Part shown: positions 1 to 64,000 of the stretch, one piece after another | Layout of the letters: each line of letters opens with the position of its first letter | How positions within the stretch are numbered: the stretch's first letter is position 1 | Source of the DNA: a virus | Direction: 5' to 3' (one strand) | IMG/VR virus record: IMGVR_UViG_3300034375_010007 | Location: 1-64,000 of that record | DNA length: 64,000 nucleotides | Translations under genes and position numbers: made by a program | The notes under the pieces: model-generated | What the model was told of the DNA's origin: nothing | Seen by the model: only the letters and a program-made list of their open reading frames with translations | The model's database searches: none

Positions 1-48
1 AAAGCGCGGAAAACTGGGAAGCCAAAAACAAAGTATGCAGCAATCAAA

Positions 49-681
49 ATGTTTCTGATTGACTTGGTAGAAAAAGGCAAAGCCAAAAAGTTAGGTTCAG
101 GCGCTTTCCGCACTGTATATCAATTCAATGAAAATCCGAATGTTGTTCTGAAATATGCTCGTGGTGGTTACGACGACGCTATGAGAATGAACAAAGAAGA
201 TTTCGAAATAGCAAGAAAGTACCCTTCAATTTCCCCGCGCGTGTATGCGCACGACGACGAATGGACTTGGGTTTACATGGACTACGTAGAGCCGGCTTTT
301 ATCGGTGAAGATGGCCGCTATTACGAAGCGGTTCGAAACACATTCCCAGCCGTGACAAAATACATAATGGCTAACGTAAACGATTATCTTCCTATCAATC
401 CTTATGATCCCGATGAATTAATGCTTGTTCTTTCAACTGCTGCCGCAAAGCTTTCCCGTAAAGACCGGCGATCGCCACGGACGCGTCGAGGTAGAGGCAT
501 CGAAGATTGGGTCGACCGCCATAAAGAAGGTCTTCTAAAAGTTGCTGGACCAACTTTTATCCAACTATCCAAAGCAATGGTAGAATACGATATTTCGCCC
601 CAAGAACTTCGGCAAGCAAATGTCGGGTATGGAAAAGACGACAAGTTAATCATTATTGACTCATCTATCTTCGAAGACTAG
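49..681 (+). CDS. Protein-kinase-fold phage protein, possibly 5' partial
   Basis: The N-terminal part has a glycine-rich loop (LGSGAFRTVYQF, residues about 16-27) followed by a VVLKYA strand with the expected ATP-binding lysine. DEWTWVYMDYVEP looks like a hinge region. Near the C-terminus, ISPQELRQANVGY followed by IIIDSSIFED looks like a catalytic loop plus metal-binding aspartate, with Glu where kinases of this kind usually have the catalytic Asp. It may therefore be a degenerate kinase or a kinase-fold binding protein. The frame stays open to base 1 and no SD precedes the ATG at 49, so the true start may be outside the window. The substrate is unknown. Confidence 0.6.
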   Translation: MFLIDLVEKGKAKKLGSGAFRTVYQFNENPNVVLKYARGGYDDAMRMNKEDFEIARKYPSISPRVYAHDDEWTWVYMDYVEPAFIGEDGRYYEAVRNTFPAVTKYIMANVNDYLPINPYDPDELMLVLSTAAAKLSRKDRRSPRTRRGRGIEDWVDRHKEGLLKVAGPTFIQLSKAMVEYDISPQELRQANVGYGKDDKLIIIDSSIFED

Positions 682-702
682 TTACCTATAGGAGAGTAAC
701 TT

Positions 703-1209
703 ATGAGTTTCTTTGTAATTGTCCATAGCATAATGGTTGTCTGCTACGCTGGTATGACTTACTATATCTGGCGTGGCTGGAAACGAAATGCCCTTGAAAG
801 AAAATTCAACACTGCACTCCGTAATTCTGCTATTGCGCTTGTCGAAGATATGCAAGACGAGATAGCTAGAAATGAAAAATTAGTCGCGGAAGCTAAATCG
901 CAAATTGCCATGGCGATGACTGCTATGGAAGCCGATATGGCGTCGGCTGCTTATAACCCTCCCCAAGATGTTGACGATATGCTTAATGATCCCGGGATGC
1001 TCGGGTCAATCATTAACGCGATTATTGTAAAGTATGGCGATATGAGAATTGGAATGAGCGATATGATGCAATTAGATGAAGATCAAAGTATCTCTATCTA
1101 TATCGACACAGCATCAAAAGAAATGGTTCTATCCACACAACACGATCTAGGAGACAAAATCTCGTTCATCAATTTCTCTAATCCCAAAGATGACGAGACT
1201 TACCATTAA
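703..1209 (+). CDS. Membrane-anchored protein of unknown function
   Basis: A 168-aa protein with one N-terminal hydrophobic segment (residues about 2-24), then a basic turn (RGWKRNALERKF) and a mostly helical soluble part with a coiled-coil-like stretch (about 45-75). This suggests an inner-membrane protein with a cytoplasmic tail. An SD (GGAGAG) lies a few bases before the ATG. The stop overlaps the start of the next gene by one base, so the two are probably co-translated. No family recognised. Confidence 0.6.
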   Translation: MSFFVIVHSIMVVCYAGMTYYIWRGWKRNALERKFNTALRNSAIALVEDMQDEIARNEKLVAEAKSQIAMAMTAMEADMASAAYNPPQDVDDMLNDPGMLGSIINAIIVKYGDMRIGMSDMMQLDEDQSISIYIDTASKEMVLSTQHDLGDKISFINFSNPKDDETYH

Positions 1210-1421
1210 TGAAGGTTGGTGATTTAGTCCGCTGGGCCAAAACAGATCAAATCGGAATTGTTCTTGATATCTTTGGAGATCTGGACCCCCAAGACCCTTG
1301 GATTCGCGTTGTATTCCAAAAAGGTGATCAACAAACTTTTCAGTGGTGCAAAATATCAAGCTTGGCACCAATAAAAAAGAAGGGGCCGAAACCGACCCCT
1401 TCTCATAGGCGCACTGATTAG
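1209..1421 (+). CDS. Small conserved-type phage protein
   Basis: A 70-aa protein starting MKVGDLVRW. It has the pattern of short SH3-like barrel proteins common in phages (GDLVRW, then GIVLDIF, DPWIRVVFQ, and a W-C-K-I-SSL end). Such folds often bind nucleic acid or act as small adaptors, but function here is unknown. The start overlaps the previous stop by one base. The basic, proline-rich C-terminus is encoded by DNA that also forms the terminator of the opposing prkA operon. Confidence 0.55.
   Translation: MKVGDLVRWAKTDQIGIVLDIFGDLDPQDPWIRVVFQKGDQQTFQWCKISSLAPIKKKGPKPTPSHRRTD
1371..1403 (-). terminator. Rho-independent terminator of the yeaH-spoVR-prkA operon
   Basis: Read on the minus strand, an 8-bp perfect stem (AGAAGGGG paired with CCCCTTCT, 1378-1403) with a 10-base loop is followed by a run of six T. 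This is a standard intrinsic terminator about 30 bases beyond the prkA stop. It lies inside the 3' end of the convergent small gene, so it insulates the reverse operon from the forward genes. Confidence 0.8.
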
Positions 1422-1434
1422 TGGAAGTGGGAGT

Positions 1435-3369
1435 TTATGAGTCGCGCCATAGATTGTTTGAAGCAAACTTAATTACTTCTTCTGCTGAATCCTCGTTATA
1501 ACCGTAGTCATCGATTAGAGTCTGGACCATTGCGTTAAACTTCTTTTGCTGCTTAACATCTCTGGACTTGGACTTTGTCACGATACGAGAAATATCTCTT
1601 ACAGAAGCAACCAACTTGGATTCAATTGCCTCACGGAGCGGACCGTAAGAACGCCAGTCGATTACCTCACCTCTACGAAGCTTCGCAAACATGTAAGAAG
1701 TAATATCGGCACGGAAGTTGTTCTTTGCAGAACCCTTGATACCAATCTGCTCCTCAATAGAGGAAAGGAACTTCTCATCTGCTTCCATCTCTTCGTTTGT
1801 AACACGATCCTTGACTTTGGTGCTATTGACGTAAGCCTCGGCGTGGTCAAGGTAGTTGTTGAATAGGGACTCAGCCTGCTCTTCGTAAGCTGTAACGAAA
1901 GCCTTCGTGATTTCCTTCTCAAGGATAGAAAGATACTCTTCGTGAAGAACCTTTTGAAGGAAAGCCAAGCAACGGCTACGCTCATCAGGGTTTACGATTT
2001 GCTCTTTTACTTGCTTGATAAGAGACTCGCGAATAGAGATTGGAGTAATCATATTCTTTGTGGAGTCGGCTAGTGCAGCATCGATCGCCTTCATGATAAA
2101 GCGAGTAGAGATACCAGTCATACCCTCGTCCTCTACCTCTTCGCGAAGATCCTTGATATCAACCTTCTTGATGAGACCCTTCTCAACAATCTCCTCACCG
2201 TTGTAGATCTTCATCTTGGTTAGGGCATCAACCTTGTTGGAAGGCTTGAGGCGAGAAAGAACGGAGAACATTGCAGCAACCCGTAGTGTGTGCGGAGCAA
2301 TGTGACTATCAAAGTCAGAACGACCGATCAACTTCTCATAGATTCTTACTTCCTGATCAACCTCAAGGCAGTAAGGAACATTGACACGAACGATACGGTC
2401 AAGGATAGCCTCGTTTGTGTGCTCAGCCTTGAACTTGTTCCACTCTGCTTCGTTACAGTGAGCAAGAATAACACCATCAAAGTAAATCATTGCTTGCTTG
2501 CCTGGAGAAGGAACTGACTTCTCCTGGGTTGCTGTGATCATTGTGTGAAGGAACTCAATCTCATTCTTGAAAACCTCAACGAACTCAACGATGCCTCGGT
2601 TGCCGACGTTGAACGCTCCGTTAAGAGACAGAACACGCGGATCGTCCTCTGGGTATAAGTCAAGCTTTGAAATGTCCTCAGAGCCGATTAGAAGGCTTGT
2701 ATCCTGTGTGTTTGGATCCATTGGAGGAACAACACCGACACCCTTGCGCCCACGAACAGAGAAAGAAGACTCTGTGATTGGGAACTTTGTAAAGTCACCA
2801 CCGTACTCCTCTAGAAGTCGGTGACGGCATACAGGGCAAAGGTCGCCTTCAATCTTGATGCCGTATGTCTCGGCAAACTCATCACGCAAAGAACGCGGGA
2901 TAAGGTGAAGAGGCTCCTCACGGATTGGACAGCCATCCAAAGCATAGATTGGATCACACTGCTCAAGTGCTCCCTTGATGTGCTCTACAAGAGCAGACTT
3001 GCCTGCGCCTACCGGACCGAGAAGAAGAAGAACCTGACGGCTCTCCTCGCCCTTCATCGCAGCAGAGTGAAGGAAACGAACAACCTTCTCCAAAGGACGC
3101 TCCATACCAAAGAACTGACCTGAGAAGTAATCGTAAGTCTTTACTGTCTCGCCATTGAAAAGTTTATTACAGCGCGGGTCAGTCTCGTCTAAAACTGTAA
3201 CCCCCTCACCGATAATCTTCTCGTAAAGTCTTTTGTGAGCAAGAGCAGGAATGTTGCGATCTTCCTCAATAAGTTTTAGGTAATCTTCCAGTACCCCGGA
3301 GAACTTCTCTCTCTTCTTACTCTCACGGTGTTCTCTAACCGATTCGAGAAACTTGCTTGTTGTGGTCAT
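1435..3369 (-). CDS. prkA: PrkA family AAA+ serine protein kinase (YeaG-like)
   Basis: From the ATG at 3369 the protein is 644 aa, the usual length of bacterial YeaG/PrkA. The start is chosen because GGGAG sits 7 bases before it; an ATG 21 bases further upstream would overlap spoVR. Visible motifs are the Walker A GPVGAGKS (about residue 114), a CPVC pair (about 180) and FDGVILAHCNEAEW, typical of PrkA, with the kinase-like C-terminal part intact. Bacterial PrkA proteins are cytoplasmic AAA+ proteins linked to starvation, stress and sporulation, reported as kinases and in Bacillus as a protease-like ATPase. It is the last gene of the yeaH-spoVR-prkA operon, one base after spoVR. No disruption is seen. 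Confidence 0.95.
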   Translation of the reverse strand: MTTTSKFLESVREHRESKKREKFSGVLEDYLKLIEEDRNIPALAHKRLYEKIIGEGVTVLDETDPRCNKLFNGETVKTYDYFSGQFFGMERPLEKVVRFLHSAAMKGEESRQVLLLLGPVGAGKSALVEHIKGALEQCDPIYALDGCPIREEPLHLIPRSLRDEFAETYGIKIEGDLCPVCRHRLLEEYGGDFTKFPITESSFSVRGRKGVGVVPPMDPNTQDTSLLIGSEDISKLDLYPEDDPRVLSLNGAFNVGNRGIVEFVEVFKNEIEFLHTMITATQEKSVPSPGKQAMIYFDGVILAHCNEAEWNKFKAEHTNEAILDRIVRVNVPYCLEVDQEVRIYEKLIGRSDFDSHIAPHTLRVAAMFSVLSRLKPSNKVDALTKMKIYNGEEIVEKGLIKKVDIKDLREEVEDEGMTGISTRFIMKAIDAALADSTKNMITPISIRESLIKQVKEQIVNPDERSRCLAFLQKVLHEEYLSILEKEITKAFVTAYEEQAESLFNNYLDHAEAYVNSTKVKDRVTNEEMEADEKFLSSIEEQIGIKGSAKNNFRADITSYMFAKLRRGEVIDWRSYGPLREAIESKLVASVRDISRIVTKSKSRDVKQQKKFNAMVQTLIDDYGYNEDSAEEVIKFASNNLWRDS

Positions 3370-3370
3370 G

Positions 3371-4678
3371 CTAAAACTCCCATATTTCATCTTCCACTAT
3401 GGTGATTAATTTCACCTCACCACGCCAAAGGGCTTTAATGTGATCAAACACTTTACGCGCGTAATTCATTTCTAAATCTCTACCATCGTGCTCGTGAACG
3501 AGAGAAAGTGTTCCATCTTTCTCAATCTCTTCTACGAATACGACCGGTATTCTGTTGAGACCTACATTCGTAATCATCGCATCACGAACTTTCTCCCAAC
3601 CTTCTACATCCGATATATCATCTACTATACTAGATTGTTGCTTCCTATTAAAGGAATAAGAGAAATAATTATGCTCTCTCATAAATTCTTCATCAGTATA
3701 AAAACGTAGGAATGTTATATCGTTATGAACTTCTCGGATTGTCTTTGCTTCCTCGAAACCTTTCTCTTCAATAATCTTCTGGAAGAGAGTGTATCCTAAA
3801 TGATAAGGATTGATTTGTCCAAGGTGCGGACGAATAACTTGATTGTGTAGCTTTACAAAAGGCAAATAAAGACCATCAGGAAGATTTAGTTCGTTGATAA
3901 TCTTTTGATGGATTGTGCAAGCCCATCCTTCGTTCATTACCTTTGTAAGAGCCTGCGGAATAAAGTATTTTGAAGATTCTTCAACAATAAGAATAAGATT
4001 TCTCTCCCACTCCTCAAGATTTTTGCTGTGCTCGGCAATAAAACGAAGAAGATTGTACTCAGGACGTATAGGAACCTTGCTTAGATTTGGATTGTAGTCC
4101 GGATTTTCCATCATCTTCTCTTTTTCAGACTCAATAATCTCAGCACGGGTCTTATATTTGATGCCTGGGTATCTTGGAACCTGATATTTGATTGAGTGAG
4201 CGGCATCTAGGATGTTTTCAACTTTATCAATACCGATTGAAGGATCCTCAATCAACTGACGAACGTATTTCGCAGCAGATTTGAAGCTTGAAATAATGTT
4301 TGAAGGGTCTGTGTGAGCAAACATTCGGTTCTGTTTGAAGAAATCCGAGTGTCCAACACAGTGAGCCATCGTTAGAATGTGAATGTAAAGAGCATTTTCT
4401 CTCATCAAGTAAGCGATTGACGGATTTGAGTTGATAATCATCTCATATGGAAGCCCAGTTTGCCCCATATTGTAAAGAGTGTGAGTTCTTTCATACTCTT
4501 TTCCGTAAGACCAGTGTCGATAATGCGTTGGAAGACCTGTGTAAGCCATCGCTCCAAGCATTTCAGCGTAATCAATGATCTCGTAATCGATTGGAAACCA
4601 ATCTAATCCTAAATCTTCGCCTACACGACAGATTTTGTCGTCCCATTTTTGTAGATCTGCGACTGTCCAGTCACTCAT
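3371..4678 (-). CDS. spoVR: SpoVR family protein (YcgB-like)
   Basis: A 435-aa SpoVR-family protein, slightly shorter than B. subtilis SpoVR and E. coli YcgB. The family block MNEGWACTIHQKI, then PHLGQINPYHLGYTLFQKI, lies around residues 247-300. SpoVR is needed for spore cortex formation in Bacillus, but the family is widespread in non-sporing proteobacteria, almost always next to prkA and yeaH; its biochemistry is unresolved. The start overlaps the yeaH stop as ATGA and its stop lies one base before prkA, so all three are translationally coupled. Length and conserved blocks suggest an active gene. Confidence 0.93.
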   Translation of the reverse strand: MSDWTVADLQKWDDKICRVGEDLGLDWFPIDYEIIDYAEMLGAMAYTGLPTHYRHWSYGKEYERTHTLYNMGQTGLPYEMIINSNPSIAYLMRENALYIHILTMAHCVGHSDFFKQNRMFAHTDPSNIISSFKSAAKYVRQLIEDPSIGIDKVENILDAAHSIKYQVPRYPGIKYKTRAEIIESEKEKMMENPDYNPNLSKVPIRPEYNLLRFIAEHSKNLEEWERNLILIVEESSKYFIPQALTKVMNEGWACTIHQKIINELNLPDGLYLPFVKLHNQVIRPHLGQINPYHLGYTLFQKIIEEKGFEEAKTIREVHNDITFLRFYTDEEFMREHNYFSYSFNRKQQSSIVDDISDVEGWEKVRDAMITNVGLNRIPVVFVEEIEKDGTLSLVHEHDGRDLEMNYARKVFDHIKALWRGEVKLITIVEDEIWEF

Positions 4679-5919
4679 TTTGTTTTACTCCCACCAAAAA
4701 GAGATTTGAAAGCCATCCAGATGTGCTCTGTCTGTCCAATCATCACTCTCTTGAACTTTTTATCAGTAATCGGTCTCAATCTTGCCCATAGATTATCTAA
4801 CTCTTCGTTCTTCCACGCCGAAAAGTTTGCCCATGGGCTGTTTTTGACTCCACTATCTTCCAAAGAATCGTCATCCAAGCCTTCGTAACTCTCATTTATC
4901 TCACAATAAGCTGTCAGTTGACTAATATCTTTGATTTCTTTGAACAAATCTATACATTTTTCGTTGTCGGAAGCCCAGTTTTCACCATCGCCACAATAAA
5001 ATGTATAAATATTCCAAGCATTTGGATGATATTCTTTCTCAACTATCTCCATTTGCATTTTCAAAGCAGATGAAATGATCGTTCCACCAAAAGTTCCAAC
5101 TTTAAAGAAGTCATCTTCGCTTACACGCTCGGCATTGGTCGAGTGAGAGATAAAAACAACCTCAACTTTCTCATATCGGTGGTTCAAGAACTGATAAAGC
5201 AGGAAAAAGAAGGATCTTGCAAGGTATTTGCGGTCCTGAGACATTGATCCAGACACATCCATCAGAAAAAAGATGACTGCTGACGAGTTTTCTTTCGCTT
5301 TTGGCTTAATGTGATGGTATTTGAGGTCATCTTTGTGAAAAGGAAAGCGCTCATCGGACTCTGGGTCGTAAGCACCGGTCTTTTCAGCCATTTTTTGACG
5401 ACGGATCTTTCTTTTTAGTGTTTCTTTCTTTGAAAGTCTCGGTCGGATGCCCTGAAAGCGATATCCTTTACGTTTTACGGTCTCTTGTGTGATAAAACGG
5501 AACTGCTTCTTCTCTAAATCTGGAAGTTCAAGGTCTGCAAACAGATATTCAGCCAACTCTTCAAGCGAAACCTCTACGTCGTAGTATTGATCACCTTTTT
5601 TATCGGATGCTTTGCCTGTTCCTTGTCCAGAACCCTTTTGGGCACGTTGTTTTCCGATTTTTTGGCCTCTTTTTAGAGAATGCTCGCCACCAGATCCAAC
5701 AGTTTTGTTTTGCTGTCCAGATCCGTAGACAAATCGGTACTCCTTGAGCCCTCTAACAGGAACTCTAATCTTTTTCTTGCCGTTTTGACCGATGATTGAC
5801 TCCTCAGCAATCACATCCTTGATAGATTCTTTGATTGCTTTTTCAATCTTCTTTTTATGCCGCGATCGATCGCTTGCGGCGCGGTCTACAATAGACTCGT
5901 GTTTACGAAATACGCTCAT
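4675..5919 (-). CDS. yeaH: YeaH/YhbH family VWA-domain protein (DUF444)
   Basis: A 414-aa protein, close to E. coli YeaH (427 aa). The N-terminus is basic (RSRHKKKIEKAI), the middle is Gly/Lys/Gln-rich, and a von Willebrand A domain follows with the metal site MDVSGSMS at about residues 218-225 and a second metal-site threonine in GGTIIS. YeaH is the VWA partner encoded with PrkA, reminiscent of MoxR/RavA-VWA ATPase-adaptor pairs (analogy, not proof). First gene of the reverse operon. A weak AGGA lies only 2 bases before the ATG. Confidence 0.93.
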   Translation of the reverse strand: MSVFRKHESIVDRAASDRSRHKKKIEKAIKESIKDVIAEESIIGQNGKKKIRVPVRGLKEYRFVYGSGQQNKTVGSGGEHSLKRGQKIGKQRAQKGSGQGTGKASDKKGDQYYDVEVSLEELAEYLFADLELPDLEKKQFRFITQETVKRKGYRFQGIRPRLSKKETLKRKIRRQKMAEKTGAYDPESDERFPFHKDDLKYHHIKPKAKENSSAVIFFLMDVSGSMSQDRKYLARSFFFLLYQFLNHRYEKVEVVFISHSTNAERVSEDDFFKVGTFGGTIISSALKMQMEIVEKEYHPNAWNIYTFYCGDGENWASDNEKCIDLFKEIKDISQLTAYCEINESYEGLDDDSLEDSGVKNSPWANFSAWKNEELDNLWARLRPITDKKFKRVMIGQTEHIWMAFKSLFGGSKTK

Positions 5920-5967
5920 ATCCTAAATACTTTACCACCCACTCTAAAAACATTTTAGTTTTGCTGT

Positions 5968-5997
5968 TATTAGCAGTATAATACATAAATGCTAATA
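5968..5997. promoter_or_regulatory. Divergent promoter with 8-bp inverted repeat (operator candidate)
   Basis: Between the divergent yeaH operon and the hydroxylase gene, TATTAGCA (5968-5975) and TGCTAATA (5990-5997) form a perfect 8-bp inverted repeat with a 14-base centre. The centre holds TATAAT (5977-5982) on the plus strand and, overlapping it, TATTAT (5983-5978) on the minus strand. The right arm overlaps the ATG at 5989. A dimeric regulator bound here would block both directions. No good -35 is visible for either, so promoter strength is uncertain. Confidence 0.5.
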
Positions 5998-6438
5998 CTT
6001 CAAGTCTTATTTCTTCTTATTATCGGTCATTTCACAGCGGCACTCTTAGTATACCTGAACCATCGCTTCGTTTTTCACGGAAAGTTAGGTACAAAAGGTC
6101 CCTTAAAATTTATTCGTAGATATCATACACTACACCACGCGCACCCGAAAGGTGAAAGAGTATACGATCACATTTATATGCCCGTATGGGCGCGTGTGAT
6201 GTTTGTAGCCATTTATGTAGGCATCTCTTTTGTCTCGCTAGCGTTTGCTCTCGGGATGCTAACATTTTCTATATATTATGGCTACAATCACTTGGCGATT
6301 CACGAAAAAAAGCACAGAAATCATTCTTATTTTCATCACACGCTACATCACAAGGATCCGACTGTTAATTTTTCCGGAATGTATCCCTTTATAGACAAAC
6401 TATTCTCTACTTATAAAGAGAGTAGACCGATACTATGA
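5989..6438 (+). CDS. Membrane fatty acid hydroxylase / carotenoid hydroxylase-like protein
   Basis: A 149-aa integral membrane protein of the fatty acid hydroxylase superfamily. It carries the di-iron histidine clusters: HRFVFH (25-30), HTLHHAH (46-52), HEKKHRNH (105-112) and HHTLHH (116-121). Hydrophobic segments at about 2-24 and 68-98 fit a membrane oxygenase that hydroxylates acyl chains, sterols or carotenoids with O2. All metal ligands appear present. The substrate cannot be read. There is no SD; a TATAAT ends 6 bases before the ATG, so a leaderless transcript is possible. The YciA-like thioesterase fragment downstream would make two lipid-related genes. Confidence 0.8.
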   Translation: MLILQVLFLLIIGHFTAALLVYLNHRFVFHGKLGTKGPLKFIRRYHTLHHAHPKGERVYDHIYMPVWARVMFVAIYVGISFVSLAFALGMLTFSIYYGYNHLAIHEKKHRNHSYFHHTLHHKDPTVNFSGMYPFIDKLFSTYKESRPIL

Positions 6439-6442
6439 TTTT

Positions 6443-6943
6443 ATGGACAATGTAAACGTTCTAAAACTTGACTCTTCATTCAAACCTGTCGAAGTTATCT
6501 CTTGGCAAGAGGCTGTCGTTCTAACTTGGCTAAACAAAGCGTGGGCAGCTGAATACACGGATAAATGGGTTCGATCAGCCAAAGAAGCCTTTCAAATACC
6601 TTCTGTTATCGTTTTATTTCGTTATATTGACGAAAAGTTCTTTGAAGTTCCTTGTGTAAGGAGAAACATACTTCTTCGTGATGATTTTCACTGTCAGTAT
6701 TGCGGAAATCGTTTTAAAGAACAAGATTTGACGATTGACCACGTTCATCCTCGCTCTAAGGGCGGAAAAAACGATTGGGACAACGTTGCGACTGCTTGTA
6801 GAGACTGTAATCAGAAAAAAGGCGACCATATGCCCGAGAATGCGCCAGTTAAGATAATAAAGAAACCAACGGCTCCCTCATATCGTTCTCTAATCAAAAA
6901 AAGGATTGGGAATGCGAATAACAAATGGAAAGAGTATTTATAA
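6443..6943 (+). CDS. HNH endonuclease
   Basis: A 166-aa HNH nuclease with a C-terminal zinc-finger HNH fold: CQYCG (C84, C87), IDHVHPRSKGG (catalytic D99-H100), then W-D-N-V and CRDCNQKKG (C119, C122). The N-terminal half (VLKLDSSFKPVEVISWQEAV) is the extension common in phage and cyanobacterial HNH proteins. It could be a homing-type or genome-processing nuclease; there is no intron or inserted gene around it, so a free-standing role is likelier. Starts 4 bases after the hydroxylase stop. Confidence 0.88.
   Translation: MDNVNVLKLDSSFKPVEVISWQEAVVLTWLNKAWAAEYTDKWVRSAKEAFQIPSVIVLFRYIDEKFFEVPCVRRNILLRDDFHCQYCGNRFKEQDLTIDHVHPRSKGGKNDWDNVATACRDCNQKKGDHMPENAPVKIIKKPTAPSYRSLIKKRIGNANNKWKEYL
6935..6940 (+). 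promoter_or_regulatory. Candidate late promoter element TATTTA (amidase)
   Basis: TATTTA within the last codons of the HNH gene. A start about 7-8 bases downstream would give a short leader that still holds GGAG ahead of the amidase ATG at 6960. One of a recurrent set of such elements in this window. Confidence 0.4.
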
Positions 6944-6959
6944 CTGGGAGATTTTGTAA

Positions 6960-7577
6960 ATGTCGCGATATACTTGGTTGCTGGACCCTGGACACGGTGG
7001 GATGATAGACGGTGTCTATCAAACAAAAGGAAAAAGATCTCCTTTATTTGATGACGGCGTTGTTTTATACGAAGGTGAGTTCAACAGAGCCGTTACTAAA
7101 CAAATTTTAGAGTATTGTGATAAATCCAATATTGATGCTATCGATATTGTTGATTCTGAAAAAGATATTCCTCTTAGAGAGCGCGTCCTAAAAGCAAACA
7201 AACTTCACGCTCAAAAAAGAAACTGTATTTATGTTTCTATCCACGCAAATGCTTTTGGTAATGGTCGCGATTTCAACAGCGCAAGAGGCGCCTCCACTTT
7301 CCATCACGTAAACAGCAAGAAAGGTAGAGTATTGGCTGAGTCGCTTCAAAGATGGCTTGTCAAGCTTACGCCGTTCAGAGATCGTGGCGTCAAGGCAAAT
7401 GATAGTTGGGCAAACTTTTATGTTCTCCGCAAAACAAATATGCCGGCAATACTTTCAGAGAATGGTTTTATGACCAATAAAGAAGACGCAACACTTCTTC
7501 TTAGTCCTACCATTCGTACAACAATCGCCGCAGCACACTTTGCGATGATACAGGAAATAGAAGAAAATGGACTCTGA
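6960..7577 (+). CDS. N-acetylmuramoyl-L-alanine amidase (Amidase_3), endolysin
   Basis: A 205-aa zinc amidase. It has DPGHGG (zinc His12), E38 or E40 in LYEGEFN, SIHANA (His95) and the catalytic glutamate in SENGFM (E167). Family members cut the amide bond between MurNAc and the stem peptide. There is no signal peptide or cell-wall-binding domain, so it would be a globular endolysin needing a holin. GGGAG precedes the start. Its 3' end overlaps the next small gene by 11 bases. A virion or host-wall-remodelling role is an alternative, but lysis is simplest. Confidence 0.9.
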   Translation: MSRYTWLLDPGHGGMIDGVYQTKGKRSPLFDDGVVLYEGEFNRAVTKQILEYCDKSNIDAIDIVDSEKDIPLRERVLKANKLHAQKRNCIYVSIHANAFGNGRDFNSARGASTFHHVNSKKGRVLAESLQRWLVKLTPFRDRGVKANDSWANFYVLRKTNMPAILSENGFMTNKEDATLLLSPTIRTTIAAAHFAMIQEIEENGL

Positions 7578-7776
7578 TCAAGGAGAGATCCGACAAATCA
7601 GTTCTGCTATTAATGAATTGTTTGAAAAGGTTGATAGACTTAAATCAAAACTTGATAGTCTTTGTAACGAAACCGGCGGTTGCGAGCATATAAAGAAAGT
7701 CAATCGCGAAATACTAAAAAAGAAAGATAGCATCTTAAATGGAACTCATATCAACGCACTTCGTAAAGAAGAATGA
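7567..7776 (+). CDS. Small coiled-coil protein
   Basis: A 69-aa charged helical protein with heptad-like spacing (IRQISSAINELFEKVDRLKSKL, residues about 8-29) and two cysteines. Starts inside the amidase gene and ends inside the thioesterase gene, in different frames, as expected for packed phage genes. Function unknown. An SD-like GGAAATAGAAG precedes the start. Confidence 0.5.
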   Translation: MDSDQGEIRQISSAINELFEKVDRLKSKLDSLCNETGGCEHIKKVNREILKKKDSILNGTHINALRKEE

Positions 7777-8139
7777 TGTAGGCTACCACGGCAACCTTTT
7801 CGGAGGCATTATGCTAGCGTGGTTAGATGAAGCCGCAGCAGCATTTGCTGCCCAAGTTGCCGACACCCCAAGAATGGTCACAAGACACATATCCAGTCTG
7901 ACCTTCCAGAAGCCCGCCAGACCGGGTCAAATCATCAAGATATATGGAGAGGTGGCTAAGGTAGGAAAACCTCTCTAACGCTGAATATGGAGGCGAGAAG
8001 GCACTCTGTGTATAACGGCACCCAACGAGCAATCGTCAGCACTCAAATGGTCTTCGTTCGCATTGACGGAGATGGTGAAGCAATCCCGATTTCTGAAAAG
8101 GTTCGTCAGAAATACAGAGATCCCAAAGATTTCACTTAA
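7739..8139 (+). pseudogene. YciA-type acyl-CoA thioesterase, interrupted by a one-base frameshift
   Basis: A hot-dog-fold thioesterase of the YciA/BFIT type (YHGNLFGGIMLAWLDEAAA, residues about 16-34, includes the catalytic Asp region). The first frame stops at 7978 after GKPL. If read one base back at the A-run in GGAAAACC (7964-7971), the frame continues as TSLTLNMEARRHSVYNGTQ to VRQKYRDPKDFT and a stop at 8137-8139, giving a full-length family member of about 133 aa. It is either a recent pseudogene, a base-calling or assembly error in the A-run, or a -1 frameshift gene. A standard X-XXY-YYZ slippery heptamer is not present in frame. Confidence 0.8.
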
Positions 8140-8146
8140 ATAACAC

Positions 8147-8152
8147 TATTTA
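8147..8152 (+). promoter_or_regulatory. Candidate late promoter element TATTTA (head-internal protein)
   Basis: TATTTA exactly 7 bases before the ATG at 8160, with no SD in between or upstream, so transcription from this element would give a leaderless message starting at or next to the ATG. Confidence 0.45.
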
Positions 8153-8159
8153 TTACGCT

Positions 8160-9224
8160 ATGAAAAAACTACTTGAATCCTGGGATCGATTTCTCAACGA
8201 AGAGAGCCTCAACGAAAAAGATGACCGATGCACACGTATCGCCAAGCGCAAATATGATGTTTGGCCATCAGCATATGCGTCTGGTGCCGTCGTCAAATGC
8301 CGTCAAGGAAAGATTTGGAAGGGCGTCAAAGAAGACGTTGAAGCCTCTGAACTTCTTGAGAACACAGAATATGAAGATCTCTTAGAGGAAGCAAAGAAAA
8401 AGAAAGCAGGCACCGAGTCAAGCAAAGAAAAAAGCTTAGCCGATTGGTTTGGACGCAAAGGCGCCAAAGGTAAGACCGGTGGTTGGGTTGATTGTAATGC
8501 TCCCGATGGAAAGGGTGGGTACAAGCCATGTGGTCGTCAGGAAGGCGAGAAGCGCTCTAAATACCCTGCTTGCCGTCCAACTCCGGGTGCTTGTAAGGAA
8601 AAAGGCAAAGGCAAGTCTTGGGGCAAGAAAGCCGCAAAGAAAGAGTCGCTTGAACGACGCATCGAAAAGATGGTTATCAAGGAGTTGCAGGAACAACTTT
8701 TCAAGCCTGGATTGAAGCATCACGTTAAAAACAACATCCCTCTAACTGAAAACATTTACCGCATTGGTTCTCCTTGCTACTTCAACGTAATCAAACAAGG
8801 TCGCGAATACTACAAGATGGGTCTTTACGAGACAACAAACCCAGATGAGATTGATTTGTTTGAGAATACCGATCTTGGTGAGTGGGCAATGTTTGAAGGT
8901 GAAGAAGTTCCTTTGGATTTCCCAATGTATGTGGAAGAGATCAACGAAAAGAAAGATCCACCAATCGGAAAGCCAACAAAGAACACTGGTGGCGGCAAGA
9001 AATATAAAGTTTATGTTCGCAACCCAAAAACAGGCAACGTCAAGAAGATTACTTACGGTGATTCCAAAGGTGGTCTGAAAGGAAACTGGAACAACGCCGA
9101 GGCACGCGCATCTTTCGCAGCACGTCACAAGTGTGCTGAAAAGAAAGATCGCACGTCGCCTGGATACTGGGCTTGTAGAGCACACAAAGACTTCGGCAAG
9201 AACGTTCCTGGCCGCTTCTGGTAA
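8160..9224 (+). CDS. Capsid-targeted modular Cys-rich virion protein
   Basis: A 354-aa protein in segments: an N-terminal tag MKKLLESWDRFLNE ending in L-N-E, a T4 gp21-type protease site; a module with DRCTRIAKRKY and VWPSAYASGAVVKC (about 22-50); a Lys/Gly-rich module with WVDCNAP, YKPCGR and YPACRPTPGAC (about 107-145); a middle part with no clear fold; and a C-terminal module ITYGDSKGGLKGNW, EARASFAARHKC and SPGYWACR (about 295-345). From memory, these short cysteine modules recur in large phages and some giant viruses, often combined. Probably packaged in the prohead and processed. No SD. Confidence 0.65.
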   Translation: MKKLLESWDRFLNEESLNEKDDRCTRIAKRKYDVWPSAYASGAVVKCRQGKIWKGVKEDVEASELLENTEYEDLLEEAKKKKAGTESSKEKSLADWFGRKGAKGKTGGWVDCNAPDGKGGYKPCGRQEGEKRSKYPACRPTPGACKEKGKGKSWGKKAAKKESLERRIEKMVIKELQEQLFKPGLKHHVKNNIPLTENIYRIGSPCYFNVIKQGREYYKMGLYETTNPDEIDLFENTDLGEWAMFEGEEVPLDFPMYVEEINEKKDPPIGKPTKNTGGGKKYKVYVRNPKTGNVKKITYGDSKGGLKGNWNNAEARASFAARHKCAEKKDRTSPGYWACRAHKDFGKNVPGRFW

Positions 9225-9225
9225 G

Positions 9226-9513
9226 GTGGAAGATTTCCCATTTGACGAAAAACATTTAATTGAGAACCTCTTTTTAAGAGAGTTCAAAGATACTGTTGAT
9301 GGCGAAGAACTAATCTGGCATCAAGACCGGGAAGATCGGATCATAACTGTATTAGAATCAAATAACTGGAAACTTCAAATGGATAACCAACTACCTATTA
9401 TGTTGGAAACAGGAAAGAAATATTCTATTCCTGCTATGTCTTTTCATCGCGTGATAAAAGGCGATGGCGCTCTAAGGATTATTGTGGAGAAGAAAAATGA
9501 AACTTATTCTTGA
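9226..9513 (+). CDS. Conserved small phage protein, cupin-like
   Basis: Taken from the GTG at 9226, two bases after the previous stop; the frame is open further upstream but that part overlaps the preceding gene and looks non-coding. The 95-aa product has the pattern WHQDREDRIITVLESNNWKLQ, then LP-x-MLETGKKYSIP and FHRVIKG, which I recognise as a recurrent phage protein resembling a single cupin barrel. Function unknown. Ends inside the next gene (17-base overlap). Confidence 0.6.
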   Translation: MEDFPFDEKHLIENLFLREFKDTVDGEELIWHQDREDRIITVLESNNWKLQMDNQLPIMLETGKKYSIPAMSFHRVIKGDGALRIIVEKKNETYS

Positions 9514-9520
9514 AAACTGG
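9497..9520 (+). repeat. 24-bp direct repeat, copy 1 (tag-encoding)
   Basis: The first 24 bases of this gene, coding MKLILENW, are identical to the first 24 bases of the gene at 9721. A third gene (10158) differs by a few synonymous-type changes. Identity at the DNA level suggests recent copying of the tag or ongoing recombination. Confidence 0.85.
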
Positions 9521-9724
9521 CGAAAGCTATTGGAAGGAGACGTAATAAACTTTCCTTCTAAACCAACCGCCTCAGAAGACGACATCAAAAAAGTTATCAG
9601 TCTTGAAGACGACATTGGAAATCTTTTAGCATCCATATACGGCAACCAATCTGAGATCCCCATTGCTGTAATCGAGATAATGGATTCGCTTGTAGATGCC
9701 GTTGAGGAATCTCTCAAAAAATGA
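9497..9724 (+). CDS. Small capsid-targeted internal protein
   Basis: A 75-aa protein from the ATG at 9497 (GGAG 6 bases upstream). Starts MKLILENWRKLLEG, the tag shared with its neighbours, here with L-L-E as the possible cleavage site. The rest (about 62 aa) is acidic and helical, no family recognised. By analogy with T4 internal proteins it could be packaged in the head and injected with the DNA. Overlaps the next gene as ATGA. Confidence 0.6.
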   Translation: MKLILENWRKLLEGDVINFPSKPTASEDDIKKVISLEDDIGNLLASIYGNQSEIPIAVIEIMDSLVDAVEESLKK

Positions 9725-9744
9725 AACTTATTCTTGAAAACTGG
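9721..9744 (+). repeat. 24-bp direct repeat, copy 2 (tag-encoding)
   Basis: Identical to 9497-9520; encodes MKLILENW at the start of the 145-aa protein. Confidence 0.85.
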
Positions 9745-10158
9745 AAAAGATTCCTAACAGAGGCAAAAAAGTATATTTGCCCTCCTGCCACACAGGATCT
9801 TGAATTAAACACAAAGAACCGTGACTCTGCCATCAAAGCAGAGCACATCCAGTATGGTCCACTTAATCTTGCGGACGAAGAGTATTATGATAGATTGGCA
9901 GATCATTGGAACACAACCATTGATGTGGCCAAAGAATCCAACTGCGGCAACTGTGCTGCGTTTGATATCTCTCCTAGAATGGATGAATGCATGCCAGGAC
10001 CAGTTGAAGACGAAGAAGGTCGTTTAGGTTACTGCTGGATGCACAGCTTTAAGTGCCACTCCGCGCGTACATGTTATACATGGGCTGCCGGCGGTCCCAT
10101 CGACACAGATGAAACATCCCACGACTGGCAGGATAGAAGCCCTATCGAGGAGAAGTAA
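9721..10158 (+). CDS. Capsid-targeted protein with Cys-rich domain
   Basis: A 145-aa protein starting MKLILENWKRFLTE|A, the shared tag with an L-T-E protease-type site. The body has paired cysteines (SNCGNCAAF, then RMDECMPG, LGYCWMHSFKCHSARTCYTW), which could bind metal or an iron-sulfur cluster. I recall similar Cys-rich phage proteins but cannot assign a function. Start overlaps the previous stop (ATGA); its stop overlaps the next start (TAATG). Confidence 0.6.
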   Translation: MKLILENWKRFLTEAKKYICPPATQDLELNTKNRDSAIKAEHIQYGPLNLADEEYYDRLADHWNTTIDVAKESNCGNCAAFDISPRMDECMPGPVEDEEGRLGYCWMHSFKCHSARTCYTWAAGGPIDTDETSHDWQDRSPIEEK

Positions 10159-10826
10159 TGAAACTTCTACTTGAAAACTGGAATAAGTTCCTAAACGAAG
10201 AAAAGAAAGGCGCTTACTCGTTTGATTATGACGAGACCCTTATCAAATACAAGCCAGATCCAGAGGATCCGCAGTTCAGTGTTTTATATGATAAGCCTCA
10301 CGAAGAAAACATTGCAAAACTAAGAGAACTCGCTGCTGCTGGTGAGACTGTTTATATTGTTACTTCCCGATCAAAGCGCACAGGAGACAAGTTTCCTTGG
10401 GATACAGCACCAGACCCAGAGGATTTGGTTGCTGATCTAAATCTTCCAGTCAAGTCTATTCATTACACCAATGGAAACTTGAAGGCTGAGACACTTTTAT
10501 CTCTTGGTGTTATCGAACATTGGGACGATGATGAAGATGAGATTGCGGCAGCACAAGAAGCAGGCATCAAAGCAAATCTTGTTTCGGGGGATGTTGAACT
10601 TCGCGAGACAATGTTGTCTATGTGGGCTTATTGTCTTCACGAAGGTGGTGTTGAAGTTGCTCCAAAGATGAAAAAGTATCTTGACAAGCATCCTTATATG
10701 GAGCCAGACGGTCTTCAAGAGAAATGGTCCGAGAAATATAAAAGATCTATTGACTGTAATAATCCCAAAGGTTTCTCACAGAAAGCACATTGTGCAGGAC
10801 GAAAGAAAAGAAAAAAGACTAATTAA
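10158..10826 (+). CDS. Capsid-targeted HAD-like phosphatase with phage C-terminal module
   Basis: A 222-aa protein. Residues 1-14 are the shared tag MKLLLENWNKFLNE. Then comes a HAD-fold domain: FDYDETLI (nucleophile and acid-base Asp), VYIVTSRSK (motif II), and HWDDDEDEIAAAQEAG (motif IV acids). The C-terminus (about 190-222) is SIDCNNPKGFSQKAHCAGRKKR, a short Cys-containing module I associate with large-phage virion proteins. A packaged phosphatase would be delivered with the DNA; substrate unknown. The start overlaps the previous stop. Confidence 0.7.
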   Translation: MKLLLENWNKFLNEEKKGAYSFDYDETLIKYKPDPEDPQFSVLYDKPHEENIAKLRELAAAGETVYIVTSRSKRTGDKFPWDTAPDPEDLVADLNLPVKSIHYTNGNLKAETLLSLGVIEHWDDDEDEIAAAQEAGIKANLVSGDVELRETMLSMWAYCLHEGGVEVAPKMKKYLDKHPYMEPDGLQEKWSEKYKRSIDCNNPKGFSQKAHCAGRKKRKKTN

Positions 10827-10829
10827 AAT

Positions 10830-11294
10830 ATGATCCGTAAGAAGGGCGACGAGTATTGTCTTTATTCCAAGAAAAAAGGAAAAGACGGTAAAAGAAAGAA
10901 TCTCGGTTGTTATTCGTCAAGAGCGGGCGCAGAAAAAAGAGAGCGTGAAGTTCAATATTTCAAGCATATGGGAGAATCTGAAATGTCTTTGTTAGATACA
11001 ATCCGAGAAATGGTGAAAGAAGAGTTGGAAGAAGCAATGGGAAAGAAGTCCCGAGCAACAAAACAACCACCAGATGCCACCAAGGCCGAAAAGAAGGCTG
11101 CTAACAAAAGAGTTAGAAAAGCCGGCAAGAAGGAAGCAGAAGAGCAGTCTTTGGACGAAAAAGAAATGACGAAGCCAGAGATTGAAAAAAGAGACGACAT
11201 CTATAAGGCTCTAGACAAAGAAGATATTGTTGATCGCTATGGAAAAGATATTCGTGGCGCTATCGCTACCTCCAAAGCGATGAAGGGCAAATAA
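10830..11294 (+). CDS. Basic phage protein with conserved N-terminal module
   Basis: A 154-aa, very Lys-rich protein. The N-terminal 45 residues (EYCLYSKKKGKDGKRKNLG, then CYSSRAGAEKREREVQYFKH) form a short module seen as stand-alone or fused units in phages. The rest is low-complexity K/E/A-rich with a helix MSLLDTIREMVKEELEEAM. Likely nucleic-acid-associated or head-internal from charge and context. Function unknown. Confidence 0.55.
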   Translation: MIRKKGDEYCLYSKKKGKDGKRKNLGCYSSRAGAEKREREVQYFKHMGESEMSLLDTIREMVKEELEEAMGKKSRATKQPPDATKAEKKAANKRVRKAGKKEAEEQSLDEKEMTKPEIEKRDDIYKALDKEDIVDRYGKDIRGAIATSKAMKGK

Positions 11295-11295
11295 A

Positions 11296-11853
11296 ATGAA
11301 TATTGATTACAAACAACTTGAAGCTCTCGTTAGAGAAGCAATGTTTACAGGCGGCGGCATCAACGAACCTTCTGCTCCCGAAGGTGTTCCGCATCGAATG
11401 CCAGCTGCGGATACAGATACTCCTGAGCAGGATAAGGGCGATCCAGAAGCAAACCATTTATATGATGTTGCTCTCGCAGCCAGAGAGGCCGCTGAGAAGC
11501 TCGTAGAGGCTCTTGACGCGCCAATCTATGACGATGCCTACGAGCACGCCTTCAAAGCGTCTGCGTGCCTTAGAAAGGCTCTGAACAGCCTTGAAGGTTC
11601 TGGCGCACATCCAATGCCTGATCAGCGTGTTGTAGCTCCGGACAAAGAGCAGCAGCCTTACGGAATGGGTGGTGGAATGGATTACAGCGGAGCAGCGTAC
11701 CCGGATGTTGGTATTGGCGTTGGTTTAGAAGAGCAAGTCGCGGCTGAGATGTCTTCGAATGTAAAAAGCGCAGTTGAAGCCGTAGACAGATTAACCGACG
11801 AAGAGAAAAGACAGTTCACAGCTTACATGCTTGGATTGGCACAAGAGGATTAA
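11296..11853 (+). CDS. Probable virion-associated protein
   Basis: A 185-aa acidic protein beginning MNIDYKQLEALVREAMF, an amphipathic N-terminal helix like several neighbours. It has a helical middle (YDVALAAREAAEKLVEALDAP), a Gly/Pro-rich linker and a helical C-terminus. No enzymatic motif. Context suggests a head-internal or scaffold-related protein. Confidence 0.5.
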   Translation: MNIDYKQLEALVREAMFTGGGINEPSAPEGVPHRMPAADTDTPEQDKGDPEANHLYDVALAAREAAEKLVEALDAPIYDDAYEHAFKASACLRKALNSLEGSGAHPMPDQRVVAPDKEQQPYGMGGGMDYSGAAYPDVGIGVGLEEQVAAEMSSNVKSAVEAVDRLTDEEKRQFTAYMLGLAQED

Positions 11854-11856
11854 AAA

Positions 11857-12183
11857 ATGAAGATTTCAAAAAAAGAACTTAAAAGATTGATTACCGAGGA
11901 ACTAACCAATACTTCTTCTGTTCTGCTAGAGATGCCGCAGATGAATATGTTGGACCCAGCCTCCAACAACTACGAGAAGGACCCTGATGGCTATGAAGGC
12001 GAAATGGCAAAGAGATCTCTTTATCATATGGCTGCTCAAGCTCAGCAGCTTCACGATATGCTTCATGATGATGAAAACCTTGAGCCTTGGGTTGCGGCCA
12101 AAATCACAAAAGCAGCCGACTATCTTGAAAAAGCATTTAAAGCTATCTCATATGAAAAAGGCCCAGGTAGAGGAAAGATGTAA
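11857..12183 (+). CDS. Conserved phage protein with amphipathic N-terminal helix
   Basis: A 108-aa protein starting MKISKKELKRLITEEL, a motif I associate with many proteins of large aquatic phages, with I-T-E as a possible gp21-type cleavage site. The C-terminal half (LYHMAAQAQQLHDMLH, then EPWVAAKITKAADYLEKA) is a recurrent all-helical phage domain. Probably a virion or prohead component. The stop overlaps the next start (TAATG). Confidence 0.6.
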   Translation: MKISKKELKRLITEELTNTSSVLLEMPQMNMLDPASNNYEKDPDGYEGEMAKRSLYHMAAQAQQLHDMLHDDENLEPWVAAKITKAADYLEKAFKAISYEKGPGRGKM

Positions 12184-12377
12184 TGAGTTGGGATTGGGCA
12201 CACCTTAAAGTTGAAAGTTGGTGGACACACACAAAGCGCGCTTCCAAACTTTCTGGATTATTGTTGTTGTCTGGTTTGGCTATGTTGTTGCATATGATTA
12301 TTCCTTTCTGGCAGCAGCCAAAATGGCTACAAGCTCAGGCCATCAAAGATGGTCTGGAAAAGTCTATAAGAAAGTAA
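12183..12377 (+). CDS. Small single-span membrane protein
   Basis: A 64-aa protein with a Trp/His-rich N-terminus, one transmembrane segment (about residues 23-43) and a charged tail. Start overlaps the previous stop (TAATG) and its stop directly abuts the next ATG. Size and topology would allow a holin or spanin-like role, but nothing specific supports this. A second, overlapping 71-aa frame (12218-12433) is judged a shadow. Confidence 0.45.
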   Translation: MSWDWAHLKVESWWTHTKRASKLSGLLLLSGLAMLLHMIIPFWQQPKWLQAQAIKDGLEKSIRK

Positions 12378-12698
12378 ATGCTACGACGAATAGTTCGATT
12401 AGTTTATTTTCTGGCTGTTCTAATCGTTATTGACCTCACGGCAACTTTATTTTGGGTAAAAAGAGGCTTAGCCACCGAAGCAAACCCAATAATGGATTTC
12501 TTTTTACAACATTCTCCAATGTTGTTTGTTCTCGCAAAGTTAGGTTTAAGCGGTGTGGGAATATACATTCTTTATCATTTCAGAAAAAGATTTAAGCGCA
12601 GAGTTTTTTACATTCTTTTGATTTTGAACTTAATATATCTATGTGTTTTTAGTTATCATTTATGGGCTGCTCTTTTTCTTCTTTTTTCAACTATTTAG
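12378..12698 (+). CDS. DUF5658-like membrane protein
   Basis: A 106-aa protein with three predicted membrane segments (about 5-25, 48-68, 76-104) and the motif DLTATLFWVKRGLATEANP, which matches the D-x-T-x(n)-G-x-A-x-E-x-N-P signature of DUF5658 membrane proteins. Role unknown. It abuts the preceding single-span protein, so the two may act together at the membrane. Confidence 0.6.
   Translation: MLRRIVRLVYFLAVLIVIDLTATLFWVKRGLATEANPIMDFFLQHSPMLFVLAKLGLSGVGIYILYHFRKRFKRRVFYILLILNLIYLCVFSYHLWAALFLLFSTI
12692..12697 (+). promoter_or_regulatory. Candidate late promoter element TATTTA (metallopeptidase gene)
   Basis: Part of CAACTATTTAG at the end of the upstream gene, exactly 7 bases before the ATG at 12705. 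No SD is present, so a leaderless transcript is predicted. Confidence 0.45.
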
Positions 12699-12704
12699 TG
12701 AATA

Positions 12705-13460
12705 ATGCATAAGTGCGTCAACAATACTGTTGGTAACGTTTATCATCTTGAACAGATGGTTGATAACTTTTTTCCTTATTCTCAAAAGCAACTAGGCTTT
12801 GATAAGGGAGCAACGATTGTTTTCCAAAGTGATGAAGACAATGCTGGAAGGATGCTAGGTAAAACTGCTTACTATGATCCCGAGAACTTTCAGGTTGTTC
12901 TTTACACAGACGGTAGGCACCCAAAAGATATCTTAAGGTCTTTATCTCACGAGTTAGTGCATCACGCGCAGAACTGTCGAGGAGATTTTACAAGAGATAA
13001 CCCTACTTATGAAGGATATGCCCAGAAAGATCCGCACCTTAGAGAAATGGAGCGAGAAGCATACGAAAAAGGAAATTTAATATTTAGGGACTTTGAAGAC
13101 CTAATTAAAACAGGAAAAATTGATGTGGAGATTGATTTTTCAGAAACAGGAGAACCAAAAATGTCACTTAAAGAGTGGAAAAACAACGAGATCAACACAA
13201 AGTTGATGAAAAAGTGGGGACTTCTTAGTGAAGCCGCCAAGCCAGACTTCCTTGATTTAGACAAGGATGGCGACAAAGAAGAGCCAATGAAGGACGCCGC
13301 TAAGGACGCCAAGGAAAAGGATCTTGATGAGGCACAGCTATCCGAGGAAGAGATCGAGGAAACTGTTGAGGAAACAACAGCACCAAAGATGATCTCTGTC
13401 CACGAGGCAAAGCAAATCACCCGCAGAATCTTAGAAAGAGTTAGAAAGGAGTCTAAGTAA
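12705..13460 (+). CDS. HExxH metallopeptidase-like virion protein with Ca-binding-like loop
   Basis: A 251-aa protein. The N-terminal part is a gluzincin-type domain with SHELVHHAQN (HExxH at 82-86) and a downstream helix MEREAYEKGN that could give the third ligand. A linker region contains WGLLSEAAKPDFLDLDKDG; L-S-E could be a prohead protease site, and DLDKDGDKEEP resembles a dockerin/EF-hand loop. The C-terminus is very acidic, ending in a basic helix (AKQITRRILERVRK). Embedded in the head-internal gene block, so it may be packaged; target unknown. Confidence 0.6.
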   Translation: MHKCVNNTVGNVYHLEQMVDNFFPYSQKQLGFDKGATIVFQSDEDNAGRMLGKTAYYDPENFQVVLYTDGRHPKDILRSLSHELVHHAQNCRGDFTRDNPTYEGYAQKDPHLREMEREAYEKGNLIFRDFEDLIKTGKIDVEIDFSETGEPKMSLKEWKNNEINTKLMKKWGLLSEAAKPDFLDLDKDGDKEEPMKDAAKDAKEKDLDEAQLSEEEIEETVEETTAPKMISVHEAKQITRRILERVRKESK

Positions 13461-13461
13461 A

Positions 13462-13812
13462 ATGGTAGCACCACACGTAAAAAGAAAGAGACTTGCCCGT
13501 GCAGCAGCGGCAGCAGCTAAAAAGGCTGCAGAGGCAGCAAAGAAAGCAGCCGCAGAGGCAGCAAAGGCCGCACCAGCACCAGTTGTTGAGCCAGAGCCGG
13601 CACCTGTTGTAGAAGAGGTTGTTGAGGAAGTCGTAGAAGAAGTTGTAGAAGAGGTAGTTGAAGAGCCCGCTGCAGCTGAGGAAGTTGCTGAGGAACCAGC
13701 ACAAGACCTTGGTTCACTTCGTAAGTGGGAACTTGTTGAGCTTGCAGAAGCTGCAGGGCACGACGTTGCAGGTCTTACAAAAAGAGAACTTGTAGAGCTT
13801 CTAAGTCAGTAA
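13462..13812 (+). CDS. Low-complexity Ala/Lys then Glu/Val repeat protein with SAP-like C-terminus
   Basis: A 116-aa protein in three parts: an Ala/Lys-rich helix like histone H1 tails (residues about 8-35), a repeated E-E-V-V tract (about 50-66), and a C-terminal unit LGSLRKWELVELAEAAGHDV then LTKRELVELL that fits a SAP/Rho-N-like helix-turn-helix. A nucleic-acid-binding or nucleoid role in the head is plausible (inference). Starts one base after the preceding stop. Confidence 0.55.
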   Translation: MVAPHVKRKRLARAAAAAAKKAAEAAKKAAAEAAKAAPAPVVEPEPAPVVEEVVEEVVEEVVEEVVEEPAAAEEVAEEPAQDLGSLRKWELVELAEAAGHDVAGLTKRELVELLSQ

Positions 13813-13813
13813 C

Positions 13814-14062
13814 ATGGACTTTCGTCGTTTAACACGCCAGTTCATTCAGAACGAAGGCAAAGGACCTAGTGTATCTAGCTATCTTCAGTCTATCTCTGAG
13901 GTTCTCCAGAACATCTCTCCACGATCTCGTACAGACGAACGTAGAATTGAGATGGCTAGACAAAGCTTGAAAGAAGTTAGACGACATATGCGACGACTTC
14001 AAGAGCGTGTTAGCGTTCTTGAAGAACAGGTTTCAATATTAGAAGAAAATAAGGAGAAGTGA
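13814..14062 (+). CDS. Small basic coiled-coil protein
   Basis: An 82-aa protein starting MDFRRLTRQFIQNEG, with a basic middle and a clear C-terminal coiled coil (LQERVSVLEEQVSILEEN, about 61-78). Probably oligomeric. No family recognised. Lies one base after the preceding stop. Confidence 0.5.
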   Translation: MDFRRLTRQFIQNEGKGPSVSSYLQSISEVLQNISPRSRTDERRIEMARQSLKEVRRHMRRLQERVSVLEEQVSILEENKEK

Positions 14063-14069
14063 AAGCACA

Positions 14070-16229
14070 ATGTCTCTTCTGGATGAAGGCAAAGCAAACA
14101 CTCACTTAACTCACCTTGAAGAACTTGTTCTAACACAAGGTCCAAAAGGTTATGATATGGCTCGGGCTTTTTTGCTTGAGTTATTGGAAGAGTTAAAGGG
14201 TAATGTTGATTCAAAAGTAAAGACCTCCGTTAAATGGGACGGAGCGCCTGCTATTTTTGCTGGTATCAATCCAGAGAATGGCAAGTTCTTTGTTGGCACA
14301 AAATCTATCTTCAACAAAGTACCAAAGATAAACTACACCCCCGAAGATGTTCAGAGAAATCACGGACACGCTCCGGGTTTGGTTGATAAACTTACAAAAG
14401 CACTTCAATACTTGCCTCCCCTAGGAATTCAAAAGATCCTTCAGGGAGACTTTATGTTTGATGACGAAATGATTAGCACCATCGATGTTGATGGCGAACC
14501 TCATTATGCTTTCAAGCCAAATACAATTACTTATGCTGCACCAGTTAATTCCAAACTTGGACAAGAGATCGCTGAATCAAAGTTCGGTATTGTATTCCAC
14601 ACAACTTATGATAGTTTGGATAGTGGCGCTTCTTTCGGCGCTGATGTAAGCGGTCTAAATAAGGTTCCCGGCGTATGGGTTGATGATGCTTACTTCACAG
14701 ATGATACAGGAACTGTTACTTTAACTGAAGATGAAGAGACGAAGGTTAAAGAGTTAGTTGCGGCTGCAGATCAGATCAACGAAAAGATCGATTATGACGA
14801 CCTTCCAATGGACCTTCTAAACATTTACATCAACTCTGAAATCAAAGGTGGTCAGTTCCTTGAAGATCCCGAGAAATCTTACTTGGGCTTCAAGCGTTGG
14901 TATTCAGGTCGTTTGGAGAAAAGAATTGATAAACTAAAATCTGAAAAGGGAAAGATGCGAGCAACCGAAAAAGGTCAAGAAATGCTTGCAGCCTTTGACG
15001 ATAAACAAGAAGATATTCTAAATCTTTTCAGAGTTTCCCGACTTCTATTTGAAGCAAAAAACATCTTTATCAGCAAATACAACAACGCTGTATATAACAC
15101 AAAACACTTTATTGATGATGGTTCAGGCGATTTGGTCGCAAGCAACCCAGAAGGTTATGTTGCGGTTGACCACATCGGTAACGGCGTCAAGTTTGTTGAT
15201 CGTTTAGAGTTCAGCAAAGCTAACTTTGCTGTAGATAAGGGCGCCAAGTTTCAGCAAACTGAAAGTCTTACAGTATACTGGGGATCTGATGGCTTCTCTG
15301 TAACAAAGACGCTGCTAGAGTGGTCTCGCAACCTTCCTTTTGTTGAGAATAAAAATCAAGAGCTTTACGAAAACCTTCTTGGTGGTGCTCCAATCACTTC
15401 CTTAGTTCGTGAAGCAAGTAAGGTAAAGGTTGCTTTGGCCGAAGCAGTCAACTGGGCTTTGAACGAGCAAGATGAAAAAAGAGTTATCGCTATTTACCCC
15501 GGACGGTTCCAGCCAATGGGTCGCCACCACTATGCAACTTACAAAGCACTTGCTGATCAATTTGGTCCCGAGAATACTTTCATCGCAACTTCAAACAAAA
15601 TGGGACCAAAGTCTCCTCTAGACTTCGAAGAGAAGAAAAAGATTATGGTTGCCCACGGTGTTCCAGCCGATAAGATTGTAATGACCAGAAATCCTTATCA
15701 GGCTCTTGAGATAACCAAAGACTTTGATCCAGACGCAACTTCTGTTGTATTTGCTGTTGGCGGCAAGGATATGCGTGAGAGCCCCAGATTTGCGAATCTA
15801 GACGGTTTCACAAAGAAAGGCACTCCTGCTTACTACAAAACTTATAAGCCAGGAGAAGAGCTTGTAGGGCTTGGTAAGCACGGCTACATCACAGTCGCCC
15901 CTCACGTTGAGATAGATGTTCCTGGGTTCGGTGAAATGTCGGGCACAACTTTAAGACAAGCTCTCAAAGGCGCAACCCCAGAAGACTTTGAAGCCATTAT
16001 GGGATTTTATAATCAAGAGATTTATGATATACTTCAAGGGAAACTTGAAGAGATGTCCGCTATGGGTGGTGGTGCCGTTGCTGGTTACTCTATGCCACTT
16101 GGAATGCGAGCCCCTGATGTTGTAGGCTCCGAGAAGAAAAAGAAGAGACATCCCAAGAACTTCATTAAAGAAGAACAAGAGATTGTTACTGAGGTAATGG
16201 ACTATTTATTAGGAATATCGGTGGGCTAA
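14070..16229 (+). CDS. Ligase-like domain fused to HIGH-motif nucleotidyltransferase
   Basis: A 719-aa protein. The N-terminal half has VKWDGAPAIFAG with K55-W-D57-G58, the K-x-D-G nucleotidylation motif of the DNA/RNA ligase superfamily, followed by ILQGDFMF (about 122) and GIVFHTTY (about 173) at positions that could be motifs III and IV. The C-terminal part (about 470-655) is a Rossmann nucleotidyltransferase of the NMNAT/cytidylyltransferase class: IYPGRFQPMGRHHYAT, GGKDMRES and MSGTTLRQALKG. The pairing suggests RNA or NAD-related repair or capping chemistry (inference). From memory, similar long proteins occur in other large phages as an unnamed family. Confidence 0.7.
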   Translation: MSLLDEGKANTHLTHLEELVLTQGPKGYDMARAFLLELLEELKGNVDSKVKTSVKWDGAPAIFAGINPENGKFFVGTKSIFNKVPKINYTPEDVQRNHGHAPGLVDKLTKALQYLPPLGIQKILQGDFMFDDEMISTIDVDGEPHYAFKPNTITYAAPVNSKLGQEIAESKFGIVFHTTYDSLDSGASFGADVSGLNKVPGVWVDDAYFTDDTGTVTLTEDEETKVKELVAAADQINEKIDYDDLPMDLLNIYINSEIKGGQFLEDPEKSYLGFKRWYSGRLEKRIDKLKSEKGKMRATEKGQEMLAAFDDKQEDILNLFRVSRLLFEAKNIFISKYNNAVYNTKHFIDDGSGDLVASNPEGYVAVDHIGNGVKFVDRLEFSKANFAVDKGAKFQQTESLTVYWGSDGFSVTKTLLEWSRNLPFVENKNQELYENLLGGAPITSLVREASKVKVALAEAVNWALNEQDEKRVIAIYPGRFQPMGRHHYATYKALADQFGPENTFIATSNKMGPKSPLDFEEKKKIMVAHGVPADKIVMTRNPYQALEITKDFDPDATSVVFAVGGKDMRESPRFANLDGFTKKGTPAYYKTYKPGEELVGLGKHGYITVAPHVEIDVPGFGEMSGTTLRQALKGATPEDFEAIMGFYNQEIYDILQGKLEEMSAMGGGAVAGYSMPLGMRAPDVVGSEKKKKRHPKNFIKEEQEIVTEVMDYLLGISVG

Positions 16230-16231
16230 CA

Positions 16232-17068
16232 ATGATTGATCGTAAAGAATTTGCTGAAGAGTTAATGCTCCGTGAGAATGTGCGCAAAGCAATTCGCCAC
16301 GTTTTGAATAAAAGAGAAACAAAAAGATTGAATGAAGAAAAGGAACTTCGTTCTATTGTTCGTTCTCTGTTAGCTGAGAAGAGTAATGTCGCGACTGTTG
16401 CTAAACACGAAAGCACTGGTATCAACACTCTAGAGGATCTTCTTAAGAATTCTAACTTGTTATCCGTTTTAGAGACTGGATACAAGTCTCTTACCACTGA
16501 TAAGCAACAGAGAGATTCATACAGAGCACACATTCTCAATGCTGTTGATAAATCACTTGCCCCAGAAGAGTCCCGCAAAGAAGCTGGCGCGGATGGAGAA
16601 CTTGAAGCAGTAGAAGAGGAAATTGATATCACCATCTCTGATAAGCCAGAAGATGATCCGGCATTTATCGATATTGAAGATAAAGAAGAAGAGCCAACTG
16701 AAGAGCCAGACGAGCGAGAAGATTTTGGCATTGAGGGTGAAGACAAGACCGGTCGTAACAGAGCATACGACGATTTCCAAAACATTGAGAAAAACATTCT
16801 TGTAGCATACGATAACCTTGATAATCCCAAGGATATTGATATGTTTGAAGAGTATCTTCTGAAAAATCTTGCTTTGTACTTTGATAAGTTCGAGGGTGAG
16901 TTATCTACAACTCCGGAAGAACCCCAAGCAGCCCAAGACGCACAGGCTGATGAGCCTGCTGCAGCACCTGAAGAAGGCGAACCTGACACTGACATTCCTG
17001 ACTTTGAGTTGGAAGAAGGAATGGAAATCAATCTTGAAAGCCTTATTGATAAACTATTAGAACAGTAA
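16232..17068 (+). CDS. Acidic scaffold-like protein
   Basis: A 278-aa protein with a basic amphipathic N-terminal helix (KAIRHVLNKRETKRL), a helical domain to about residue 110, and a strongly acidic Glu/Asp/Pro-rich second half with AYDDFQNIEKNILVAYDNL and a hydrophobic C-terminal helix. Composition and location fit a prohead core or internal scaffold protein; no sequence family is identified. Starts 2 bases after the fusion gene. Confidence 0.45.
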   Translation: MIDRKEFAEELMLRENVRKAIRHVLNKRETKRLNEEKELRSIVRSLLAEKSNVATVAKHESTGINTLEDLLKNSNLLSVLETGYKSLTTDKQQRDSYRAHILNAVDKSLAPEESRKEAGADGELEAVEEEIDITISDKPEDDPAFIDIEDKEEEPTEEPDEREDFGIEGEDKTGRNRAYDDFQNIEKNILVAYDNLDNPKDIDMFEEYLLKNLALYFDKFEGELSTTPEEPQAAQDAQADEPAAAPEEGEPDTDIPDFELEEGMEINLESLIDKLLEQ

Positions 17069-17071
17069 AAT

Positions 17072-17410
17072 ATGACAAACCCTAACATAGAAAAGGGTTT
17101 TAGTAGAAACAAATCACTATCAAATACATTACGCAAAGAAGGCAAGTCTTCTGAAGCGTTTGAAATAATGTTATCTGCTTTAACTCTTGAAGAAGTTATA
17201 GGACTAAAGTTAGAATGCTCTATGAAACTTACAAATGGTAAGCTGTATGGTTTCAATCTTTGGTCAAAAATAGTTGATATTTCTAAAGAAGCACTGTATA
17301 ATGCAGTTATTAGTGTTACTGACACTAATGCAGAGATAAGAAGAATATTGGGCGTTAACCCAAGTTCGTGGGTAGATATAAAGAGAAAGTTCGACATAGA
17401 CAGAGAATAA
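17072..17410 (+). CDS. Fis-like helix-turn-helix DNA-binding protein
   Basis: A 112-aa protein. The centre (LTLEEVIGLKLECSMKL, then KLYGFNLWSKI) and C-terminus (SVTDTNAEIRRILGV, then WVDIKRKFDI) match a recurrent phage/plasmid family whose C-terminal part is a Fis-type helix-turn-helix. Probably a transcriptional regulator or DNA architectural protein. Ends 33 bases before the tmRNA. Confidence 0.6.
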   Translation: MTNPNIEKGFSRNKSLSNTLRKEGKSSEAFEIMLSALTLEEVIGLKLECSMKLTNGKLYGFNLWSKIVDISKEALYNAVISVTDTNAEIRRILGVNPSSWVDIKRKFDIDRE

Positions 17411-17443
17411 AGAATTTTTCTGATCTTGTCAACAACAAAATAA

Positions 17444-17758
17444 GGGGGGTGACAGGTTTCGACAGGGTAAGGAAGATGGATAGTGCAGGTTGTGACAGCT
17501 AACTCAATCACATAAATCTTTAGTTAGAAACATATAACTGCAAACGACGCAAATTACGGTTTAGCACTAGCTGCTTAATCCCCGGTTGTTCTTCACCGGG
17601 TGTCCAAGAAGAACAAACAAAAACAAAACGCTTTTGCTTTTTTGAGCGTATCGAATCAAATTTGATACTTTGTTTATTTAGAGAAATAAACTAAACCTGT
17701 GAATGACTTGAAGTTGGATATACTTTGGACGCGCGTTCGAATCGCGCCACCTCCACCA
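17444..17758 (+). ncRNA. ssrA: tmRNA (one-piece), tag ANDANYGLALAA
   Basis: The 5' end GGGGGTG pairs with CACCTCC at the 3' end, followed by an encoded A-CCA (17755-17758). A T-arm with TTCGAAT and a GCGCG/CGCGC stem is present. The mRNA-like part runs from GCA at 17540 to TAA at 17576-17578 and codes for a 12-residue tag ending ALAA, as expected for a proteolysis tag. tmRNA with SmpB frees stalled ribosomes and marks the product for ClpXP. No smpB is seen in the window, so host SmpB would be used. There are no CDS between 17411 and 17829. Confidence 0.95.
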
Positions 17759-17794
17759 AATTATTAGGCGTTTCCACCAAAATATAAATTTTAT

Positions 17795-17823
17795 TTGACA
17801 TATACAAATATCTGTTGTATTAT
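17795..17823 (+). promoter_or_regulatory. Sigma-70-type promoter, predicted leaderless start
   Basis: TTGACA (17795-17800), a 17-base spacer and TATTAT (17818-17823). The expected start point is 6-7 bases on, at the A of the ATG at 17830, with no SD present. Looks like a host-recognised early promoter. Confidence 0.75.
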
Positions 17824-17829
17824 GTCTCT

Positions 17830-18357
17830 ATGAGAACTGAGACTAGAAGACAAAGATATGATAAGAAAATTAAAACTAATGTTACTAAAACTTACCCGAT
17901 TAGCTTATGTGCTATTAATTTCCGGGTGGATGATAACCTCGCTCACCTTGTGCGCTCTGCTGCCTGTTTTGGCGCTGAAACTGTTTATGTTATTGGTTCC
18001 GTACCTGAGCGGAGCACTATAAAGTCAGCATCAGGAAGTTTGATAGATTATGTTAATATTGTTCAATTCTCTACTCCCCAAGCGTTTTTGGAGCATTGTA
18101 GGAAAGAGAAAATTAAAGTTGTGGCTGCAGAACTGGTGGAAGGAGCAAGACCACTTTCTTCTTACGATTTCAATTTTGATGGCCATACTTGCTTGGTTGT
18201 TGGCAACGAATCAACTGGAGTTCCCACAGAGATAATCAGTTCTTCTGATGTGGTATACGTTGAAATGCCCGGTGTAGGCTATTGTCTAAACACCGCTCAA
18301 ACAGCAAATATACTTCTTTACGAGGCTGTGAAACAATACGAAGGGAACCAGAGGTAA
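17830..18357 (+). CDS. SpoU/TrmH family RNA 2'-O-methyltransferase
   Basis: About 175 aa from the ATG at 17830; a TTG 15 bases upstream is in frame but lies in the promoter -10 region. Family motifs are clear: NLAHLVRSAACFGAETVYVIG (motif 1), LVVGNESTGVP (motif 2) and VEMPGVGYCLNTAQTANILLYEA (motif 3), which form the trefoil knot that binds SAM. Family members 2'-O-methylate tRNA or rRNA. Its place between tmRNA and the tRNA cluster suggests modification of tRNA, but the target is not readable. Confidence 0.9.
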   Translation: MRTETRRQRYDKKIKTNVTKTYPISLCAINFRVDDNLAHLVRSAACFGAETVYVIGSVPERSTIKSASGSLIDYVNIVQFSTPQAFLEHCRKEKIKVVAAELVEGARPLSSYDFNFDGHTCLVVGNESTGVPTEIISSSDVVYVEMPGVGYCLNTAQTANILLYEAVKQYEGNQR

Positions 18358-18399
18358 TACCAAACTTAGACTACTTATAACATAACAGGAGGACACAGT

Positions 18400-18600
18400 G
18401 TGTCTGAGCAAAAGGAAATAAAGACACCGTCTTTTCTAAAAACGGTTTATCTCTCAAATCGAGAAATCCGTCTTATTCTGGCAGGTTTGTATTCTTTGAA
18501 TATGTCGGAAGAAGAAATAGAAGGAACACTTTGGAAAAAGCTATTGTTTGAAAAACTTCATAAGAAAACCAGACGAAAAAAGAACAGTGGTAAAGAGTAA
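18400..18600 (+). CDS. Small protein of unknown function
   Basis: A 66-aa protein starting at GTG 18400 with a strong SD (AGGAGG) 8 bases upstream. It has a helical middle (NREIRLILAGLYSL) and a basic Lys/Arg-rich C-terminus. No family recognised. A TATAAC hexamer lies upstream (about 18380). Overlaps the following reading frame. Confidence 0.55.
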   Translation: MSEQKEIKTPSFLKTVYLSNREIRLILAGLYSLNMSEEEIEGTLWKKLLFEKLHKKTRRKKNSGKE

Positions 18601-18829
18601 AAAGTTATCAAGACATCAAAAAGATGTATTGTTGGTGAAAGCATCAGCACAGTTTGGCAACAGAGCCTTGTATTCAATAGAGCAAAAAACACAAGGATTA
18701 GCTTTATACGCTTACGCTGATTCAAAGCAAGACGCCGAGATCCTAAGAAAAACCATTCCTCTTCGGTGGAATGGTTTATTTACTGTTGTTATTTATATTG
18801 ATTTACCTGACGAAGAAGACGAGGATTAA
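18548..18829 (+). CDS. Small protein of unknown function (start uncertain)
   Basis: Up to 93 aa if the TTG at 18548 is used; a GTG at 18587 would give an 80-aa protein with less overlap (14 bases) with the upstream gene. Neither has a strong SD. The body has alternating strands and helices (LYSIEQKTQGLALYAYADSK, then GLFTVVIYID) and an acidic tail (DEEDED), like a small ferredoxin-like fold. Function unknown. Confidence 0.5.
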   Translation: MKNFIRKPDEKRTVVKSKKLSRHQKDVLLVKASAQFGNRALYSIEQKTQGLALYAYADSKQDAEILRKTIPLRWNGLFTVVIYIDLPDEEDED

Positions 18830-18831
18830 TA

Positions 18832-19443
18832 ATGTTAACCGCCATTGGGGATGTGATGAGAGAATGCTATCGACGTGGTTGGATTACAACTCGCGACGGT
18901 AACTGCTCTGTCCGTAAAACAAAAGATAATAAGATCTTTATCACCCCATCAGGCGTTAGAAAAAACCTTATACACCCTGAATATATTGAGAGAATAAAGA
19001 TTCTAGAGGGTGGAGAATTTTTAAAGATTGAAGAGGACGAGAACCCATCCGGTGAGTTAGAGATGCACTGGCAACTTCTAAGAAATGCTAGATCTACAAG
19101 ATGCGTTCTTCACGTTCATCCAACAAATATTATTGCCGCTATGTATGCTGGCTGGGACTTAGAGAAACTATCCAAGCAGTTTCCAGAAGTCCACAGATAC
19201 ACAAGAGTAGGACCCAATGTTCCAGTCCTTCCGGCAGTATCCAGAGAACTAGCAGACGCAACATCAAAAAGCTTTGGATTGGTCGGAGGCAGAGTTGTTT
19301 ATGACGTTGTCGGTCAAGGAAATCATGGCGCTTGTGCTGTCGCAGCAAATCCTTGGGATGCATTTGAACACATAGAAAGATTAGAACATATTTGTCAGAT
19401 TGTCTTGACATCTGGCGTAAGACCCTGTAATATGTTTGTATGA
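18832..19443 (+). CDS. Class II aldolase/adducin family protein
   Basis: A 203-aa zinc-dependent aldolase-type protein. It has RDGNCSVR (21-28), TPSG (38-41), SGELEMH with the catalytic Glu region (73-79), the zinc pair HVHP (H94, H96) and the third His in GQGNHG (H165). The fold covers fuculose/ribulose-phosphate aldolases and MtnB-type dehydratases. All ligands are present, so it is likely active. Rare auxiliary gene in a phage; a sugar-phosphate role would fit the glycan cassette further on, but is unproven. GAGG SD upstream; overlaps the next gene by 4 bases. Confidence 0.85.
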   Translation: MLTAIGDVMRECYRRGWITTRDGNCSVRKTKDNKIFITPSGVRKNLIHPEYIERIKILEGGEFLKIEEDENPSGELEMHWQLLRNARSTRCVLHVHPTNIIAAMYAGWDLEKLSKQFPEVHRYTRVGPNVPVLPAVSRELADATSKSFGLVGGRVVYDVVGQGNHGACAVAANPWDAFEHIERLEHICQIVLTSGVRPCNMFV

Positions 19444-19652
19444 TAGTTAAAAAAGGAACAACAGTTTATCCTTCCATAAAAGGAGAATATAATTTTCATT
19501 ATCCTCAGATCGAGGATCCATATGTTTTACTGATGGACATAGAAGTTGACAGGCTTCATTGGGCAGAAAGAGATAATAAAGTTGCTGTAAAAGTTTGTAG
19601 TCCTGAAAACTATCTACCTTATAGTGTACTATGGTTAGAGACGCCGGTATAG
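19440..19652 (+). CDS. Small protein of unknown function
   Basis: A 70-aa beta-rich protein (MIVKKGTTVYPSIKGEYNF, then VAVKVCSPENYLPYSVLWLE). Start overlaps the aldolase stop (ATGA). It ends 10 bases into the tRNA-Thr gene, so the C-terminus overlaps the tRNA. A real gene is plausible but not certain. Confidence 0.45.
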   Translation: MIVKKGTTVYPSIKGEYNFHYPQIEDPYVLLMDIEVDRLHWAERDNKVAVKVCSPENYLPYSVLWLETPV

Positions 19653-19718
19653 CTCAGTTGGTAGAGCACCATTCTTGTAAAGTGGATGTCCACAGTTCGA
19701 ATCTGTGTGCCGGCACCA
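19643..19718 (+). tRNA. tRNA-Thr (UGU)
   Basis: A 76-base cloverleaf: acceptor GCCGGTA/TGCCGGC, D-arm TAGCTCAGTTGGTAGAGCA, anticodon loop CTTGTAA (anticodon TGT), T-loop TTCGAAT, and encoded CCA. Confidence 0.95.
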
Positions 19719-19737
19719 TAAAACTAAATATTTCCTT

Positions 19738-19813
19738 GGGGATGTAGCTCAGTTGGGAGAGCATCAGTTTTGCATACTGAGGGTCGTAGGTTCGATTCCT
19801 ATCATCTCCACCA
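19738..19813 (+). tRNA. tRNA-Ala (UGC)
   Basis: A 76-base cloverleaf: acceptor GGGGATG/CATCTCC, anticodon stem TCAGT/ACTGA with loop TTTGCAT (anticodon TGC), T-loop TTCGATT, and encoded CCA. Confidence 0.95.
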
Positions 19814-19818
19814 TTTTA

Positions 19819-19895
19819 GGGCGGCTAGCTCAGTTGGTTAGAGCAGTTGTTTTACACGCATCAGGTCGGGAGTTCGAATCTCTCGCCGCCCACCA
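19819..19895 (+). tRNA. tRNA-Val (UAC)
   Basis: A 77-base cloverleaf: acceptor GGGCGGC/GCCGCCC, anticodon loop TTTACAC (anticodon TAC), T-loop TTCGAAT, and encoded CCA. The anticodon stem GTTGT/GCATC has one T-T mismatch. Confidence 0.9.
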
Positions 19896-19899
19896 TAAT

Positions 19900-19975
19900 C
19901 AGGGCGTAGGGCAGGGGATGTCCCGCTGGTTTTGGGAACCAGAACACGTTGGTTCGATTCCAACCGCCCTGACCA
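19900..19975 (+). tRNA. tRNA-Pro (UGG)
   Basis: A 76-base cloverleaf: acceptor CAGGGCG/CGCCCTG (C at position 1, usual for proline), anticodon stem CTGGT/ACCAG with loop TTTGGGA (anticodon TGG), T-loop TTCGATT, and encoded CCA. Confidence 0.93.
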
Positions 19976-19980
19976 TTTTT

Positions 19981-20071
19981 AGAGAGGTGTCCGAGTGGCC
20001 GAAGGAGCAGCATTGGAAATGCTGTGTAGGTTCAAAGCCTACCGGGGGTTCGAATCCCCCCCTCTCTGCCA
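19981..20071 (+). tRNA. tRNA-Ser (GGA)
   Basis: A 91-base class II tRNA: acceptor AGAGAGG/CCTCTCT, anticodon stem CAGCA/TGCTG with loop TTGGAAA (anticodon GGA), a long variable arm, T-loop TTCGAAT, G discriminator and encoded CCA. Confidence 0.95.
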
Positions 20072-20080
20072 CTTAATATT

Positions 20081-20416
20081 ATGAAACCATACTTTTACAA
20101 AGCAAAAATAATCTCTGTTTATGATGGTGACACTGTAACAGCTGTTATAGATTTGGGATTTAACATTACAAATAAGATCAAGATTAGACTTTACGGTATT
20201 AATGCTCCCGAAATAAGAGGTAAGCAAAGACCAGAAGGTCTAAAAAGTAGAGATTATTTAAGATCTTTAATCCTTGACAAAGATGTAATCATACAAACAT
20301 TAAAAGATAAGAAAGGCAAATACGGTCGTTATATTGGAATTATCCACTTAGAGGATAAAAATATTAACGAACTTCTTGTAGAGTCAGGACATGCCGTAAA
20401 AAGGAGTATTAAATGA
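20081..20416 (+). CDS. Staphylococcal-nuclease-like (SNase/thermonuclease) protein
   Basis: A 111-aa SNase-fold nuclease: YDGDTV (D15, D17), RLYGINAPE (R36 and E44 match the catalytic pair) and KYGRYIG (R83), with INELLVESGHA at the end. All three catalytic residues are present. There is no signal peptide, so it acts in the cytoplasm, possibly in host DNA/RNA degradation. Follows the tRNA cluster by 9 bases and overlaps the next gene by 4. Confidence 0.88.
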   Translation: MKPYFYKAKIISVYDGDTVTAVIDLGFNITNKIKIRLYGINAPEIRGKQRPEGLKSRDYLRSLILDKDVIIQTLKDKKGKYGRYIGIIHLEDKNINELLVESGHAVKRSIK

Positions 20417-20652
20417 GTAACATGATGGCTGAACAGTTAGTACGAGCAGCGCTAGCTCGATTTGAGGCAGATAGACAAGAGGCTATCGCCGTTATTGAGT
20501 TGTATTTGAACAACCCCGCTGGTGTTGCAGAGCACCCCAGTGTTGTAAATGAAATTGCCACAGCAATTGGAAATCTAGCAGACGCCGAAGAGGCGATTGG
20601 CGCTATTGAGAGGAACTTTCTTTCACGTCCGGAAACAGATGAAGATGAGTGA
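20413..20652 (+). CDS. Small acidic helical protein
   Basis: A 79-aa all-helical protein (LVRAALARFEADRQEAIAVI, then IATAIGNLADAEEAIGAIE) with an acidic C-terminus. Start overlaps the nuclease stop (ATGA); the 3' end overlaps the nucleotidyltransferase start. Function unknown. Confidence 0.5.
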   Translation: MSNMMAEQLVRAALARFEADRQEAIAVIELYLNNPAGVAEHPSVVNEIATAIGNLADAEEAIGAIERNFLSRPETDEDE

Positions 20653-21163
20653 TGGTCCCAGACCAACTCCTTACACAACTGTTTGTGTATCAGGAGGTTT
20701 TGATCCTGTTCATATTGGACATCTTCGCATGATTCAAGAAGCAGCAGAATACGGTCATGTTGTTGTTATTGTAAATTCTGATGATTGGTTGATGCGTAAG
20801 AAGGGTTATATTTTCATGCCCTTTGAAGAACGTTGCGAAATTCTTAGAGGCTTTGCAACAACAGGCGAAACGACTTTTGTAGATGATACAGACGGAACAG
20901 TTTGCGAGGCTCTCCGAAGAATTGAGCCAGATTATTTTGCCAATGGCGGCGATCGCAAAACCAATAACACTCCCGAGATGGATGTGTGCGAAGAGCTAGG
21001 CATTGAAATGCTTTGGGGCGTAGGTGGAGGCAAGATTCAAAGTTCTTCCACATTGGTCTCTGATGCAGGAATGAACCCGGACCTCCCAAGCGACGATGAG
21101 TTACAGCCGTCTAAAGTTGAGATTGTTCAGTCGGGCGATGTGGCAAAAATAGGAAACTATTAA
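20639..21163 (+). CDS. Cytidylyltransferase-like nucleotidyltransferase
   Basis: About 174 aa from the ATG at 20639 (ATG 20645 is an alternative; GGA lies 5 bases before the first). It has GGFDPVHIGHLRMI, the HxGH nucleotide-binding motif of the glycerol-3-phosphate/heptose-phosphate class, then VIVNSDDWL, FMPFEERCEIL, FANGGDRK, and a degenerate ISSTxxR-like IQSSSTLVS. Activates a phosphorylated small molecule by nucleotidyl transfer; the substrate is uncertain (sugar- or polyol-phosphate). Confidence 0.82.
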   Translation: MKMSDGPRPTPYTTVCVSGGFDPVHIGHLRMIQEAAEYGHVVVIVNSDDWLMRKKGYIFMPFEERCEILRGFATTGETTFVDDTDGTVCEALRRIEPDYFANGGDRKTNNTPEMDVCEELGIEMLWGVGGGKIQSSSTLVSDAGMNPDLPSDDELQPSKVEIVQSGDVAKIGNY

Positions 21164-21173
21164 AAGAGGGCGC

Positions 21174-21179
21174 TATTTA
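21174..21179 (+). promoter_or_regulatory. Candidate late promoter element TATTTA (phoH)
   Basis: GCGCTATTTAG in the 34-base gap before phoH. A start 8 bases downstream would leave an 11-base leader containing GGGG before the ATG at 21198. Confidence 0.4.
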
Positions 21180-21197
21180 GTATAGAACGGGGTCTTA

Positions 21198-22517
21198 ATG
21201 AGCCGCAAGAAGATTTATGTGTTAGATACCAGCGTTTATCTAACAAATGCAGACGCAATATACGCTTTTAAAAACCACGATATTTATGTTCCTCTGAAAG
21301 TATTTGAGGAGATCGATAAACACAAGAAACGCCAAGATCTTGTTGGAGCACAGGCACGAAAGATTATTCGTATCTGGGATGAACTTCGCTCCAAAGGATG
21401 CCTTAAAAAGGGTGTTCGCATTCGTCAAGGTCTTGGTATCATCAAATCTGTATCTGCATCTGATATAGAACAGAACTATCTACCACACGATCTGGATATC
21501 AAGATCCCAGATCATCTTATTATCGCCACAGCAAGAACCGTTGAGAGAGAATCAGCAAGAAAAGTTATTCTTGTTTCTCGCGACATCAATATGCGCGTTA
21601 TTGCTGACGCGATTGGATTGCCTTGCGAGGACTTCCAAAACCAACAGATTGTTGACGACAGCGACAGCATTTACACTGGCTTTACAGAGGTTCTTGTAGA
21701 TGATGAGATTATTGATCAGTTTTATGAAAAGAAAGATGTTTATCTTGATGGTCTCAATCTCAAAACAAACGAATACGTAATGCTTATCTCCAACGCAAAC
21801 GAAAAGAAAACAGCGTTGGGCAGATACATAAACGAGCACACTCCTATTCGTCAGCTTTACAAGGATAAAAAAGGCGTGTGGGGCATCAAACCAAGAAACA
21901 AAGAACAATCTTTCTTGATTGACGCTCTTATGGACCCGAACATCGAGGTTGTTACGGCCATCGGCAAAGCAGGTAGTGGTAAGACGCTCTGTGCGATCGC
22001 TGCGGCGCTTGAACAGACCCTAGACGACAGATCATCCATCTACACCCGTCTAATCGTTTCTAGGCCCGTGCAGCCGCTTGGAAAGGACATAGGTTTCTTG
22101 CCGGGAACAATGGAAGAGAAAATGTCTCCTTGGTTGATGCCTATTCAGGATAACCTTCAAACTCTTATGGGTAACGATAAGGTTACGCTCGATATGTATA
22201 TGGAACAAGGCACTATTGAGATTGAAGCAATCACTTATATTCGTGGTCGCTCTATCGGAAAAGCCTTTATTATTATTGATGAAGCACAAAACTTGACAAC
22301 TCACGAACTAAAGACTATCATTACAAGAGTTGGTGAAGGAACAAAGATTGTGCTAACAGGCGATGTAGAACAGATTGATAACGTCTACATAGATGCTACA
22401 ACAAATGGTCTCACTCACGCTGTTGAGAAGTTCAAAGACTTTGAGTTAGCCGCTCACGTAACCTTGTTAAAGGGTGAGCGTTCAAGAGTTGCTACCTTCG
22501 CTGCTGAAAATCTGTGA
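21198..22517 (+). CDS. phoH: PIN-PhoH ATPase (PhoH2-like)
   Basis: A 439-aa protein: an N-terminal PIN RNase domain (YVLDTSVYLTN with catalytic Asp, residues about 5-150, and LVSRDINMR) joined to a C-terminal PhoH helicase-like ATPase (IGKAGSGKT at about 255, FIIIDEAQNLT at about 356, and VLTGDVEQID). PhoH2-type proteins couple RNA unwinding to PIN cleavage. phoH is frequent in marine phages, though not proof of phosphate control. Length and motifs are complete. Confidence 0.92.
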   Translation: MSRKKIYVLDTSVYLTNADAIYAFKNHDIYVPLKVFEEIDKHKKRQDLVGAQARKIIRIWDELRSKGCLKKGVRIRQGLGIIKSVSASDIEQNYLPHDLDIKIPDHLIIATARTVERESARKVILVSRDINMRVIADAIGLPCEDFQNQQIVDDSDSIYTGFTEVLVDDEIIDQFYEKKDVYLDGLNLKTNEYVMLISNANEKKTALGRYINEHTPIRQLYKDKKGVWGIKPRNKEQSFLIDALMDPNIEVVTAIGKAGSGKTLCAIAAALEQTLDDRSSIYTRLIVSRPVQPLGKDIGFLPGTMEEKMSPWLMPIQDNLQTLMGNDKVTLDMYMEQGTIEIEAITYIRGRSIGKAFIIIDEAQNLTTHELKTIITRVGEGTKIVLTGDVEQIDNVYIDATTNGLTHAVEKFKDFELAAHVTLLKGERSRVATFAAENL

Positions 22518-22524
22518 GGTTAAA

Positions 22525-22761
22525 ATGGAAAACGAGACTTTAAATGAGAGTGTGAGCACCGATACAGGACTCAAAGAGTTGGTTGTTAATTATATTGGCG
22601 AGAGATTAGCTCGGTCCGAAGAGGTGACTGTCGATATGGCAGTTGAAGTTTTCGCAGCCGAATTCCCAGAGTTTCTATTGGCAGTAGCGGAAGAGAACTT
22701 TCTTCGTGGATACGAGCAAGCTCTAATTGATGTTGCAGCGACGGAAACAAAAAATGTTTAA
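22525..22761 (+). CDS. Small acidic protein of unknown function
   Basis: A 78-aa protein from the ATG at 22525 (GAGG SD 7 bases upstream); an upstream in-frame start would lie inside phoH. Helical and acidic, with LKELVVNYIGERLARSEEV then VDMAVEVFAAEFPEFLLAVA. Overlaps the following metallopeptidase by 8 bases. Confidence 0.55.
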   Translation: MENETLNESVSTDTGLKELVVNYIGERLARSEEVTVDMAVEVFAAEFPEFLLAVAEENFLRGYEQALIDVAATETKNV

Positions 22762-23383
22762 TAGAGAATATTATATTCATAGCATCCCAGTATTTGTGTT
22801 TGGGGAAACTGAACCATTGGTGGACATTCCTCTATTTTGCTATCAGGTAGAACAGATGTTGCCAAGAACCGCTTTAACAAATGTTGAAGTTTGTTATATT
22901 TCAGACAATCCTGAATTAGACGGGCGCAATGCAGCTTACAATGATGGTGCCATCTATATGAAGCTTGATGAGCCAACAAACGATGATATGATCGAGAACT
23001 TTGTTCATGAAGTTGCTCATGCTGTGGAAACAACAGATCCTTATTCAATTTACGATGAGAGATTGCAAACAGAGTTCTTGGGCAAAAGAAGAAAGTTGTA
23101 TCATCTTCTACAAGCGGAAGGGTACAACCAAGTGCCTTTGGTTCGATATGAGATGATGGAATACAACAAGATGTTTGATGACTTTCTAGCTAACGTAGTC
23201 GGCTATCCAACACTGCTATCTTTGACAATGGGTCTGTTTTGCTCTCCATACGGTGCTACTTCTATCCAAGAATATTTTGCAAATGGCTTCGAAAAGTTCT
23301 TTACAGAGAACCCTGGGTATGTTAAAAGTGTAAGTCCGGTCTTGTACCAGAAAGTTGTAGCAGCCCTGAATGACGACAAGTAA
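22754..23383 (+). CDS. Zinc metallopeptidase-like protein (HEVAH)
   Basis: A 209-aa protein from the ATG at 22754. HEVAHAVE (HExxH, residues 85-89) plus a downstream EYFANGFEKFF (about 173-183) resembles the anthrax lethal-factor-like gluzincin pattern where the second Glu gives the third zinc ligand. No signal peptide. The target could be a host or phage protein. It is not similar to the metallopeptidase at 12705 outside the HExxH motif. Confidence 0.65.
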   Translation: MFNREYYIHSIPVFVFGETEPLVDIPLFCYQVEQMLPRTALTNVEVCYISDNPELDGRNAAYNDGAIYMKLDEPTNDDMIENFVHEVAHAVETTDPYSIYDERLQTEFLGKRRKLYHLLQAEGYNQVPLVRYEMMEYNKMFDDFLANVVGYPTLLSLTMGLFCSPYGATSIQEYFANGFEKFFTENPGYVKSVSPVLYQKVVAALNDDK

Positions 23384-24155
23384 GAAAACACACATATCAT
23401 ATTCCGAACTAAAAGATTGGGCTCACTGCCCGCATTACCACAAGAAGAACTGGATCGAGAAGGTTGCTTCATTTGAAGGCAATGAGTATACTGCGTTTGG
23501 AACTGCTATCCACGATGTCTGCGAGAAGAAGCTTCTGCGCGAGAATATCGATGAAGCGAAGGTATTCCAGATTGGATTCGACAAGGAACTGGAAAAACTT
23601 GCGGAAAAAAATATTGAAGTAAATCAGAAGAATGTTGAGCAAATGCGAACAGCAGGACCAGAGGTCTTAGCTGAGGTTGAGGACGCTCTAGAGGATTACT
23701 TTGGAGATTATGAGGTATACTCTTCCGAGGAGCTTCTATACGAAGAAATTGAAAACTTTGGATATAACTTTAAAGGTTTTGTTGATGCCGTCGTTAAGGT
23801 AGGTAACAAGTATCACATCTTTGACTGGAAGACCTGTTCGTGGGGCTGGGATTCCCGCAAAAAGGCTGAAAAGATGGTTACTTACCAGCTAACCTTATAC
23901 AAGCACTTTTTCTGTCAGAAGCATAATCTAGACCCCAAAGATGTGGAAACTCACTTTGCTTTGCTAAAAAGAACTGCCAAGAAGAATAGAGTAGAAATAT
24001 TTAGAGTAACAAGCGGTCCTAGAAAAACTGAGAACGCTCTTAAACTTTTATATCAAGCAATATACAATATCCAAAAAGGTGTCGCATTTAAGAACCGACT
24101 TAAGTGCTTGAAGCCCTACCCCTGTTCATTGCGCAATACCGAACACTGTAGATAG
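23370..24155 (+). CDS. Cas4/RecB-like PD-(D/E)XK nuclease
   Basis: A 261-aa nuclease: SYSELKDWAHCPHYHKK (N-terminal Cys), FGTAIHDVCE (His of motif I), GFVDAVVKV and FDWKTC (D and ExK-type D-x-K core), and YQLTLYKHFF (QxxxY). Three C-terminal cysteines (KCLKPYPC, then EHC) could complete an iron-sulfur cluster with the N-terminal one, although the spacing is looser than in Cas4/AddB. Probably a 5'-3' DNA exonuclease in recombination or replication. There are no CRISPR genes nearby. Overlaps the previous gene by 14 bases. Confidence 0.82.
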   Translation: MTTSKKTHISYSELKDWAHCPHYHKKNWIEKVASFEGNEYTAFGTAIHDVCEKKLLRENIDEAKVFQIGFDKELEKLAEKNIEVNQKNVEQMRTAGPEVLAEVEDALEDYFGDYEVYSSEELLYEEIENFGYNFKGFVDAVVKVGNKYHIFDWKTCSWGWDSRKKAEKMVTYQLTLYKHFFCQKHNLDPKDVETHFALLKRTAKKNRVEIFRVTSGPRKTENALKLLYQAIYNIQKGVAFKNRLKCLKPYPCSLRNTEHCR

Positions 24156-24163
24156 GAAACTAA

Positions 24164-25414
24164 ATGTCAGACAAGATAAAGATCTTTACCATCAGCGATC
24201 ACCCGCTGTCTCCGAGTGGTGTCGGAACACAAACAAAGTACATTATTGAAGGAATGTTAAAGACTGGTAAGTACCAGTTTGTTTCTTTTGGCGGTGCGAT
24301 TAAGCACCCAAACCACGATCCGCAGAGAACCGAAGAGTGGGGCGAGGATTGGATTATTTGGCCTGTTGATGGTTATGGCAATCAAGATATGGTCCGAGCA
24401 ATGATCCGTCAGCAAAAGCCGGATATTCTTTGGTTTATGACAGATCCACGTTTTTATGAGTGGCTTTGGTCAATTGAAAATGAAATTCGAGCGCATGTTC
24501 CAATGGTTTATTATCATGTTTGGGACAATTATCCATATCCAAGTTTCAATCGTAAGTTTTACCTATCAAACGATCACGTTGCTTGTATTTCAAAGCTAAC
24601 ACATGACATTGTACAGACAGTGGCACCAGAGGTAGAGTCCTCCTATGTTCCCCATGCGGTAAATCCAGATATCTTCAAGCCTCATACTGCTCAAAAGATA
24701 AAGAGTTGGAGAATGTCCAAGAACTTAGATGATAAATTCGTCTGTTTCTGGAACAGTCGCAATGCTAGACGCAAGCAATCGGGCACATTAATTTGGTGGT
24801 TTAAAGAGTTCTTGGACAAGGTCGGTCATGATAACGCATGCCTTATCATGCACACAGACGTAAAGGACCAACATGGACAGGATTTGGAAGCAATTATCCA
24901 TGAATTAGGGCTTACCAATGGAGAAGTTCTTTTCTCAAGAGAGAAGGTCAATGCAGCAGACCTAGCTGGCATGTATAACATGGCTGATCTTACAATTTGT
25001 ATCTCGGATGCAGAAGGTTTTGGACTTTCTACCTTAGAGTCTCTATCTTGCGGCACACCAATTTTGGTAAACATGACCGGAGGTCTTCAAGATCAAGTAA
25101 CGGACGGAGAGAAGTTCTTTGGTATCGGATTACAACCGGCATCAAAAGCAATTATTGGATCACAGCAGGTTCCATACATTTACGAAGATCGTCTAAATAA
25201 GGATGATTTTATTAATGCTTTGGTTGAACTTTATGAGATGACACCAGAAGCTAGAAGAGAATTAGGAATGGCTGGTCGTGCTTGGTCCGAAGATCGCTTT
25301 GGATTTGATAAGTTCATCCAAACATGGGATGATTTATTTACGTCAATTTACGAAGAAAAAGGCTCTTGGGAAGACCGCAAGGGTTACAACTCATACGAAG
25401 TAAAGGTATACTAA
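24164..25414 (+). CDS. GT4-family glycosyltransferase
   Basis: A 416-aa GT-B glycosyltransferase. The N-terminal Rossmann region starts IFTISDHPLSPSGVGTQTKY, with a gly-rich acceptor loop. The C-terminal domain has AEGFGLSTLESLSCGTPILV, the typical GT4 nucleotide-sugar E-x7-E motif. Cytoplasmic. First gene of the glycan cassette; its stop overlaps the next start (TAATG). Confidence 0.85.
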   Translation: MSDKIKIFTISDHPLSPSGVGTQTKYIIEGMLKTGKYQFVSFGGAIKHPNHDPQRTEEWGEDWIIWPVDGYGNQDMVRAMIRQQKPDILWFMTDPRFYEWLWSIENEIRAHVPMVYYHVWDNYPYPSFNRKFYLSNDHVACISKLTHDIVQTVAPEVESSYVPHAVNPDIFKPHTAQKIKSWRMSKNLDDKFVCFWNSRNARRKQSGTLIWWFKEFLDKVGHDNACLIMHTDVKDQHGQDLEAIIHELGLTNGEVLFSREKVNAADLAGMYNMADLTICISDAEGFGLSTLESLSCGTPILVNMTGGLQDQVTDGEKFFGIGLQPASKAIIGSQQVPYIYEDRLNKDDFINALVELYEMTPEARRELGMAGRAWSEDRFGFDKFIQTWDDLFTSIYEEKGSWEDRKGYNSYEVKVY

Positions 25415-26658
25415 TGTTAAAGAAGGTTTTAATCAAAGGTCCAGTGCTATCGCGCTCAGGATATGGCGAGCAAGCTCGGTTTGCTCTCAGGGCGCTGCAG
25501 TCGCGACCGGATCTGTTCGACATTTATATTGTTAATATCCCATGGGGACGGACAGGACAAATCTCAGAGGTAGATGAAGAAGCAAATCTGATTCATGAGA
25601 TTCTCATGAAGACCCAGGCATATGTGCAACAAAAAGGACAATTCGATGTTTCCTTGCAGGTTACGATTCCAAATGAATTTGAGAAGATTGCTCCTATTAA
25701 CATTGGTTACACTGCAGGTATTGAAACAACAAAGGTATCTCCACAATGGATTGCGAAATCTAATGAAACGGTAGACAAGATAATTGTTGTTTCCAATCAT
25801 TCTAAGAAGGTATTTGAGCAGACTAAGTACGACGTTAAAGACCAAGCTGGCTATGAACATAAGGGTTGGGGACTTCAAGTGCCTGTAGAAGCCGTTAACT
25901 ACCCTGTCAGGATGTTTGAGCCGGAAGAACTAAATATTGAATTTAGGACCAACAAGAACTTTCTCACCGTTGCTCAATGGGGACCGAGAAAGAATCTAGA
26001 AAATACGATTAAGTGGTTTGTGGAGGCTTTTGCCGATGATGAAGATGTCGGACTGGTAGTAAAGACTAGTACCGCATCCGATTCTGTAATGGACAGAGAG
26101 GTTACACAGAAGCGCCTAGAAGCTCTTCTAAACGCTTGTGGTCCTCGTAAGTGCTCTGTGTACCTAATTCACGGTGAAGTATCTCCTGGGAACCTAGCGT
26201 GGCTCTATGGGCACCCCACTATGAAGGCAATGATTAACATTGGTCACGGAGAAGGTTACGGACTTCCTTTATTTGAGGCTGCTTATCACGGATTGCCGCT
26301 TATTACAACAGCTTGGTCTGGACAAATGGATTTTATTTGTAAGCCAAATAAGAAAGGCAAGCAGGTTCCAAGAGTCATTAAGGTTGATTATGATATTAAG
26401 GAAGTGCAGAAGCATGCTGTATGGAATGGAGTAATTCAAGCAGACTCTAAATGGGCATATGCCAAGGAAAAGTATTATAAGAGCGCTTTAAAGGATTCTC
26501 TAGAGAAGGAAGGGCACTATCGTAAAGAAGCGTTGGCTCTACAAAAGTACATCATTGATAAATTTACGGATGAAAATATGTATGCTGCTTTTGTCGACAG
26601 CATGTGCACAGGACAAGAGGAAGACAACACCCTCGATGAGGGTGTCTTTATATTATGA
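25414..26658 (+). CDS. GT4-like glycosyltransferase
   Basis: A 414-aa GT-B protein from the ATG at 25414, overlapping the preceding stop by one base. N-terminal IKGPVLSRSGYGEQARFALRA is the acceptor loop (SGYG); HGEGYGLPLFEAAYHGLPLI is the donor-binding C-terminal motif. The SGYG type is shared with the next gene, so they are likely paralogues acting on the same glycan. The 3' end contains a terminator-like hairpin. Confidence 0.83.
   Translation: MLKKVLIKGPVLSRSGYGEQARFALRALQSRPDLFDIYIVNIPWGRTGQISEVDEEANLIHEILMKTQAYVQQKGQFDVSLQVTIPNEFEKIAPINIGYTAGIETTKVSPQWIAKSNETVDKIIVVSNHSKKVFEQTKYDVKDQAGYEHKGWGLQVPVEAVNYPVRMFEPEELNIEFRTNKNFLTVAQWGPRKNLENTIKWFVEAFADDEDVGLVVKTSTASDSVMDREVTQKRLEALLNACGPRKCSVYLIHGEVSPGNLAWLYGHPTMKAMINIGHGEGYGLPLFEAAYHGLPLITTAWSGQMDFICKPNKKGKQVPRVIKVDYDIKEVQKHAVWNGVIQADSKWAYAKEKYYKSALKDSLEKEGHYRKEALALQKYIIDKFTDENMYAAFVDSMCTGQEEDNTLDEGVFIL
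26627..26650 (+). terminator. Terminator-like hairpin at the glycosyltransferase boundary
   Basis: ACACCCTC (26627-26634), loop GAT, GAGGGTGT (26638-26645), then CTTTATATT. A perfect 8-bp stem with only a short T-tract, so it may attenuate rather than stop transcription. Lies in the last codons of the upstream gene, exactly where the AT-rich part of the cassette begins. Confidence 0.5.
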
Positions 26659-27932
26659 AAACTGTAGTATTAGTAGGACAACTAACTGATATATCAGGAT
26701 ACGGGCATGGAGCACGTAGCTATTTCAGCAATCTTCTAGATTTGGACAGAAGGGGCCTAATAGAGTTAAAATTAATAAACTTGTCATTTGAATCGGTTAT
26801 TTATAAGGATAAAAAATTAGACAAAGATTATAATGAGAAGTTGATTGCTTCTGTTCTCCCTGATGGCCGTGGCAAGCGTAGTTTTGGAATAGTAGATAAC
26901 AAATTTTTTGATGAAATATCAAATGGTAATAAAAAATATTCTGTTGTTTTTTTTCTTACCAACGATTGGCTTAATACTTTCACCGAAAAAGCATTTCCTG
27001 GGGTGAATTTAGAACCTATTGCCTCTTTTCTAAAAAACGCAGAAGAAATATATCCTTGCGTAGTTTGGGAAACTGATAAGCCACCATCCTCGTGGCTAGC
27101 AGGATATAAACGATATGAAGATAAGATAAGCAAGCTAATTTGTGCATGTGATTGGAACAAGGAACAGTTTTCTAAACACACAAATTTTGAAACAGTCAAA
27201 ATACCGTATACTATTAATGAAAAGTTATTAGTTGATGACGATTTCATTAGTGAACGCCTGTCGGGTTTAGAAAATAAATTTAATTTTGTAACTGTTGGTC
27301 AGTGGGGAAACAGAAAGGGGTTTGATAAGCTTATCAAAGCTTTCCTGCTTGAATTTAAAGATGACAAAGATGTTAACTTGATAATCAAAAGTTATCGTAA
27401 TGCAACCTTTCAGCCAAATGTTAGCGAAAGACAATTCTTCAAAGATGAGATAGAAAAAATTAAAGATCAAGTAAAAATGTATGGACGCCAAATTAAAAGT
27501 GATGCAAAAATAGTTATAATTTCTAGTATATTGAGTGCTGAGCAGATCAACTCTTTATATCATGTAAGTGACTGCTATGTTACTACTACAAGAGGCGAGG
27601 GATTTTGTTATCCAATAGCAGAATATTCTTGGTTTGGCAAACCGATAATATCTCCGTCCAAGGGAGGGCACACTGATCTTCTTCCGGAAGGAAGTATGAT
27701 GATTGATTCATCCTACGAACCAGTTGAAAATCAACCATCTTTATATTCATCAGACATGAATTATGTTGAGTGTTCAATCAATTCAACCAGAAATAAAATG
27801 AGAACCATCTACAATTTAAAAATAAATAACTCTGATGATTATGATAAACTTGGCAAACAGCACCTTAGCCATATAAAACAATATTTAAACCACGAAAGAA
27901 TAACAAGCTTATTTGAAGAAGCTTTACGGTAA
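26655..27932 (+). CDS. Glycosyltransferase (GT4-like)
   Basis: A 425-aa GT-B-type protein: VGQLTDISGYGHGARSYF (acceptor loop) and TRGEGFCYPIAEYSWFGKPII (donor E-x7-E motif), related to the preceding glycosyltransferase. The coding sequence is clearly more AT rich than the two genes before it, suggesting separate acquisition. Overlaps the previous gene by 4 bases (ATGA). Confidence 0.78.
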   Translation: MKTVVLVGQLTDISGYGHGARSYFSNLLDLDRRGLIELKLINLSFESVIYKDKKLDKDYNEKLIASVLPDGRGKRSFGIVDNKFFDEISNGNKKYSVVFFLTNDWLNTFTEKAFPGVNLEPIASFLKNAEEIYPCVVWETDKPPSSWLAGYKRYEDKISKLICACDWNKEQFSKHTNFETVKIPYTINEKLLVDDDFISERLSGLENKFNFVTVGQWGNRKGFDKLIKAFLLEFKDDKDVNLIIKSYRNATFQPNVSERQFFKDEIEKIKDQVKMYGRQIKSDAKIVIISSILSAEQINSLYHVSDCYVTTTRGEGFCYPIAEYSWFGKPIISPSKGGHTDLLPEGSMMIDSSYEPVENQPSLYSSDMNYVECSINSTRNKMRTIYNLKINNSDDYDKLGKQHLSHIKQYLNHERITSLFEEALR

Positions 27933-27937
27933 TTGAA

Positions 27938-28915
27938 ATGAAAAAAACTGCAATAATAACTGGGATTACCGGGCAAGATGGGTCTTATTTAGCTGACTTA
28001 TTGCTAAGTAAGGATTACAACGTTGTAGGTACTCTTAGAAGAACAGTAGTTTCTGAGAAAGAAAAGCTGGCCAACTTAAGTAATATAGACGATAATCGTC
28101 TTACTCTTATAGACGTTGATATTACGGATTCCGCTTCCGTATATAGGATGGTCAAAGAGCACCAACCAGATGAGTATTATAATTTAGCTGCCCAATCTCA
28201 TGTCGGCACATCATTTAGAACTCCTGCTTCTACTTTTGATATTAATGCAACAAGCGTTATTTACGCTTTAGAAGCTATTAGACTTGAGAGGCCAGAGTGT
28301 AAATTCTATCAAGCTTCAACATCAGAGATGTTTGGAGATAATGTTACAAACCCTCAAGGGGAAGATACATTCTTTTCTCCGGTTTCTCCATATGCTTGTG
28401 CAAAGCTAGCTGCTCACCATATGACGCAGACATATAGAAAATCTTATGATTTATTTGCCTGCTCTGGAATACTTTTCAATCATGAATCACCTAGAAGAGG
28501 TGAAAATTTCGTTACTAGAAAGATTACCAAGGCAGCTGCAAGAATCAAGCTTGGGTTACAAGACGAGCTAAGACTCGGCAATCTAGAGGCTCTCAGAGAT
28601 TGGGGGCACGCCAAGGACTATGTACGCGGGATGTGGTTGATGCTCCAACAGGATACCCCGGATGATTATATCTTAGCCACAGGCGAAGCTAACTCGGTAG
28701 AACAATTTCTAGAATATGTTTTTGACTATGCGGGGCTAAGCATCGATGATCGAGTTGTGATAGATCCTAAATTCTATCGACCCTGTGAGGTCCCAGAGTT
28801 GCGAGGAGATCCTTCAAAAGCTGAGAGAGTTTTGGGGTGGAATCGAGAATATGACTTTAGATCTTTAGCTATTGAGATGTTTGAAGAAGATTATAGGAGA
28901 GAAGAAAAATTATGA
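27938..28915 (+). CDS. gmd: GDP-mannose 4,6-dehydratase
   Basis: A 325-aa short-chain dehydratase: NAD(P)-binding TGITGQDG (8-15), the catalytic STSE (127-130) and YACAK (Y152, K156). The GITGQDGSYLADLLL start and FNHESPRRGENFVTRKI are typical of Gmd, which converts GDP-mannose to GDP-4-keto-6-deoxymannose, precursor of fucose, rhamnose or perosamine sugars. No fucose synthetase is seen in the window, so the host or other phage genes would finish the sugar. Overlaps the next gene by 4 bases. Confidence 0.92.
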   Translation: MKKTAIITGITGQDGSYLADLLLSKDYNVVGTLRRTVVSEKEKLANLSNIDDNRLTLIDVDITDSASVYRMVKEHQPDEYYNLAAQSHVGTSFRTPASTFDINATSVIYALEAIRLERPECKFYQASTSEMFGDNVTNPQGEDTFFSPVSPYACAKLAAHHMTQTYRKSYDLFACSGILFNHESPRRGENFVTRKITKAAARIKLGLQDELRLGNLEALRDWGHAKDYVRGMWLMLQQDTPDDYILATGEANSVEQFLEYVFDYAGLSIDDRVVIDPKFYRPCEVPELRGDPSKAERVLGWNREYDFRSLAIEMFEEDYRREEKL

Positions 28916-29568
28916 ATTATTATGGCCAACTGGCAATAGACTTTATATTGCATTCTAGATATTTTAAAAACAAAAAAAATGGATTATTTGTAGAGTGTGG
29001 TGCTTTTAATGGAGTAGCCGATTCGAATACTCTGTTTTTTTATAAAAATCTAAATTGGAGAGGTTTTAATTTTGAGCCAATTCCAAGCATTTATCAGCAA
29101 CTAATCAAAAACAGACCAGAAGACATTAATTTAAACTTAGCTTTATCTAATAAAGACGGCACTTCGGTTTTTACTAGAGTTATAGAACAATCTCGTTTCC
29201 CGCAGTGGGGTGGAGACTTCGCAAATGGTTCACTAAAACATACTAAAAGTCATAAAAAACAAATTGAAAAAAATTTTCCTGGCTCCGAATATATCGATAT
29301 AGAAGTAAAAACCATTTCATTAAAATCTTTTTTTGAACAAAAAATTACAAAAAAACCAGAGTTATTTATTCTAGACATAGAGGGCTATGAGAATATCGTG
29401 CTGGAACAACTAAAAGAAATTCCAGAAAAAAAACATCCAGATGTGTGGTGTATCGAGTGGGGTCATGATGATGTTGAATTAACAAAAAGCATAATGAAAG
29501 AAAATAATTATGTACTAGATTACACAGATTCAATAAATCTTATTTTTACAAAAAGCTTTAATAAATGA
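28912..29568 (+). CDS. FkbM family methyltransferase
   Basis: A 218-aa SAM-dependent methyltransferase: FVECGAFNGVADSNTLFF (SAM site, residues about 24-41), FNFEPIPSIYQQL, then ISLKSFFEQ and LFILDIEGYENIVLEQL, all FkbM marks. Probably O-methylates a sugar in the glycan. Strongly AT-rich coding. Overlaps both neighbours by 4 bases. Confidence 0.87.
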   Translation: MNYYGQLAIDFILHSRYFKNKKNGLFVECGAFNGVADSNTLFFYKNLNWRGFNFEPIPSIYQQLIKNRPEDINLNLALSNKDGTSVFTRVIEQSRFPQWGGDFANGSLKHTKSHKKQIEKNFPGSEYIDIEVKTISLKSFFEQKITKKPELFILDIEGYENIVLEQLKEIPEKKHPDVWCIEWGHDDVELTKSIMKENNYVLDYTDSINLIFTKSFNK

Positions 29569-30329
29569 CAAAAAGTGAAATAAAAAAAATAATTAAAACT
29601 ACAAAAAATTTCAAAACCTATCAAAATAAATTGGATTTTTTACATAATAGATTTGAAGGAGAAACTTGTTACATTTTAGGCTGTGGGCCTTCTTTACTAG
29701 AAGCTAACAAGGATAATCTTAAAAAGGAATTACAAAATAATTTGTGTTTATCAATAAAAATTGCTTATTTTTCTTTTTTGGAGTTAGTTGATTTTCATTT
29801 TTTTAATTCTAATAATTTTATGAAATACCCCTACAGTGATGAGACGCTTATTGTTTCATCATCAGATTTTCAATCTGAGCAACAAGCTAAATCAGGTATT
29901 TGGCAGTTTCAAGAAAATGATATAAATTTTACGATTGCTAATAAATCTAAAAATGAAATGCTATCGAGGACAAAGCAAATAGAAAAATGGCTTATTTGCA
30001 ATTCTGGAACGAAAAGACCTTGGGGCCCCGGCATAATATATGAATCTGTATTATTTTTTGCTTACCATTTAGGTTGTAATAAAATAAAAACAATCGGTTG
30101 GGATTATATAGATCCTAATGATAAAAAAATATGTCACTTCTATAAAGAAGACTGGAGAATGTCACAACTTATAAACCCCGCAGCCCAACCGTATAGTGGA
30201 GAGATTAAAGAATCAATCGAACTATCAGGCGATTTTTATTCTTGGCTTTCCCAAAGAGACGTTGAAGTTTCAGCCTATGAATCAGAATTATGTTTTTTAT
30301 CAGATAAAATAAAAAGATATAAGTTATGA
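29565..30329 (+). CDS. DUF115/GT42-like glycosyl (possibly sialyl) transferase
   Basis: A 254-aa protein. YILGCGPSLLEANKDNL resembles the G-x-G-P-S-L start of the Maf (DUF115) and Campylobacter CstII-type sialyltransferases; RPWGPGIIYESVLFFAYHLG with IKTIGWDYID resembles their second conserved block (R-x-S-G...A-x-x-LG...L-x-G-x-D). It lies next to neuA and neuB, which supports transfer of a nonulosonic (sialic-like) acid. The assignment is by motif pattern only. Very AT rich. Confidence 0.6.
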   Translation: MTKSEIKKIIKTTKNFKTYQNKLDFLHNRFEGETCYILGCGPSLLEANKDNLKKELQNNLCLSIKIAYFSFLELVDFHFFNSNNFMKYPYSDETLIVSSSDFQSEQQAKSGIWQFQENDINFTIANKSKNEMLSRTKQIEKWLICNSGTKRPWGPGIIYESVLFFAYHLGCNKIKTIGWDYIDPNDKKICHFYKEDWRMSQLINPAAQPYSGEIKESIELSGDFYSWLSQRDVEVSAYESELCFLSDKIKRYKL

Positions 30330-30991
30330 AAATTAATATAATAATTCCCGCTAAAGGAAATAGCGAAAGAATAAAAAACAAAAACCTGTATGAAGTTGGG
30401 GGTAAAAGTCTAATATATCATGCATGCGAGAAAGTTCTTGATTGTAAACATATTGATAACGTGTACTTGGACACAGAAAGTAGAGATGTTATTGCAAGTG
30501 TGACACCACTATTCTCAAAAGGACTAAAACTAATCAAAAGACATCCAAGTCTGGCCACAAACGATATTGGTGCCAATGAGATGATGATTTATGGGCTACA
30601 CAGTATTGAAGAGTGCGATGTGTTATTGCAGACATTTTGTACATCACCATTGCTGACATCAGAAACAATTGATAGGTGCATCGAGACATTTATAAACCAC
30701 GGCATGACTAAGCACGATTCCTTTTTTACAGTTGTTGATGTGCAAGAGTATTTTTGGAAAAATGGTAAAGCATATAATTTTTCAACTAAAGAATTACCAA
30801 ATAGTTTTGAACTTGACATATTGAAAATGGAAACTCATGGACTATACGGCATAACAGTAGACTCTTTGCTAAAAAATAAAACTAGAGTTGGCAACAACCC
30901 AATGATGATTAATATTACAAAAATGGAATCACTTGATATCAATGTAGAAGAAGATTTACAACTAATAGAGAGGATAATGAATGCTTCCTGA
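30326..30991 (+). CDS. neuA: CMP-nonulosonate (acylneuraminate) cytidylyltransferase
   Basis: A 221-aa NeuA-type enzyme: IIPAKGNSERIKNKNL (CTP-binding loop), YLDTESRDV, and LLQTFCTSPLLTSETID. It activates a nonulosonic acid (sialic, legionaminic or similar) with CTP. The length is typical of a catalytic domain without extra fusion. Overlaps both neighbours, in an operon with neuB. Confidence 0.88.
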   Translation: MKINIIIPAKGNSERIKNKNLYEVGGKSLIYHACEKVLDCKHIDNVYLDTESRDVIASVTPLFSKGLKLIKRHPSLATNDIGANEMMIYGLHSIEECDVLLQTFCTSPLLTSETIDRCIETFINHGMTKHDSFFTVVDVQEYFWKNGKAYNFSTKELPNSFELDILKMETHGLYGITVDSLLKNKTRVGNNPMMINITKMESLDINVEEDLQLIERIMNAS

Positions 30992-31631
30992 CGACATATA
31001 CATGGGAATAGTTTACGATTCTTTAAGAATTATGGGCGAAAAATATAAAAATTTCTATATTAACATTAAACCAAAATGCGGCTATGATTCGATCATACAA
31101 GGAAATTGTTTCACAACTTATGGAGAGGTTGTTGAAGATTGGGATGTAGATTACACCGAAGTAGACAACATACGTCTTGAGATGTATAAGTTAGATGTAT
31201 TTTCGGACAATCCGATTGTGTTCCTTCAAGCTAATGACGATAAAGTAGCCCACAGTGGCGATATAACTTCTTTGATATATAAAAAGCTTGGAGCGAAGGG
31301 GTTTGTAACAGATGGAATAGTTAGGGACATTGATATCATAGATAAACTACAATTTCCCGTATTCTGCAGAGATGAGAACCCAATTGATGCTATTGATTAT
31401 TGGGCCCTAACAAAATTTCAAAATACTATTGAAATTGATGGAGTCGTAATAACACCAAATGATTATTCATTCGCTAGTAGAGATGGTGTAATAATTGTCA
31501 GATCTGATCTGAAAGAAAAGTTTAAGAAAATCGCACTTGAACAGCTAGAGAGAGAGAAAAAAGTACGTTTTTTGATTAATGAGAAAACAAAAACGTTTGA
31601 GCAAATAGTAGAGGAAATGGGAAGATGGTAA
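30981..31631 (+). CDS. RraA-like family protein
   Basis: A 216-aa protein of the RraA/HMG-aldolase fold: KVAHSGDITSLIYKKLGAKG, FVTDGIVRDIDII with the catalytic-type Asp/Arg, PVFCRDENPIDAID, and VITPNDYSFASRDGVIIV. RraA itself binds RNase E; other members are aldolases or decarboxylases acting on oxoacids. Between neuA and neuB, an aldolase-type role on a nine-carbon acid is a possible reading, but unproven. Confidence 0.75.
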   Translation: MLPDDIYMGIVYDSLRIMGEKYKNFYINIKPKCGYDSIIQGNCFTTYGEVVEDWDVDYTEVDNIRLEMYKLDVFSDNPIVFLQANDDKVAHSGDITSLIYKKLGAKGFVTDGIVRDIDIIDKLQFPVFCRDENPIDAIDYWALTKFQNTIEIDGVVITPNDYSFASRDGVIIVRSDLKEKFKKIALEQLEREKKVRFLINEKTKTFEQIVEEMGRW

Positions 31632-32467
31632 TAGAGAAGCCAATCATGGTGGCTGAGCTAAGCATTAACCATCTGGGGATGGTCAAAATAGCTCAAAAAA
31701 TGATAGATGAAGCTATTGGCGGCGGCGCGGATCTTATCAAACTTAAATTCAAGAATGTTGAAAAGTATTATAAAGATGACGGCAAGAAATGGAGAAATTT
31801 TAATTTCAAAACTTATCGAGGATCTCTAGAGCTAAGTAAGGAAGATTTTGGATATTTAGCCGAATACTGTAATTCTAAGGGGATTAAGTGGTTCTGCACA
31901 GTACACGATGAAGAGGGGCTAAATTTTATAAAGACGTTTGATCCTCCATTCTATAAGGTTGCTAGTATGGACGCTGGCAAAACTGAATTAGTCAAAAAGG
32001 TTATGAGTCTGTGCGCATCAGAAGATAAGCCTCTTATTATTAGTTTGGGTGGAAAATCTAATGAATTTGTTACTACATTAGTAGATAAAATCAACGCACA
32101 TAAGCTAAAAGCTTTCTTATTACATACTGTTTCTATTTATCCAACACCAGATGGCAAGTCTAATATATCTTACATTACTAATCTTCGTAAGAAATTTGAA
32201 AGTGATAACATTAAAATTGGATATTCGGGCCATGAAGTGGGGTATGCTCCTTCTATCTTGGCAACCCTTCAAGGAGCTAGAATGATAGAGAGACACTTTA
32301 CGTTGTCTTTAGATTGGAATATACACCATTTGGGGTGTGCTTTGACCCCAGAAAAATATAGAGAAATGAACGAAACAATAGATAAGTTAATTTTAGAAAA
32401 CAATGCTGGATTAACTGAGTTTCACAAAGAGGAATTAGATTTCCTTAAAGATATGAAGTACGCATGA
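31625..32467 (+). CDS. neuB: NeuB-type nonulosonate synthase lacking the SAF domain
   Basis: A 280-aa TIM-barrel NeuB: VAELSINHLG (motif IAEIGINHNG), LIKLKF, KVASMDAGKTEL, LHTVSIYPTP, GYSGHEVGYAPS and RMIERHFTLSLD. It condenses phosphoenolpyruvate with an N-acetyl-hexosamine-type sugar. Usual NeuB is about 345 aa with a C-terminal antifreeze-like (SAF) domain that shapes the active site of the dimer; here the protein ends after the barrel. The upstream gene gives no SAF domain either. Still in frame with the operon, so probably functional or using another protein. Confidence 0.87.
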   Translation: MVIEKPIMVAELSINHLGMVKIAQKMIDEAIGGGADLIKLKFKNVEKYYKDDGKKWRNFNFKTYRGSLELSKEDFGYLAEYCNSKGIKWFCTVHDEEGLNFIKTFDPPFYKVASMDAGKTELVKKVMSLCASEDKPLIISLGGKSNEFVTTLVDKINAHKLKAFLLHTVSIYPTPDGKSNISYITNLRKKFESDNIKIGYSGHEVGYAPSILATLQGARMIERHFTLSLDWNIHHLGCALTPEKYREMNETIDKLILENNAGLTEFHKEELDFLKDMKYA

Positions 32468-33054
32468 TTTATATTGTTAGACATGGACAAACAGCCTGGA
32501 ATTTACAAGGCAGAAAACAGGGGAGAAAAGATTCTCCCTTAACTTTGAAAGGAGTTGAACAAGCAAAAGAAGTCTCTAAAATTTTGAATGATTCCATCAA
32601 AGATTATACTAAGTTCAAGATAGTAGTATCTCCCCAGTGGAGATGTCAGCAATTTGCTAGTATCATATGCGAACTTGCTGGTATTGATTTTTCTGCATGT
32701 ATATTTGAAGAGAATTTAAGAGAGCATTGTTTTGGATTGTGGGAAGGCAAAACAGAAGAAGAGATAGAGGAAGAATTTCCCGGGTTTTTAGCAAAAAGAT
32801 ATATCCCAGAAAATTACTGGAGTTATGTGGTTCCGATGGGTGAGAGCTATGAGTTGCTGTATTCCAGAATTAAAAAAGTTTTAGATAAGTACGAAGGACA
32901 AAAAGTTGTATATATTTGCCATGAAATGGTGTCAAAAGTTATAAGAGGTAAAACTCTGAACTTATCCCCAGAGCAGATACTTCCTCTTAGGCACCCACAA
33001 GACTGTGTGTATAAAGTAGAGAACAATACATTGACGGAGTTGCGAAGTGTTTGA
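32464..33054 (+). CDS. Histidine phosphatase superfamily protein
   Basis: A 196-aa member of the phosphoglycerate mutase-like family: IVRHGQTAWN (catalytic His in RHG), VSPQWRCQQFA, ENLREHCFGLWEGKT and YICHEMVSKV (second His). Within the operon it could dephosphorylate the neuB product (as 9-phosphate phosphatases do) or another sugar phosphate; this is inferred from position. Overlaps neuB (ATGA). Confidence 0.85.
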   Translation: MIYIVRHGQTAWNLQGRKQGRKDSPLTLKGVEQAKEVSKILNDSIKDYTKFKIVVSPQWRCQQFASIICELAGIDFSACIFEENLREHCFGLWEGKTEEEIEEEFPGFLAKRYIPENYWSYVVPMGESYELLYSRIKKVLDKYEGQKVVYICHEMVSKVIRGKTLNLSPEQILPLRHPQDCVYKVENNTLTELRSV

Positions 33055-33157
33055 AAATTGGACATTTAAAGAACCTACAAGTGAATTTGTAGAACAAAGG
33101 AGTTGCTTAGATATTGGTGCTAGAAAAAACATGTCTGATTTCCCACTAAAATACTAA
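33047..33157 (+). pseudogene. Fragment of an FkbM-type methyltransferase or related gene
   Basis: A 36-codon frame from GTG 33047 to TAA 33155-33157. It encodes FENWTFKEPTSEFVEQR, then SCLDIGARKNMSDFPLKY. The CLDIGA motif with the preceding W-x-F pattern looks like the SAM-binding start of a methyltransferase cut short. No other plausible frame covers this stretch. Probably a decayed gene at the right edge of the glycan cassette; a functional short peptide cannot be ruled out. Confidence 0.5.
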
Positions 33158-33171
33158 AAAGGAGTAGAAAA

Positions 33172-33369
33172 ATGAAACTATCAAACCAAGCAGTAGGGGC
33201 TCTAATGATGGCCCTTCAAAGATCTCTAATGGAGCAGTCGGACATTGTTCCTGTTCTACAAGGGATGGATTTTCAGGTAAATCCAGAAGATTCGTCACAT
33301 TCGGAGTTGGTTGTCACGAACCCACCAACAATTAATTTTGACAATGTCGAACTAAACGAGGAAGGATAA
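33172..33369 (+). CDS. Small conserved phage protein
   Basis: A 65-aa protein (MKLSNQAVGALMMALQRSLMEQ, then DIVPVLQGMDFQV) preceded by a good SD (GGAG). From memory, similar short proteins are frequent in T4-like aquatic phages near the sigma factor gene; function unknown. The C-terminus is acidic. Confidence 0.6.
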   Translation: MKLSNQAVGALMMALQRSLMEQSDIVPVLQGMDFQVNPEDSSHSELVVTNPPTINFDNVELNEEG

Positions 33370-33373
33370 TAAA

Positions 33374-33532
33374 ATGTTTAAGAAGACACAGGAAACTCGA
33401 TACATCACCGAGGGTCAGGCCCGAGAATTAGCAGATGAGCTTGTTCGTACAGCACTTAGAGAGCAAGCTAGAGAGCTTGAGAAGCACCTTGCCGATATAG
33501 ACAAACGACTTAAAACTCTAGAGAGAAGGTAA
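33374..33532 (+). CDS. Small coiled-coil protein (52 aa)
   Basis: A 52-aa protein, ATG 33374 to TAA 33530-33532, with helices TEGQARELADELVRTALREQ and LEKHLADIDKRLKTLERR. Starts 4 bases after the previous stop and ends 2 bases before the next ATG, so the position is operon-like. Function unknown. Confidence 0.6.
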   Translation: MFKKTQETRYITEGQARELADELVRTALREQARELEKHLADIDKRLKTLERR

Positions 33533-33534
33533 TA

Positions 33535-33783
33535 ATGCCCAGATATGTCTATCGTTGTACGGAATGCGAAGAGCTTTCAACTATCAATCACTCATCCGAT
33601 GAGGTAGAAACAAAGTGCCCTAAGTGCGCCACCGATAGAGGACTAGTGAAATTACTTACCAATTTTACTACGAGAAAAAATGGAACAAAACTTAACAAGG
33701 TTGGTCAAGTAACAGAGCAATTTATAGAAGATTCGCGTCAAGAGTTGGAACAACAAAAAGAGCAACTAAATAAAAACAAATAA
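33535..33783 (+). CDS. FmdB-like zinc ribbon protein
   Basis: An 82-aa protein with YRCTECEELSTI and KCPKC (two CxxC pairs), a regulatory zinc-ribbon of the FmdB type, then a charged helical tail. Often seen near late sigma genes of T4-like phages (from memory). May be a transcription cofactor; unproven. The stop overlaps the next start by one base. Confidence 0.65.
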   Translation: MPRYVYRCTECEELSTINHSSDEVETKCPKCATDRGLVKLLTNFTTRKNGTKLNKVGQVTEQFIEDSRQELEQQKEQLNKNK

Positions 33784-34151
33784 TGTTCATTCATATTGTA
33801 TTAATCATATCCCTTGCAATAAACGTACTTTTGGGTTGGTATATATCAAGGATGTTACAAAAGTTTATATTTATCTCAGACAATATGTCTGATTTGTTTT
33901 TGACCACAAAAGCTTTTCAAGTGTTTGTAAAGGATATGTATAGCATGGATTCTTTTCACGGGGAGCCGATCATCCAAGAATTGGTGCTTCGTATAAGAGA
34001 AGTAAATGAAGAAATGTCTAATTTTAAAGAGATATTTGAATATACAATAGACGCTGAATTGGAACAAGAACTAGAGGAAGCGCTAAATGCCGAGGAAGAA
34101 GAGCAAGAAAAATTATTACTTTACGCAGGCACACGAAGACGCAATAGTTAA
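33783..34151 (+). CDS. Single-span membrane protein
   Basis: A 122-aa protein with an N-terminal transmembrane segment (about 3-24), a helical body and a Glu-rich C-terminus. The last 65 bases overlap the sigma factor gene in another frame, an unusually long overlap. Function unknown. Confidence 0.55.
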   Translation: MFIHIVLIISLAINVLLGWYISRMLQKFIFISDNMSDLFLTTKAFQVFVKDMYSMDSFHGEPIIQELVLRIREVNEEMSNFKEIFEYTIDAELEQELEEALNAEEEEQEKLLLYAGTRRRNS

Positions 34152-34773
34152 GTATGCCCTGACAAATGACAGGGAATTGCGATCTAAGTTATACGAAGAG
34201 TACATACAGCCTGCGTTTGACGATATGGTAGACAAGATAATCTACACTTATCGTTTTACCACACTGCCAAACATTGACTATCTCAGAGCAGATTGTAAGG
34301 TTTGGTTAACGACCATCCTAAACAAATACGATCCGAACAAAGGCTCCAAAGCCTTTTCATATTTCTCGGTTGTAACAAAGAACTGGTTTATCCATAAGGT
34401 AAAGAGAACCAAAAAGCGTCTACAAACAGAAGTCTTTATGGAGGATGTTCTGAATGAGATGGATGAAAACCTAATATCGGAGGATCCCAGTTATTTCGAC
34501 AAAAGATCGGAGATGGAATTTTGGATGTCTCTCAATAATGAGATAGATACTTGGGATTCATTTATGATAAAAGAAAACGAGAAGAAGGTTCTTATGGCTG
34601 TTCGTATTCTTTTAGACTCCGCTGATCAAATAGAAATTTTTAATAAGAAGGCAATCTATCTATATTTGAGAGAAATTACAGGACTTAATACAAAACAGGT
34701 TGTCAATAATCTTAATAAGCTTCGCAAGAGGTACAGGACGTTTAAGACAAAATGGGAAAACAGCGAGATCTAG
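34087..34773 (+). CDS. T4 gp55-like late transcription sigma factor
   Basis: A 228-aa protein. The core DCKVWLTTILNKYDPNKGSKAFSYFSVVTKNWFIHKVKR resembles sigma region 2 as found in T4 gp55-type late sigma factors, with basic YYFTQAHEDAIVKYALTND before it and a C-terminal helix-turn-helix-like LREITGLNTKQVVNNLNKLRKR that is longer than in T4 gp55. Such proteins with the sliding clamp direct late gene transcription. Probably reads the TATTTA elements reported here. ATG 34087 is favoured by the conserved N-terminal block. Confidence 0.8.
   Translation: MPRKKSKKNYYFTQAHEDAIVKYALTNDRELRSKLYEEYIQPAFDDMVDKIIYTYRFTTLPNIDYLRADCKVWLTTILNKYDPNKGSKAFSYFSVVTKNWFIHKVKRTKKRLQTEVFMEDVLNEMDENLISEDPSYFDKRSEMEFWMSLNNEIDTWDSFMIKENEKKVLMAVRILLDSADQIEIFNKKAIYLYLREITGLNTKQVVNNLNKLRKRYRTFKTKWENSEI
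34749..34769 (+). repeat. 21-bp direct repeat, copy 1 (end of sigma gene)
   Basis: AAATGGGAAAACAGCGAGAT-type repeat at the 3' end of the sigma gene. Identical 21 bases recur exactly 100 bases downstream at the start of the next gene; reading this copy in the other frame gives MGKQRDL, the same N-terminus as that next gene. Confidence 0.85.
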
Positions 34774-34838
34774 TATTTTTCGCCTTTTTGTGGAATAAAA
34801 ACTATAAAGATTCTACCTACTAATGCTGACAAAGAGGG

Positions 34839-34844
34839 TATTTA
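34839..34844 (+). promoter_or_regulatory. Candidate late promoter element TATTTA in a 100-bp insertion
   Basis: GGTATTTAAAG exactly 7 bases before ATG 34852, with no SD. It lies inside the segment between the two 21-bp repeats, so the insertion may have brought a promoter. The 78-base gap (34774-34851) holds no other recognised signal. Confidence 0.45.
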
Positions 34845-34848
34845 AAGA

Positions 34849-34869
34849 AAAATGGGAAAACAGCGAGAT
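34849..34869 (+). repeat. 21-bp direct repeat, copy 2 (start of 102-aa gene)
   Basis: Second copy of the 21-base repeat, spanning the start codon of the 102-aa protein. Confidence 0.85.
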
Positions 34870-35160
34870 TTAAGTTTAGAGCATTACATAGAAGAAACCA
34901 CGACAAACATCAAAGAAGATCGTGCGATGGCCAAGTCTTTACTAATGGATGTAATGGCCGATATGAAAGCCTCTCCCGCCGATAGAAGAGAGATGGGCCC
35001 AATCGCGGCCAAGTATGTAGAAAACCTTCAAAGATCCAATGAGCAGATGGTGAAGCTTGCTGCGATCCTTCAACGCCAAAAGACAGGCCAAGTAGGTCTC
35101 ACAGCCGACGACAAAGAGCAGTTGTTTGATTTGTTGAACGAGAGCAAAGAAGATGGCTAA
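34852..35160 (+). CDS. Small helical protein, virion-block leader
   Basis: A 102-aa helical protein (MGKQRDLSLEHYIEETTTNI, then MADMKASPADRREMGPIAAKYV, then QLFDLLNES). Could be a small terminase-like or assembly protein, but no motif decides. First gene of the tail/baseplate block, overlapping the next by 8 bases. See the 21-bp repeats for its duplicated start. Confidence 0.5.
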   Translation: MGKQRDLSLEHYIEETTTNIKEDRAMAKSLLMDVMADMKASPADRREMGPIAAKYVENLQRSNEQMVKLAAILQRQKTGQVGLTADDKEQLFDLLNESKEDG

Positions 35161-36490
35161 CGAAATAACACCCCAACAGATATTTAGCCAATACGGTATC
35201 CTGAATGATCTTAGACCAGCTGACGGTCTTTCTGGTGATAGAAGATCCTTAACTACAACCGATGCTATATCTACTGTTCTGGAGCAAGCATTTACTCCTG
35301 ATGCTATTGGAAATAAAACGGTTTTCGGTGGTATTGTTTTTGGTACTTATTATGGGGACCAACCAGTAATATCCAATCCGGTGGAAAATTTGGAGTACGT
35401 CTCTAAACAGCTTGCGCTAGCAGATAGTCCAGAATTAACTGGCGAAGCAGTATATTACAAATATAAGGTTTATGTCCATGAAGGTGATCCTAGAGTTCTC
35501 ATAGATATTGATGAGCTTCTAAAAGACAATGCAACCGGGAAGTTGAATCTTCCAGGCATGTCTTTGGCTGATCGAGTTGATTCGTTACCTGACGCGTCGT
35601 TATCGCTTGATGCTAGTGTACCCAACGGTCAGTTGGCTATTTTGCCTGGAACACTGGTTAGTATAATATACGCCGACGAAAAGTTCCAAAAACCTCAAAT
35701 TATAAAAGTAGGACCTAAAATATTTGATATTAATCTTCAAAATTCATCAATAAAGATGGATTTCAAAGATAAAAAATCTATGCTTATGGGTCCTAGGGGT
35801 ACAGTTTCCAAGGATGATCCGGGCATCTTTAGTTGGTCTAATAGAGCTAAACAAGAAACAGCGATTTATATTCCAACAGGCGAACCCATCAATAATGGAG
35901 AGCTAGAGGAAGCCGGTTTGTTGTATACTGATCCAGCCTCTGGTGCTCAATTAATAAAAGATGCTAAAGATGATTGGCTTAAATTAACGGCTGCATATAA
36001 GCGAAAATTTGGCAAACAACTAAAAGGTAGTGGCTATCGAACTTATGATAGTCAAGTTAATGTGCGTATGATTAGGGTTGGTGGCGATGAGGCAGGATGC
36101 CCCGGACCGCATCGTAATGGTATAAAAGGCGAGGGCGCAGGACAGTACAATAAAAATTGTAAATTTGTTGGGTATGCAGCAATTCCTGGCACATCCAATC
36201 ACGGATGGGGATCTGCTGTAGATATAGATAGACCAGCTAGTGGATGGACCGGAGATCAAGCGGGGAACTCACCAGAATTTAAGTGGTTGAATAAATTTGC
36301 CCCCGACAAATTTAACTTTAATTTTGGTGTATCAAACGAACATTGGCACTTGGATTGGATCGGACTTAACAAAGTAGTTAAAGGGGTCTCGGTAAACACT
36401 AAACGTTGGACTCAAGAGGGGCTTGAAGATACACAGGTAACATTTGGGGCAGATCCGCCCGCCACAGCAGGACCTAGTGCGTTATCTTAG
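35153..36490 (+). CDS. Baseplate hub/spike protein with M15 (VanY-type) peptidase domain
   Basis: A 445-aa protein. An N-terminal region includes a beta-rich OB-like stretch (GTLVSIIYADEKFQKPQIIKVG, about 165). The C-terminal domain has the D-Ala-D-Ala carboxypeptidase/M15 metal site: SNHGWGSAVDID (His and Asp ligands, about 348-356) and NEHWHLDW (about 396-403). Like T4 gp5, which carries a lysozyme domain, it may locally open peptidoglycan during injection, here cutting peptide rather than glycan. All zinc ligands are present. Confidence 0.8.
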   Translation: MANEITPQQIFSQYGILNDLRPADGLSGDRRSLTTTDAISTVLEQAFTPDAIGNKTVFGGIVFGTYYGDQPVISNPVENLEYVSKQLALADSPELTGEAVYYKYKVYVHEGDPRVLIDIDELLKDNATGKLNLPGMSLADRVDSLPDASLSLDASVPNGQLAILPGTLVSIIYADEKFQKPQIIKVGPKIFDINLQNSSIKMDFKDKKSMLMGPRGTVSKDDPGIFSWSNRAKQETAIYIPTGEPINNGELEEAGLLYTDPASGAQLIKDAKDDWLKLTAAYKRKFGKQLKGSGYRTYDSQVNVRMIRVGGDEAGCPGPHRNGIKGEGAGQYNKNCKFVGYAAIPGTSNHGWGSAVDIDRPASGWTGDQAGNSPEFKWLNKFAPDKFNFNFGVSNEHWHLDWIGLNKVVKGVSVNTKRWTQEGLEDTQVTFGADPPATAGPSALS

Positions 36491-36499
36491 GAGAAAAAA

Positions 36500-37474
36500 G
36501 TGTCTAAAGTAAAAACAATATCAGCCATACAAAAACCAACAGACCCAATTGAAAAAAGAAAGTTGGACAACGCATCCCCAGCCGAAGAGGCTGATATACG
36601 CGGAGTTGGCTCAAAAGAGACAGAGAACTATGACACGCCAGATTTAATCCTGACCTCTAATGAGAAAGTTATAAGAAAAGGCAACGCATCTATTAAATTA
36701 GGAAAAGATAGAAACTCTAACAGACTCTCTGGCACCGGAGGTAAAGGACAGTCTCATTGCGCTGCAATAGATATTGTTGCTGGAACTTTGGGACATAGCG
36801 CGCGCAGTAGAGACCGAAAGGGTAACAAACTTTATGCAGATCCCAACTTTGTTCTGGACTCGGCAAGAATCTATGTCAGTCAAAAGGCAGATATCGATGG
36901 GTACTTTAGACTCAAAAAGCCAAAGGGCGCAGGATCTACTTCCTCGGTAACACCCAGATCTAGTATCGCCCTCAAGGCAGATAACATTAGAGTTATTGGT
37001 CGCGAAAACATTCGACTTATTACCCGCACAGACTCTATCAACTCACAGGGCGGGGAATTGTCAAACGCTGATAAGAGTGGATACGGAATTGATTTGATTG
37101 CAATGAATGACCCAGAAGATCTTCAGCCGATGGTAAAAGGTGAAAATCTTAAGGATTGCCTGAACGCTATGCTTCAGGTTATAGAAAATGTAAGCACAAT
37201 ATTGGACAACTTTATATCGTATCAGCAAAGCTTTAATAGATCTGTCCAAAACCACACTCATATGTCACCTTTTTATGGAACTGAAACAGCGCCTGATTTC
37301 AAGCAGGTTATGAGTGCGGGAATAGAAAATATGATTAATGTTACTTTAAATTGTCAAGTACCAATGATTGCGGACATACCTTTAAGTAATGTTGCTATTG
37401 TAAATGATTACTTGGACAACTCCGGGGTCGCCGGCGATAAGTATATCCTAAGCTTATATAACAGGACAAACTAA
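36500..37474 (+). CDS. Virion structural (baseplate-associated) protein
   Basis: A 324-aa protein starting at GTG 36500 with AGGAG SD. The central part has repeated beta strands and recognisable phrases ALKADNIRVIGRENIRLITRT and FDKNHTHMSP-like NHTHMSPFYG. I associate these with baseplate/spike proteins near the hub (carrying histidine-rich metal-binding strands), but cannot name the family. The stop overlaps the next start by one base. Confidence 0.6.
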   Translation: MSKVKTISAIQKPTDPIEKRKLDNASPAEEADIRGVGSKETENYDTPDLILTSNEKVIRKGNASIKLGKDRNSNRLSGTGGKGQSHCAAIDIVAGTLGHSARSRDRKGNKLYADPNFVLDSARIYVSQKADIDGYFRLKKPKGAGSTSSVTPRSSIALKADNIRVIGRENIRLITRTDSINSQGGELSNADKSGYGIDLIAMNDPEDLQPMVKGENLKDCLNAMLQVIENVSTILDNFISYQQSFNRSVQNHTHMSPFYGTETAPDFKQVMSAGIENMINVTLNCQVPMIADIPLSNVAIVNDYLDNSGVAGDKYILSLYNRTN

Positions 37475-40400
37475 TGGCAATACCAGAAATACAAGCTATA
37501 TCTCTACAAACTTTAATCTCCAAAACTTTACCGGGTATACCATTTGTCAATAAAGTAGACAACATAATGAACTTTTATGTTAATGTCACGAGTCGTGGAT
37601 CCAAAGAGACCCAAGAGCGCTTGTGTACAGACTATTTTATTGAACACTATTTTCCAGAGTATTATCCTTTAGTAGTTGACAGAGATAATGCTGAGTTCGC
37701 TAGTTTTGGTGGCTTCTATGACGAGCTTCGTAATACAATTTCAGATTCGCTTTTTTTGGAAAAAGTTGGTCCATTTAACGTCAAAGATACATTTAAGTTA
37801 TCCCTACAGGAAGGGAATATCTATGACCTTAAAGAAGCTTATGAAGAAGAAGAAAAGTTACCTGATTTCTTAGATGCTCTAGCATTCTTTAACGCTGAAA
37901 GAGGCGCAGGGGCTGAGACAGGTGCAACAAGCTTTGAGTTTACAAATGTACCAAATTCTTTAGACAAATTAACAGGAACGATTAGTGACTTTTCCACCGC
38001 TATCTCGTTGTTCAAGGGAATAGTGCCTTTATCTTTGGATGCCAATAGTCTTGGAACCTTTACCAACAGGATTGTTAACGCGCTGCTAAGAGTTATCTAC
38101 GAGAGCTTAGATTTTAAGCTCCAAGAAAGTAACTTCTTCGACTCCGATTATTTGACAATGTATTTTGATAGTGATTCAAACATAGTCCGAGTTGATTACT
38201 TTGTTTTGAATGTAACTCGTGGAGAAACCAAGCAAGCTAAGATCGGGTTTATCACAAACTCTAAATACAATCCAATTTTTAGTGATCCCCTAGCCCTAAA
38301 GACAGTTGAAAATTACAAAGAAATTATTGAATCATCGGAGCAACAGTCAAACTTAACAAAGCAGCAGTCAATAACAGGCTTTTTCTCGACGCTTGGAATT
38401 GAAGGCTCTTTCACTGCACCACAGATAGGAGACATTCCTGGCTCCATCACTCCCGGTAATAATATCTTTGGGAACAGATCATCAGACGATCTGATTGATG
38501 TAAGTAATATGCAACAGCTTGAGGACACGTTCAGTAAGCTTAAAACCAAAGAAGAGTTGCTAAAAGAGATTGAAGAGGCCGAAAATGAAGAAACGAAAAA
38601 GAACATCCTTCAGGCAGAAAAAGCTAAGAAACTCAACGCCGCAGTCCAAATTGTAGATACAATAGATGCCGTTCTAAATTTTAACGTTCCAATATTTGGA
38701 CCCAACGCCACAAAAGAACAAAAAATTGTAAATCAAATCCTAAACCAGTTCGGAATTCAAGCTCTTGCAAAAGAGGCAATTATCTGCTTAACATTGGGAC
38801 TTGGGGCAACAGCTTCTAGAATTACGCAGTCAGTTAGAAACTCAATCATTCAACAGGCTAGTTCGCTTCAATCAGAACCAACACCTCCATCTAAAGAAAT
38901 AAACATAAAAAGACCGAACTTAGGAGAACTGTTTTCAGACCAGTTTAAGCCGTTCTCTGTTAACGGCGATATCAAAGATCAAATAAAAGACATTATTCTA
39001 GGCGCTATCGCCAATGCTGCATTTGAAGTTATTAAGTCCCTAGTGGAATTGATACAATTTAATTGTGGCTCTATTTTAAGAGGCAATACGGGTGCCATTG
39101 ATGTAGGAAGTAGGATAAGGGACGAGAACCAGAGGGCAGCTGTTAGCTTCCCAAACCTTGAGGAGCTTTTGGAGGCTGAATTTGCCCAGGATGGTTTGGC
39201 TCTAGATCAGGTTTATACTTATTTCTCAGATGTATCAAGCGTGTTGAATCCCATAGAAGTATGTCGTTTACTCAACTCTCAGAGAGAAGTTGAGCCGTTT
39301 ACATATGCAAAAATTCTTGATTTTAATTCAGACTATTCTTCACCACAGATCAGAAATAATATCAATACAATTGGCTCCATTAACAGTTACTTTTCGAGAA
39401 TCTCCCAATATGTTGACACAGTGACATTCTGCAACGATATTATCAATAATAATATCTTACAGGTCGTAGAAAACTGTAATATATGTCTAGACGAAGATTT
39501 CTTCGATTCAACACCAGCGCTGGACGAATTAATAAGGATTGCCGAAGACGGAATTCAAATCGCCCCGCCGCCACTTGATTTCTTGTGCCCGGATTCCCCA
39601 AACTATCTTGAAAATCCTATCGCAACAACAATTTTACCTAATTTGTTCAACAACATCTTAGATACAACAAAGACTTATATGGCAGGGTCCCTTGAAGCTG
39701 CGCGCACGTCCTTGCTTGAACCTACAGTGTCAAACGATATAAATCCAGATGTTGCCGGGGCGTTCGGTGCTCTAGGAATTCAGCCTCCAACTGCCTCCTT
39801 GGATCCAGCAGTTTTAAACTTTATCACGGACATGTTTGAATTTTTTGACAATATAAATGAAGAAGTTGTTGCTGCAGCCCAAAGTGGTGTATGTCAAGAA
39901 ATCGATAGTGCCAAAATACAAAATATTATTGATAATGCTGGGATTGTGGCCACTGCCATACGAGCCGGATTAAGTGAAGTCCCGGGCGTTATAGAGGAGG
40001 TTGATAACAAGATTACTTCCATTCAGGATCAGGCGACTGGCACTGGACCCGCACACACGAAATATGTATTCCCGGAGGCATTCCGTAAACGGTTTGCAGA
40101 AGCTGTACAGCCTCTTAATTATGTTTCTCCCGTCGGGGGCCTGCTGCGGGGGCGACGCGTCGACGAGGCCATTTACCAGACAAACTATAATTCGTCTGGC
40201 CAAGAACAATTAACTTTAAATTTTGTGTTCTCTAGAAATCAGCAATTTTCTGTTCAATATCCGGAATGGTCTCAAAACGTAGAGAGTTTTATAAATCTTT
40301 CCTATAACCTACAGAATGTGGATCCATCTTTAGCTGGTGAGCTTAGCAACTTAGTTCCGCCTGAAAACTCACAACTTCCTATTAGTGAGGCTTACCAAGA

Positions 40401-42321
40401 TTTACAATTAAATCCATATATTTATCGCTTTGTAGAGCCCATCTCTATAGCAGAGAACGAGTCGTTAGGCGACTCATCTTTTATTCAAGAAGTGGTAGGA
40501 GAAAAATACACTTCGGTGTATGGCTCATTGTATAGAAAGCTTTACAATTACATTTTAGATAATGGTGCTTTTAGTGCTTTTAAGGTAAATAATCTAAAAT
40601 TCTTTAAAAATAATGATTTGTGCGACCCCTCTAACGTTGGAGATTTGTTCGATGCAGAGGGTATTTTAGATCAAATGAAGAAAGAGTTTGCCGCAGCTGC
40701 TTGTTACGACGATGGATCAGCCAAAGACAAAACTAGAAACACTCTTTATTACGGTTTAATCCTAATGTTAATCCAGTCAATAATAGATGAGTTTGTGATT
40801 AAGAACATTGTTGTGTTCTCAGCATTTAAGATGGATTCCCTACTCGATCTACCTGTTATGAGAGAGTACATGGTCAACCGACTAGTGGCATCATTTAATG
40901 AAATTAAATCTGATGGGAATTCAATCCTAGAGCGTGAACTCTTTAATTACTTCGATAGAGTATCTCGCAGAGAGTCAACCATCAATAATGGGGGAATTGC
41001 CCACACTTATCCTCCTTTCCAAATTCCTCAAGGATTTGAACTAAATGACGACGGAACGGCAGCTAATTTTCCTTTAAATGATGAAAGTGCTCTTATTCGC
41101 TTCTTGGTTGAGGAAAGATTATATTATACTTGGGATAATGGACAAAGAAGTACCTTGGGCGCAATAAACAACATTATTGATCCAAAGGGTGAAAACAAAT
41201 CATTTGACGATGTGTTTTTAGAGGATGTGATAACTGTTAATACTATTAATGCGCAACAAGAAGCGTCAGTAGATTTTGATAATGCTGCTTACATCACAAA
41301 TATAGTGAACGATAGCTTTGACATTAATGGTGTGTACTTCACAGATGGTGTAACAATATCAAATGACGTGCAAAATTCAACAGGCCTCTCGATTCAGAGA
41401 GACGCTAATATCTTAAGCTTAAATTTATACTCTTCTCACAACAGCGACAGTACGCTGTTTTCAGTTACGCCTCTTTTCTCGATACCGATAGACTCTAACA
41501 ACACAAGACAGGAAAACCTTGCCCTAATCAAGCAAGACCCACAGTATCAGCTTTTTAAGAACCAAGTATTCAATCAAGATGCGATTATCCTTGGTCCTAT
41601 ATTACACAATTTTTATTTAACAGAGTTGTTCTTCTCGGACATTACAGACGCATTCAGAGGAACAAAGCGAGCAATCATAAACTTTATGAATATGACTGAT
41701 GCTTCAACAAGACCTCCACTTCCAGATACGCCAAATAATAATTTCCAAAATACTTTGGCAAACAATGGACAGCAGGATATGGGCTCCCTCGCAAGAGAGA
41801 TTTTCTTAAAGTTCTTGAGAGAAACACCTATCCAAATTCTTAAGGGATTGGTGGAGCTAATTGATCCTCACGTCGCCATATCAAAGATTGTAAAAGATGT
41901 CACAGGGCAAGCTTTCATAGCGGTTTCGCAGGCCATACAGACTGGGCTTGATGCCGCCGCTCCCTCCGACTCCGAAGCGCCCAATCCATTAGCAGGCATC
42001 ACGGGTGAAGATATATTGGCTCTTATGTTCTGCATTTACGACACAACTAATGAAGTAACAAGCGGAACTCTTGGTACTGGCGCTACAGGCGAAGATAGTC
42101 CATTAGCTTCAAATGCTGAAGCGGAGCCTCTATTCGGACCTAGAATTACTCTTGACGGAGTTGATTTTAAGGGAACAGTCGCTGGCATGTTTATGGCTCC
42201 TCCGTCTCCCTTGGGAATTCTGTATCTGTTGATCGAGCTTCTAAAAATCAAGATAGATGAGGAACTATCGGAAGAAGATGTTGGCGATGCAACTGAGCCT
42301 CCCCCACCAGAGGAGTGCTAA
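37474..42321 (+). CDS. Very large baseplate or tail protein (1615 aa)
   Basis: A 1615-aa protein with no enzyme motif. It has a helical/coiled-coil region (about residues 345-390, Glu/Lys-rich), a hydrophobic glycine-rich stretch (KEAIICLTLGLGATASRI), a long beta/alpha body and a Pro/Glu-rich tail ending PPPPEEC. Position between the hub-like genes and gp25/gp6 fits a large baseplate component; it could be a wedge or hub protein unique to this phage group. It could not be placed in a family by eye. Confidence 0.6.
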   Translation: MAIPEIQAISLQTLISKTLPGIPFVNKVDNIMNFYVNVTSRGSKETQERLCTDYFIEHYFPEYYPLVVDRDNAEFASFGGFYDELRNTISDSLFLEKVGPFNVKDTFKLSLQEGNIYDLKEAYEEEEKLPDFLDALAFFNAERGAGAETGATSFEFTNVPNSLDKLTGTISDFSTAISLFKGIVPLSLDANSLGTFTNRIVNALLRVIYESLDFKLQESNFFDSDYLTMYFDSDSNIVRVDYFVLNVTRGETKQAKIGFITNSKYNPIFSDPLALKTVENYKEIIESSEQQSNLTKQQSITGFFSTLGIEGSFTAPQIGDIPGSITPGNNIFGNRSSDDLIDVSNMQQLEDTFSKLKTKEELLKEIEEAENEETKKNILQAEKAKKLNAAVQIVDTIDAVLNFNVPIFGPNATKEQKIVNQILNQFGIQALAKEAIICLTLGLGATASRITQSVRNSIIQQASSLQSEPTPPSKEINIKRPNLGELFSDQFKPFSVNGDIKDQIKDIILGAIANAAFEVIKSLVELIQFNCGSILRGNTGAIDVGSRIRDENQRAAVSFPNLEELLEAEFAQDGLALDQVYTYFSDVSSVLNPIEVCRLLNSQREVEPFTYAKILDFNSDYSSPQIRNNINTIGSINSYFSRISQYVDTVTFCNDIINNNILQVVENCNICLDEDFFDSTPALDELIRIAEDGIQIAPPPLDFLCPDSPNYLENPIATTILPNLFNNILDTTKTYMAGSLEAARTSLLEPTVSNDINPDVAGAFGALGIQPPTASLDPAVLNFITDMFEFFDNINEEVVAAAQSGVCQEIDSAKIQNIIDNAGIVATAIRAGLSEVPGVIEEVDNKITSIQDQATGTGPAHTKYVFPEAFRKRFAEAVQPLNYVSPVGGLLRGRRVDEAIYQTNYNSSGQEQLTLNFVFSRNQQFSVQYPEWSQNVESFINLSYNLQNVDPSLAGELSNLVPPENSQLPISEAYQDLQLNPYIYRFVEPISIAENESLGDSSFIQEVVGEKYTSVYGSLYRKLYNYILDNGAFSAFKVNNLKFFKNNDLCDPSNVGDLFDAEGILDQMKKEFAAAACYDDGSAKDKTRNTLYYGLILMLIQSIIDEFVIKNIVVFSAFKMDSLLDLPVMREYMVNRLVASFNEIKSDGNSILERELFNYFDRVSRRESTINNGGIAHTYPPFQIPQGFELNDDGTAANFPLNDESALIRFLVEERLYYTWDNGQRSTLGAINNIIDPKGENKSFDDVFLEDVITVNTINAQQEASVDFDNAAYITNIVNDSFDINGVYFTDGVTISNDVQNSTGLSIQRDANILSLNLYSSHNSDSTLFSVTPLFSIPIDSNNTRQENLALIKQDPQYQLFKNQVFNQDAIILGPILHNFYLTELFFSDITDAFRGTKRAIINFMNMTDASTRPPLPDTPNNNFQNTLANNGQQDMGSLAREIFLKFLRETPIQILKGLVELIDPHVAISKIVKDVTGQAFIAVSQAIQTGLDAAAPSDSEAPNPLAGITGEDILALMFCIYDTTNEVTSGTLGTGATGEDSPLASNAEAEPLFGPRITLDGVDFKGTVAGMFMAPPSPLGILYLLIELLKIKIDEELSEEDVGDATEPPPPEEC

Positions 42322-42336
42322 AATAAATAAATCAAC

Positions 42337-42342
42337 TATTTA
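42337..42342 (+). promoter_or_regulatory. Candidate late promoter element TATTTA (gp25)
   Basis: CAACTATTTAA in the 37-base gap before the gp25-like gene; a start 8 bases downstream leaves a short purine-rich leader. The strong AAGGAGG adjacent to it overlaps the element's downstream edge. Confidence 0.45.
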
Positions 42343-42358
42343 AGGAGGAGGGCAGCAC

Positions 42359-42760
42359 ATGGCTTCTGGATTGGCACCAAGATTACCGCTGGTTTTTGAT
42401 GATGTATATGGTCCGTATGGGCTGATCACTGATTTTAGTTCTCTCGCAAAGCAAAACTTAAAAATGCTTATTTTGACAACTCCTGGCGAGAGGATGATGG
42501 ATACCGACTTTGGAGTCGGCTTGAAGAAATATTTATTTGAACAGAACACGGCGTCTACTTATTCTGAGATTGACAGCAATATCAGACAACAGGTACAGAG
42601 ATATTTGCCTTATATTGGCATTGATAGAATCGACTTTACTGTCCCCGAAAACAACCCGGATCTTTTTCCTAACAATATATCAGTTTCTATATTGTTTACG
42701 ATATTGCCACTTCAAACCAATGCGATTCTAAATGTAGAAGTTAATAATAACACTAACTAA
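42359..42760 (+). CDS. T4 gp25-like baseplate wedge subunit
   Basis: A 133-aa protein of the GPW/gp25 family: LITDFSSLAKQNLKMLILTTPGERMMDTDFGVGLKKYLFE, the conserved T-x-P-G-E-R...FG...G block. Structural part of the baseplate wedge next to gp6. The gene starts after AAGGAGG (10 bases). Confidence 0.93.
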   Translation: MASGLAPRLPLVFDDVYGPYGLITDFSSLAKQNLKMLILTTPGERMMDTDFGVGLKKYLFEQNTASTYSEIDSNIRQQVQRYLPYIGIDRIDFTVPENNPDLFPNNISVSILFTILPLQTNAILNVEVNNNTN

Positions 42761-42781
42761 TTATAAAAGGTGCAGAAATAG

Positions 42782-44575
42782 ATGTCCAAAAAGAACGTTG
42801 CAATCAATTATACAAGTAGAGATTTTGAATCTATCCGTCGCGATTTAGAGGAGTTTGCCAAAAGATACTATCCAAACACCTATAAAGATTTCAATAGAGC
42901 TTCATTTGGATCCTTGATGCTTGATTCTGTCTCTTATATCGGAGACATTTTATCATTCTATCTTGATTATCAAATGAATGAGACATTCTTGGATAGTGCC
43001 GTCGAATACAACAATGTTGTAAAGCTAGCCAGACAACTCGGATACAAACTTCAAACAAGCCCATCATCATATGGGAAAATGACATTTTTTATTGAGGTCC
43101 CCGCCGGTAGCTCGGGCTTAGGACCTGACCCGACACTTATCCCTGTTTTGCAGGCTGGTTCTACATTTACATCGACTGGTGGTGGATTCTACACTCTTTT
43201 AGAAGACGTTGACTTTGATAAAGAGGGCAATCAGGTGGTCGTTGGTTCTGCCGATTCCACAACAGGCGCTCCACTTACATATGTGATCAGAGCGATAGGA
43301 ACCGCCGTTTCGGGGAGATCCGGAACTGAAAGCTTTACAATCGGAGGCTTTGAGAGATTTAGAAAAGTTCCTTTAGGGGTAACAAACGTATCCAATATCG
43401 TTAGCGTGACAGATTCCGAAGGCAATGAGTATTTTGAGGTTGACCATCTCTCACAGAACGTCATATACAAAGCAATAAGAAACACTACAACAACGCGGTC
43501 GACAGTGCCCAATTTACTGAAGGCTACACCGGTAGCTAGAAGGTTTGTTGTCGAGACAGTTGACAACCAGACATTTATACAATTTGGATATGGATCAGAT
43601 AGTAACAAGCTCACCAATCCTGTTGTAGATCCAACAGAGGTTGTATTAAATTTAAACGGTAGAAGCTACACTACTGATGTAGACTTTGACCCCACTAAGC
43701 TTATTGACACAGACAAATTTGGCATTGGACCATCGAACACTACATTAACAGTCCGGTACCGTTTTAATACGACATCAGACGTTAACGCTGCCGTGGATAC
43801 AATTACGGGCATAGCATCGTCCAACTTTAAATTCGGTAACCAAGGGGCCATATCCTTGACCAACAGAAATGCAGTTATCAACTCTTTGGAGGTGACAAAT
43901 GAAGAGCAATTTGTTGGAAGTGTGTCTCTACCTTCATCCGAAGAGATACGACAAAGAGCGTTCAGTTACTTTGCGACACAGAATAGAGCGGTTACAGCAC
44001 AAGATTATCAAGCTATTTGCTACGGCATGCCAGCAAAGTTTGGAATGATTAAGAGAGTTGCCATTCTAAAAGACCCAGATGAATTTAAGAGAAATGTCAA
44101 CATTTATGTAATGTCAGAGAACAGCTCCGGAAAGCTGGTTGTCGCCAACACAACACTTAAAAATAATTTAAAAAATTGGATTACCCAATATAAAATGATA
44201 TCTGATACGGTTGATATTTTAGATGCTGAGATTGTTAATTTTGACATTAGTTATGAAATACTAATCGATATTAATGCGAATCGATTTGATGTTATTAGCA
44301 CTTGCAACCAAAGATTGGCGAATAAATTCGCTATGAAGCAGGATATCGGAGAGCCAATAAAAATCACGGATGTCTACAAAGAACTGCAAAAAGTGGATGG
44401 TGTTGTAGACGTCACGTCTGTTGATGTTGGGCTGAAGTCAGGCGGGATATATTCTGAATCCAACTACGATTTTGATGCATCCTTATCGTCGGATGGTAGG
44501 ATGATTGAAGCACAGCCAAATGTCATTTTTGAACTGAAGTATCCAAATATAGATATTAAGGGATCTATTAGATAA
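42782..44575 (+). CDS. T4 gp6-like baseplate wedge subunit
   Basis: A 597-aa protein starting NYTSRDFESIRRDLEEFAKR, then FGSLMLDSVSYIGDILSFYLDYQMNE, the N-terminal hallmark of gp6/baseplate J-like wedge proteins. The central region has the typical beta-rich domain (FTIGGFERFRKVPLGV) and the C-terminus ends in IVNFDISYEILIDINANRFD. Forms the ring of the baseplate with gp25. Overlaps the next gene by one base. Confidence 0.93.
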   Translation: MSKKNVAINYTSRDFESIRRDLEEFAKRYYPNTYKDFNRASFGSLMLDSVSYIGDILSFYLDYQMNETFLDSAVEYNNVVKLARQLGYKLQTSPSSYGKMTFFIEVPAGSSGLGPDPTLIPVLQAGSTFTSTGGGFYTLLEDVDFDKEGNQVVVGSADSTTGAPLTYVIRAIGTAVSGRSGTESFTIGGFERFRKVPLGVTNVSNIVSVTDSEGNEYFEVDHLSQNVIYKAIRNTTTTRSTVPNLLKATPVARRFVVETVDNQTFIQFGYGSDSNKLTNPVVDPTEVVLNLNGRSYTTDVDFDPTKLIDTDKFGIGPSNTTLTVRYRFNTTSDVNAAVDTITGIASSNFKFGNQGAISLTNRNAVINSLEVTNEEQFVGSVSLPSSEEIRQRAFSYFATQNRAVTAQDYQAICYGMPAKFGMIKRVAILKDPDEFKRNVNIYVMSENSSGKLVVANTTLKNNLKNWITQYKMISDTVDILDAEIVNFDISYEILIDINANRFDVISTCNQRLANKFAMKQDIGEPIKITDVYKELQKVDGVVDVTSVDVGLKSGGIYSESNYDFDASLSSDGRMIEAQPNVIFELKYPNIDIKGSIR

Positions 44576-46104
44576 TGGCTATTTTAAGATATACGGCAAG
44601 TGCTGACAATACGATCACAAACGCTTATGAAGCCAACTTGGTGACAAGAGGTACAGGCTCCAATATGGGCTATGCAGATTCTCTTGAAGTCTTCTCAATC
44701 TATGCACAAGAGTCGGGCTCTAATGGGCAGTCTCAAGAACTTTCTAGAATTCTAATTCAATTTCCTGTGTCTTCTATCTCTGCAGACAGAACTGCCGGCA
44801 CAATCCCAGCATCTGGCTCGGTATCGTTTTATCTTAAGATGTTCAACGCAGAACATCCCTTTACACTTCCGCAAGATTTTAATTTAATTGTTGCTCCCGT
44901 CTCACGCTCTTGGACAGAAGGAGCGGGACTGGACATGGATGAATATCAGGACCTTGGAGAGTCTAATTGGATGAAATCCGATTCAAGCACATCTTGGTCT
45001 AGCGTCGGAGGCGACTACTTAGCTCAAGACAATTATAACGTTAGTTTTCCACAGGGGTACGAAAATCTAGAAGTTGATGTTACAACCGTTGTAGAAAATT
45101 GGATTACCGGCGCAGCGGGAGGAGGATATAACAACTACGGCTTCGGCATTCGCCTAACTGCCTCACAGGAAGCTTATTTTTCATCATCTCTCGGTACAGA
45201 CTCGGGCTCTGTAATTCAGAATACTGGAGGCGCAACCCAATCATATTACACAAAGAAATTCTTTGCTCGCTCAAGTGAGTTCTTTTTTAAGCGTCCTGTT
45301 ATCGAAGCTCGCTGGGACTCTCGCACAATGGATGATAGAGAGAACTTTTTCTTCTCCTCATCACGAGCACCAGCAGCAGACAACCTGAATACTTTACAAT
45401 TCTACAACTATGGAAGACGTGGTCTTAATAATGTTCCAGCTGTTGGAACAAGCGACATACTTGTTTCTTTCTACTCAAGCTCTAATGGATCCCCCACCGG
45501 CTCGAAGCTCTCCCTTCAGGGTGGTGGTAGCGTCGTCTCTACCGGCGATACAAACGCTACAGGAAGTTACGTGAGTCCTGGCATCTATTCGTGCGAAGTC
45601 GCGCTTACAGCGGCTTCTACGCCCTTACAGGAGATACACGACGTATGGCACTCTGGAGGAGTTGAATACTTTACTGGCTCATTTTTCCCAGAGCTAATGC
45701 CAACTTATGACAGCGCACCGACATTCAATAGAATCACATCTTGCAAGAATCTTAAAAAGAAATACTCAAGACAAGATACAGCAAGGTTTAGATTCTTTGT
45801 TCGTGATAGAAACTGGTCTCCAACGATTTACACAGTCGCGACTGCCAATAATCCAACGGATATTATTGAGAGCGCATCATTTAGTATTCATCGCGTAACA
45901 GACAACTTGGCCGCAATTCCATACGGTACCGGATCAGACCTTAGCACTTATTTATCATACGATAAGGAAGGAAATTTCTTTGATTTAGATATGTCTCTGT
46001 TAGAGGCTGATTATATGTATGAGATAAGGTTGTCTTATTACAACGACAGCATTGGGGACTGGCAAGAACAACCTCAGACGTTCAAATTTAGAGTTGAAGA
46101 ATAA
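44575..46104 (+). CDS. Tail/baseplate protein with DNRLRE/CBM96-like domain
   Basis: A 509-aa protein. The N-terminal half (AILRYTASADNTITNAYE, then SRILIQFPVSSI, then VSFYLKMFNAEHPFTLPQDF and SWTEGAGLDMDEYQDLGESNW) matches the beta-sandwich type called DNRLRE or CBM96-like, often involved in carbohydrate or surface binding. May be a tail fibre anchor or a baseplate outer protein. The rest is beta-rich, no other motif. Confidence 0.65.
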   Translation: MAILRYTASADNTITNAYEANLVTRGTGSNMGYADSLEVFSIYAQESGSNGQSQELSRILIQFPVSSISADRTAGTIPASGSVSFYLKMFNAEHPFTLPQDFNLIVAPVSRSWTEGAGLDMDEYQDLGESNWMKSDSSTSWSSVGGDYLAQDNYNVSFPQGYENLEVDVTTVVENWITGAAGGGYNNYGFGIRLTASQEAYFSSSLGTDSGSVIQNTGGATQSYYTKKFFARSSEFFFKRPVIEARWDSRTMDDRENFFFSSSRAPAADNLNTLQFYNYGRRGLNNVPAVGTSDILVSFYSSSNGSPTGSKLSLQGGGSVVSTGDTNATGSYVSPGIYSCEVALTAASTPLQEIHDVWHSGGVEYFTGSFFPELMPTYDSAPTFNRITSCKNLKKKYSRQDTARFRFFVRDRNWSPTIYTVATANNPTDIIESASFSIHRVTDNLAAIPYGTGSDLSTYLSYDKEGNFFDLDMSLLEADYMYEIRLSYYNDSIGDWQEQPQTFKFRVEE

Positions 46105-46111
46105 TTAAAGT

Positions 46112-49100
46112 ATGAGTTTTAAAACTTTATTCGATAAAGCCAAGAAAGTAAGCTCCCTCTCAAACAAATCATCAAAAGATATTGGTGCTGAAGTTGAGTC
46201 GGTTGGCTACCATAAAGAAGACATCATTCATGAAAAGCGTTACATTCCAAATGTAGACTTTTCAGATCCGTCTAGTTTCGCCCGTTATGGTTCTGCCGAA
46301 GAATATTACGTTCAGTCTATAGATAGAGTTAGCGAAACTTATCCTTATGATGGTTCTCTAAAAGAGAGGCTTGAATGGGAGAATGAATCGACTTACATCG
46401 ATCTGCATATTCTGGATAATTTATACCCTAGAACAAACGGGTATGCAATATTCTCGGCAGATGGCTGGGGATCTTCATCAGTAACGGAAACTTACGGTCT
46501 TTCTGATGACTTAGAGTATGTGTATTTTGAGGGAGGTCCGCATCCAAACCCCAATGGGATGACCCCATATTCATTGCAGTTCACGGGGTCCAATTACTAC
46601 GATGCAAGCACAAACCGCGAAAGCAATCTTAAATACGATCTTCAAGGCAATGGCGTAACAGTAGAATTTTGGCTGAATAAGAGTGAGTTCCTGACTTCCC
46701 TTACAGAGAAAGAAATAATTTTTGATCTTTGGAATGGTGAGACATACAATACCCCAACCTATGGTCGCTTAACGATTGAGCTTACTGGTGCTGCTGATGG
46801 GCAAAATCCATTTTTGATTACTGCTTTATCTGGTACAACTGGCATCACAAGGCAGACATTAACAAACGATTCTACTTTCACAACGGCATCTGTTGCTGAT
46901 GGATCTTGGCACCATTATGCTGTTAGTCTTATGTCAGCCTCGGCTGGTATCGAAACAAAATTTTATATTGATGGTTCACTAAGGAGTACAATAACGCAAG
47001 GGTCGTCTGGTATTAATGAAGTTACCGGCGCCTTGCGAGCAAACCTAGCAGCTGCTGTTACGAGTCCCGCAGCGACATCTGCGCCGGCGTATTCGGGTAA
47101 ATTATCTGGCTCGTTAGACGAATTTAGATACTGGAAGACCCAAAGAAGCTCCAAAGACGTAGGTAGATACTTTATCAGCCAAGTCGGAGGTGGTACAAAC
47201 TCTGACCCAGAGCCCTTCACGGACACACGGGAAGATGTTAACACAAAGCTGGGTGTTTATTACAAGTTCAATGAAGGAATTACTGGGATAGCTGCGACAG
47301 ACAGCGTAGTTTTGGATTACGCAGGTCGCGTCACAAATGGTGCTTGGACTGGATATGGAACAAATTCAAGAAACACGGGGTCCGCGATAGTTCTTTCCAA
47401 CGCGGCAACAAAAGAATTTTTAGATCCAATTATTAGATCAAATCACCCCGATGTTGTAGCGCTTAGGGCAGGATTGGCTAGTTCTGGCTCGGTATACGAT
47501 GTCAACAACAATGCTTCCATATATAATTCAATACCTGCTTGGATCACAGAAGAAGATTCAGAGGGCGAAAAGCAAGTAAAATACTTAACCCAAATCATCT
47601 CTAGCTATTTTGATACCCTCCATATTCAGACTTCTGAATTAAACAATCTAAAGAATGTTGAATATGTAAGCGGCAGTGATAAGCCATTTCCCTATTCTTA
47701 TAAGAAGCTTAACGCACATGGCTTTGTATCTCCGGAGATTTTTCTTGATGCCGATGTGTTGGAAAAGTTGGCCGATAGAAGTGAAGACAGGATCTATGAC
47801 AAATCTTTAAATGATATTAAAAACATCATTTACCAGAACATTTACAACAACTTAACTTACATTTACAAATCTAAGGGAACTGAGAAATCCTTTAGAAACC
47901 TGATTCGCTCATTCGGAATCGATGATGAGTTGATAAAACTCAACATGTATGCTCAGAACACTGAGTACGAATTCCGAGAGAATAGAAGAAATATTCTTGT
48001 TAACGATAAACTTGTTAACTTTAACAGCGAGACTAACAAGAGTGCTGTTGTATACTCGTTTTCATCGTCTGTAAATCCAAATTCAACTGGAGTTATCCCC
48101 GAGGCGACACAACTTACAGGTGGCTATGCTATAACGTTGGAGGCGGATGTCACTTTCCCAACAAAGCCGCTTGAATCTCAGGATGCAAATTACTTCTTTA
48201 CGAATGCTATAAGTTCCTCTGTATTTGGTATTCACGGCGCCGTCGCTGACCAGACAGACACAACTTGGAACAGCACCGATGCTGTGAACTTCCAAGTGCT
48301 TTCGATTCGCGACGAGCTAAACTCTGATAATGCATACTTTATGCTTACCGGAACAGTCGGCGGATATGTACCGCAATTAACCTCATCTCTTTATGAAGAC
48401 CTTTACACCGATTCCACTTGGAACCTATCAGTCAGAATAAAGCCAGAAAATTATCCTTTATCCAATTTTGTTGATGGCGCAGACACCGGGAATTACACTG
48501 TTGTGTTTGGTGGTGTTGAAGTTAGATCCGGCGAAGTTGTAAACACCTTTACAGTTTCTGGAACAGTTAACTCCCCACCAGACTCGTTTATAAGTGGCTC
48601 TAGAAGAGTTTTCCTCGGCGCCCACAGAACAAATGTCACCGGAGCAATCTTACAAACTTCTGATGTAAAGATTAACTCTTGTAGGTTCTGGCTGGATTAC
48701 GTTGAGGACAAGGCTCTACGCGAGCACGCACTTGACACAGAAAACCACGGTGCGCTACGCCCAAGCTTGTATGCTTTCCCATGGGATACTGATGCGACGT
48801 ATGGCGAAGTATCCAAATTAGATACGCTGGCATTTAACTGGGAGTTCAGTGAGAACACGGGCTCAAATGCATCTGGTGAGTTCACAGTACAAGATGAGTC
48901 TTCAGGATCAGCAACTTTGGCTTCAACAAGATTCGGTTGGATTGGCGATGTAGTTAATCAGCAGGTAACTGCAAAAGCATTTGGATTTGAACCATCATCT
49001 ACATCAGCCATCAAAAAGGACTTTATTGTTGCGGCCCGACTGAACGAACTGGAGACAATTGCGCCGTCCGAAACAGTGCAAGTTCTAAGTGCTCAAGATC

Positions 49101-52100
49101 AAAAGGAATTCAAGATTGATTCCCGACCAATAAACTACTTCTTTGCTTTCGAAAAGAGCATGAGCAAAGTTATTTCCGAAGAGATGATTAATGCATTCGG
49201 AAGCCTTAAAGACTTTAATAACTTAATTGGCGAGGGAGTCAACAGATACCGTGATGAATATAAAGCTCTTAAGTTTGTAAGACAGAAGTTCTTTGAGAAG
49301 GTTGGAAATGATGAGATTGATTTTGATCGTTTCTACGAGTTCTATAAATGGTTTGATTCATCACTATCGTTTATGTTGGGGCAGCTTGTCCCAGCATCGG
49401 CAGAGTTTGCCGACAATGTTCGAACAGTTGTAGAAAGCCATGCTTTAGAGAGAAGCAAGTACAGAAATGTTTTCCCGTTTATTGATAGTGAAAAGTCGGT
49501 TTTCGAAGCAACAGCATCATCAAATGTAGATTACGGAGAAGCTATTTCATCACCAGATGATGATCCGCAGGGAACGGGCTTCTATCCTGCTCATGCGCCT
49601 AGAAGAAGAGCGGTGGGATTGACACCACGGGATTTGGTGAAAAAGTGGAAGTACGTTCACGCACCCGAAGATGGAGATCAAAAGAAAAACTATCTTTGGT
49701 GGAAGAACAAAGCCGAAAGAGACAATCCTACAATTACCGAAAACAGCGCTGTAGACAACTCCAGAGGAGCAATACTGTCTGTTATCGAGCAAGTATCCAT
49801 TAGAGAGAATAACAGACCATATCGCTTCTCTGTCGGAGGAACGAAAGTCTTAGGCGGCGTCGGACAACATCAAAACAAGGATGTTAATTTTGTTTTCCAA
49901 GCAACCCAGCCGTATGGTCCAACCATCACGGCGACTAATATTCCAATTAACATCATGCTGTCGTTCGATACAGAAGTGGAAAGGCTGCTAGATACAGAAG
50001 ACGAATTCTTCCCAACATATAAGCAAAGATTGGGATTTGGGTTAGACCCCGATATCAACAGAAGTAACAATAGTAAACTGAAGATGAATGGTAATAAGTT
50101 GGCTCCGTTCAGCTTATATGAGACATCAGAGCAAACAACTTTTAATGCTACAATTTCTAGTTCCTATAAGCCGGGTGTTACTGTCACCAACCTACACCAT
50201 GATTTTGTTGTGGACACTGATATAACCGCCCAGAGTCCATTCACAGAGAAGTTTGTTGGTGGTAGATATTACCGACATACGGAAATCAACGATGGCACCG
50301 ACACAAGAGAAACTAGGGCAGAAGGTTTTCGTTTAGCACTTGGTCTCAACTCAGCAAGCTCTAACATCCCTGTAGGCGCTTCTGGTGCTCTTGGTATTAT
50401 TCCTCCAAACTACCCGTTCCTTGATTCGCCATCAGGCTCAGCGCCACATGGATGGCTTCCAGAACTTCCTACAGCACAGCGCTTCCGCGATGAAACAGCA
50501 AAGCGTCCTGTGAACATAAAGAACATTTTGATGACGACTGCTTCGGTTGGAACACGCCTTTCGGGAACAATTGTTCACAACCAAATCGGTAACTATCAAA
50601 AGAATTATCAAGTTGTACAGACATCTGGCCGTTCTATTAACGACCCATTCTTCCAAGATCAGTCATTTAGTTTCGCACCAAATCCAGAAACACTTGCGAC
50701 AAGAGGACGTTTTCCTCTTGTGGAAGACTCAACAGAAAATACTGGTGGTGATTTGGATTACCAGTTACCTAATCGAGTTGGCGCGAATTCTAACAAGACA
50801 GTATTTGTTAACTTATTTTCGTCCCCCGGATCGTATGAAGTTATGTCTAGGGGCTACAGAGATCCCGCACACGAAGAGCTATCTGTCTATAATGCTTTGC
50901 CATATCGTAATCTTGGCATTATTAATAGAGGGCTATCAGGCTCCAATACAGATAATACTCTAACAGGATCAATTAGAGTTGATGATCATATCGGAAAGCC
51001 CCGAGGTTTAAATCAGTTAGCGACTTTGCACGCCGGCGCTTTTGGTCATGACCCTGTTTTTGGTTCGGTGCCTGAATTAACATATATAACAACGCCTTCT
51101 TGGCACAAGACAAATAGAAATGCAAAGACAAGAGTTGTAGAAGGTGGATTAAACGAGTCGGTGTTCGATAACTTATTTGTGCAGCATGCAATCCCGCGCT
51201 CTACGCAGCAGTATTCCTGGGTTACGGCGTCATTAGATTACGGATTGACAATCTACGGACTCCAGGCGCCAACCTGCTATAGCGCTAGCGCACTGTCGGA
51301 ATTAATTATAACTGGCTCTGATTATGAAGATCTTACTTTTGTTGGTCTTAACACGGCTATTGTTGATCCTTTGACAGCTTCATCACATATTCTAGGGTTT
51401 CCTCTGGCGGCTAATGCTAGTGCTTCTTACAACAATGATGATTATTGGGAGCCTCCTTCACTAGACACAGGCGCAGATTACTTTAATTTTGTAATTACAA
51501 CCAGAAATGGTCCATGGGGCTACCCAACTTGGAAGCAAATTAGAACCGGTGAAACAAAGGTTGCGAGAAAGCTTCGCGAAACAAATCAGATTGGATTGGT
51601 TACAACACCTCCACAAGTTCCTGTTTTGGCGGCGGGGGGAGCAGCATATCAATATGTTCAACCATTAAGACCTAATAGTTTTGTTGATTATACGGAGCAA
51701 CCAATTAGCTCTCGTTATTCGCCAACGTCAGTTTTGTTGGAAGACAACTCAGAGGACTCTGATCCACTAAACGATATTTCTTTGAAAGTAACTTATGGTA
51801 ATGAGTTGGATTTATTTTCCAATGAATCTTTAAACAATAGATTAAACATCCCAGTTCCTGATTTAACAAATAATACATTAAACAGAGTATTTGATTATGT
51901 GGTTGGAAGTAACCTAAGCACCATCATTGATTACGAAGAGAGAATATATCCAGCAGAAATAAATGCTTATAAGAACTCTGTTAGAAGAAGAACAGAATTT
52001 TCTATCACAAATATATGGGATAATGATCGCACAAATCGCTCTACTACATACGGCGGTAATGATAACTCGCAGGGTGTGAATATTGAAAGTTCTTCTATAT

Positions 52101-54616
52101 GGCCTCTAGACGGGCACCTTGACTTTGCTACTACGCAATCTGTAGAGGTAAGGGATGGCGCTGGTGAATTGCTGAACTCATACTCAAGGTTTGCTCAGAC
52201 TTCTGCAAATATAAGACCGGCTGTTACATACGCACAGAGAGTGCCGGCTGGATCCTCTTCTGCGGGGGGAGATAAGGTTTTTGCCGGAGATGCTTTGTGG
52301 GAAGCCGGAACTCAGTCGGGCAAAACTCCTTACGAGAGTTATGACTCTTATTCACAATACATTGCATTAGTAGGTAAGGATTATTCTATTGTTCCAGAAT
52401 TTAGGATTAGCGAGTTGTTTGAAACTTATATTGAGGACAACGGTGGCGACTTCCTAGCAGAAATTAATAATACTTTTAACTTAACTGGAGCATCTATTAC
52501 AGATTCAAGCGTTGATGATTTTTATAGAGTATATTCTAATTCAGATTTTATGAAGTATTTCTCTGTTGTAGATGATAGTTTAAACGATCAAAGGTCAGGA
52601 GACCTAAAAATTCAGAGAGATAAAGCAGCAATCCGCTGTAATGCCATCACTAAATTCTTGCCATATAAGGGATTCTATCCTGCCGAAAGAGTTGTGGAAT
52701 TGGGAACATTATTCTCTCAATCCTACGGACCGCAAATTCTTGCAAAGCTGGGTGGCACCGTCACGCAACAGCAGGCTTATAGAGTTCTGCTGGAGCCAAT
52801 GATGTCTCCGGGAATTTTATGTAATACAATTAAATCTGGTATTGCTGTTAGTTACCCTGTTCTAGTCAACACTGCCTCAAATGCCGACGATGCGGCTGGT
52901 AATGCTAGTTTGTTAGCTGACAGGCGAGTTGATGGTACAAATACAACGCTATTCGAAGGCGTGGTTAAATACCCGAAAGTTCTAATACAATATGCTTTAA
53001 GCAACGGAGAAATGACTAGGCCAGAGGCTAGTGGTTCAACTAACGAAGTCCTACCATTTGAAACAATATACCGCCCTGAAAATTACTTAACTCCAGAGTA
53101 TTTAACCGGCTCCGGTGCTATTTTTGATAGCGGGGTTGATAATAATTCACTGCTTGATACGAGCGCCGGCCCATTATACGTTAAGTTTGTGGATGGCAAG
53201 AAGCTTTATCGTCATGCGATTGATAACTTTTTATGTGCCACAACAGAGTTTTTCACAAACTCGCCAGCTGCTTTTGTGTCTAATCGCGAGGATCAGTTTA
53301 ATCATGTAACAAGCGGTTCTACATATGACATGGAAGTTGAACTTTATAGAACTCGACGCGCCCACAACGGAGAAATCGTTGTTGATACCTCCTCTTTTGA
53401 CATGTACGTTCGAGAGTCCGCATTCGGTAACCCGCTATCTCCGTCCGGAGTCTATGCCGGTCAAGCTACATTTGATCATGTGACGCCTCCTTATTTCTCT
53501 GGCTCTGCAAAGGCAACAATAACATACACTCCGACCACTACAGGAAAGCCAACACTAGATGACATTCTAGCAAACTCAACCTTTGCATATAGTCGTGATG
53601 TGAGTGGATCATCTCCATCGGACTTTAGAATGAATGTGGATTCATGCTTAAATCTCACAGACTATTTTGCATCTGTTCCGGCTGGAACAAATTCGCAATC
53701 TAAATCATGGCTAATTCAAAGCAAGTTTGAAACACCAGTCCTGAACTTTGCTGGCATTGTGCCAACTAACACAACATCTAGTTTGGTTGATTCGGGCGTC
53801 TCTACGGCAGAACAATTGAAAACCGGAGGAATGTGGCACCTGTATGGAAACCTGCCAAATAATTCTAGAGAAGGAATTTTCATTACCCTGAAGGATACAA
53901 AGTCTAATCTTTCATTAGCAGACGTTTGTGGGTTTGACACAGGAGTCCCACAAAGAGTGGGAGAAGTAAGAGAAGCTGGTTTGCTGGAAGAGGCAGTTGT
54001 GGCTGTGCCATTCATAGAGACAAGCAACAGAAGAAAATTCTTCACAATGTCCAAAGAAGAGTCACAACATAGAGTTGTCGCATCAGGACTACAAAAGTAT
54101 GTTTTCCCGCCAAGGTTTGATTTTGTTACCAACAAATCAGTTAAGCCAATATTGATGTACATGTTTGAATTTAGTGCCAAGGTAACCAAACAAGACATAG
54201 CGGATATGTGGCAGAACCTACCTCCAGATATTAGTGAAAAGTTTGAACAAAAAGAAGCTATAATTGATGATGACAGAATTCTAGAACTTCTAGCCACAAA
54301 GTCAAACGAAATTAAATGGATGGTATTCAAAGTCAAGAAGCGCGCCAGCAAGTCTTACGAGAAGTTTAGAAGATCTCTCGTCACAGACGATACAAGCGCC
54401 ATTCCGGATAGCATTGGTAATTACTCATACAACTGGCCATACGATTACTTCTCTCTTGTAGAACTAGTTAAGATTGATGAAACAATAAGGTATTCCTCTG
54501 TAGACCTAACAGATAAGCCAGACAGCAAGGTTGAGATAGTAGGAAATGTTAATGTCCAGGGTGTTCCGGGTAGCCCACCTCCCGTGATCACACTGCCAGA
54601 GGGATCTGAAGGATAA
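46112..54616 (+). CDS. Giant tail/baseplate protein with two lectin-like domains
   Basis: A 2834-aa protein. Domain 1 (about 150-350) is a LamG/concanavalin-like jelly roll: YSLQFTGSNYYDAS, VTVEFWLNK, SWHHYAVSLMS, GSLDEFRYW. Next (about 480-640) is a tail-protein-like helical region, YQNIYNNLTYIYKSKGTEKSFRNLIRSFGID. Domain 2 (about 665-885) is a second lectin-like fold ending NSCRFWLDYVEDKALREHA. The remainder is beta-rich with no clear family. Probably binds host surface glycans or holds the fibres. Ends by a stop a few bases before the next ATG. Confidence 0.65.
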   Translation: MSFKTLFDKAKKVSSLSNKSSKDIGAEVESVGYHKEDIIHEKRYIPNVDFSDPSSFARYGSAEEYYVQSIDRVSETYPYDGSLKERLEWENESTYIDLHILDNLYPRTNGYAIFSADGWGSSSVTETYGLSDDLEYVYFEGGPHPNPNGMTPYSLQFTGSNYYDASTNRESNLKYDLQGNGVTVEFWLNKSEFLTSLTEKEIIFDLWNGETYNTPTYGRLTIELTGAADGQNPFLITALSGTTGITRQTLTNDSTFTTASVADGSWHHYAVSLMSASAGIETKFYIDGSLRSTITQGSSGINEVTGALRANLAAAVTSPAATSAPAYSGKLSGSLDEFRYWKTQRSSKDVGRYFISQVGGGTNSDPEPFTDTREDVNTKLGVYYKFNEGITGIAATDSVVLDYAGRVTNGAWTGYGTNSRNTGSAIVLSNAATKEFLDPIIRSNHPDVVALRAGLASSGSVYDVNNNASIYNSIPAWITEEDSEGEKQVKYLTQIISSYFDTLHIQTSELNNLKNVEYVSGSDKPFPYSYKKLNAHGFVSPEIFLDADVLEKLADRSEDRIYDKSLNDIKNIIYQNIYNNLTYIYKSKGTEKSFRNLIRSFGIDDELIKLNMYAQNTEYEFRENRRNILVNDKLVNFNSETNKSAVVYSFSSSVNPNSTGVIPEATQLTGGYAITLEADVTFPTKPLESQDANYFFTNAISSSVFGIHGAVADQTDTTWNSTDAVNFQVLSIRDELNSDNAYFMLTGTVGGYVPQLTSSLYEDLYTDSTWNLSVRIKPENYPLSNFVDGADTGNYTVVFGGVEVRSGEVVNTFTVSGTVNSPPDSFISGSRRVFLGAHRTNVTGAILQTSDVKINSCRFWLDYVEDKALREHALDTENHGALRPSLYAFPWDTDATYGEVSKLDTLAFNWEFSENTGSNASGEFTVQDESSGSATLASTRFGWIGDVVNQQVTAKAFGFEPSSTSAIKKDFIVAARLNELETIAPSETVQVLSAQDQKEFKIDSRPINYFFAFEKSMSKVISEEMINAFGSLKDFNNLIGEGVNRYRDEYKALKFVRQKFFEKVGNDEIDFDRFYEFYKWFDSSLSFMLGQLVPASAEFADNVRTVVESHALERSKYRNVFPFIDSEKSVFEATASSNVDYGEAISSPDDDPQGTGFYPAHAPRRRAVGLTPRDLVKKWKYVHAPEDGDQKKNYLWWKNKAERDNPTITENSAVDNSRGAILSVIEQVSIRENNRPYRFSVGGTKVLGGVGQHQNKDVNFVFQATQPYGPTITATNIPINIMLSFDTEVERLLDTEDEFFPTYKQRLGFGLDPDINRSNNSKLKMNGNKLAPFSLYETSEQTTFNATISSSYKPGVTVTNLHHDFVVDTDITAQSPFTEKFVGGRYYRHTEINDGTDTRETRAEGFRLALGLNSASSNIPVGASGALGIIPPNYPFLDSPSGSAPHGWLPELPTAQRFRDETAKRPVNIKNILMTTASVGTRLSGTIVHNQIGNYQKNYQVVQTSGRSINDPFFQDQSFSFAPNPETLATRGRFPLVEDSTENTGGDLDYQLPNRVGANSNKTVFVNLFSSPGSYEVMSRGYRDPAHEELSVYNALPYRNLGIINRGLSGSNTDNTLTGSIRVDDHIGKPRGLNQLATLHAGAFGHDPVFGSVPELTYITTPSWHKTNRNAKTRVVEGGLNESVFDNLFVQHAIPRSTQQYSWVTASLDYGLTIYGLQAPTCYSASALSELIITGSDYEDLTFVGLNTAIVDPLTASSHILGFPLAANASASYNNDDYWEPPSLDTGADYFNFVITTRNGPWGYPTWKQIRTGETKVARKLRETNQIGLVTTPPQVPVLAAGGAAYQYVQPLRPNSFVDYTEQPISSRYSPTSVLLEDNSEDSDPLNDISLKVTYGNELDLFSNESLNNRLNIPVPDLTNNTLNRVFDYVVGSNLSTIIDYEERIYPAEINAYKNSVRRRTEFSITNIWDNDRTNRSTTYGGNDNSQGVNIESSSIWPLDGHLDFATTQSVEVRDGAGELLNSYSRFAQTSANIRPAVTYAQRVPAGSSSAGGDKVFAGDALWEAGTQSGKTPYESYDSYSQYIALVGKDYSIVPEFRISELFETYIEDNGGDFLAEINNTFNLTGASITDSSVDDFYRVYSNSDFMKYFSVVDDSLNDQRSGDLKIQRDKAAIRCNAITKFLPYKGFYPAERVVELGTLFSQSYGPQILAKLGGTVTQQQAYRVLLEPMMSPGILCNTIKSGIAVSYPVLVNTASNADDAAGNASLLADRRVDGTNTTLFEGVVKYPKVLIQYALSNGEMTRPEASGSTNEVLPFETIYRPENYLTPEYLTGSGAIFDSGVDNNSLLDTSAGPLYVKFVDGKKLYRHAIDNFLCATTEFFTNSPAAFVSNREDQFNHVTSGSTYDMEVELYRTRRAHNGEIVVDTSSFDMYVRESAFGNPLSPSGVYAGQATFDHVTPPYFSGSAKATITYTPTTTGKPTLDDILANSTFAYSRDVSGSSPSDFRMNVDSCLNLTDYFASVPAGTNSQSKSWLIQSKFETPVLNFAGIVPTNTTSSLVDSGVSTAEQLKTGGMWHLYGNLPNNSREGIFITLKDTKSNLSLADVCGFDTGVPQRVGEVREAGLLEEAVVAVPFIETSNRRKFFTMSKEESQHRVVASGLQKYVFPPRFDFVTNKSVKPILMYMFEFSAKVTKQDIADMWQNLPPDISEKFEQKEAIIDDDRILELLATKSNEIKWMVFKVKKRASKSYEKFRRSLVTDDTSAIPDSIGNYSYNWPYDYFSLVELVKIDETIRYSSVDLTDKPDSKVEIVGNVNVQGVPGSPPPVITLPEGSEG

Positions 54617-54619
54617 TAA

Positions 54620-55603
54620 ATGAGCTTTTTTGACAAAAAAGAAGAAGTCATAGAAATGAAGTTGACTGAGTATGGTAAAAGAAAGCTTGAGCTTGGTCGC
54701 CTAAATCCAACTTTTTACGCGTTCTTTGACGATGATATTCTGTACAATACAGAAGCAGCCGGATTCACGGAGGCGCAGAATGATGCAGACAGAAGAATTC
54801 GTTTTGATACGCCTTCTCTTAGGGTCCAAAAAAGCACGACAGGTGCAGAAACAAGAGTTAACCAGTTTTTGGATGATGTTTCTGATCAACTACAAGAGAA
54901 GACTGGTAGTGCCGGGCAATATCTTATTTCTGAAAATTCTGTTGCATTTGTTAATGCTTTTCAAGACACGCCACAGTTTGCGCAAAAGTTTTTCTTAGGA
55001 TCGGATCCCCTCGGAACAAGTGATTTAAAAACTCAGTATGCTCCAGCATGGCATATTAACGCCCTAGCAGGAGAGATAAGCTCTAGCCAGTATTATCAAA
55101 CCGTCAACCTTACATCAAGCAATACGAGTCTTGCAAATGGAATTGTTAGAAACATTCCACAATTAGATATTACAATTGACTATAAAACTTTCTATTCATC
55201 AGACAATGAAATAGATGATCTTACGGGCGAAGCAGCAGAAAAAATTGTTAGGCTGACTCAAGATAATGATGCTGGTGTAGCATTATACATGCAAGAAAAT
55301 TATTTAGTTTTAGATATTGTTGAAAGAAACTCGGACAACTTAAAAGAGAATTTTGAAATAGAAGTGTTTCTCTCGGGCTCGGATGGAACTTATTCCAAAA
55401 AGACTTTCTTAACAGAGCAAGATTTAGCTGTTGGTATGGACGACCAAAAAGTTGAATATTATGCAAACATACTTGTTGATACTGAGATGCCAAACGAGGC
55501 TATCAGCAGGCTAAATATACAAGAAAGCACACTTAAGGGTACAATCGCCAGAACACAGCTTTCTAGAAACCTATATACTTCTGATAATGAGGAGCCTTGC
55601 TAA
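54620..55603 (+). CDS. Virion structural protein
   Basis: A 327-aa protein beginning MSFFDKKEEVIEMKLTEYG, then LELGRLNPTFYAFFDDDILY. From memory this N-terminal pattern is common in structural proteins of T4-like aquatic phages, and the gene at 62561 has a related start (IILDAVLTDTGRMRLAKG). Perhaps a tail- or fibre-associated protein. The stop overlaps the next ATG (TAATG). Confidence 0.6.
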   Translation: MSFFDKKEEVIEMKLTEYGKRKLELGRLNPTFYAFFDDDILYNTEAAGFTEAQNDADRRIRFDTPSLRVQKSTTGAETRVNQFLDDVSDQLQEKTGSAGQYLISENSVAFVNAFQDTPQFAQKFFLGSDPLGTSDLKTQYAPAWHINALAGEISSSQYYQTVNLTSSNTSLANGIVRNIPQLDITIDYKTFYSSDNEIDDLTGEAAEKIVRLTQDNDAGVALYMQENYLVLDIVERNSDNLKENFEIEVFLSGSDGTYSKKTFLTEQDLAVGMDDQKVEYYANILVDTEMPNEAISRLNIQESTLKGTIARTQLSRNLYTSDNEEPC

Positions 55604-58422
55604 TGTTGAATGTATCACCCGCGGTCTTCAATTCTAGGTTACCGGTACCGCTTATTAAAGAAATAAGAATTATCCCTGTGGAGCAAGAGCAGATAAAGCA
55701 GTTTAACTTTATTGTTGATGTAGTTGTTAGTACAACAAACGATAGTTATGATAATGCTTTTAATTTAAATGTTAGCGCTATAACATCTAGGAGGGAGGAA
55801 GACCGCCTTAAGATACCACAGATCTTGATAGGCTATGCTAAAGCTTCCTCCCCATTAATTAAAAATGTTAAAGTTGATAACTTAGTCAAGAATATCTCGC
55901 GACAGTATTTTAATAAAGACGCAGATTCAACTTTATATTCAAAAGTTGTTAGTGTTCCCTTCAGCTTGGAAACGGTAAATGATATAAGGCATCTTTCAAT
56001 TTTGTGCTTTACAAACAGCATAAGTAAAAGGCAAGATTCTAACGTCCCATACAATATGGCGGCTCAAACAGTAAGCACCAGTCGACCAATTCTGGAAAAA
56101 GTATTTAGGCGAGGTTCAATTAGCAGACAATCAGCTGTATATAAAATGCTTAATACAGTAGCAGATTATGGGAAGGAAGGAGATGTATGGGTTGGTCCGG
56201 TTCATTTTCATCCAGGCAGTGGTTTAATGGCAGAGGCACAACATGTTGATCGTCCTCATCCTCGTCTCAGCATGATTATGCTGCCAAACCAGAAGATAAA
56301 AGACTATAGAACTAGAGTAGTTAATGACTTTATAAATTTGCGCCGCCCCATGGAGGCATCAGGGGATTATCTTTCAAAAGTATACTACTCTAGATCCAAA
56401 GATGGTTCTGTAAAAATACACACAAATTTTAGTCTTCTTAGATATTTGAGGCACAATGCCCAACTATCTCACTTGCTAGACAATAACGAGAGTCTTTTAT
56501 CTACCGCTGAATTATTAGATATTAAGGTTTACAGAACCTCTGTAGGTAAAACAAATTATGGTAATTTTTTAACACCTGACAAGATTAGCGATTCTGACTG
56601 TGTTGATGAAACCGCGTCGAAGAGGTTGATTGGTACCTTGGCAGATGGAGCAGTACAAATTATCAAACCAAATCCTACTACAACAGACAATAATCATTTG
56701 TCTTTGCTAATAGTTGATAGTCAAATGACTAACGAGTCGGAGGGCTTATATCATTACGACATTGAAATAGAGATTAATGATAACTCCGCGAAGGTCATTT
56801 CAGAGTTAACAGAGCAACTAAGAAATGCTCTGGTCGAAGCACAATACTATGACTTGAAAGTCAACAACTATGATAAAAAAGTTAAGGATTATGATTTTAA
56901 TACGCTAGCTAGAGAGCAGCAACTTAAAACAGACAAATCTTGGAAAAAGTCTTTAGAACTATACATCTCGGCCTTACGATTTATGTTTGGTAATTCGGTA
57001 GGCAATATTCCAACTACCTTGGTAGCGAGAAACATGCTGGCGTTTGCAAATCCTTACTCGGTAACACCAGAGTCGCTGAGTGAATTTAGCAATATTTTAA
57101 ATGGCTTTATAGAAATATTAGATAAAAATATTCAAAAATCTACTGGCAACATACACAAAAACCAAAACTTTAATTCTAAGATTGCTGGTTCCAATCCTTT
57201 GGTTAAGAAGCTAAAATTTGTTTCCGATATAAAAGAAACCTATCTTAATCAGTTGACAAAAAACAATGGCTTTGATTATTTTGGAGAGTTTATTGCGTCG
57301 TCTAATGCAGGATTAGGTCAAATAAGTTTCCGACAATATGAATTAAGAATTGACAAAGAAGTTCAAAAATATGACGTTTCATCTCCCAATCAAATAGGCA
57401 TTAACAAGTATGGCTTTTTATCACCTAGAATTATCTCAACAAATACAGTATCGATAGAGACTGCAAAAAACATGGATTTTAATCAGTCCTTGGACCTTTT
57501 GAGTGCAAACGAAAATAAGTCTACAATGTCTAAGAACTTTAAAGCCAATCCTACAATAGAAACGGCAAAACTTGATTCAATGAATTTTCTTCTGGGACAG
57601 TCAGGGCTTCAGTTTGAGCCCAAGTTAACAAGTCTTAAAAAGATTCGTAACAGTGTTCCTGGCAAAACAGCTGAAGTTATAGACTCCTCGGAGTATTTGT
57701 CTGATTCAAGTCCGTTTGTTAAAACGGGACGAGATGCAAGGACGGCAGTATCAGGAAGTGAGCTTATAAAGTTCAAGAATAGTATTAGAGAAAATACAAA
57801 GTTTGCGGATAATCCTTTGCTTAGGAGAATATTGGAAGCTAAAGCAACGTCGTTTAGAGCCGTCCAAGCGTCGGATATTGAATTAATATCTGGTTCTTTA
57901 GCAGCTACTCAATTACAAAGTGTTCCTGAGAGTATACAAGAGCTTAACAGCCTGGAGCAAAACATCAATTTTAATTCAGTTGTAAGAGTGGAATATTCAA
58001 CGGGCATAGGCGACCAGTGGCTTCCACTGAATAATCAGAGCTACCAAACAATTAAAAATGCAAATGGCGCCATAGTATGTCGGATATCACAACAGAATAA
58101 AGTTCTTAATGTCGAGAACAGATTTTATTTAGAGGGTTATGATCAGCTGTTTATTCTGGGTGATACCGCTGGGCAAGCAGCAAATAGTCGTCCTACATCT
58201 GATCAGCTAATAGATTCTATCAAGAAAGATGTTAAAAAACTATTTACTGAAACTCTTAACTATAAGAGCGCTGGCGGTGGAGTAATGTCAGAATATCTTT
58301 CAAGTCCAGTAACATCCAGGGATTTAGCTGCGAGGGCACCCCGCCGCTCCAGTCGTAGACAGAGGACAACCACGACAGCACGAACTACAGGCGGAACAAC
58401 TAGTGGAGGGGGCAGTTACTAA
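55603..58422 (+). CDS. Large virion structural protein (939 aa)
   Basis: Taken from the ATG at 55603 with GAGGAG 9 bases upstream; an in-frame TTG six bases earlier is less likely. A mixed alpha/beta protein with a coiled-coil-like segment (about 385-425) and a Thr/Gly/Arg-rich C-terminus (RRSSRRQRTTTTARTTGG). No motif of known function. Part of the tail/fibre gene block. Confidence 0.6.
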   Translation: MLNVSPAVFNSRLPVPLIKEIRIIPVEQEQIKQFNFIVDVVVSTTNDSYDNAFNLNVSAITSRREEDRLKIPQILIGYAKASSPLIKNVKVDNLVKNISRQYFNKDADSTLYSKVVSVPFSLETVNDIRHLSILCFTNSISKRQDSNVPYNMAAQTVSTSRPILEKVFRRGSISRQSAVYKMLNTVADYGKEGDVWVGPVHFHPGSGLMAEAQHVDRPHPRLSMIMLPNQKIKDYRTRVVNDFINLRRPMEASGDYLSKVYYSRSKDGSVKIHTNFSLLRYLRHNAQLSHLLDNNESLLSTAELLDIKVYRTSVGKTNYGNFLTPDKISDSDCVDETASKRLIGTLADGAVQIIKPNPTTTDNNHLSLLIVDSQMTNESEGLYHYDIEIEINDNSAKVISELTEQLRNALVEAQYYDLKVNNYDKKVKDYDFNTLAREQQLKTDKSWKKSLELYISALRFMFGNSVGNIPTTLVARNMLAFANPYSVTPESLSEFSNILNGFIEILDKNIQKSTGNIHKNQNFNSKIAGSNPLVKKLKFVSDIKETYLNQLTKNNGFDYFGEFIASSNAGLGQISFRQYELRIDKEVQKYDVSSPNQIGINKYGFLSPRIISTNTVSIETAKNMDFNQSLDLLSANENKSTMSKNFKANPTIETAKLDSMNFLLGQSGLQFEPKLTSLKKIRNSVPGKTAEVIDSSEYLSDSSPFVKTGRDARTAVSGSELIKFKNSIRENTKFADNPLLRRILEAKATSFRAVQASDIELISGSLAATQLQSVPESIQELNSLEQNINFNSVVRVEYSTGIGDQWLPLNNQSYQTIKNANGAIVCRISQQNKVLNVENRFYLEGYDQLFILGDTAGQAANSRPTSDQLIDSIKKDVKKLFTETLNYKSAGGGVMSEYLSSPVTSRDLAARAPRRSSRRQRTTTTARTTGGTTSGGGSY

Positions 58423-58424
58423 AA

Positions 58425-61250
58425 ATGTCAATAGGTTTTAAAGTATATGAAGCTGTAAATGCAAATTTGCTCGGTCTAAATAAAGACGAGCGAAAATCTG
58501 GAGATTATCAGTTACATCCCTTAATCAGAGATGACTGGAGGTCAGTTGATAAATATAGAGATCTGCAGGGCAACGTTCCGGCTTTTACAACCAATCAAGA
58601 TGGTGATTTAATAGTTGAAGAACGTGTGGCTGTTGTAGGATCGACGTTCTTTAGACCTTTCGGAGGCCCGAACAGTGCTTATACCCAGATCGACGGGTCG
58701 AGCCCTAGTGAGACAATAACCATAAAACTGAGAGCAGAAAACTATTTTGCGAATACGGATTGGAATGAGGGGAACATTAATGGAATCCAAGATCTGAATG
58801 ATCTTTTGGAGCAAAATAACCCCGGTGGCGACTTTGCAGGCATTCCCTATTTTGAAAAGTTCTTTCATGTTAACAACCCTAATCTCTCGGAACCTTATGG
58901 GCTGCTGACAACAGACCCGAGAATGGCTGGCGCCACCAGAAATATTAAGCCCATAATGCAGCAAGATTGGACAGCTGGCTTGAGTGCTAGTAATCCTATT
59001 TTTAATCATAAGTTTAATTATCGCTATTATGATCGAACAATGCAGGGTTCCACGTACGATATAGAAGTGGAGTCTACATATAATCTATTTTTAGATACGG
59101 ATCCTGACTATGAGGCTGCTATAGCTGATGTGCCAGAAGCCACAATACCCAACTTCTACCATATTGAGATCTCTACTGGCATTGTTCAGAATAATCCAAA
59201 CGGACTGGTTCCGCCGGCATACAAACTGTTTGATATTAATAATGAAGATTACAGTCAGCTATTAGCAGGAAGCTTAAGCGGGTCGGATATAACCGAAGAC
59301 CAAACCAATTCACAAGGATTTCTACAATTTTACGCAAATAACGTAAGTAACATATCTGAAGATTATAAGACTGATTTTGGAAACGTTGCAGTTTTATCAC
59401 ACGATGTGGCCGATGGAATTCTAAGTGCCATCAATGGCACAATAAGAGATGACAGAGGCACCACCACTGAGCAGGACGATTTCTATGCTATTGAAACCTA
59501 TCCGTTTTACAACAAGATAACAATCCCGTATGCAAATCAATGGGACACGGGCAATAATATAATAGAGACGCTAATTGGCGCCCCCGGCCTCGACCTTGAA
59601 TGGACTCAGAATTTCATTACTTTATTAGAATTATTAATTATTGAGAAATACAAAGGGTCTAATACGCCCTCTACTTCTCTACCTTTTGTGATATACGATA
59701 CCGATGATGGAAATAAAGTTGTTTCTCAAAGTCAAAATGTTGACTTGGCGATAAGAGTGGAAGATGTGTTAAATGCTTTGATTGCTTTGATAAATCAAGA
59801 TACAAGCAACAGCCTTTACCAAGATATAGACGATATTTTTTCAACTGAAAACGGAATCGGAATCGAGAATTATCTTACTGGCGAAGTTCCTCCTCGTGGC
59901 GCTCGTAGCGGCGCCTCGTTTATACAGAATTACGGCGATCCAAGTGCAGCTGATAGCTTTTTTAATAGCTTTTCTAACTGGTATACTAATCTCGATCTTG
60001 ATCAATTGAATGCCGCTAAAAACATCTTTGGCTCATTTAGACTCGGCGGAAACGGAACAACAGGAGAATTCCGAAGAATTTATCAATCCAGACCGGCGAC
60101 ATCAAACCACTCAGATACACCCATTATGTATATGGTTGAGAAAAGGGTGATACCAGTGGGACAGTTATCAGTTGATGCAAATGATTCTAGCACAGTGGTG
60201 CAACGGTTCTTCTTTGGTAGAGACATAGCATCTGCCCCGGGTCAAGAAAAAGGAATTACTTACTACGACACTCAGATCAAGTATGGTGTTCGGTACCAAT
60301 ACGATATCAAGCAAATTAGATTGGTTGTTGGAGAGCGATACTACTATCATGACTATGCATCGATCACCAACTCTGGCTCTGTCCATCAGGGTCGTGCCAT
60401 AGGCAATGCTCTAGGGTTCTATGCGGAAGAGAGCATTGGTATTACTTCAACCCAAACATTCCAAATTGCTAACAATTTGGAAGGATTTAGTTACTTACCT
60501 GAGAATGAGGAGACTCCGTTCATTCCAGTGACCGGTGCCCATCAAGGATATTACGTCTATAAAATCCCAGTACTTGCCGAGATTGGTAGCACCGTTGCCG
60601 ACATAAATGATATCTTTTTTGATGGATTAAGCCCGAATTTGTTTAACGAGACCGTCAGCCCAACTTGGGGTATATCCCCAGACGCATTTGACTTGAACTT
60701 GCTTTTAATACAGATCAGAGGTGGCGACGGTTTTGATGGAAACTTTTCCGGCGGCGCGATTGGTGTGGCAGATGTTGGGGAGCTTCCTCAGTCCACCACG
60801 GACCAGCTATCGGGAGAAAACCCCGTTGCCCTCACCCTGCCTGATGGCGACGACATTCCAGTTCAACAAATGACCGGACAAGCAGCCCAAACAGTACAAC
60901 AACAGGCGACATCCGCAATGGAAGCTGTGATAGCATCACAAATATCATCCGGTCAGATACAGACAGGTCAGGTGAGTATCCCTGGACTCACCAACCTCCC
61001 GGGGAATCCTGGCGGCCCATCTGCTTCTGGTGGATTTGGGGGCAATATACCGAATATCAGCAACTTATCACTTAATCCATCAGATCCGTTGAGTAGTAAT
61101 GTCACTAGCTTGCCTCCGGGAGCAGGGCTACAACAGGATGTTCTTCAAAATGCTGGTATTAATACGGAGCAGAGTGTTGATCAGGGTGTTGCTAGTAATA
61201 TTCAAGACCGGATAATCAATTTCAGAAATAATGGTTATTTAGGTCGATAG
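58425..61250 (+). CDS. Large virion structural protein with Gly/Gln-rich C-terminus
   Basis: A 941-aa protein starting MSIGFKVYEAVNANLLGLNK. A region around 610-700 (MVEKRVIPVGQLSVDAND, then YYDTQIKYGVRYQYDIKQIRL) looks like a fibronectin-type or related beta sandwich. The last ~130 residues are Gly/Pro/Gln/Ser-rich and disordered. Near-identical length to the preceding protein is coincidental: their starts and contents do not match. Probably a tail or fibre-associated protein. Confidence 0.6.
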   Translation: MSIGFKVYEAVNANLLGLNKDERKSGDYQLHPLIRDDWRSVDKYRDLQGNVPAFTTNQDGDLIVEERVAVVGSTFFRPFGGPNSAYTQIDGSSPSETITIKLRAENYFANTDWNEGNINGIQDLNDLLEQNNPGGDFAGIPYFEKFFHVNNPNLSEPYGLLTTDPRMAGATRNIKPIMQQDWTAGLSASNPIFNHKFNYRYYDRTMQGSTYDIEVESTYNLFLDTDPDYEAAIADVPEATIPNFYHIEISTGIVQNNPNGLVPPAYKLFDINNEDYSQLLAGSLSGSDITEDQTNSQGFLQFYANNVSNISEDYKTDFGNVAVLSHDVADGILSAINGTIRDDRGTTTEQDDFYAIETYPFYNKITIPYANQWDTGNNIIETLIGAPGLDLEWTQNFITLLELLIIEKYKGSNTPSTSLPFVIYDTDDGNKVVSQSQNVDLAIRVEDVLNALIALINQDTSNSLYQDIDDIFSTENGIGIENYLTGEVPPRGARSGASFIQNYGDPSAADSFFNSFSNWYTNLDLDQLNAAKNIFGSFRLGGNGTTGEFRRIYQSRPATSNHSDTPIMYMVEKRVIPVGQLSVDANDSSTVVQRFFFGRDIASAPGQEKGITYYDTQIKYGVRYQYDIKQIRLVVGERYYYHDYASITNSGSVHQGRAIGNALGFYAEESIGITSTQTFQIANNLEGFSYLPENEETPFIPVTGAHQGYYVYKIPVLAEIGSTVADINDIFFDGLSPNLFNETVSPTWGISPDAFDLNLLLIQIRGGDGFDGNFSGGAIGVADVGELPQSTTDQLSGENPVALTLPDGDDIPVQQMTGQAAQTVQQQATSAMEAVIASQISSGQIQTGQVSIPGLTNLPGNPGGPSASGGFGGNIPNISNLSLNPSDPLSSNVTSLPPGAGLQQDVLQNAGINTEQSVDQGVASNIQDRIINFRNNGYLGR
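61236..61241 (+). promoter_or_regulatory. Candidate late promoter element TATTTA (416-aa protein)
   Basis: TTATTTAGG overlapping the end of the previous gene; a start 8 bases downstream leaves about 15 bases of leader (with AGAG) to ATG 61264. Confidence 0.35.
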
Positions 61251-61263
61251 AGAGTAATAAATT

Positions 61264-62514
61264 ATGACTACGTTAACAAACTGGTGGCTTGACTTTGATG
61301 AGGTGTACAATAATGGAAGTACGGTCCAATATTCTTATGGTCCATTTGAATATGACTTAAATGGAGATATCAGCGTTCAGCAGTTTTTGGACGACATTAA
61401 TAATAGATTTGTAGGCCGCGCGCTTACTGGGTTCCTCGACTGGCCAACATATGAAATAAGTGCTCAAATTTTAGGAGGGTATTACAACAATGACGCTCCA
61501 AAAAACAACTTCGCGGTAAAATACACGATCACTGCTGCTGACCCTGGAAATCAGTTTGGTGGACTAAGTGAATATAAGATAGCGTTCAGAAGTGGACCAC
61601 ACGGTTCGAACGTTCCTGTTTATATAAATGATGCCCCTGTTCCTCGCGGCGAGATTACCATCAAGTCAGACATGGATACAAGAGCGGCAGTTATCCCATA
61701 TTCAACACATATTAATACTATTTTAGATAACCCGCCTGTTCCGCCAGACTTCAGAATTGTTCCGTTCAGTGGCGTAAGTAATCGTTTGCTATTGTTGCTC
61801 AATTCTAGCACTGGTGAATTTGATGCAACTCCGGTTTTGATTAAAGAAAACGATCTAGAGGCGGTTGTAAATCAGTATGTTGCACAGACAAACAACCCCA
61901 TTACTCTTGAGGATGCTCGGGAACAGATTAACAATAGAACTTTAAAAATAACCTACAAGAACGATGACCCGATCGACAGATACGAAATTTTTAGAACAAC
62001 GACAAAACCAGAGTCATATGCAGACTTTGCGTTATCGGCTGCACCATACAAAACAATTAGCGGCAGAATAACAATGGATAAAAGAGCATCCGGTGCTCAC
62101 TTGATTGATGATATTCAACCTAATACAAAATATTATTATTGTGTTCGAGCAATAGACGTTCATAATAATTTCTCAAACCCAACGCACGTTTTTGAGGCTG
62201 AGTTGGTTGACAACGAAGGACAAGTCTATTTGATTCTAAAGACTATTTATTTTGAAGAAAAAATAGAAAGAACTGAAACAAAGCCCGGAAGAAGGTATAT
62301 TTATATTGAGCCTTCGTTACGTAACTTGGTCTACGATGATTCGATTAGTTCGGATCAAGCATCCAACCAAGCGCCCTCTAGTAACATTCTTGGACCCGCT
62401 GGGGACGCCGATTGTTGGGATAAAACATTGAAAATTAGAGTAACAAGTAAAAAGACAGGCAAGAAAGTAGACTTAAACGTTACATTCAAAAATACTGGAG
62501 TTGTAACTCCATAG
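61264..62514 (+). CDS. Virion protein with fibronectin type III-like domain
   Basis: A 416-aa protein. LKITYKNDDPIDRYEIFRTT to NTKYYYCVRAIDVHNNFSNP (about 230-310) is an Fn3-type beta sandwich, common in phage tail proteins. N- and C-terminal parts are beta-rich with no other family. Likely a fibre or baseplate accessory. Confidence 0.65.
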   Translation: MTTLTNWWLDFDEVYNNGSTVQYSYGPFEYDLNGDISVQQFLDDINNRFVGRALTGFLDWPTYEISAQILGGYYNNDAPKNNFAVKYTITAADPGNQFGGLSEYKIAFRSGPHGSNVPVYINDAPVPRGEITIKSDMDTRAAVIPYSTHINTILDNPPVPPDFRIVPFSGVSNRLLLLLNSSTGEFDATPVLIKENDLEAVVNQYVAQTNNPITLEDAREQINNRTLKITYKNDDPIDRYEIFRTTTKPESYADFALSAAPYKTISGRITMDKRASGAHLIDDIQPNTKYYYCVRAIDVHNNFSNPTHVFEAELVDNEGQVYLILKTIYFEEKIERTETKPGRRYIYIEPSLRNLVYDDSISSDQASNQAPSSNILGPAGDADCWDKTLKIRVTSKKTGKKVDLNVTFKNTGVVTP

Positions 62515-62535
62515 GATTTATTTAAAACAAACAAC

Positions 62536-62541
62536 TATTTA
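62536..62541 (+). promoter_or_regulatory. Candidate late promoter element TATTTA (319-aa protein)
   Basis: CAACTATTTAA, identical over 11 bases to the element before gp25. A start 8 bases downstream leaves a 12-base leader with GAGG before ATG 62561. The other 30-odd bases of the gap (62515-62560) hold an AT-rich stretch with no other signal. Confidence 0.5.
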
Positions 62542-62560
62542 AATAACGAGAGGTAAACAC

Positions 62561-63520
62561 ATGGGATTTCTAGACAATTCAGGCGACATTATATTGGACG
62601 CCGTACTAACAGACACAGGCAGGATGCGCTTGGCAAAGGGCGATGGCACCTTTAGGATTTCGAAATTTGCTTTAGGCGATGACGAAATCGATTACGGACT
62701 ATACGATAAGAACAACGCTAGCGGATCTGCATATTATGACATCACAATTCTTCAGTCTCCGGTTTTAGAAGCTTTTACCAACAACACCTCTCTGATGAAG
62801 TCAAAGCTTTTAACTGTTAACAGAAACGATTTACTTTACCTACCGGTAGTTAAGTTATTCACAACAGCAGGACAGGGCTCAGCGAAGCACTCTTCTGGAA
62901 CGTTCGTCATCCCGGTAGATAAAACTACAATTGACAACCTAGGGACTCTGTCAGAGGGTATTCTAAATGGCTATAAGCCAAACGACGACGTTTCGCACAT
63001 CGCCACCGATCAGGGACTAGACACCACGGAGGTTTCTAACGAAGAGACACTAGCGAGAGATTTGATTGAAACACAGTACATTGTAGAGTTGGACAATCGA
63101 TTGGGACAAATTTTCCCACCTCCATCAGCGCCGGGTTCTACCAACACAAGACTAACTACTGATACAGCGATTCCGGGAGCTACACCATCCTTTATCGATG
63201 ATGACAATATTGCTTCATACTTCTTTAATCTGACTGCTGGAACAGGCTATGTAACAAACTTAGGTGGAACAACCGAATCTTCTGTCGCCGGTCCAAGAGG
63301 AACCAGATTCCAGTTTAGAATTGGCTCGTCTTTGGATTTGAGAACCAGTGATTTTCTTTTCACCCAGATTGGAACATTGGCTACCACAAATCTCTCCAAC
63401 CCATCAGGGAACGACTTGTCGGCAAATCAGTGGAGATTTATTGACTCAACTGTTCGCGTAACAGGTGTTAACACAGGGTATCGTGTAGATGTCCCAATTA
63501 GATTTGTTAAATCGGTATAG
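62561..63520 (+). CDS. Virion structural protein
   Basis: A 319-aa protein starting MGFLDNSGDIILDAVLTDTG, then GTFRISKFALGDDEIDYGLY, an N-terminal pattern seen in tail-tube or baseplate-linked structural proteins of T4-like marine phages (from memory). The body is beta-rich with Thr/Gly-rich loops. Function within the virion uncertain. Confidence 0.65.
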   Translation: MGFLDNSGDIILDAVLTDTGRMRLAKGDGTFRISKFALGDDEIDYGLYDKNNASGSAYYDITILQSPVLEAFTNNTSLMKSKLLTVNRNDLLYLPVVKLFTTAGQGSAKHSSGTFVIPVDKTTIDNLGTLSEGILNGYKPNDDVSHIATDQGLDTTEVSNEETLARDLIETQYIVELDNRLGQIFPPPSAPGSTNTRLTTDTAIPGATPSFIDDDNIASYFFNLTAGTGYVTNLGGTTESSVAGPRGTRFQFRIGSSLDLRTSDFLFTQIGTLATTNLSNPSGNDLSANQWRFIDSTVRVTGVNTGYRVDVPIRFVKSV

Positions 63521-63529
63521 GAATAAAAA

Positions 63530-64000
63530 ATGGCTACTACTTTCAAAACTTTAAATGCAAAAGACGTAATTTCTACGAGGAATCTTCTTCATGAGGCCAT
63601 TCCTATTACCGGACAGATTGTGTCTGGAACTTACAGTGATCTAAATATTAAAAACTTTTCTCACGGGATCTTCCAGTCAGTTTACGATTATCCTTACCTT
63701 AGCTCCTCAGCGAACCATATTTTTGATCTAACGGCTGGCTATGCAGCCACTTCTTCTTTGGCCGGCGCCGGCAATGTGCAGAATGCCAAAAAGATTAACA
63801 TTTATAATCAGATGGCTCAAGTATTGGTCGGGTTTGATGAGAACAATGATATTAGACGATTCGATGAAGATGGAAACCTAACAGATGGCGGTACAAAAAT
63901 TGATGAAGCTTACTTCTTTAACTTTACTCGACTTCTCACAAAGGATGAGGTAAAGAAAGGATCGTTCACACTTGAGCTTGGAGTTAATGCGACATACGGC
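63530..64000 (+). CDS. Virion structural protein, 3' partial
   Basis: Frame open from ATG 63530 to the window end (157 codons). It starts MATTFKTLNAKDVISTRNLL, then HEAIPITGQIVSGTYSDLNI, with beta-rich Ser/Tyr content like its neighbours. Preceded by GGAAT, a weak SD. Follows the 319-aa structural gene by 9 bases and is probably another tail/baseplate component. Confidence 0.6.
   Translation, partial: MATTFKTLNAKDVISTRNLLHEAIPITGQIVSGTYSDLNIKNFSHGIFQSVYDYPYLSSSANHIFDLTAGYAATSSLAGAGNVQNAKKINIYNQMAQVLVGFDENNDIRRFDEDGNLTDGGTKIDEAYFFNFTRLLTKDEVKKGSFTLELGVNATYG

What the first reader, a model, noticed from the sequence alone, without database searches (positions are those of the whole stretch)
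1435..5919. Complete yeaH-spoVR-prkA operon carried by a phage
The full three-gene bacterial module (VWA protein, SpoVR, AAA+ kinase PrkA) is present with intact key motifs, translational coupling (ATGA overlap, one-base gap), its own intrinsic terminator and a divergent regulatory region. It is the only reverse-strand operon in the window. In bacteria this set responds to starvation and stress. A phage copy could hold the host in a stress-tolerant or dormant-like state, or remodel host proteins through the AAA+/VWA pair.
Basis: partly seen in the sequence, partly recalled or inferred. Interest (0 to 1): 0.8.

Follow-up and report, generated by a model that had tools for sequence, protein, structure and literature searches.

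The report
Bacterial starvation-response trio in T4-like phages
A large ocean phage carries all three genes of a poorly understood bacterial starvation/sporulation system (PrkA, YhbH, SpoVR), and relatives of this phage kept the trio intact, in one phage-specific lineage, in 81 of 82 copies checked (the other is cut by a contig end), so it is a real, selected part of the phage rather than a stray piece of host DNA, although what it does is untested.

Summary
Positions 1435-5919 (minus strand) encode full-length YhbH/YeaH (DUF444, VWA), SpoVR and PrkA, with intact motifs, an ATGA overlap and a strong terminator. The contig is a genuine phage, and the same junctions recur in independently assembled contigs. 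It is not unique. A single well-supported phage clade of 82 sampled PrkA loci holds the trio in the order yhbH-spoVR-prkA in 81; the exception is cut by a contig end. All nine contigs of 165-289 kb that I tested carry a T4-type gp23 capsid gene. All three trees recover this phage clade. Its nearest bacterial relatives are a Bacillota clade plus one Rhodospirillales MAG, with the order prkA-yhbH-spoVR. dN/dS is about 0.01-0.09. Phage-borne copies are already annotated (Thermus phages YS40, MN1, Lalka; Ralstonia phage RsoM2USA) or present in 600-kb huge phages, and spoVR is a known viral gene in oxygen-minimum zones. I found no paper describing the intact trio as a conserved phage system. The most likely function is the bacterial one: an AAA+ motor (PrkA) with a VWA adaptor (YhbH) acting with SpoVR to keep a growth-limited host productive. 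A role in virion assembly remains open. The 'dormancy' reading is untested.

The parts
4675..5919 (-). yhbH/yeaH (DUF444): VWA-domain protein, first gene of the operon, 414 aa, MIDAS residues D221-x-S223-x-S225, T280, D311
   Evidence: Pfam DUF444 E=4e-107; TIGR02877 spore_yhbH E=1e-115, below its cut-off; AlphaFold VWA core matches VWA structures; T280 and D311 in all phage copies, D-x-S-x-S motif kept in all
3371..4678 (-). spoVR: 435 aa, ATGA overlap with yhbH; H55, H106, H110, E250 conserved from phages to bacteria (putative metal site, inferred)
   Evidence: Pfam SpoVR E=2e-113 and SpoVR_C; AlphaFold pLDDT 91.5; no solved relative by sequence or fold; conservation
1435..3390 (-). prkA/yeaG: AAA+ ATPase with PrkA C-terminal domain, 651 aa from first ATG (644 aa from the likelier ATG at 3369); Walker A GPVGAGKS, D305, N313, R332
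   Evidence: Pfam AAA_PrkA + PrkA; related to solved PrkA 9xip, E=1e-99; motif conservation in 83 phage copies
1377..1404 (-). intrinsic-terminator-like hairpin downstream of prkA (12-bp stem, TTTTATTG tail), inside the 3' end of the converging ORF 1209-1421
5920..5988 (.). 69-bp divergent intergenic gap between yhbH and the plus-strand ORF at 5989; probable promoter region for both sides (inferred only)
   Evidence: no promoter-like or T4-late-promoter enrichment over shuffles

Best explanation
The locus is a phage-adapted copy of the bacterial PrkA-YhbH-SpoVR (YeaG-YeaH-YcgB) machine. Shown: an old, vertically kept phage lineage of the intact trio in large T4-type phages, with the order yhbH-spoVR-prkA, which differs from that of its nearest bacterial kin. 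Inferred: it most likely does in the infected cell what the bacterial trio does. PrkA forms an ATP-driven AAA+ ring. YhbH uses its VWA/MIDAS face as the adaptor that couples the ring to its client. SpoVR, a helical protein with conserved His/Glu residues that look like a metal site, is the partner the pair activates or works with, much as AAA+/VWA pairs such as NorQ-NorD act on a metalloprotein. The benefit would be to keep a starved or stressed host productive long enough to finish a long infection, independently of the host's own starvation-controlled copy.
For: Full-length families and motifs. 81 of 82 phage-clade PrkA loci have all three genes in order, the exception being cut by a contig end, so the proteins are probably needed together. 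dN/dS 0.01-0.09 where dS is not saturated. One phage clade in each gene tree (SH-aLRT 100, 100, 97) and 100/100 in the concatenated tree. Pairwise distances of the three proteins correlate (r 0.65-0.77). Walker/MIDAS residues shared with bacterial copies, implying the same chemistry. YhbH fold hits include the NorQD complex and Rea1-MIDAS. The cassette sits in at least four different gene neighbourhoods, as expected of an autonomous accessory unit. In bacteria the trio is an operon strongly induced by (p)ppGpp (PMC3188799) and yeaG is needed in nitrogen starvation (PMC4664914). [quoted passage not shown]
Against: I found no expression, biochemical or genetic data for any phage copy, and the host is unknown. 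The biochemical activity of the bacterial trio is itself unsettled, and an R. etli prkA mutant showed no phenotype in the survival and stress tests or growth defect on 384 nitrogen sources (PMC3188799). In 10-11 loci the module follows gp23 capsid genes, and in 38 it precedes a weakly GroEL-like gene, which fits late or assembly functions as well. The SpoVR metal site is inferred from conservation and helix spacing only; no coordinates were available to measure distances.
Confidence: 0.45

Rival explanations
1. The trio is a virion-morphogenesis or late proteostasis machine: PrkA-YhbH act as chaperone and co-chaperone for capsid or tail proteins and SpoVR is a dedicated client or processing factor.
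For: gp23 capsid and head-tail adaptor genes shortly upstream in 10-11 loci; Thermus phage Lalka8 has the trio between the minor head protein and TerL; a GroEL-like gene follows PrkA in 38 loci; a MoxR-vWA pair in jumbo phages was proposed for virion assembly, by analogy with an archaeal virus where such a pair is needed for tail assembly (PMC7824862).
Against: Most loci are not next to structural genes and the cassette moves between neighbourhoods; the GroEL similarity is weak (E=1e-7 in PHROGs) and Pfam finds nothing; the key residues are the bacterial ones; nearly all isolated phages do without it (only 16 phage records matched, none close).
Confidence: 0.27
2. It holds the host in a dormant-like, stress-tolerant state, for example delaying lysis or supporting pseudolysogeny.
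For: E. coli yeaG promotes a metabolically quiet subpopulation in nitrogen starvation and supports rpoS (PMC4664914); authors of PMC8940887 propose that viral spo genes aid host persistence.
Against: The phages are large T4-type phages and the window carries an amidase that looks like an endolysin; I did not search the record for lysogeny genes; no evidence that the phage gains from halting the host.
Confidence: 0.15
3. Passenger host DNA or a contig/binning artefact.
For: Enterobacter phage LAU1 carries yeaG-yeaH at the very end of its record, a place where packaged host DNA is expected, so such artefacts may occur in databases.
Against: Conserved junctions in independently assembled contigs, phage-only clade, purifying selection, 81 of 82 intact.
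Confidence: 0.02

Closest known systems
Bacterial prkA-yhbH-spoVR operon (yeaG-yeaH and ycgB in E. coli; R. etli CH02817-CH02815)
   Same: All three families full length with the same key residues; operon arrangement
   Different: Order yhbH-spoVR-prkA instead of prkA-yhbH-spoVR; PrkA at most about 60% identical to true bacterial copies; a separate phage clade; no known starvation control
Thermus phages YS40, TMA, phiLo, MN1, Lalka8/27
   Same: Phage-borne trio; in Lalka8, MN1 and YS40 the order is the same yhbH-spoVR-prkA (YS40 with one ORF inserted)
   Different: PrkA only about 33% identical; separate place in all trees; some SpoVR residues not conserved
600-kb huge phages (LR745206, LR756502, LR756504, LR756511) and Ralstonia jumbo phage RsoM2USA
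   Same: Phages with the genes
   Different: Where all three were located together, order prkA-yhbH-spoVR; three group with proteobacterial copies and one (LR756511) with Bdellovibrionota-type copies, so separate acquisitions; RsoM2USA known from its paper only
Jumbo-phage MoxR-vWA chaperone pair (PMC7824862)
   Same: AAA+ plus VWA logic in phages
   Different: A different AAA+ family (MoxR), a metallopeptidase-fused VWA, no SpoVR
NorQ-NorD
   Same: AAA+ motor with VWA adaptor; NorQD appears among the YhbH fold matches
   Different: A structural analogy only; different AAA+ family and client

Membership tests
PrkA-YhbH-SpoVR (YeaG-YeaH-YcgB) module | PrkA with AAA_PrkA and PrkA C-terminal domains | tested here: met
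   Walker A, D305, N313, R332 in all phage copies
PrkA-YhbH-SpoVR (YeaG-YeaH-YcgB) module | DUF444/YhbH VWA protein with intact MIDAS | tested here: met
PrkA-YhbH-SpoVR (YeaG-YeaH-YcgB) module | SpoVR protein | tested here: met
   H55, H106, H110 and E250 invariant in phages and comparison sequences except one phage copy at H55
PrkA-YhbH-SpoVR (YeaG-YeaH-YcgB) module | Three adjacent co-directional genes | tested here: met
   the order differs from most sampled bacteria
PrkA-YhbH-SpoVR (YeaG-YeaH-YcgB) module | NCBIfam equivalog level (PRK15455, PRK11767, spore_yhbH) | tested here: not met
   strong matches but below curated cut-offs: same superfamily module, not the named bacterial equivalogs
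PrkA-YhbH-SpoVR (YeaG-YeaH-YcgB) module | Starvation/stationary-phase induced expression; ATPase activity | not testable with these tools
   no expression or biochemical data available
MoxR-vWA phage chaperone pair | MoxR-family AAA+ | tested here: not met
   the AAA+ protein matches AAA_PrkA, not MoxR
Known anti-phage defence systems | Match to a PADLOC model | tested here: not met
   no match for the three proteins

The most novel reading that the evidence does not exclude
PrkA-YhbH-SpoVR in large T4-type phages has become a phage-intrinsic machine, for example a dedicated AAA+/VWA activase or chaperone with SpoVR for virion assembly or late protein processing, so the phage system would reveal the general biochemical activity of a widespread bacterial trio whose activity is unsettled.
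Probability: 0.27. Interest if true: 0.78.

Novelty: new variant of a known kind. Interest (0 to 1): 0.55.

Why it matters
The PrkA-YhbH-SpoVR trio is widespread and strongly stress-regulated in bacteria, yet its biochemical activity is unsettled. A phage lineage that kept all three together as a compact unit suggests that they work as one machine outside sporulation, and gives a genetically simple setting to find the activity. Isolated Thermus phages with the same gene order make it testable now. It also shows that two MAG contigs labelled Halobacteriovorax and Methylococcaceae carry a phage module, and that viral 'sporulation genes' of this kind should be read as trios rather than as single spoVR genes.

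Tried and rejected
Chimera or host DNA: rejected. Recent bacterial acquisition: rejected by trees. Phage order as a phage-only hallmark: weakened, since Bacillota genome G014 also has yhbH-spoVR-prkA and G061 has spoVR directly before prkA. Reverse-strand layout as a general property: rejected. T4-type late promoter (TATAAATA) upstream of yhbH: no exact site in 82 loci and no enrichment over shuffles. Sigma-70 promoter scan: at chance level. Defence system: no PADLOC match. Fold-based function for SpoVR: no PDB fold match and no informative viral match. gp23 in the 81-kb record of the window: not found; a 91-kb relative also lacks it while nine contigs of 165-289 kb have it, so the window record is probably a fragment. 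Riboswitch or other RNA element at the module: none.

Full report
WHAT IS THERE. Three minus-strand genes at 1435-5919 encode YhbH/YeaH (DUF444, 414 aa), SpoVR (435 aa) and PrkA/YeaG (651 aa from the first ATG; the ATG at 3369 is the likelier start). The yhbH/spoVR junction is an ATGA overlap. A terminator-like hairpin follows prkA at 1404-1377. The claimed regulatory region is the 69-bp divergent gap at 5920-5988; promoter-like sites in the region are not above chance.

IT IS IN A PHAGE AND IS NOT AN ARTEFACT. The window is part of an 81,489-base IMG/VR record with tape-measure-like and baseplate wedge proteins, PhoH, an amidase that looks like an endolysin, a tmRNA and five tRNAs. In contigs from other samples (L002-L006, L054) the neighbouring window genes recur around the module, in the same arrangement in most of them, including the inverted orientation. 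dN/dS against relatives is about 0.01-0.09 where synonymous sites are not saturated.

HOW WIDESPREAD. A search of IMG/VR with the window PrkA found 210 encoding stretches; the best 80 were kept, plus two MAG contigs that are evidently phage (L132, L133). Of these 82 loci, 81 hold yhbH-spoVR-prkA in that order on one strand; the remaining one is cut at its contig end just before spoVR. Of ten contigs tested for the T4-type capsid protein gp23, all nine of 165-289 kb have it; a 91-kb contig does not, nor does the window record. The module lies in at least four neighbourhoods: (A) with a weakly GroEL-like gene and PhoH downstream and, in part of them, Nudix/cytidylyltransferase/helicase genes upstream (38 loci have the GroEL-like gene); (B) shortly after gp23 and a head-tail adaptor gene (10-11 loci); (C) directly before PhoH (5 loci); (D) inverted beside an HNH gene (the window and six other loci). 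It is co-directional with neighbours in 52 of 77 loci upstream and 60 of 74 downstream, so the reverse-strand layout is a local peculiarity.

TREES. In separate PrkA, SpoVR and YhbH trees (LG+C20, SH-aLRT) the window and its relatives form one clade with support 100, 100 and 97. In the concatenated tree (1455 columns) support is 100/100. The nearest bacteria are a Bacillota clade (PrkA 55-60% identical) and one Rhodospirillales MAG (57%), all with order prkA-yhbH-spoVR where the whole trio could be read. The Rhodospirillales copy may branch next to the phages (93/91), which would put the phages inside a bacterial-order clade and imply transfer from bacteria followed by a change of order; this is suggestive, not proven. 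Three huge phages group with proteobacterial copies, LR756511 groups with Bdellovibrionota-type copies, and Thermus phages sit elsewhere: phages probably acquired these genes several times. The order yhbH-spoVR-prkA is shared with Thermus phages and with Bacillota genome G014; G061 has spoVR directly before prkA.

PARTS AND LIKELY MECHANISM. Walker A, D305, N313 and R332 of PrkA are present in all 83 phage copies; T280 and D311 of YhbH in all 82, with the D-x-S-x-S motif kept; in SpoVR, H106, H110, E154, Q242, E250, H257 and H278 are invariant in phages, and H106, H110 and E250 also in all 29 diverse comparison sequences. SpoVR models at pLDDT 91.5 but has no match in the PDB by sequence or fold. 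H106/H110, E154/D158 and E250/H257 sit at helix-compatible spacings on three predicted helices, hence a putative metal site (inference only). YhbH has a confident VWA core whose PDB matches include the NorQD complex and Rea1-MIDAS. PrkA is related to a solved 'serine protein kinase' seen as 30 chains in three entries (9xip, 9xiq, 9xir). From these parts I infer an AAA+ motor (PrkA) coupled by a VWA adaptor (YhbH) to SpoVR as partner. The label 'kinase' is unsafe: B. anthracis PrkA had negligible kinase and protease activity (PMC13001217). In R. [quoted passage not shown] yeaG supports survival in nitrogen starvation in E. coli (PMC4664914). The most economical reading is that the phage supplies its own copy to keep a growth-limited host productive. 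The main rival is virion assembly, suggested by gp23 neighbourhoods, Lalka8 and a proposed MoxR-vWA assembly pair in jumbo phages (PMC7824862). The evidence does not decide between them.

WHAT WAS KNOWN. Phage copies are annotated in Thermus phages, present in unannotated 600-kb phage records, and reported in Ralstonia phage RsoM2USA (PMC8504454, SpoVR ORF28 and PrkA ORF30). spoVR was reported as the most abundant sporulation-type gene among viruses of an oxygen-minimum zone (PMC8940887). Nine searches of open-access full text found no description of the intact trio as a conserved phage system; subscription papers and preprints are mostly not held, so this is not proof of novelty.

LIMITS. The host is unknown; the IMG/VR search used peptide patterns and kept the best 80, so '81 of 82' applies to this clade as sampled; bacterial order was checked in several dozen genomes, not exhaustively; single-gene trees used the quick method.

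Noticed in passing
L252 (G008:C10:44000-63900), L171, L172, L170: In three Bacillota genomes prkA is split at about residue 304-306. In G008 the two halves are 17 kb apart on one contig, with a serine-recombinase-like ORF (L252 17397-18965, by eye) and a molybdopterin-oxidoreductase-type gene cluster between; in G044 they are about 4 kb apart; in G086 on different contigs. This looks like a skin-type intervening element in a sporulation gene.
   Followed up: partly
L132 and L133: Contigs binned in MAGs labelled Methylococcaceae TMED69 and Halobacteriovorax are phage: they carry the phage module with phage-type neighbours (PhoH in L132); the same Halobacteriovorax MAG has a separate PrkA of Bdellovibrionota type.
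   Followed up: yes
window 7739-8140: An acyl-CoA-thioesterase-like (by eye) gene is interrupted by a frameshift in the window but reads as one frame in six related phage loci; may be a sequencing error.
   Followed up: partly
window 5989-6438: Fatty-acid hydroxylase (PF04116) ORF between yhbH and the HNH gene; of the close relatives compared only L003 (same contig as L053) also had it.
   Followed up: no
window 17445-17758 and 19643-20071: tmRNA gene with tag ANDANYGLALAA and five tRNA genes.
   Followed up: no
L118:8743-10062 and 37 other loci: A gene of about 400-470 aa just after prkA, weakly similar to GroEL (PHROG 5725, E=1e-7) but without a Pfam match; its co-occurrence with the module deserves a fold prediction.
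   Followed up: partly
L134: A record titled 'Calditrichales' behaves as Bacillota: the genome search by phylum returned the same set as for Candidatus Dichloromethanomonas, and its trio groups with that clade.
   Followed up: partly

What the first reader, a model, noticed from the sequence alone, without database searches (positions are those of the whole stretch)
8160..10205. Shared N-terminal tag ending in a T4 gp21-type cleavage site on four adjacent proteins
Four consecutive but otherwise unrelated proteins (Cys-rich modular, small acidic, Cys-rich, HAD phosphatase) begin with MK(K/L)xLExWxxxL, ending L-N-E, L-L-E, L-T-E and L-N-E. T4 internal proteins carry an N-terminal capsid-targeting sequence cleaved by prohead protease after L/I-x-E. 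This predicts that these proteins, including an enzyme, are packed in the capsid and probably injected.
Basis: partly seen in the sequence, partly recalled or inferred. Interest (0 to 1): 0.78.

Follow-up and report, generated by a model that had tools for sequence, protein, structure and literature searches.

The report
Capsid-packing tag on phage proteins
In this uncultured marine relative of phage T4, several unrelated proteins start with the same 14-residue tag that looks like a ticket for being packed inside the virus head and then cut off; the same tag sits on at least 168 different kinds of protein in similar phages, so it gives a way to list what these viruses probably carry into their hosts.

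Summary
The tag is real. Four window ORFs begin MK(K/L)(L/I)LE(N/S)W..(F/L)L; two more lie in the rest of the 81-kb record, one between the portal gene and a gp21-type prohead protease. In IMG/VR the tag marks 425 unique ORFs in 168 cargo families. [L/I]-x-E fills residues 12-14 in 73% of 321 nonredundant copies (0.3-4% at control positions) and is mostly kept when the spacer varies. Tagged contigs encode a T4-type Gp23 and, where complete enough, an S77 protease like T4 gp21. The aromatic-x-x-aromatic-[LI]-x-E spacing equals that of the T4 IPII/IPIII capsid-targeting sequence; the LLLENW core matches the T4 gp21 N-terminus best of 265 T4 ORFs. Best reading: a new, lineage-specific capsid-targeting propeptide cut by the phage's gp21 homologue. 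Cargo includes phosphatases, kinases, NUDIX, CCA-type nucleotidyltransferase, zeta-toxin-like and HNH proteins. Packing and cleavage are strongly inferred; injection is likely but untested. Corrections: the four genes are not strictly consecutive (untagged ORF 9226-9513), and the T4 tag is alike in layout, not detectably homologous. A second tag (MKLTKSQLKQIIKEEL) occurs in the same phages. No cultured phage record or paper searched shows the tag.

The parts
8146..8153 (+). CTATTTAT box before the first tagged gene, possible late promoter
   Evidence: CTATTTA occurs 10 times on + and 0 on -; also before structural genes 42359 and 62561. Motif match only.
8160..8201 (+). tag MKKLLESWDRFLNE
8160..9224 (+). 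tagged ORF, 354 aa, Cys-rich modules (DRCTRIAKRKYDVWPSAYASG; CNAPDGKGGYKPCGR; KKDRTSPGYWACR)
   Evidence: the same module appears with other L-x-E-ending N-termini in other phages
9226..9513 (+). untagged ORF, 95 aa, between the first and second tagged genes
   Evidence: ORF 9133-9513; GTG 9226 read
9497..9724 (+). tagged ORF, 75 aa, tag MKLILENWRKLLEG (site L-L-E at 11-13)
   Evidence: same tagged protein in L005:974
9721..10158 (+). tagged ORF, 145 aa, tag MKLILENWKRFLTE; Cys-rich, HiPIP-like by annotation of relatives
   Evidence: predicted structure too poor to judge
10158..10826 (+). tagged ORF, 222 aa, tag MKLLLENWNKFLNE; HAD phosphatase with FDYDET motif, perhaps of the T4 Pnkp 3'-phosphatase kind; C-terminal module aa 186-217 shared with cyanophage ORFs
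11857..12183 (+). ORF with the second tag class, MKISKKELKRLITEEL

Best explanation
The 14-residue tag is a capsid-targeting propeptide. Shown from sequence: it stands at the N-terminus of many unrelated proteins, ends in a hydrophobic-x-E site, and occurs in phages with a T4-type head and a gp21-type protease. Inferred: as a helix, residues 3-11 (LLLENWRKY) bind the prohead core or scaffold during assembly, perhaps in the way the N-terminal propeptides of the protease and major capsid protein do; the gp21 homologue then cuts after L/I-x-E, freeing the cargo inside the head. Inferred with less certainty: most cargo stays in the virion and enters the host with the DNA, where the enzymes (here an HAD phosphatase probably acting on nucleic-acid or nucleotide phosphates, elsewhere kinases, NUDIX, nucleotidyltransferases and so on) act at once, as T4 Alt and IPI do. 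Estimated probability: targeting and cleavage 0.85; delivery into the host 0.6.
For: gp21-type protease, portal and terL in the same record, with a tagged ORF between portal and protease, the T4 gp67/gp68 position. Tagged ORFs also flank the protease in L142, L145, L147 and L148. S77 protease in all five contigs of 180 kb or more in that set; Gp23 in 16 of 18 contigs, including all 8 that were not chosen for having the protease. [LI]xE at 12-14 in 72.6% of 321 copies against 0.3-4% at control positions, with the middle residue free; of 66 copies without a canonical site 42 have it shifted to residues 11-24 against about 14% background. T4 IPI has the same layout with a longer spacer (MKTFKEF...ITE), and IPII/IPIII have Y4..F7-I8.E10 at the same spacing as W8..Y11-L12.E14; in IPIII residues 4 and 7 matter for targeting and 8 and 10 for processing (PMC9026906). 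Tag core profile: T4 gp21 ranks 1st of 265 ORFs at 12.5 bits (next 4.1), gp68 4th, gp24 8th, gp23 10th. The same Cys-module cargo carries different tags that still end in L-x-E. 184 different 24-mers encode the tag in 321 copies, so selection is on the peptide.
Against: No virion proteomics or N-terminal data exist for these phages. 26 of the 36 large contigs show no S77 protease, which is compatible with their being fragments but not proof. No base rate of the S77 protease in random large contigs was obtained (the control scan returned only short contigs). The full tag profile does not pick out the T4 internal proteins. 24 of 321 nonredundant copies have neither the canonical site nor a shifted [LI]xE by residue 24.
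Confidence: 0.83

Rival explanations
1. The tagged proteins go to the prohead core and are cut, but act only in assembly (core, size control, chaperone) and are degraded or expelled before DNA packing, as most of T4 gp67 and gp68 is.
For: One tagged gene per head cluster sits in the gp67/gp68 position; small acidic tagged ORFs look like core proteins.
Against: Many cargos are catalytic families with no known use in assembly (NUDIX, CCA-type nucleotidyltransferase, kinases, HNH, zeta toxin), and the cargo set changes from phage to phage (168 families).
Confidence: 0.2
2. The shared start is a translation or recombination element at the DNA level, with no role in the head.
For: One 24-mer, ATGAAACTCCTACTTGAAAATTGG, recurs in 37 of 321 copies, so the tag DNA is being copied or recombined.
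Against: 184 different 24-mers in 321 copies; the L-x-E site is kept when its position shifts; link with Gp23/S77 phages.
Confidence: 0.04
3. The tag steers proteins to another place, such as the host membrane or a replication compartment, and the L-x-E is coincidental.
For: Amphipathic N-terminal helices can bind membranes; no localisation data exist.
Against: L-x-E enrichment, tagged genes within the head cluster, same spacing as the T4 CTS, best T4 match is gp21 itself.
Confidence: 0.05

Closest known systems
T4 capsid targeting sequence (CTS) of internal proteins IPI, IPII, IPIII
   Same: Short N-terminal peptide on otherwise unrelated proteins; aromatic-x-x-aromatic-[LI]-x-E ending with the same spacing as IPII/IPIII; separate targeting and cutting parts as in IPI; gp21-type protease in the genome.
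   Different: 14 rather than 10 residues, with an extra LLLEN core; no detectable sequence homology over the whole tag; far larger cargo range, including many enzymes; uncultured marine phages; a second tag class in the same genomes.
T4 Alt (packaged ADP-ribosyltransferase)
   Same: An enzyme carried in the head with an N-terminal propeptide removed by gp21.
   Different: Different propeptide; here the enzymes are mostly other families, although 14 nonredundant tagged ORFs carry a YH[G/A/T]-type motif that only suggests ADP-ribosyltransferases.
phiKZ/SPN3US-type ejection proteins
   Same: Many proteins cut by a prohead protease and packed with the DNA (abstracts of PMC10052503 and PMC7411985).
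   Different: Different protease lineage and cut motif (own knowledge); no short shared tag on unrelated proteins is known to me there.

Membership tests
T4-type capsid targeting sequence | Short N-terminal propeptide (10-19 residues) on proteins that are otherwise unrelated | tested here: met
   14-residue tag on 168 single-linkage cargo families
T4-type capsid targeting sequence | Ends in a gp21 site, L/I-x-E | tested here: met
   72.6% at residues 12-14, most of the rest shifted; window tags L-N-E, L-L-E, L-T-E, L-N-E
T4-type capsid targeting sequence | gp21-family prohead protease in the same genome | tested here: met
   other tagged contigs
T4-type capsid targeting sequence | Residues equivalent to IPIII 4, 7 (targeting) and 8, 10 (cutting) | tested here: met
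   W/F/Y8..F/Y/H11-[LIVM]12.E14 in 243 of 321 copies; internal background 17 of 73176
T4-type capsid targeting sequence | Sequence homology of the whole tag with T4 IP propeptides | tested here: not met
   tag profile ranks ipIII 168th, ipII 199th, ipI 250th of 265 T4 ORFs
T4-type capsid targeting sequence | Protein found in the head, cut at the site | not testable with these tools
   needs virions
T4-type capsid targeting sequence | Cargo enters the host with the DNA | not testable with these tools
   needs infection assays
S77 prohead protease (gp21 family) | Family profile and catalytic His/Ser | tested here: met
   phrog_207 E 9e-59; aligned to 5jbl, the query has H in LDHP and S in GISSRG where the crystallised chain has A
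HAD phosphatase, T4 Pnkp 3'-phosphatase type | DxDxT motif and HAD fold | tested here: met
   FDYDET conserved; model core pLDDT about 80-90, 5uj0 TM 0.62 by target length; phrog_415 E 9e-9. Substrate not tested.
High-potential iron-sulfur protein (9721-10158) | HiPIP fold with four Cys ligands | tested here: inconclusive
   only annotation of relatives; model pLDDT 43; no PDB match

The most novel reading that the evidence does not exclude
Uncultured T4-type phages run a modular delivery code: two or more interchangeable N-terminal tags (LLLENW type and MKLTKSQLKQIIKEEL type), which mimic the core-binding propeptides of the protease or capsid protein, load a fast-changing arsenal of well over a hundred kinds of enzymes and effectors into the head, are clipped off by the gp21 homologue, and let the phage deliver this arsenal with its DNA to meet host defences and repair damaged RNA before any phage gene is expressed.
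Probability: 0.5. Interest if true: 0.88.

Novelty: new variant of a known kind. Interest (0 to 1): 0.72.

Why it matters
T4 packs a handful of internal proteins, and the known ones overcome host defences. A recognisable tag found in metagenomes turns 'what do uncultured marine phages inject?' from a proteomics question without virions into a sequence search. It nominates specific enzymes (nucleotide and RNA processing, kinases, toxin-like proteins) as virion cargo, predicts their mature N-termini to the residue, and offers a new encapsidation tag. It also suggests where such tags come from: they resemble the N-termini of T4 gp21, gp68 and gp23.

Tried and rejected
Plain homology of the four proteins: rejected, they share nothing after residue 14. 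Chance: rejected. T4 CTS homology: not supported by profile. HiPIP structure: model too poor. Base rate of S77 in random long contigs: the control pattern returned only 12 stretches, one contig over 60 kb, so not usable. Searching the tag in cultured phages: no match better than E about 8; second tag only in one uncultured 484-kb record, short queries being insensitive. Literature: no paper holds the tag letters and none joins capsid targeting, metagenomes and gp21; the library lacks most subscription journals. Microcystis phage Mel-JY01: no clear capsid tag among about 150 of its 190 kb.

Full report
What is there. The window is the first 64 kb of an 81,489-base IMG/VR virus record. Four ORFs in 8160-10826 start with MKKLLESWDRFLNE, MKLILENWRKLLEG, MKLILENWKRFLTE and MKLLLENWNKFLNE. 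An untagged ORF (9226-9513) lies between the first two. The rest of the record holds two more tagged ORFs at record 67357-67674 and 78084-78569. An unbiased comparison of all ORF N-termini in the record gave 18 similar but otherwise unrelated pairs against 0 for an internal control stretch, and shuffled windows gave no full tag.

Surroundings. The record encodes a T4-type TerL, portal and S77/gp21-type head maturation protease at record 73223-79596. The protease matches solved T4 gp21 (5jbl) at E 9.6e-19; where the T4 crystal chain has alanine in L-N-A-P and G-V-A-S-R-G (I take these to be active-site mutations), this protein has His and Ser. The tagged ORF at 78084 lies between portal and protease, as T4 gp67/gp68 do. 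Nearest cultured relatives by TerL are Flavobacterium phage immuto and Microcystis phage Mel-JY01 at 46-47% identity. A CTATTTA motif, 10 copies on the coding strand and none on the other, stands just before the first tagged gene and before structural genes; this fits late expression but is a motif match only.

How wide. From the fetched loci I collected 425 unique tagged ORFs in 168 single-linkage families. In 36 larger contigs the reversed pattern had no hits against 110. All five contigs of 180 kb or more in that set have one S77 protease, and 16 of 18 contigs have Gp23, including all eight not selected by protease. Tagged ORFs neighbour the protease in L142, L145, L147 and L148.

Anatomy of the tag. 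Over 321 nonredundant copies: K2 and E6 are fixed by the search; L3 91%, L4 81%, W8 98%, R9 79%, Y/F11 91%, L/I12 81%, E14 81%, with residue 13 free. [LI]-x-E stands at 12-14 in 72.6% against 0.3-4% at later positions. Of 66 copies without the canonical site, 42 have [LI]-x-E shifted within residues 11-24, against about 14% expected. So the cutting motif is selected apart from its distance to the core. 184 different DNA 24-mers encode the core, so the peptide is what is kept, although one 24-mer recurs in 37 copies, which hints at recent shuffling of the tag.

Comparison with T4. I read the T4 proteins from the record: IPII and IPIII start MKTYQEFIAE, IPI MKTFKEF...ITE. The spacing Y4..F7-I8.E10 equals W8..Y11-L12.E14. 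Published work places targeting in IPIII residues 4 and 7 and processing in 8 and 10 (PMC9026906), and states that gp21 cuts after L/I-x-E. T-even internal proteins are described as a diverse defence set joined only by the CTS (PMC3012670); IPIII is needed on one E. coli strain (PMC9391042). But the whole tag profile does not find the IPs in T4 (ranks 168-250 of 265). Its core LLLENW instead finds gp21 first (LLIETW, 12.5 bits, next 4.1), with gp68, gp24 and gp23 in the top ten. In the tagged phages the capsid protein itself begins with a segment ending LLENQAKELLRE followed mostly by A or S, and the protease begins KLLREYYELCEGGVCQDLLTE or similar. I therefore suggest, as inference, that the tag imitates these core-binding propeptides.

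Swapping. The Cys module of the first tagged protein (DRCxRIAKRKYDxWPSAYASG) occurs in other phages behind different starts: MKYLFESWSSYLEE, MKLTTEEINKIIEEEITSVLSE, MKITQSQLRRIIKEELEAVLSE, MGRLEKIIKEVLTE and, in cultured phage immuto, AYIENIIKEILSE. All end in L-x-E. The second tag class, MKLTKSQLKQIIKEEL.., was found on 73 families in the same loci, eight ORFs within 3 kb in L182, and also beside the protease. The window copy is at 11857.

Cargo. Pfam finds NUDIX, protein kinase, poly(A)/CCA polymerase, AAA_33, guanylate kinase, HD, RNase_T, HAD, NT5C, HNH, ParB_N, DUF192, zeta toxin and GNAT among tagged family representatives. The window's own enzyme is an HAD phosphatase: FDYDET motif, fold match to HAD phosphatases including the T4 Pnkp 3' phosphatase, and PHROG polynucleotide kinase. 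It has no kinase domain.

Mechanism and its standing. Shown: tag, site, protease, phage type, cargo diversity. Strongly inferred: core targeting and cleavage. Inferred: retention and injection. Unknown: substrates and benefit to the phage. The main rival is that some or most tagged proteins are assembly-core components that never leave with the DNA; the head-cluster copy may well be one. Novelty: a new variant of the T4 internal-protein kind, not seen in cultured phage records or held papers.

Noticed in passing
window 11857-12183; L182 5502-8476; L002 16099-16494: A second shared N-terminal tag, MK(I/L)(T/S)KxxLKxIIKEEL, on 73 otherwise unrelated families in the fetched loci, eight close together in L182, and beside the prohead protease.
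   Followed up: partly
window 1435-5919, - strand: PrkA kinase, SpoVR and DUF444 (YeaH-like) genes together on the strand opposite to the other genes.
   Followed up: no
window 17445-17758: A tmRNA gene with tag ANDANYGLALAA in a phage record, followed by five tRNA genes at 19643-20071.
   Followed up: no
window, CTATTTA sites 8146, 12691, 16202, 21173, 42336, 62535: CTATTTA occurs 10 times on + and never on -, six times within 70 bases before a gene: candidate late promoter of this phage group.
   Followed up: partly
window 10713-10808 (aa 186-217 of the HAD protein): A C-terminal module, KWSEKYKRSIDCNNPKGFSQKAHCAGRKK, shared with cyanophage ORFs; in Synechococcus phage Bellamy it is a small ORF two genes upstream of terL.
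   Followed up: partly
L240 5656-6390 (Actinomycetia phage DSL-LC01): A relative of the Cys-rich 9721 protein, annotated HiPIP, sits directly before the capsid maturation protease and capsid genes.
   Followed up: no
L141, L330 (Flavobacterium phage immuto): A cultured relative has its own repeated N-terminal tags (ENFDLKKFLVENKLT.., KKQILSEQF(K/R)RMQxLAGII), one also beside its protease; a workable test system.
   Followed up: partly
L038 7284: One class A tagged ORF also contains a Tat-like stretch RRSFLKKAATAAGAVAASQ after the tag.
   Followed up: no
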